Positions 1 through 5,628 of a stretch of DNA of 5,628 bases are shown here, one piece after another (the first letter of the stretch is position 1; each line of letters starts with the position of its first letter). The DNA lies in NCBI GenBank assembly GCA_023435965.1, contig JAEZLC010000009.1, positions 1 through 5,628 on the forward strand, given 5' to 3'. The notes under the pieces were generated by a model that was not told the DNA's origin, ran no database searches, and worked only from the letters and a program-made list of their open reading frames with translations. A program made the position numbers and the translations under genes. The DNA comes from Cyanobacteria bacterium OH_CDB_58 (GTDB lineage: Bacteria > Cyanobacteriota > Vampirovibrionia > Gastranaerophilales > Gastranaerophilaceae).

Positions 1-235
1 CAATATTTTGGATTAAGTTTCGGCCGCATTTTCTACAAAATTCAGAAGAGTATAAATTAGAACTTTGGCATTCAGGACAAACCTTTATAACTTCAAAATC
101 GCAAAAAGCACAGTTAGGCTGTCCAAAAGGCGTAAGAGACTTACAAGCAGGACAAATCATGTTGACTTTTACACCGCAAAAGTCGCATCGCAGCACATTA
201 TTTTTTATTTCACTTCTGCACCTTGGGCAATACAT
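1..235 (-). CDS. Tandem zinc-ribbon protein, partial (C-terminus beyond left edge)
   Basis: The minus-strand frame opens with ATG at 235-233 and stays open to the window edge, giving 78 residues of a longer protein. They form three consecutive zinc ribbons: C3/C6 with C17/C20 (CPRC, CDFC), C28/C31 with C42/C45 (CPAC, CAFC), and C53/C56 with C67/C70 (CPEC, CRKC). Each Cys-x2-Cys pair lies 10 residues from its partner pair, as in zinc-ribbon and double-zinc-ribbon (DZANK-like) domains. A Shine-Dalgarno AGGA (245-242) sits 6 nt before the ATG, which supports this start. Such ribbons often precede membrane or signalling domains, but the rest is not visible, so function is unassigned. The gene lies 71 bp downstream of the sigma gene on the same strand and could be its co-transcribed third gene, or use its own promoter in that AT-rich gap. 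The coding and zinc-binding calls are secure; the role is unknown. Confidence 0.88.
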   Translation of the reverse strand, partial: MYCPRCRSEIKNNVLRCDFCGVKVNMICPACKSLTPFGQPNCAFCDFEVIKVCPECQSSNLYSSEFCRKCGRNLIQNI

Positions 236-265
236 GGTTTATCCTAATTGAACAAATAACAAGTG

Positions 266-271
266 ATTATA
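266..271 (-). promoter_or_regulatory. Possible -10 box for the zinc-ribbon gene
   Basis: The minus strand reads TATAAT exactly at 271-266, about 30 nt upstream of the ATG at 235, with AGGA between them. A second TATAAT lies at 286-281. No convincing -35 box is seen at 16-18 bp, and the gap is almost pure A/T, so a chance match is quite possible. No hairpin terminator separates this gene from the sigma gene upstream. Confidence 0.25.
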
Positions 272-306
272 ATTTATTATATTATAAATAATTAATTTTT
301 TTTAAA

Positions 307-915
307 TTAGGAATTTAAATGCGTTTTTATAAGCTTGGATAATTCAAGCAATCTCTTACTAATTTCAGATTGAGAAAGGTTCAATTCTTTAGAAATTTCA
401 GACTGGGCACAGTTTTTGACATAACGCAGGTAAAAAATATCCAAAAAACATTTTTGAGGAGCATCTTTATGTATAATACATACAACATCTGCTATTCTTT
501 GAAGCAAATCTTTTTTTATTACAATTTCTTCTACGGTTTCTCTGGGGTCCTCAAAATCAAACGAAACGGAATATTGCGAATTTTCAACACTACTTCCAAC
601 AAAAGAAGATGGTTGTGAAACCGATGCTGGAGGATTATTAAATGAAACTTCATTGGTTGAAACATAGCCTTTTGAAGTTTTTCTAACTCTTCCGCTGTCT
701 TTTAAAACTGCAAGAATTGAAGTATTTACAACTTTTGAAAGATAGCTTTCAATTTTTTGCACACTTGAGTTTGAATGGAATATTATATAAGACTTTTGAA
801 ATGCTTCATTGCAAAAATCTTCAAACAAATCCTCATTACCGCTATATTTGGCATTTGACTTAACGAATTTCTCTATAAGCTGCCTTTGTTCATCCAATAA
901 TAGCACTTGGTTCAA
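307..915 (-). CDS. Divergent ECF-like sigma factor (sigma-70 family)
   Basis: The product is about 202 residues and has the two-domain plan of an ECF sigma factor. Residues 28-80 resemble sigma region 2, with an acidic start (NEDLFEDF), then a segment like the usual 'WL..V.N..L...R' pattern (ESYLSKVVNTS...VLKDSGRVRK, 56-79), here with Tyr for the common Trp. A Ser/Asn/Pro-rich linker (about 86-125) follows. Residues 137-200 resemble region 4.2, with a helix-turn-helix around QSEISKELNLSQSEISKRLL (171-190) for -35 recognition. The leading region 2.1 helix is short or missing, so this is a divergent member. The start is uncertain: TTG at 915-913 is the longest choice, GTG at 906-904 (9 nt after GAGAG) is an alternative, and no ATG occurs in frame within the gene. 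It follows the large anti-sigma-like gene by 46 bp without a terminator, which supports a sigma/anti-sigma operon. Target promoters cannot be read from this window. Confidence 0.75.
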   Translation of the reverse strand: MNQVLLLDEQRQLIEKFVKSNAKYSGNEDLFEDFCNEAFQKSYIIFHSNSSVQKIESYLSKVVNTSILAVLKDSGRVRKTSKGYVSTNEVSFNNPPASVSQPSSFVGSSVENSQYSVSFDFEDPRETVEEIVIKKDLLQRIADVVCIIHKDAPQKCFLDIFYLRYVKNCAQSEISKELNLSQSEISKRLLELSKLIKTHLNS

Positions 916-918
916 CTC

Positions 919-933
919 TCAAACTTTATACAT
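919..933 (-). other. Five-codon leader minigene before the sigma gene
   Basis: On the minus strand ATG-TAT-AAA-GTT-TGA (933-919) lies in the same frame as the sigma gene, and its stop is separated from the TTG start by one codon (GAG). TAAGGA (942-937) precedes the ATG by only 3 nt, which is tighter than usual. If translated, it would encode MYKV and deliver terminating ribosomes to the sigma start, a possible termination-reinitiation arrangement. It could equally be chance, or the trace of a nonsense change that shortened the sigma N-terminus. Confidence 0.3.
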
Positions 934-948
934 ATATCCTTAATAGTT

Positions 949-957
949 ATAATAGCA
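949..957 (-). promoter_or_regulatory. Possible extended -10 promoter for the sigma gene
   Basis: The minus strand reads TGCTATTAT (957-949), one mismatch from the extended -10 consensus TGNTATAAT. A start site about 7 nt downstream would fall near 942, giving a very short leader before the sigma start. No -35 box is evident. It would let sigma be made apart from its presumed anti-sigma gene. This rests on motif match only. Confidence 0.25.
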
Positions 958-961
958 TAAA

Positions 962-3900
962 TTAAAAATTAATGACTAGTGTTAAAGGATAAACGTTCGC
1001 TTTTAAAAGTTTATTCATAACCGGATTGTTTTGTCCCAATTCAGCTGAATCAGGAAGTTGTGGGACATTTATGTACTTCAAGGTCGCTTTAATACTTTGT
1101 AACACAATCTCATCAACCTGCTGAGATCCGCTAGAGTTCAATACTTCCAGCTTCTTAATATTATTGTCTTTACCAACTTCTATAAGTACTTTTACGCCGT
1201 CATTGTAAGCAAATTCAGTCGCATTTAGTAGATCATTTTTCAAATTAATCTGTAGATTTTTACCGGCAATTTGTAAATATTTCGTAAACAATTCACTAGT
1301 TGCTATGTACTGAGGAACCTCCCAAGAGATTTTTGTTATAGTAATCGTTGACGGATTTTCATCAAAAACATTAGTCATAGATTTATTTAAGTCTCTTGGT
1401 GCTGAGGCTGTTGAACCTTTTGCAAGCTCCATGCCTACAGGAGCTGTTGACTCACCTCCTGCGATAGAGAACTCTCCATTTTCTACTGGCATAGCACCGG
1501 TTTGATCTGGCAACATAGGAGACATTGGTTCTTGAACCTGTTCACTTATCGCTTCTGAATCATTTTTCATTTTATTGTTATATGCAATTACTCCAAAGAC
1601 AGAAGATAGCAACAGACAGCCAACAATTAAAGATGAAGCAATTATCACCTTTTTATCTTTCATAATTGAAAGCCCGTCCGGTTTGTTCACAATGTATTCT
1701 ATCTGCTCATCAACTTCATCCGGCATCTCTAGATTGTTCGAATTTTTATACAAAAGCTGTAAGTCTTGCTGATCGTTATTTACAGGAGCAGCAGGAATAT
1801 ATTCTTCAAAATCAGACTCTTCGTCATCTTGCGAATACTCTATTTGGACAGTTTCTACTTCCTCTTTATCATCTTCATCATCGCTTATAACTTCAAGATC
1901 ACCCTCTTCATCATCTTCATCTATATCAGTTAACAAATCGATGTCTTCATTTTCGTCGCTGGTAAGCTGTATGGAATTGTCAAAAGAAGTTACTTCCTCT
2001 TCAGACTTGAGTTCATTCCCCGCATTGATGAATTCTTTAAACTCATCCGAGCTTTCAGTCTCATCTTGTAAAAACTCACTCGGTTCAAAAGCGAACGAAT
2101 CAGATGCTTCAGCTGCAACATCATCTTGTTTTGAAAACTCGATGAAATTATCTTCCGAATCAACTTCCTGTTCAGTATTTTTTGTATCTTCTGCAATATT
2201 TGCTGGAAACTCATCGTCTTCTTCATCAGACAATGTAACAAGCTCACCGTCTTCATCTTCTTCAAATGCTTCAGTTTGATAATCTAAGGATGAAGCTTGT
2301 TCGACTTCTTCGGACTTCGTTTCTTCAACTATTTCTTCGTAGTCATTTAAATCTTGTGAGAAATCTTCAAGTTCCTCTAACTCAGAAACTTCATTGTGAA
2401 TATCTTCAGAAAGATCAAACTCTGTTAATTCTTCGTCTTCAATAAATTCCTCTTGCAAGATATCTTCTGATTCAGATGATTCTAGAGCTTCACAATCATG
2501 AACTTCCATCTCCTCAAGTTCTACAATAGTTTCATCCAATGTTTTTGACAAGTCAGCCAAAAAATCCGATGTAGATTGCTCATCATCTATTTCACCGTCA
2601 TGAAGCAAGGCTGATTCAAGTTCATCCTGCTCTTGAAACTCTTTAAAAATATCATCTGCATCTTTAAGAAAATTGAATTCAGGCTCTTCTGATAATTCTT
2701 CTACTGTTTCACTTTCAATAGGTTGAATTCCTTGTTCAGTAAGGTTATTCAACTCAAATTCATGATCAGCAATTTCAATATGCTCTTCAAACAAATCATC
2801 AATAGAATCCAGGCAATCGCATTTTTCACACACTTCTGCACTCTCATCCTCTGGAAGAAGGGGGATAACACTATCTTCAATAACGATTTTATTCCTTTCT
2901 TCTGGGGTAGGAAGCAGCTCAACTTCAAAAGAAGACAGATCACAATATTCACCATTTTTTGCATTTAGGTCAGCCAGTTCATCATGAGGCTCCGATGCTG
3001 AACCTGCTACAGTTTCCTTTGTATTTTCTTCTTCAATAAGAAGCGTATCATCTTGTTCTAAATCAAAAATATCATCTTCAATAAGGGTGCTATTTTCATT
3101 TCCGATTTCTTCTAAGAAATCCGTGATATCTTCATCTTGTGCTGTCAACTCATGATTTATAGTTGGAGAAAGTGCTTTTACTCCTGATTCAACAACAGCT
3201 GCCGCTGATTCAGCAATACTTGCACCCGCTTCAGCAACGGAAGAAGCAGCTTCAACACCAGATATTACAGCATTAACAGAAGATTGAGCACTCGCTGCTG
3301 CGGCTGTTCCTGCAATAACCGCTCCAGCTCCTAACACTCCTGCAGCCAGTCCAATCGCAGCACCTCCGTTTTTATCTTTAGGATTTTTTTCAATCATCTT
3401 ATCAGAAGGATTGTCAAAAAGTTCACCTAAAATATCTTCTTCGTCCAGTTCATCTCCGGTTTCTAATGGGTTGATTTCTATAATCTCTTCTTTGCCGACA
3501 TATTTTTCAGAATCGACAGCCTGAGCACCAATTATGGAAAGAGTATGGTCCTCAAAAAATTCCGTTCTTAATGACATATTTTTAACAATAGCTTCAAAGT
3601 CGTAAAGTTCTACAAAATTAGCTCTACATTCAGGGCAATTCACCAAATGTTTAATGAATGATTTTTTAGAACTGTTGTCTATTTCTTTATCAATGTAGGA
3701 CAGATAATAATTTTCGAAATCACTATGATCAAATGGAGCAACAATATGGTTTTCAGAACTGATTATATTAATCAAATCCTCAATAGGGCAAAGAGCATCT
3801 GAGCTCATCAAATAATAATCGCCTGAATCTAAGGACCTGCTTATTTGCTCTCTTGATACAAAACCTGCAAGCTGTGCTTTTTTTAATTGGGAATCAACTT

Positions 3901-4243
3901 TTATTCCGACATAAAAATCGGCTAAAATATCATATTTAAAATGAGATTTTGGTACTGAAATAAAATTGTTATCAGAAACTATTCTGACTTCGACCTTCCA
4001 TCCATTGTAATAAAGATCCGAGATTTCGAATTCTTCGTTTACAGGAGCTATCTTAAACAAATTTTTAGATATATTAACAACTATACCCTGAGTGACAAGA
4101 TAGTCAGCAAATGTATCCAATGCGACGATAGAGGCGTAAGCTCTCTTTCGTTGAAACTCATTTTCTACAGGTGCAGCGATTATTTTTGCGTACTTAACTG
4201 CATCATTTGTAATGACTAACTCATTGTTTATAGGTAATTCCAT
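962..4243 (-). CDS. Giant membrane-anchored anti-sigma factor-like protein: DUF1822-like, zinc finger, acidic region, TonB-like C-terminus
   Basis: The product has 1093 residues. Residues 28-160 resemble cyanobacterial DUF1822 (pattern RAY..., YL...GI, ISDL, VEVR, VPK, AQLAGF). Residues 173-206 form an anti-sigma (zf-HC2/ZAS) finger: H173-x25-H199-x3-C203-x2-C206, ending in HLVNCPECR. A Gly/Ala-rich stretch (293-352) follows. Residues 371-850 are extremely acidic: I count 181 Asp/Glu against 15 Lys/Arg in 480, with a cysteine cluster C472/C475/C477. One clear membrane helix lies at 866-888 after KDKK, predicting N-in, C-out. After a flexible linker, residues 966-1093 resemble a TonB C-terminal domain (KVLIEVGKDNNIKKLEVLNS with SSG at 1037-1039, then VDEIVLQSI). 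AGGAG (4256-4252) lies 8 nt before the ATG and supports the start. The likely role is to hold the sigma factor encoded 46 bp downstream at the inner membrane and release it on an envelope signal. Zinc finger, helix and acidic region are visible; DUF1822 and TonB are recognised by pattern; the role is inferred. Confidence 0.8.
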   Translation of the reverse strand: MELPINNELVITNDAVKYAKIIAAPVENEFQRKRAYASIVALDTFADYLVTQGIVVNISKNLFKIAPVNEEFEISDLYYNGWKVEVRIVSDNNFISVPKSHFKYDILADFYVGIKVDSQLKKAQLAGFVSREQISRSLDSGDYYLMSSDALCPIEDLINIISSENHIVAPFDHSDFENYYLSYIDKEIDNSSKKSFIKHLVNCPECRANFVELYDFEAIVKNMSLRTEFFEDHTLSIIGAQAVDSEKYVGKEEIIEINPLETGDELDEEDILGELFDNPSDKMIEKNPKDKNGGAAIGLAAGVLGAGAVIAGTAAAASAQSSVNAVISGVEAASSVAEAGASIAESAAAVVESGVKALSPTINHELTAQDEDITDFLEEIGNENSTLIEDDIFDLEQDDTLLIEEENTKETVAGSASEPHDELADLNAKNGEYCDLSSFEVELLPTPEERNKIVIEDSVIPLLPEDESAEVCEKCDCLDSIDDLFEEHIEIADHEFELNNLTEQGIQPIESETVEELSEEPEFNFLKDADDIFKEFQEQDELESALLHDGEIDDEQSTSDFLADLSKTLDETIVELEEMEVHDCEALESSESEDILQEEFIEDEELTEFDLSEDIHNEVSELEELEDFSQDLNDYEEIVEETKSEEVEQASSLDYQTEAFEEDEDGELVTLSDEEDDEFPANIAEDTKNTEQEVDSEDNFIEFSKQDDVAAEASDSFAFEPSEFLQDETESSDEFKEFINAGNELKSEEEVTSFDNSIQLTSDENEDIDLLTDIDEDDEEGDLEVISDDEDDKEEVETVQIEYSQDDEESDFEEYIPAAPVNNDQQDLQLLYKNSNNLEMPDEVDEQIEYIVNKPDGLSIMKDKKVIIASSLIVGCLLLSSVFGVIAYNNKMKNDSEAISEQVQEPMSPMLPDQTGAMPVENGEFSIAGGESTAPVGMELAKGSTASAPRDLNKSMTNVFDENPSTITITKISWEVPQYIATSELFTKYLQIAGKNLQINLKNDLLNATEFAYNDGVKVLIEVGKDNNIKKLEVLNSSGSQQVDEIVLQSIKATLKYINVPQLPDSAELGQNNPVMNKLLKANVYPLTLVINF
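965..1348 (-). other. TonB-C-like extracytoplasmic domain of the anti-sigma protein
   Basis: Residues 966-1093 follow a Ser/Pro/Gly/Met-rich linker after the membrane helix. The stretch with EVGKDNNIKKLEVLNSSGS, then VDEIVLQSI and PQLP matches the strand-SSG-helix-strand layout of TonB C-terminal domains ('dG.v....v..SSG...lD..vl.ai'). In true TonB this domain contacts outer-membrane receptors; here it may sense or tether to an envelope partner. No ExbB or ExbD genes are present in the window. Confidence 0.55.
1580..1648 (-). other. Transmembrane helix of the anti-sigma protein
   Basis: Residues 866-888 are a 23-residue uncharged hydrophobic run (VIIASSLIVGCLLL onward to AY) preceded by MKDKK. 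The positive charge on the N-terminal side predicts a cytoplasmic N-terminus and an outside C-terminus. It contains one cysteine, C876. Confidence 0.9.
1694..3133 (-). other. Very acidic low-complexity region of the anti-sigma protein
   Basis: Residues 371-850 contain 181 Asp/Glu and 15 Lys/Arg by hand count; residues 761-810 alone have 27 acids in 50. GAA/GAT codon richness makes the plus strand pyrimidine-rich here (TTC, ATC, TCATC), which creates spurious plus-strand reading frames. Degenerate short motifs of the form [DE]-[IFL]-[FL]-x-[DE] recur, for example DFLEEI at 375, DLFEEH at 483, DIFKEF at 531, DFLADL at 560 and EFLQDE at 723. It is probably disordered, with short hydrophobic patches. 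Confidence 0.85.
3626..3727 (-). other. Anti-sigma zinc finger (zf-HC2/ZAS) within the large protein
   Basis: Residues 173-206 contain H173, H199, C203 and C206, with YLSYIDKEID between the first two ligands and HLVNCPECR at the end. The His/Cys-x(24-25)-His-x3-Cys-x2-Cys pattern is that of zinc-binding anti-sigma domains such as RsrA and ChrR, where this fold clamps the sigma factor. All four expected ligand positions are filled. Confidence 0.8.
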
Positions 4244-4274
4244 TTATCCAACTCCTGTGCTATAATTACTCAGA

Positions 4275-4280
4275 ATTATA
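4275..4280 (-). promoter_or_regulatory. Possible -10 box for the anti-sigma gene
   Basis: The minus strand reads TATAAT exactly at 4280-4275, about 32 nt upstream of the ATG at 4243 and ahead of the AGGAG at 4256-4252. No TTGACA-like -35 box is found; the corresponding position lies inside the inverted repeat at 4291-4310, as expected if a regulator, rather than a strong -35 box, governs this promoter. Confidence 0.4.
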
Positions 4281-4290
4281 AAAATTCCAA

Positions 4291-4310
4291 ACTCTCCTAT
4301 ATATGAGAGT
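4291..4310. repeat. Operator-like 20-bp inverted repeat
   Basis: ACTCTC-N8-GAGAGT, with an inner TATATA, is symmetric at nine of ten base pairs around 4300.5. It covers the -35 position relative to the candidate minus-strand TATAAT at 4280-4275, a good place for a repressor or activator of the anti-sigma/sigma operon. No regulator family is recognised. Confidence 0.45.
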
Positions 4311-4343
4311 GCATCCTTAAATAAAATATTCCAAAATAATTGA

Positions 4344-4365
4344 TTTGTAACATTTTATTTACAAA
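4344..4365. repeat. Inverted repeat TTTGTAA-N8-TTACAAA in the divergent region
   Basis: These are perfect 7-bp arms with an 8-bp AT-rich spacer, centred at 4354.5, 54 bp from the centre of the neighbouring 20-bp palindrome. The TGTAA/TTACA half-sites recall CRP/FNR-type or GlnR-type operators, but the spacing does not fit either consensus. In DNA this AT-rich, one 7-bp inverted repeat can occur by chance. Confidence 0.3.
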
Positions 4366-4392
4366 CACCCCAATGAAAGCAATTAAACAATC

Positions 4393-4418
4393 TTTTCGTT
4401 TTTAATAGTGTACGAAAA
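4393..4418. repeat. Inverted repeat TTTTCGT-N12-ACGAAAA just before the ribosome binding site
   Basis: These are perfect 7-bp arms separated by 12 nt, ending 2 nt before the Shine-Dalgarno of the small plus-strand gene. It could act as a stem-loop in the 5' untranslated region or as an operator. No clear -10/-35 pair for the plus-strand gene was found around it, so the transcription start is unplaced. Confidence 0.3.
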
Positions 4419-4420
4419 CA

Positions 4421-4428
4421 AAAGGAGG
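4421..4428 (+). promoter_or_regulatory. Strong ribosome binding site of the small Ala/Lys-rich gene
   Basis: AAAGGAGG lies 5 nt before the ATG at 4434. It is close to the full anti-Shine-Dalgarno complement and stronger than the sites of the other genes here, suggesting high translation. Confidence 0.8.
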
Positions 4429-4433
4429 CATAA

Positions 4434-4862
4434 ATGATTAACGGTGTAAATTTCGGAGCTATTTCAACTGATCCGACTATTAGGTTATCAGATGAAACTA
4501 TCTCTCAAGCTCATAACAACGCAGCACCAACAGCCCCTTCCACTCCAGCTGCTGCCACAAATGTTCAGGGCGATTCATTTGAGAAAAAAGGCAAAGGCAA
4601 AAAAGCTGCAATAGGATTTATAGCTACAGCCGCTGCTGCACTAGCAGGATTGGCATACGCAGTAAAATCTGGCAAGCTTGCAAAAGTTGAACTCGGCGAT
4701 GAGGCAAAAATTTTAGAAAAAGCTAAAAATATAGCTGCTGATGTAGGCCAAAAAGTATTAGACCTCTCAAAAGCCGCATACGCAAAAGTAAAAGACATTA
4801 TCCCCAAATTTAAAAAAGGTGCAGAAAAAGCTGCGGAAGCAACAACAGAAGCGGCAACATAA
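4434..4862 (+). CDS. Small Ala/Lys-rich protein with one membrane helix, unknown function
   Basis: The product has 142 residues. The N-terminus (MINGVNFGAI) leads into an Ala/Pro/Thr-rich, probably disordered stretch (about 29-43), then a basic patch KKGKGKK (51-57), a hydrophobic helix AAIGFIATAAAALAGLAYA (58-76), and an Ala/Lys-rich amphipathic helix (about 88-140) with one break at DIIPKF. The basic patch before the helix predicts N-in. The layout, a Gly/Ala membrane helix followed by a charged helical tail, recalls YtxH-like small proteins, though the sequence does not clearly place it there. It has its own strong ribosome binding site, ends 14 bp before a terminator, and so is probably monocistronic. 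It is divergent from the anti-sigma gene and could be under the same control. Its KxK-xx-AAIG segment resembles the Gly/Ala stretch of that large protein, which may be only composition. I do not recognise the family. Confidence 0.8.
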   Translation: MINGVNFGAISTDPTIRLSDETISQAHNNAAPTAPSTPAAATNVQGDSFEKKGKGKKAAIGFIATAAAALAGLAYAVKSGKLAKVELGDEAKILEKAKNIAADVGQKVLDLSKAAYAKVKDIIPKFKKGAEKAAEATTEAAT

Positions 4863-4876
4863 TAAAATCTTTTATT

Positions 4877-4910
4877 AAAAAATAGACTGAGAAATCAGTC
4901 TATTTTTTTT
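4877..4910. terminator. Bidirectional Rho-independent terminator between convergent genes
   Basis: A perfect 14-bp stem (six A-T pairs, then TAGACTGA at 4883-4890 pairing with TCAGTCTA at 4895-4902) closes a GAAA tetraloop (4891-4894). Eight T residues follow on the plus strand (4903-4910) and six on the minus strand (4882-4877). It should stop transcription of the small gene on plus and of pheA on minus. The pheA stop codon TAG (4902-4900) lies inside the stem. Confidence 0.93.
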
Positions 4911-5628
4911 GCCTTGGATATGAACCATTAAACCTATAAAAAGTAATATATTGCTGAATTTCTCCTAGAGCGTTACTGACTTTTTCATCATTGCAATGAC
5001 CCTCAAAATCAATAAAAAACATGTATTCACCAAGATTCTTTTTTGATGGCCTTGAATCTATATACAATAAATTCAGCTGATATTTATCGAACACACTCAA
5101 AACTTTATGCAATGCACCTGCAATATTTTTGGTAGAAAAAGAGATACTTGTTTTATCATATCCTGTTGACTCAAGTCTATTTCTGCCAATCAACACAAAA
5201 CGGGTTTTATTGTCTTTCTCATCATTTATTGACGTATCTAAAATATTAAGATCAAAAAACTTTGCGGCCATTTCATTTGCTATTGCAGCATAAGTATCAT
5301 CAAGTTGTGAAATTCTTTTAGCCGCAGCACTTGTCGAAGTTTCTTCCAGTATATGTATATTGTCAAATTTTTCGTCAAGATATTTAGCACACTGTGCAAG
5401 TGCTTGGGGATGAGAAATTACTGTCTTTACGTCTTCAATATTCTGTCCTCTAGAAAGTAAACAATGCTCAACGGGAAGAACCACTTCTGCCATTATCTTT
5501 ACATCCGCATCATCTACTCTTATCAGATTGTCTATGGCTTCTCTAACGATTCCTTCTATAGAATTTTCAATAGGAATAACCCCAAAAGAGTTATTGTTTT
5601 CGGCAACCGAAGTAAAAACCGACTTAAT
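4900..5628 (-). CDS. pheA: Prephenate dehydratase with ACT domain, N-terminus beyond right edge
   Basis: The enzyme converts prephenate to phenylpyruvate, the committed step to phenylalanine, in the cytoplasm. The frame is open to the window edge, so 242 residues are visible. The ATG at 5493 is internal, because family motifs lie upstream of it: VIPIENSIEG at fragment residues 16-25. Further motifs are VEHCLLSR (53-60), SHPQALAQC (72-80), TSTSAAAKRI (97-106) and the catalytic-region TRF (142-144). A C-terminal ACT domain follows, with GALH (171-174) and DSRP (191-194), the positions that bind phenylalanine for feedback inhibition; the usual ESRP has a conservative Asp here. Monofunctional enzymes are about 270-280 residues, so roughly 35-45 N-terminal residues are missing. 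There is no visible chorismate mutase domain, though one could precede the edge. The last two Lys codons and the stop are part of the terminator. Confidence 0.95.
   Translation of the reverse strand: MKSVFTSVAENNNSFGVIPIENSIEGIVREAIDNLIRVDDADVKIMAEVVLPVEHCLLSRGQNIEDVKTVISHPQALAQCAKYLDEKFDNIHILEETSTSAAAKRISQLDDTYAAIANEMAAKFFDLNILDTSINDEKDNKTRFVLIGRNRLESTGYDKTSISFSTKNIAGALHKVLSVFDKYQLNLLYIDSRPSKKNLGEYMFFIDFEGHCNDEKVSNALGEIQQYITFYRFNGSYPRQKK

What the first reader, a model, noticed from the sequence alone, without database searches (positions are those of the whole stretch)
962..4243. Single-polypeptide anti-sigma factor joining DUF1822-like, zinc-finger, acidic tether, membrane helix and TonB-like domains
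Typical zinc anti-sigma factors have about 80-300 residues. This one has 1093 and appears to combine a domain known to me mainly from cyanobacteria (DUF1822) with a ZAS finger (H173, H199, C203, C206) and, across the membrane, a TonB-C-like domain. A plausible reading is a transenvelope signalling device: the outer domain contacts an envelope partner, and the inner finger holds or frees the ECF-like sigma factor encoded next door. I recall DUF1822 genes beside sigma-70 family genes in cyanobacteria; if so, this may be an ancestral DUF1822/sigma system seen here in fused form. I have not seen this architecture described, but cannot search.
Basis: partly seen in the sequence, partly recalled or inferred. 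Interest (0 to 1): 0.72.

Follow-up and report, generated by a model that had tools for sequence, protein, structure and literature searches.

The report
Membrane anti-sigma factor with TolA-like sensor
This gene encodes one 1093-residue protein that is predicted to join a sigma-factor-binding domain inside the cell to a TolA/TonB-like domain outside the inner membrane, and it likely keeps the sigma factor encoded next door inactive until a signal reaches the cell envelope.

Summary
The 1093-aa ORF has a significant DUF1822 match (47.2 bits, cut-off 25). A modelled helix bundle (residues 166-230) aligns with the anti-sigma domains of RsiW, MucA and RslA. Then come a 615-residue acidic stretch (33% D/E), a predicted membrane helix, and a C-terminal domain whose 21 best structural matches are TolA/TonB types. 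The ECF-like sigma gene follows on the same strand. In 34 of 34 related loci with room, sigma follows this gene; in 33 of those a zinc-ribbon protein with ATPase-like and TPR-like regions follows sigma (it begins at window 235). An ECF-type promoter, TTGGAATA-N13-TGNNNTCT, lies upstream (4334-4306, minus strand; 42 of 59 loci) and suggests autoregulation. In some genomes the three genes are dispersed. In photosynthetic cyanobacteria, DUF1822 genes sit beside a sigma gene in 25 of the 30 best-scoring loci, and beside a sigma or probable sigma gene in 16 of 20 others; CHAT protease-like sensor genes often follow. Most likely this is a membrane-tethered anti-sigma factor: a new architecture built on a DUF1822/sigma pairing that was partly known. 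Sigma binding, inhibition, signal and release are untested.

The parts
962..4243 (-). Gene for the 1093-aa DUF1822 / anti-sigma-like bundle / acidic stretch / membrane helix / TolA-TonB-type protein
   Evidence: ORF; Pfam; 25 proteins including the window's own; alignment
3764..4216 (-). DUF1822 domain, residues 10-160
3554..3748 (-). Anti-sigma-like three-helix bundle, residues 166-230
3626..3727 (-). Span of putative zinc ligands H173, H199, C203, C206
   Evidence: Invariant in 25 of 25; pattern in 73 of 88 members
3410..3442 (-). Putative fourth (sigma2-binding) helix, residues 268-278, DIL..LF motif
   Evidence: L275 invariant, I271 and F276 nearly invariant in 25 sequences; outside the model; role inferred
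1664..3508 (-). Acidic stretch, residues 246-860, 33% D/E, net charge -181
1583..1648 (-). Predicted membrane helix, about residues 866-887
   Evidence: Mean hydropathy 2.34 over 19 residues from 866
965..1333 (-). TolA/TonB-type C-terminal domain, residues 971-1093
307..906 (-). ECF-like sigma factor gene, likely start GTG 906 (TTG 915 in the ORF list)
   Evidence: TIGR02937 43.1 bits, cut-off 42.9; Sigma70_r4 19.7 bits, below cut-off; alignment
2..235 (-). Start of a third gene: double zinc ribbon, then (in relatives) AAA_16-like ATPase and TPR-like regions; runs off the window
   Evidence: DZR 46.1 bits; relatives about 965-1240 aa where complete; domains
4306..4334 (-). ECF-type promoter TTGGAATA-N13-TGCACTCT
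   Evidence: role inferred
4292..4309 (-). Dyad CTCTC-ATATATA-GGAGAG overlapping the -10 box
   Evidence: Sequence; a TAG after the -10 box is found in over 80% of the aligned sites

Best explanation
The gene encodes a single 1093-residue protein with a DUF1822 domain, a predicted anti-sigma helix bundle carrying an HxxxCxxC zinc-type motif, a 615-residue acidic stretch, a predicted membrane helix and a predicted TolA/TonB-type C-terminal domain, and it likely works as a membrane-bound anti-sigma factor for the ECF-like sigma factor encoded next to it. Inferred mechanism: (1) the helix bundle (166-230), with a conserved short motif near 268-278, clamps sigma regions 4 and 2 in the cytoplasm; DUF1822 assists this as a dedicated sigma partner. 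(2) The acidic stretch is a long flexible cytoplasmic leash. (3) The C-terminal domain lies in the periplasm and contacts an envelope partner, as TolA and TonB do. (4) A change at that contact, by regulated proteolysis or by conformational change, frees sigma. (5) Sigma then transcribes its own operon from the TTGGAATA-N13-TGNNNTCT promoter, raising inhibitor, sigma and the zinc-ribbon ATPase-like protein together. Shown here: the domain order, gene order, promoter conservation and co-occurrence. Predicted: folds and topology. Untested: sigma binding, inhibition, signal, release and target genes.
For: Anti-sigma bundle: three anti-sigma structures align to the same segment, RsiW over 68 of 69 residues (Foldseek target-normalised TM 0.64, probability 0.85). 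HxxxCxxC spans helices 2 and 3, as described for class I anti-sigma domains (PMC7406223, passages seen). C-terminus: TolA/TonB types fill the first 21 rows. Gene order: sigma follows in 34 of 38 related loci, the other 4 ending in the first gene at a contig end; the zinc-ribbon gene follows in 33 of those 34. In 90 of 104 genomes with both places listed, the gene lies upstream of sigma on the same strand within 5 kb (the lists were cut, see Tried and rejected). In four genomes without sigma beside the gene, sigma lies elsewhere; in all 16 genomes of that search it is present, and the zinc-ribbon protein in 22 of 22 searched. Promoter: 36 copies of TGGAATA-N13-TGNNNTC(T/A) in 467 kb of L001-L038 against 0.2 in mononucleotide shuffles, with one upstream of the gene in 35 of these 38 loci; in 20 whole genomes 18 exact hits, 15 at this operon, reversed-pattern control 4. 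Gene splitting: in 5 genomes the DUF1822-bundle part and the acidic-helix-TolA/TonB part are consecutive genes before sigma, all with a promoter-like box. DUF1822/sigma pairing in cyanobacteria.
Confidence: 0.7

Rival explanations
1. The DUF1822 domain, not the zinc bundle, is the part that holds sigma; the bundle is an accessory or relic.
For: In photosynthetic cyanobacteria DUF1822 pairs with sigma genes without any finger: 0 of 30 examined proteins have CxxC. Among the relatives 15 of 88 members lack the full finger pattern, some still next to a sigma gene (L111, L112, L119, L155-L159).
Against: Several members without the finger pattern, such as the five split ones, still match the profile of the bundle region, though L111, L112, L118 and L119 do not; zinc-free anti-sigma domains are common (PMC7406223, passages). 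The bundle aligns with three sigma-binding domains.
Confidence: 0.15
2. It is a sigma regulator that is needed for sigma activity (a FecR-like activator or scaffold) rather than a plain inhibitor.
For: It has one membrane helix and a periplasmic TonB-type part, as expected for a cell-surface-signalling relay; PMC7406223 notes that the N-terminal residues of FecR are essential for sigma activity (passage). ExbD pairs occur in 21 of 22 relatives.
Against: TonB-dependent receptor plugs were found in only 9 of 22 relatives although the gene is widespread; FecR itself was not compared here.
Confidence: 0.1
3. It is an extra TolA/TonB-type envelope protein whose long cytoplasmic part has nothing to do with sigma; gene order only reflects co-regulation.
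For: The C-terminal domain is clearly TolA/TonB-like. In eight genomes the gene is a short ORF (493-562 aa) on another contig than sigma; in the seven whose sigma surroundings were fetched, no part of it lies near sigma. Some genomes have the gene and no sigma match at E 1e-10.
Against: In 21 of 22 relatives a separate TonB_2 protein lies on the same contig close to the ExbD pair. The bundle aligns with anti-sigma domains. DUF1822 pairs with sigma genes in cyanobacteria without this fusion.
Confidence: 0.05

Closest known systems
Class I anti-sigma factors (RsiW, MucA, RslA; RsrA/ChrR type)
   Same: Three-helix bundle with HxxxCxxC over helices 2 and 3, a membrane helix behind it, sigma gene adjacent
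   Different: The bundle is internal, after a 165-residue DUF1822 part, and is separated from the membrane helix by about 630 residues; the outer part is a TolA/TonB-type domain
DUF1822 genes beside ECF sigma and EACC2-caspase genes (eLife 2021, PMC8195603; passages seen)
   Same: DUF1822 next to an ECF-type sigma gene; here also seen in loci with CHAT plus CHASE2 or periplasmic-binding proteins
   Different: There DUF1822 is a separate protein, called a TPR protein; here it is fused to an anti-sigma-like bundle and a membrane part
FecR-type cell-surface signalling sigma regulators (recalled; such papers seen in listings only)
   Same: A one-pass regulator linking a periplasmic contact to an ECF sigma
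   Different: The periplasmic domain here is itself TolA/TonB-like; 13 of the 22 relatives searched had no TonB-dependent receptor plug match
TolA and TonB C-terminal domains
   Same: Predicted helix-strand-strand-helix-strand fold
   Different: The cytoplasmic side carries about 860 residues with DUF1822 and an anti-sigma-like bundle; the membrane helix has no histidine (sequence; TonB motif recalled)
Cyanobacterial SigR, r4_2*NB-ARC*TPR_MalT (PMC11119718, passages seen)
   Same: Links a sigma region 4 with an ATPase and MalT-like TPR
   Different: Here the ATPase-like protein is a separate gene with an N-terminal double zinc ribbon

Membership tests
Class I anti-sigma factor (ASDI, PMC7406223) | Three-helix sigma4-binding bundle | tested here: met
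   Model helices 174-184, 190-202, 204-225; RsiW, MucA, RslA alignments; fold only, binding untested
Class I anti-sigma factor (ASDI, PMC7406223) | The domain is N-terminal | tested here: not met
   Residues 166-230 of 1093, after DUF1822; hence described as working like one, not filed as a standard member
Class I anti-sigma factor (ASDI, PMC7406223) | Fourth helix, after a linker, that binds sigma2 | tested here: inconclusive
   Conserved DIL..LF motif at 271-276, outside the modelled segment
Class I anti-sigma factor (ASDI, PMC7406223) | Hx3Cx2C over helices 2 and 3 (optional in the family) | tested here: met
   H199, C203, C206
Class I anti-sigma factor (ASDI, PMC7406223) | Cognate ECF sigma encoded nearby | tested here: met
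   Window 307-906; 34 of 34 loci with room; 90 of 104 genomes, cut lists
Class I anti-sigma factor (ASDI, PMC7406223) | Binds and inhibits the sigma factor | not testable with these tools
   Needs bench work or a two-chain co-fold
DUF1822 (PF08852) | Score over the curated cut-off | tested here: met
   47.2 against 25 bits
DUF1822 (PF08852) | Match over the full 370-position model | tested here: not met
   Positions 2-153 only
TonB C-terminal families (PF13103, PF03544) | Score over the curated cut-off | tested here: not met
   Window protein 16.1 against 22 and 15.5 against 24.6; in 19 of 22 relatives searched the gene has a listed TonB_2 match over the cut-off
TonB/TolA C-terminal fold | Structural match | tested here: met
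   [not shown]
ECF sigma factor (TIGR02937) | Score over the curated cut-off | tested here: met
   43.1 against 42.9 bits
ECF sigma factor | Recognisable regions 2 and 4 in Pfam | tested here: inconclusive
   Region 4 below cut-off, no region 2 match

The most novel reading that the evidence does not exclude
DUF1822 is a phylum-wide sigma-factor adaptor of cyanobacteria and their gut relatives, with a restriction-endonuclease-like fold that seems to have lost its active site. In photosynthetic cyanobacteria it links ECF sigma factors to caspase-like CHAT sensors that may cut it to release sigma. In Gastranaerophilales it was fused to its own transmembrane TolA/TonB-type sensor, forming, with a zinc-ribbon STAND-type ATPase, a three-protein envelope-to-transcription switch kept in most genomes of the order.
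Probability: 0.3. Interest if true: 0.77.

Novelty: new variant of a known kind. Interest (0 to 1): 0.62.

Why it matters
It gives a concrete, testable role to DUF1822, a domain of unknown function that only two papers in the searched library mention. It also points to a widespread, apparently uncharacterised signalling locus in Gastranaerophilales: a search for that name together with 'sigma factor' found no paper. If right, a single polypeptide spans from RNA polymerase control to the periplasm, and the same sigma partner is wired to caspase-like sensors in cyanobacteria.

Tried and rejected
Regulon beyond the operon: the exact promoter pattern in 20 genomes gave 18 hits, 15 at this operon and 3 elsewhere, against 4 control hits; with one mismatch 174 against 109. 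One recurrent one-mismatch site (L149) appears to lie inside a mannose-1-phosphate guanylyltransferase-like ORF and was dropped.

TonB-dependent receptor as the general partner: plug domains in only 9 of 22 genomes.

Acidic stretch tied to presence of the ATPase-like protein: rejected, because that protein is present in 22 of 22 genomes, including those with short, hardly acidic stretches.

Catalytic nuclease reading of DUF1822: the fold resembles PD-(D/E)XK enzymes, but I saw no conserved PD...(D/E)XK signature by eye; activity was not testable. Families missing from the VIA list are not thereby excluded.

Limits of counts; coordinates typed from the listings, which show only the best matches, plus three sigma places (G252, G297, G339) taken where they were known to be apart; without these three it is 90 of 101. 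Weaker sigma matches, which include dispersed forms, were not listed, so 90 of 104 leans upward. Of the 14 apart, G137, G224, G359 and G381 have the C-terminal half of a copy beside sigma at a contig end; G028 and G120 were not examined; for G305 the sigma surroundings were not fetched. One search's 160 of 192 is a lower bound: for example G008, G011, G020 and G022 lack that match but match PF08852. One search dropped three duplicate loci (L089, L090, L107) and includes two cyanobacterial ones (L080, L086); its L109 hit is a chance one, the real box being seen. One search dropped the duplicates and loci L039-L088. (52 of 56) left out loci already known to lack the promoter (L105, L110-L113, L115, L116, L119), so (42 of 59) is the fairer count. 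A Fisher test announced in the script was not run. One search's 80 ORFs include the window's own protein and three duplicate loci.

Paper searches: seen as listings only, save the papers opened; one search was useless. Bell et al. 2017 on a Nostoc ECF/anti-sigma pair was seen only as a reference.

Odds: after re-checking (25, not 26, cyanobacterial loci; sigma-negative genomes; weak profile comparison) I lowered the main confidence from 0.72 to 0.70 and the novel case from 0.33 to 0.30, and raised two rivals by 0.01.
Full report
What is in the window. On the minus strand lie, in order, a 1093-codon ORF (4243-962), a sigma-like ORF (915-307; likely real start GTG 906, since most homologues begin MLLxEEQR) and the first 78 codons of a zinc-ribbon protein (235-2, running off the window). 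Flanking are a small alanine/lysine-rich ORF (4434-4862, plus) and a prephenate dehydratase gene (5628-4900, minus, cut by the window end). No Rfam family at gathering threshold and no tRNA was found. No whole genome is held for the window; that it comes from a Gastranaerophilales-type bacterium is inferred from its relatives.

The protein. Pfam gives DUF1822 with 47.2 bits (cut-off 25), and zf-HC2, TonB_2 and TonB_C below their cut-offs. A search with residues 1-240 gave 25 proteins of 837-1102 aa, the window's own among them; aligned in full they keep H173, H199, C203 and C206 in 25 of 25, and conserved positions run through the C-terminal domain. One is named by its source as a DUF1822 family protein of a Candidatus Gastranaerophilales bacterium. 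Residues 246-860 have 33% D/E and 3.7% K/R (net -181); the best hydrophobic helix starts at 866. Among 80 family ORFs with a clear helix the stretch is 86-889 residues long, median D/E 0.345.

Relatives and gene order. A scan of species genomes gave 38 loci; 33 of the 38 record titles name Candidatus Gastranaerophilales. In 34 of 38 the sigma gene follows on the same strand; the other four end in the first gene at a contig end. In 33 of those 34 the zinc-ribbon protein follows. That protein has a double zinc ribbon over the cut-off, and AAA_16-like, AAA_22-like and TPR-like matches, some over and some under their cut-offs. Over 192 genomes of the order, the sigma profile matched in 182 (E at most 1e-10) and the first-gene profile in 160 (E at most 1e-5), a lower bound. 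Of the 10 without a sigma match at least 6 have the first gene. Of 104 genomes with both places listed, 90 have the first gene upstream of sigma on the same strand within 5 kb and 14 have them on different contigs; the lists were cut and lean towards strong matches. Of those 14, four carry the C-terminal half of a copy beside sigma at a contig end. In eight others the first gene is a short ORF of 493-562 aa; the sigma surroundings of seven of these, fetched, hold neither it nor the zinc-ribbon gene. In four genomes with no sigma beside the first gene the sigma lies elsewhere (16 of 16 genomes searched have it), and the zinc-ribbon protein was present in 22 of 22 genomes searched, dispersed ones included. 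The three short forms read in detail have stretches of 86-113 residues with 10-18% D/E.

Natural variants. In five genomes (L155-L159) the protein is split: DUF1822 plus bundle (298-327 aa), then an acidic-helix-TolA/TonB ORF (635-690 aa), then sigma, then the zinc-ribbon protein. The full finger pattern is kept in 73 of 88 members examined and missing in 15, including all five split ones. In L112 and L105 the sigma gene itself carries a long acidic insertion between its ends.

Promoter. Upstream of the first gene is a conserved box pair, consensus ttTTGGAATAttTTTTtt..aa.TGt.aTCTa.ataaaTAGag (52 of 56 preselected loci; 42 of 59 in the less selected count). In the window it is at 4334-4306, minus strand, about 60 bases before the start codon. 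The form TGGAATA-N13-TGNNNTC(T/A) occurs 36 times in 467 kb of L001-L038 against 0.2 in mononucleotide shuffles, and 35 of these 38 loci have a box upstream of the gene. In 20 genomes the exact form gave 18 hits in 16 genomes, 15 at this operon, control 4. This is the expected sign of ECF autoregulation; that this sigma reads it is inferred.

Cyanobacteria. Of 386 genomes of the phylum, 240 match DUF1822; the listed genomes of about 2 Mb have one copy, larger ones often several. Of the 30 best-scoring loci fetched, 25 have an ORF with a sigma-like region next to DUF1822 (in the other five, short flanks may hide it); five of these ORFs were scanned and score about 100-110 bits for sigma-70/ECF. 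None of the 30 DUF1822 proteins has CxxC. In 20 further loci that I chose down the ranking, 6 have the same sigma type, 10 have a 220-291 aa upstream ORF of one homologous family, and 4 have neither. One of the ten matches sigma-70/ECF at E 4e-10, just under the cut-off; five of eight others have weak sigma matches, E 0.018-0.08. A profile comparison of the ten with the Gastranaerophilales sigma aligns 149 columns at E 0.003 but probability only 11%, and none of note with the other cyanobacterial sigma type; Pfam sees sigma region 4, under its cut-off, in one of ten. These ten are therefore probable, not proven, sigma factors. The DUF1822 part of the window family compared as a profile with the 30 cyanobacterial proteins gives only probability 5.5%, E 0.007 over 134 columns; kinship rests on the Pfam match. 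Downstream of DUF1822 in eight loci tested (L069 and seven of the ten), seven carry a CHAT protease-like protein, three of them with CHASE2 and two with a periplasmic-binding domain. An eLife 2021 paper already notes ECF sigma and DUF1822 genes together in caspase neighbourhoods (PMC8195603, passages seen).

Envelope partners. ExbD occurs in 21 of 22 relatives, two copies each, and in the same 21 a further TonB_2 protein lies within a few kilobases on that contig; TonB-dependent receptor plugs occur in 9 of 22. The outer domain is thus an additional TolA/TonB-type domain, and its partner is unlikely to be only a TonB-dependent receptor.

Verdict. The best reading is a membrane-tethered anti-sigma factor of new architecture. 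Known: class I anti-sigma bundles, ECF autoregulation, TolA/TonB domains, DUF1822 near ECF sigma genes. Not seen in the listings of the paper searches made: this fusion, or an anti-sigma role for DUF1822. Most subscription papers are outside that library.

Noticed in passing
L069, L070, L075, L077, L081, L085, L087: Cyanobacterial DUF1822 genes are followed by CHAT protease-like proteins, some with CHASE2 or periplasmic-binding sensor domains, and in all but L069 preceded by a divergent, probably sigma-like ORF.
   Followed up: partly
window 4292-4309: A short dyad overlaps the -10 box; a TAG at the same distance recurs in relatives.
   Followed up: partly
L155-L159: The protein is split into two consecutive genes in five genomes, and the zinc ligands are lost there.
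   Followed up: yes
L112:4889-6346, L105:5911-6801: The sigma gene itself carries a long acidic insertion between its conserved ends.
   Followed up: no
window 4434-4862: A small alanine/lysine-rich ORF on the plus strand, divergent from the operon; no family match over a cut-off.
   Followed up: no
window 4900-5628: Prephenate dehydratase gene with ACT domain, cut by the window end; a related ORF was found in 27 of the 38 related loci.
   Followed up: partly
[not shown]
   Followed up: partly
G165, G252, G260, G297, G303, G305, G331, G339: Genomes where the genes are dispersed have short forms of the protein (493-562 aa).
   Followed up: partly
G151, G171, G214, G273, G296, G343: Genomes with the first gene but no sigma match at E 1e-10; a more diverged sigma was not looked for.
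   Followed up: no
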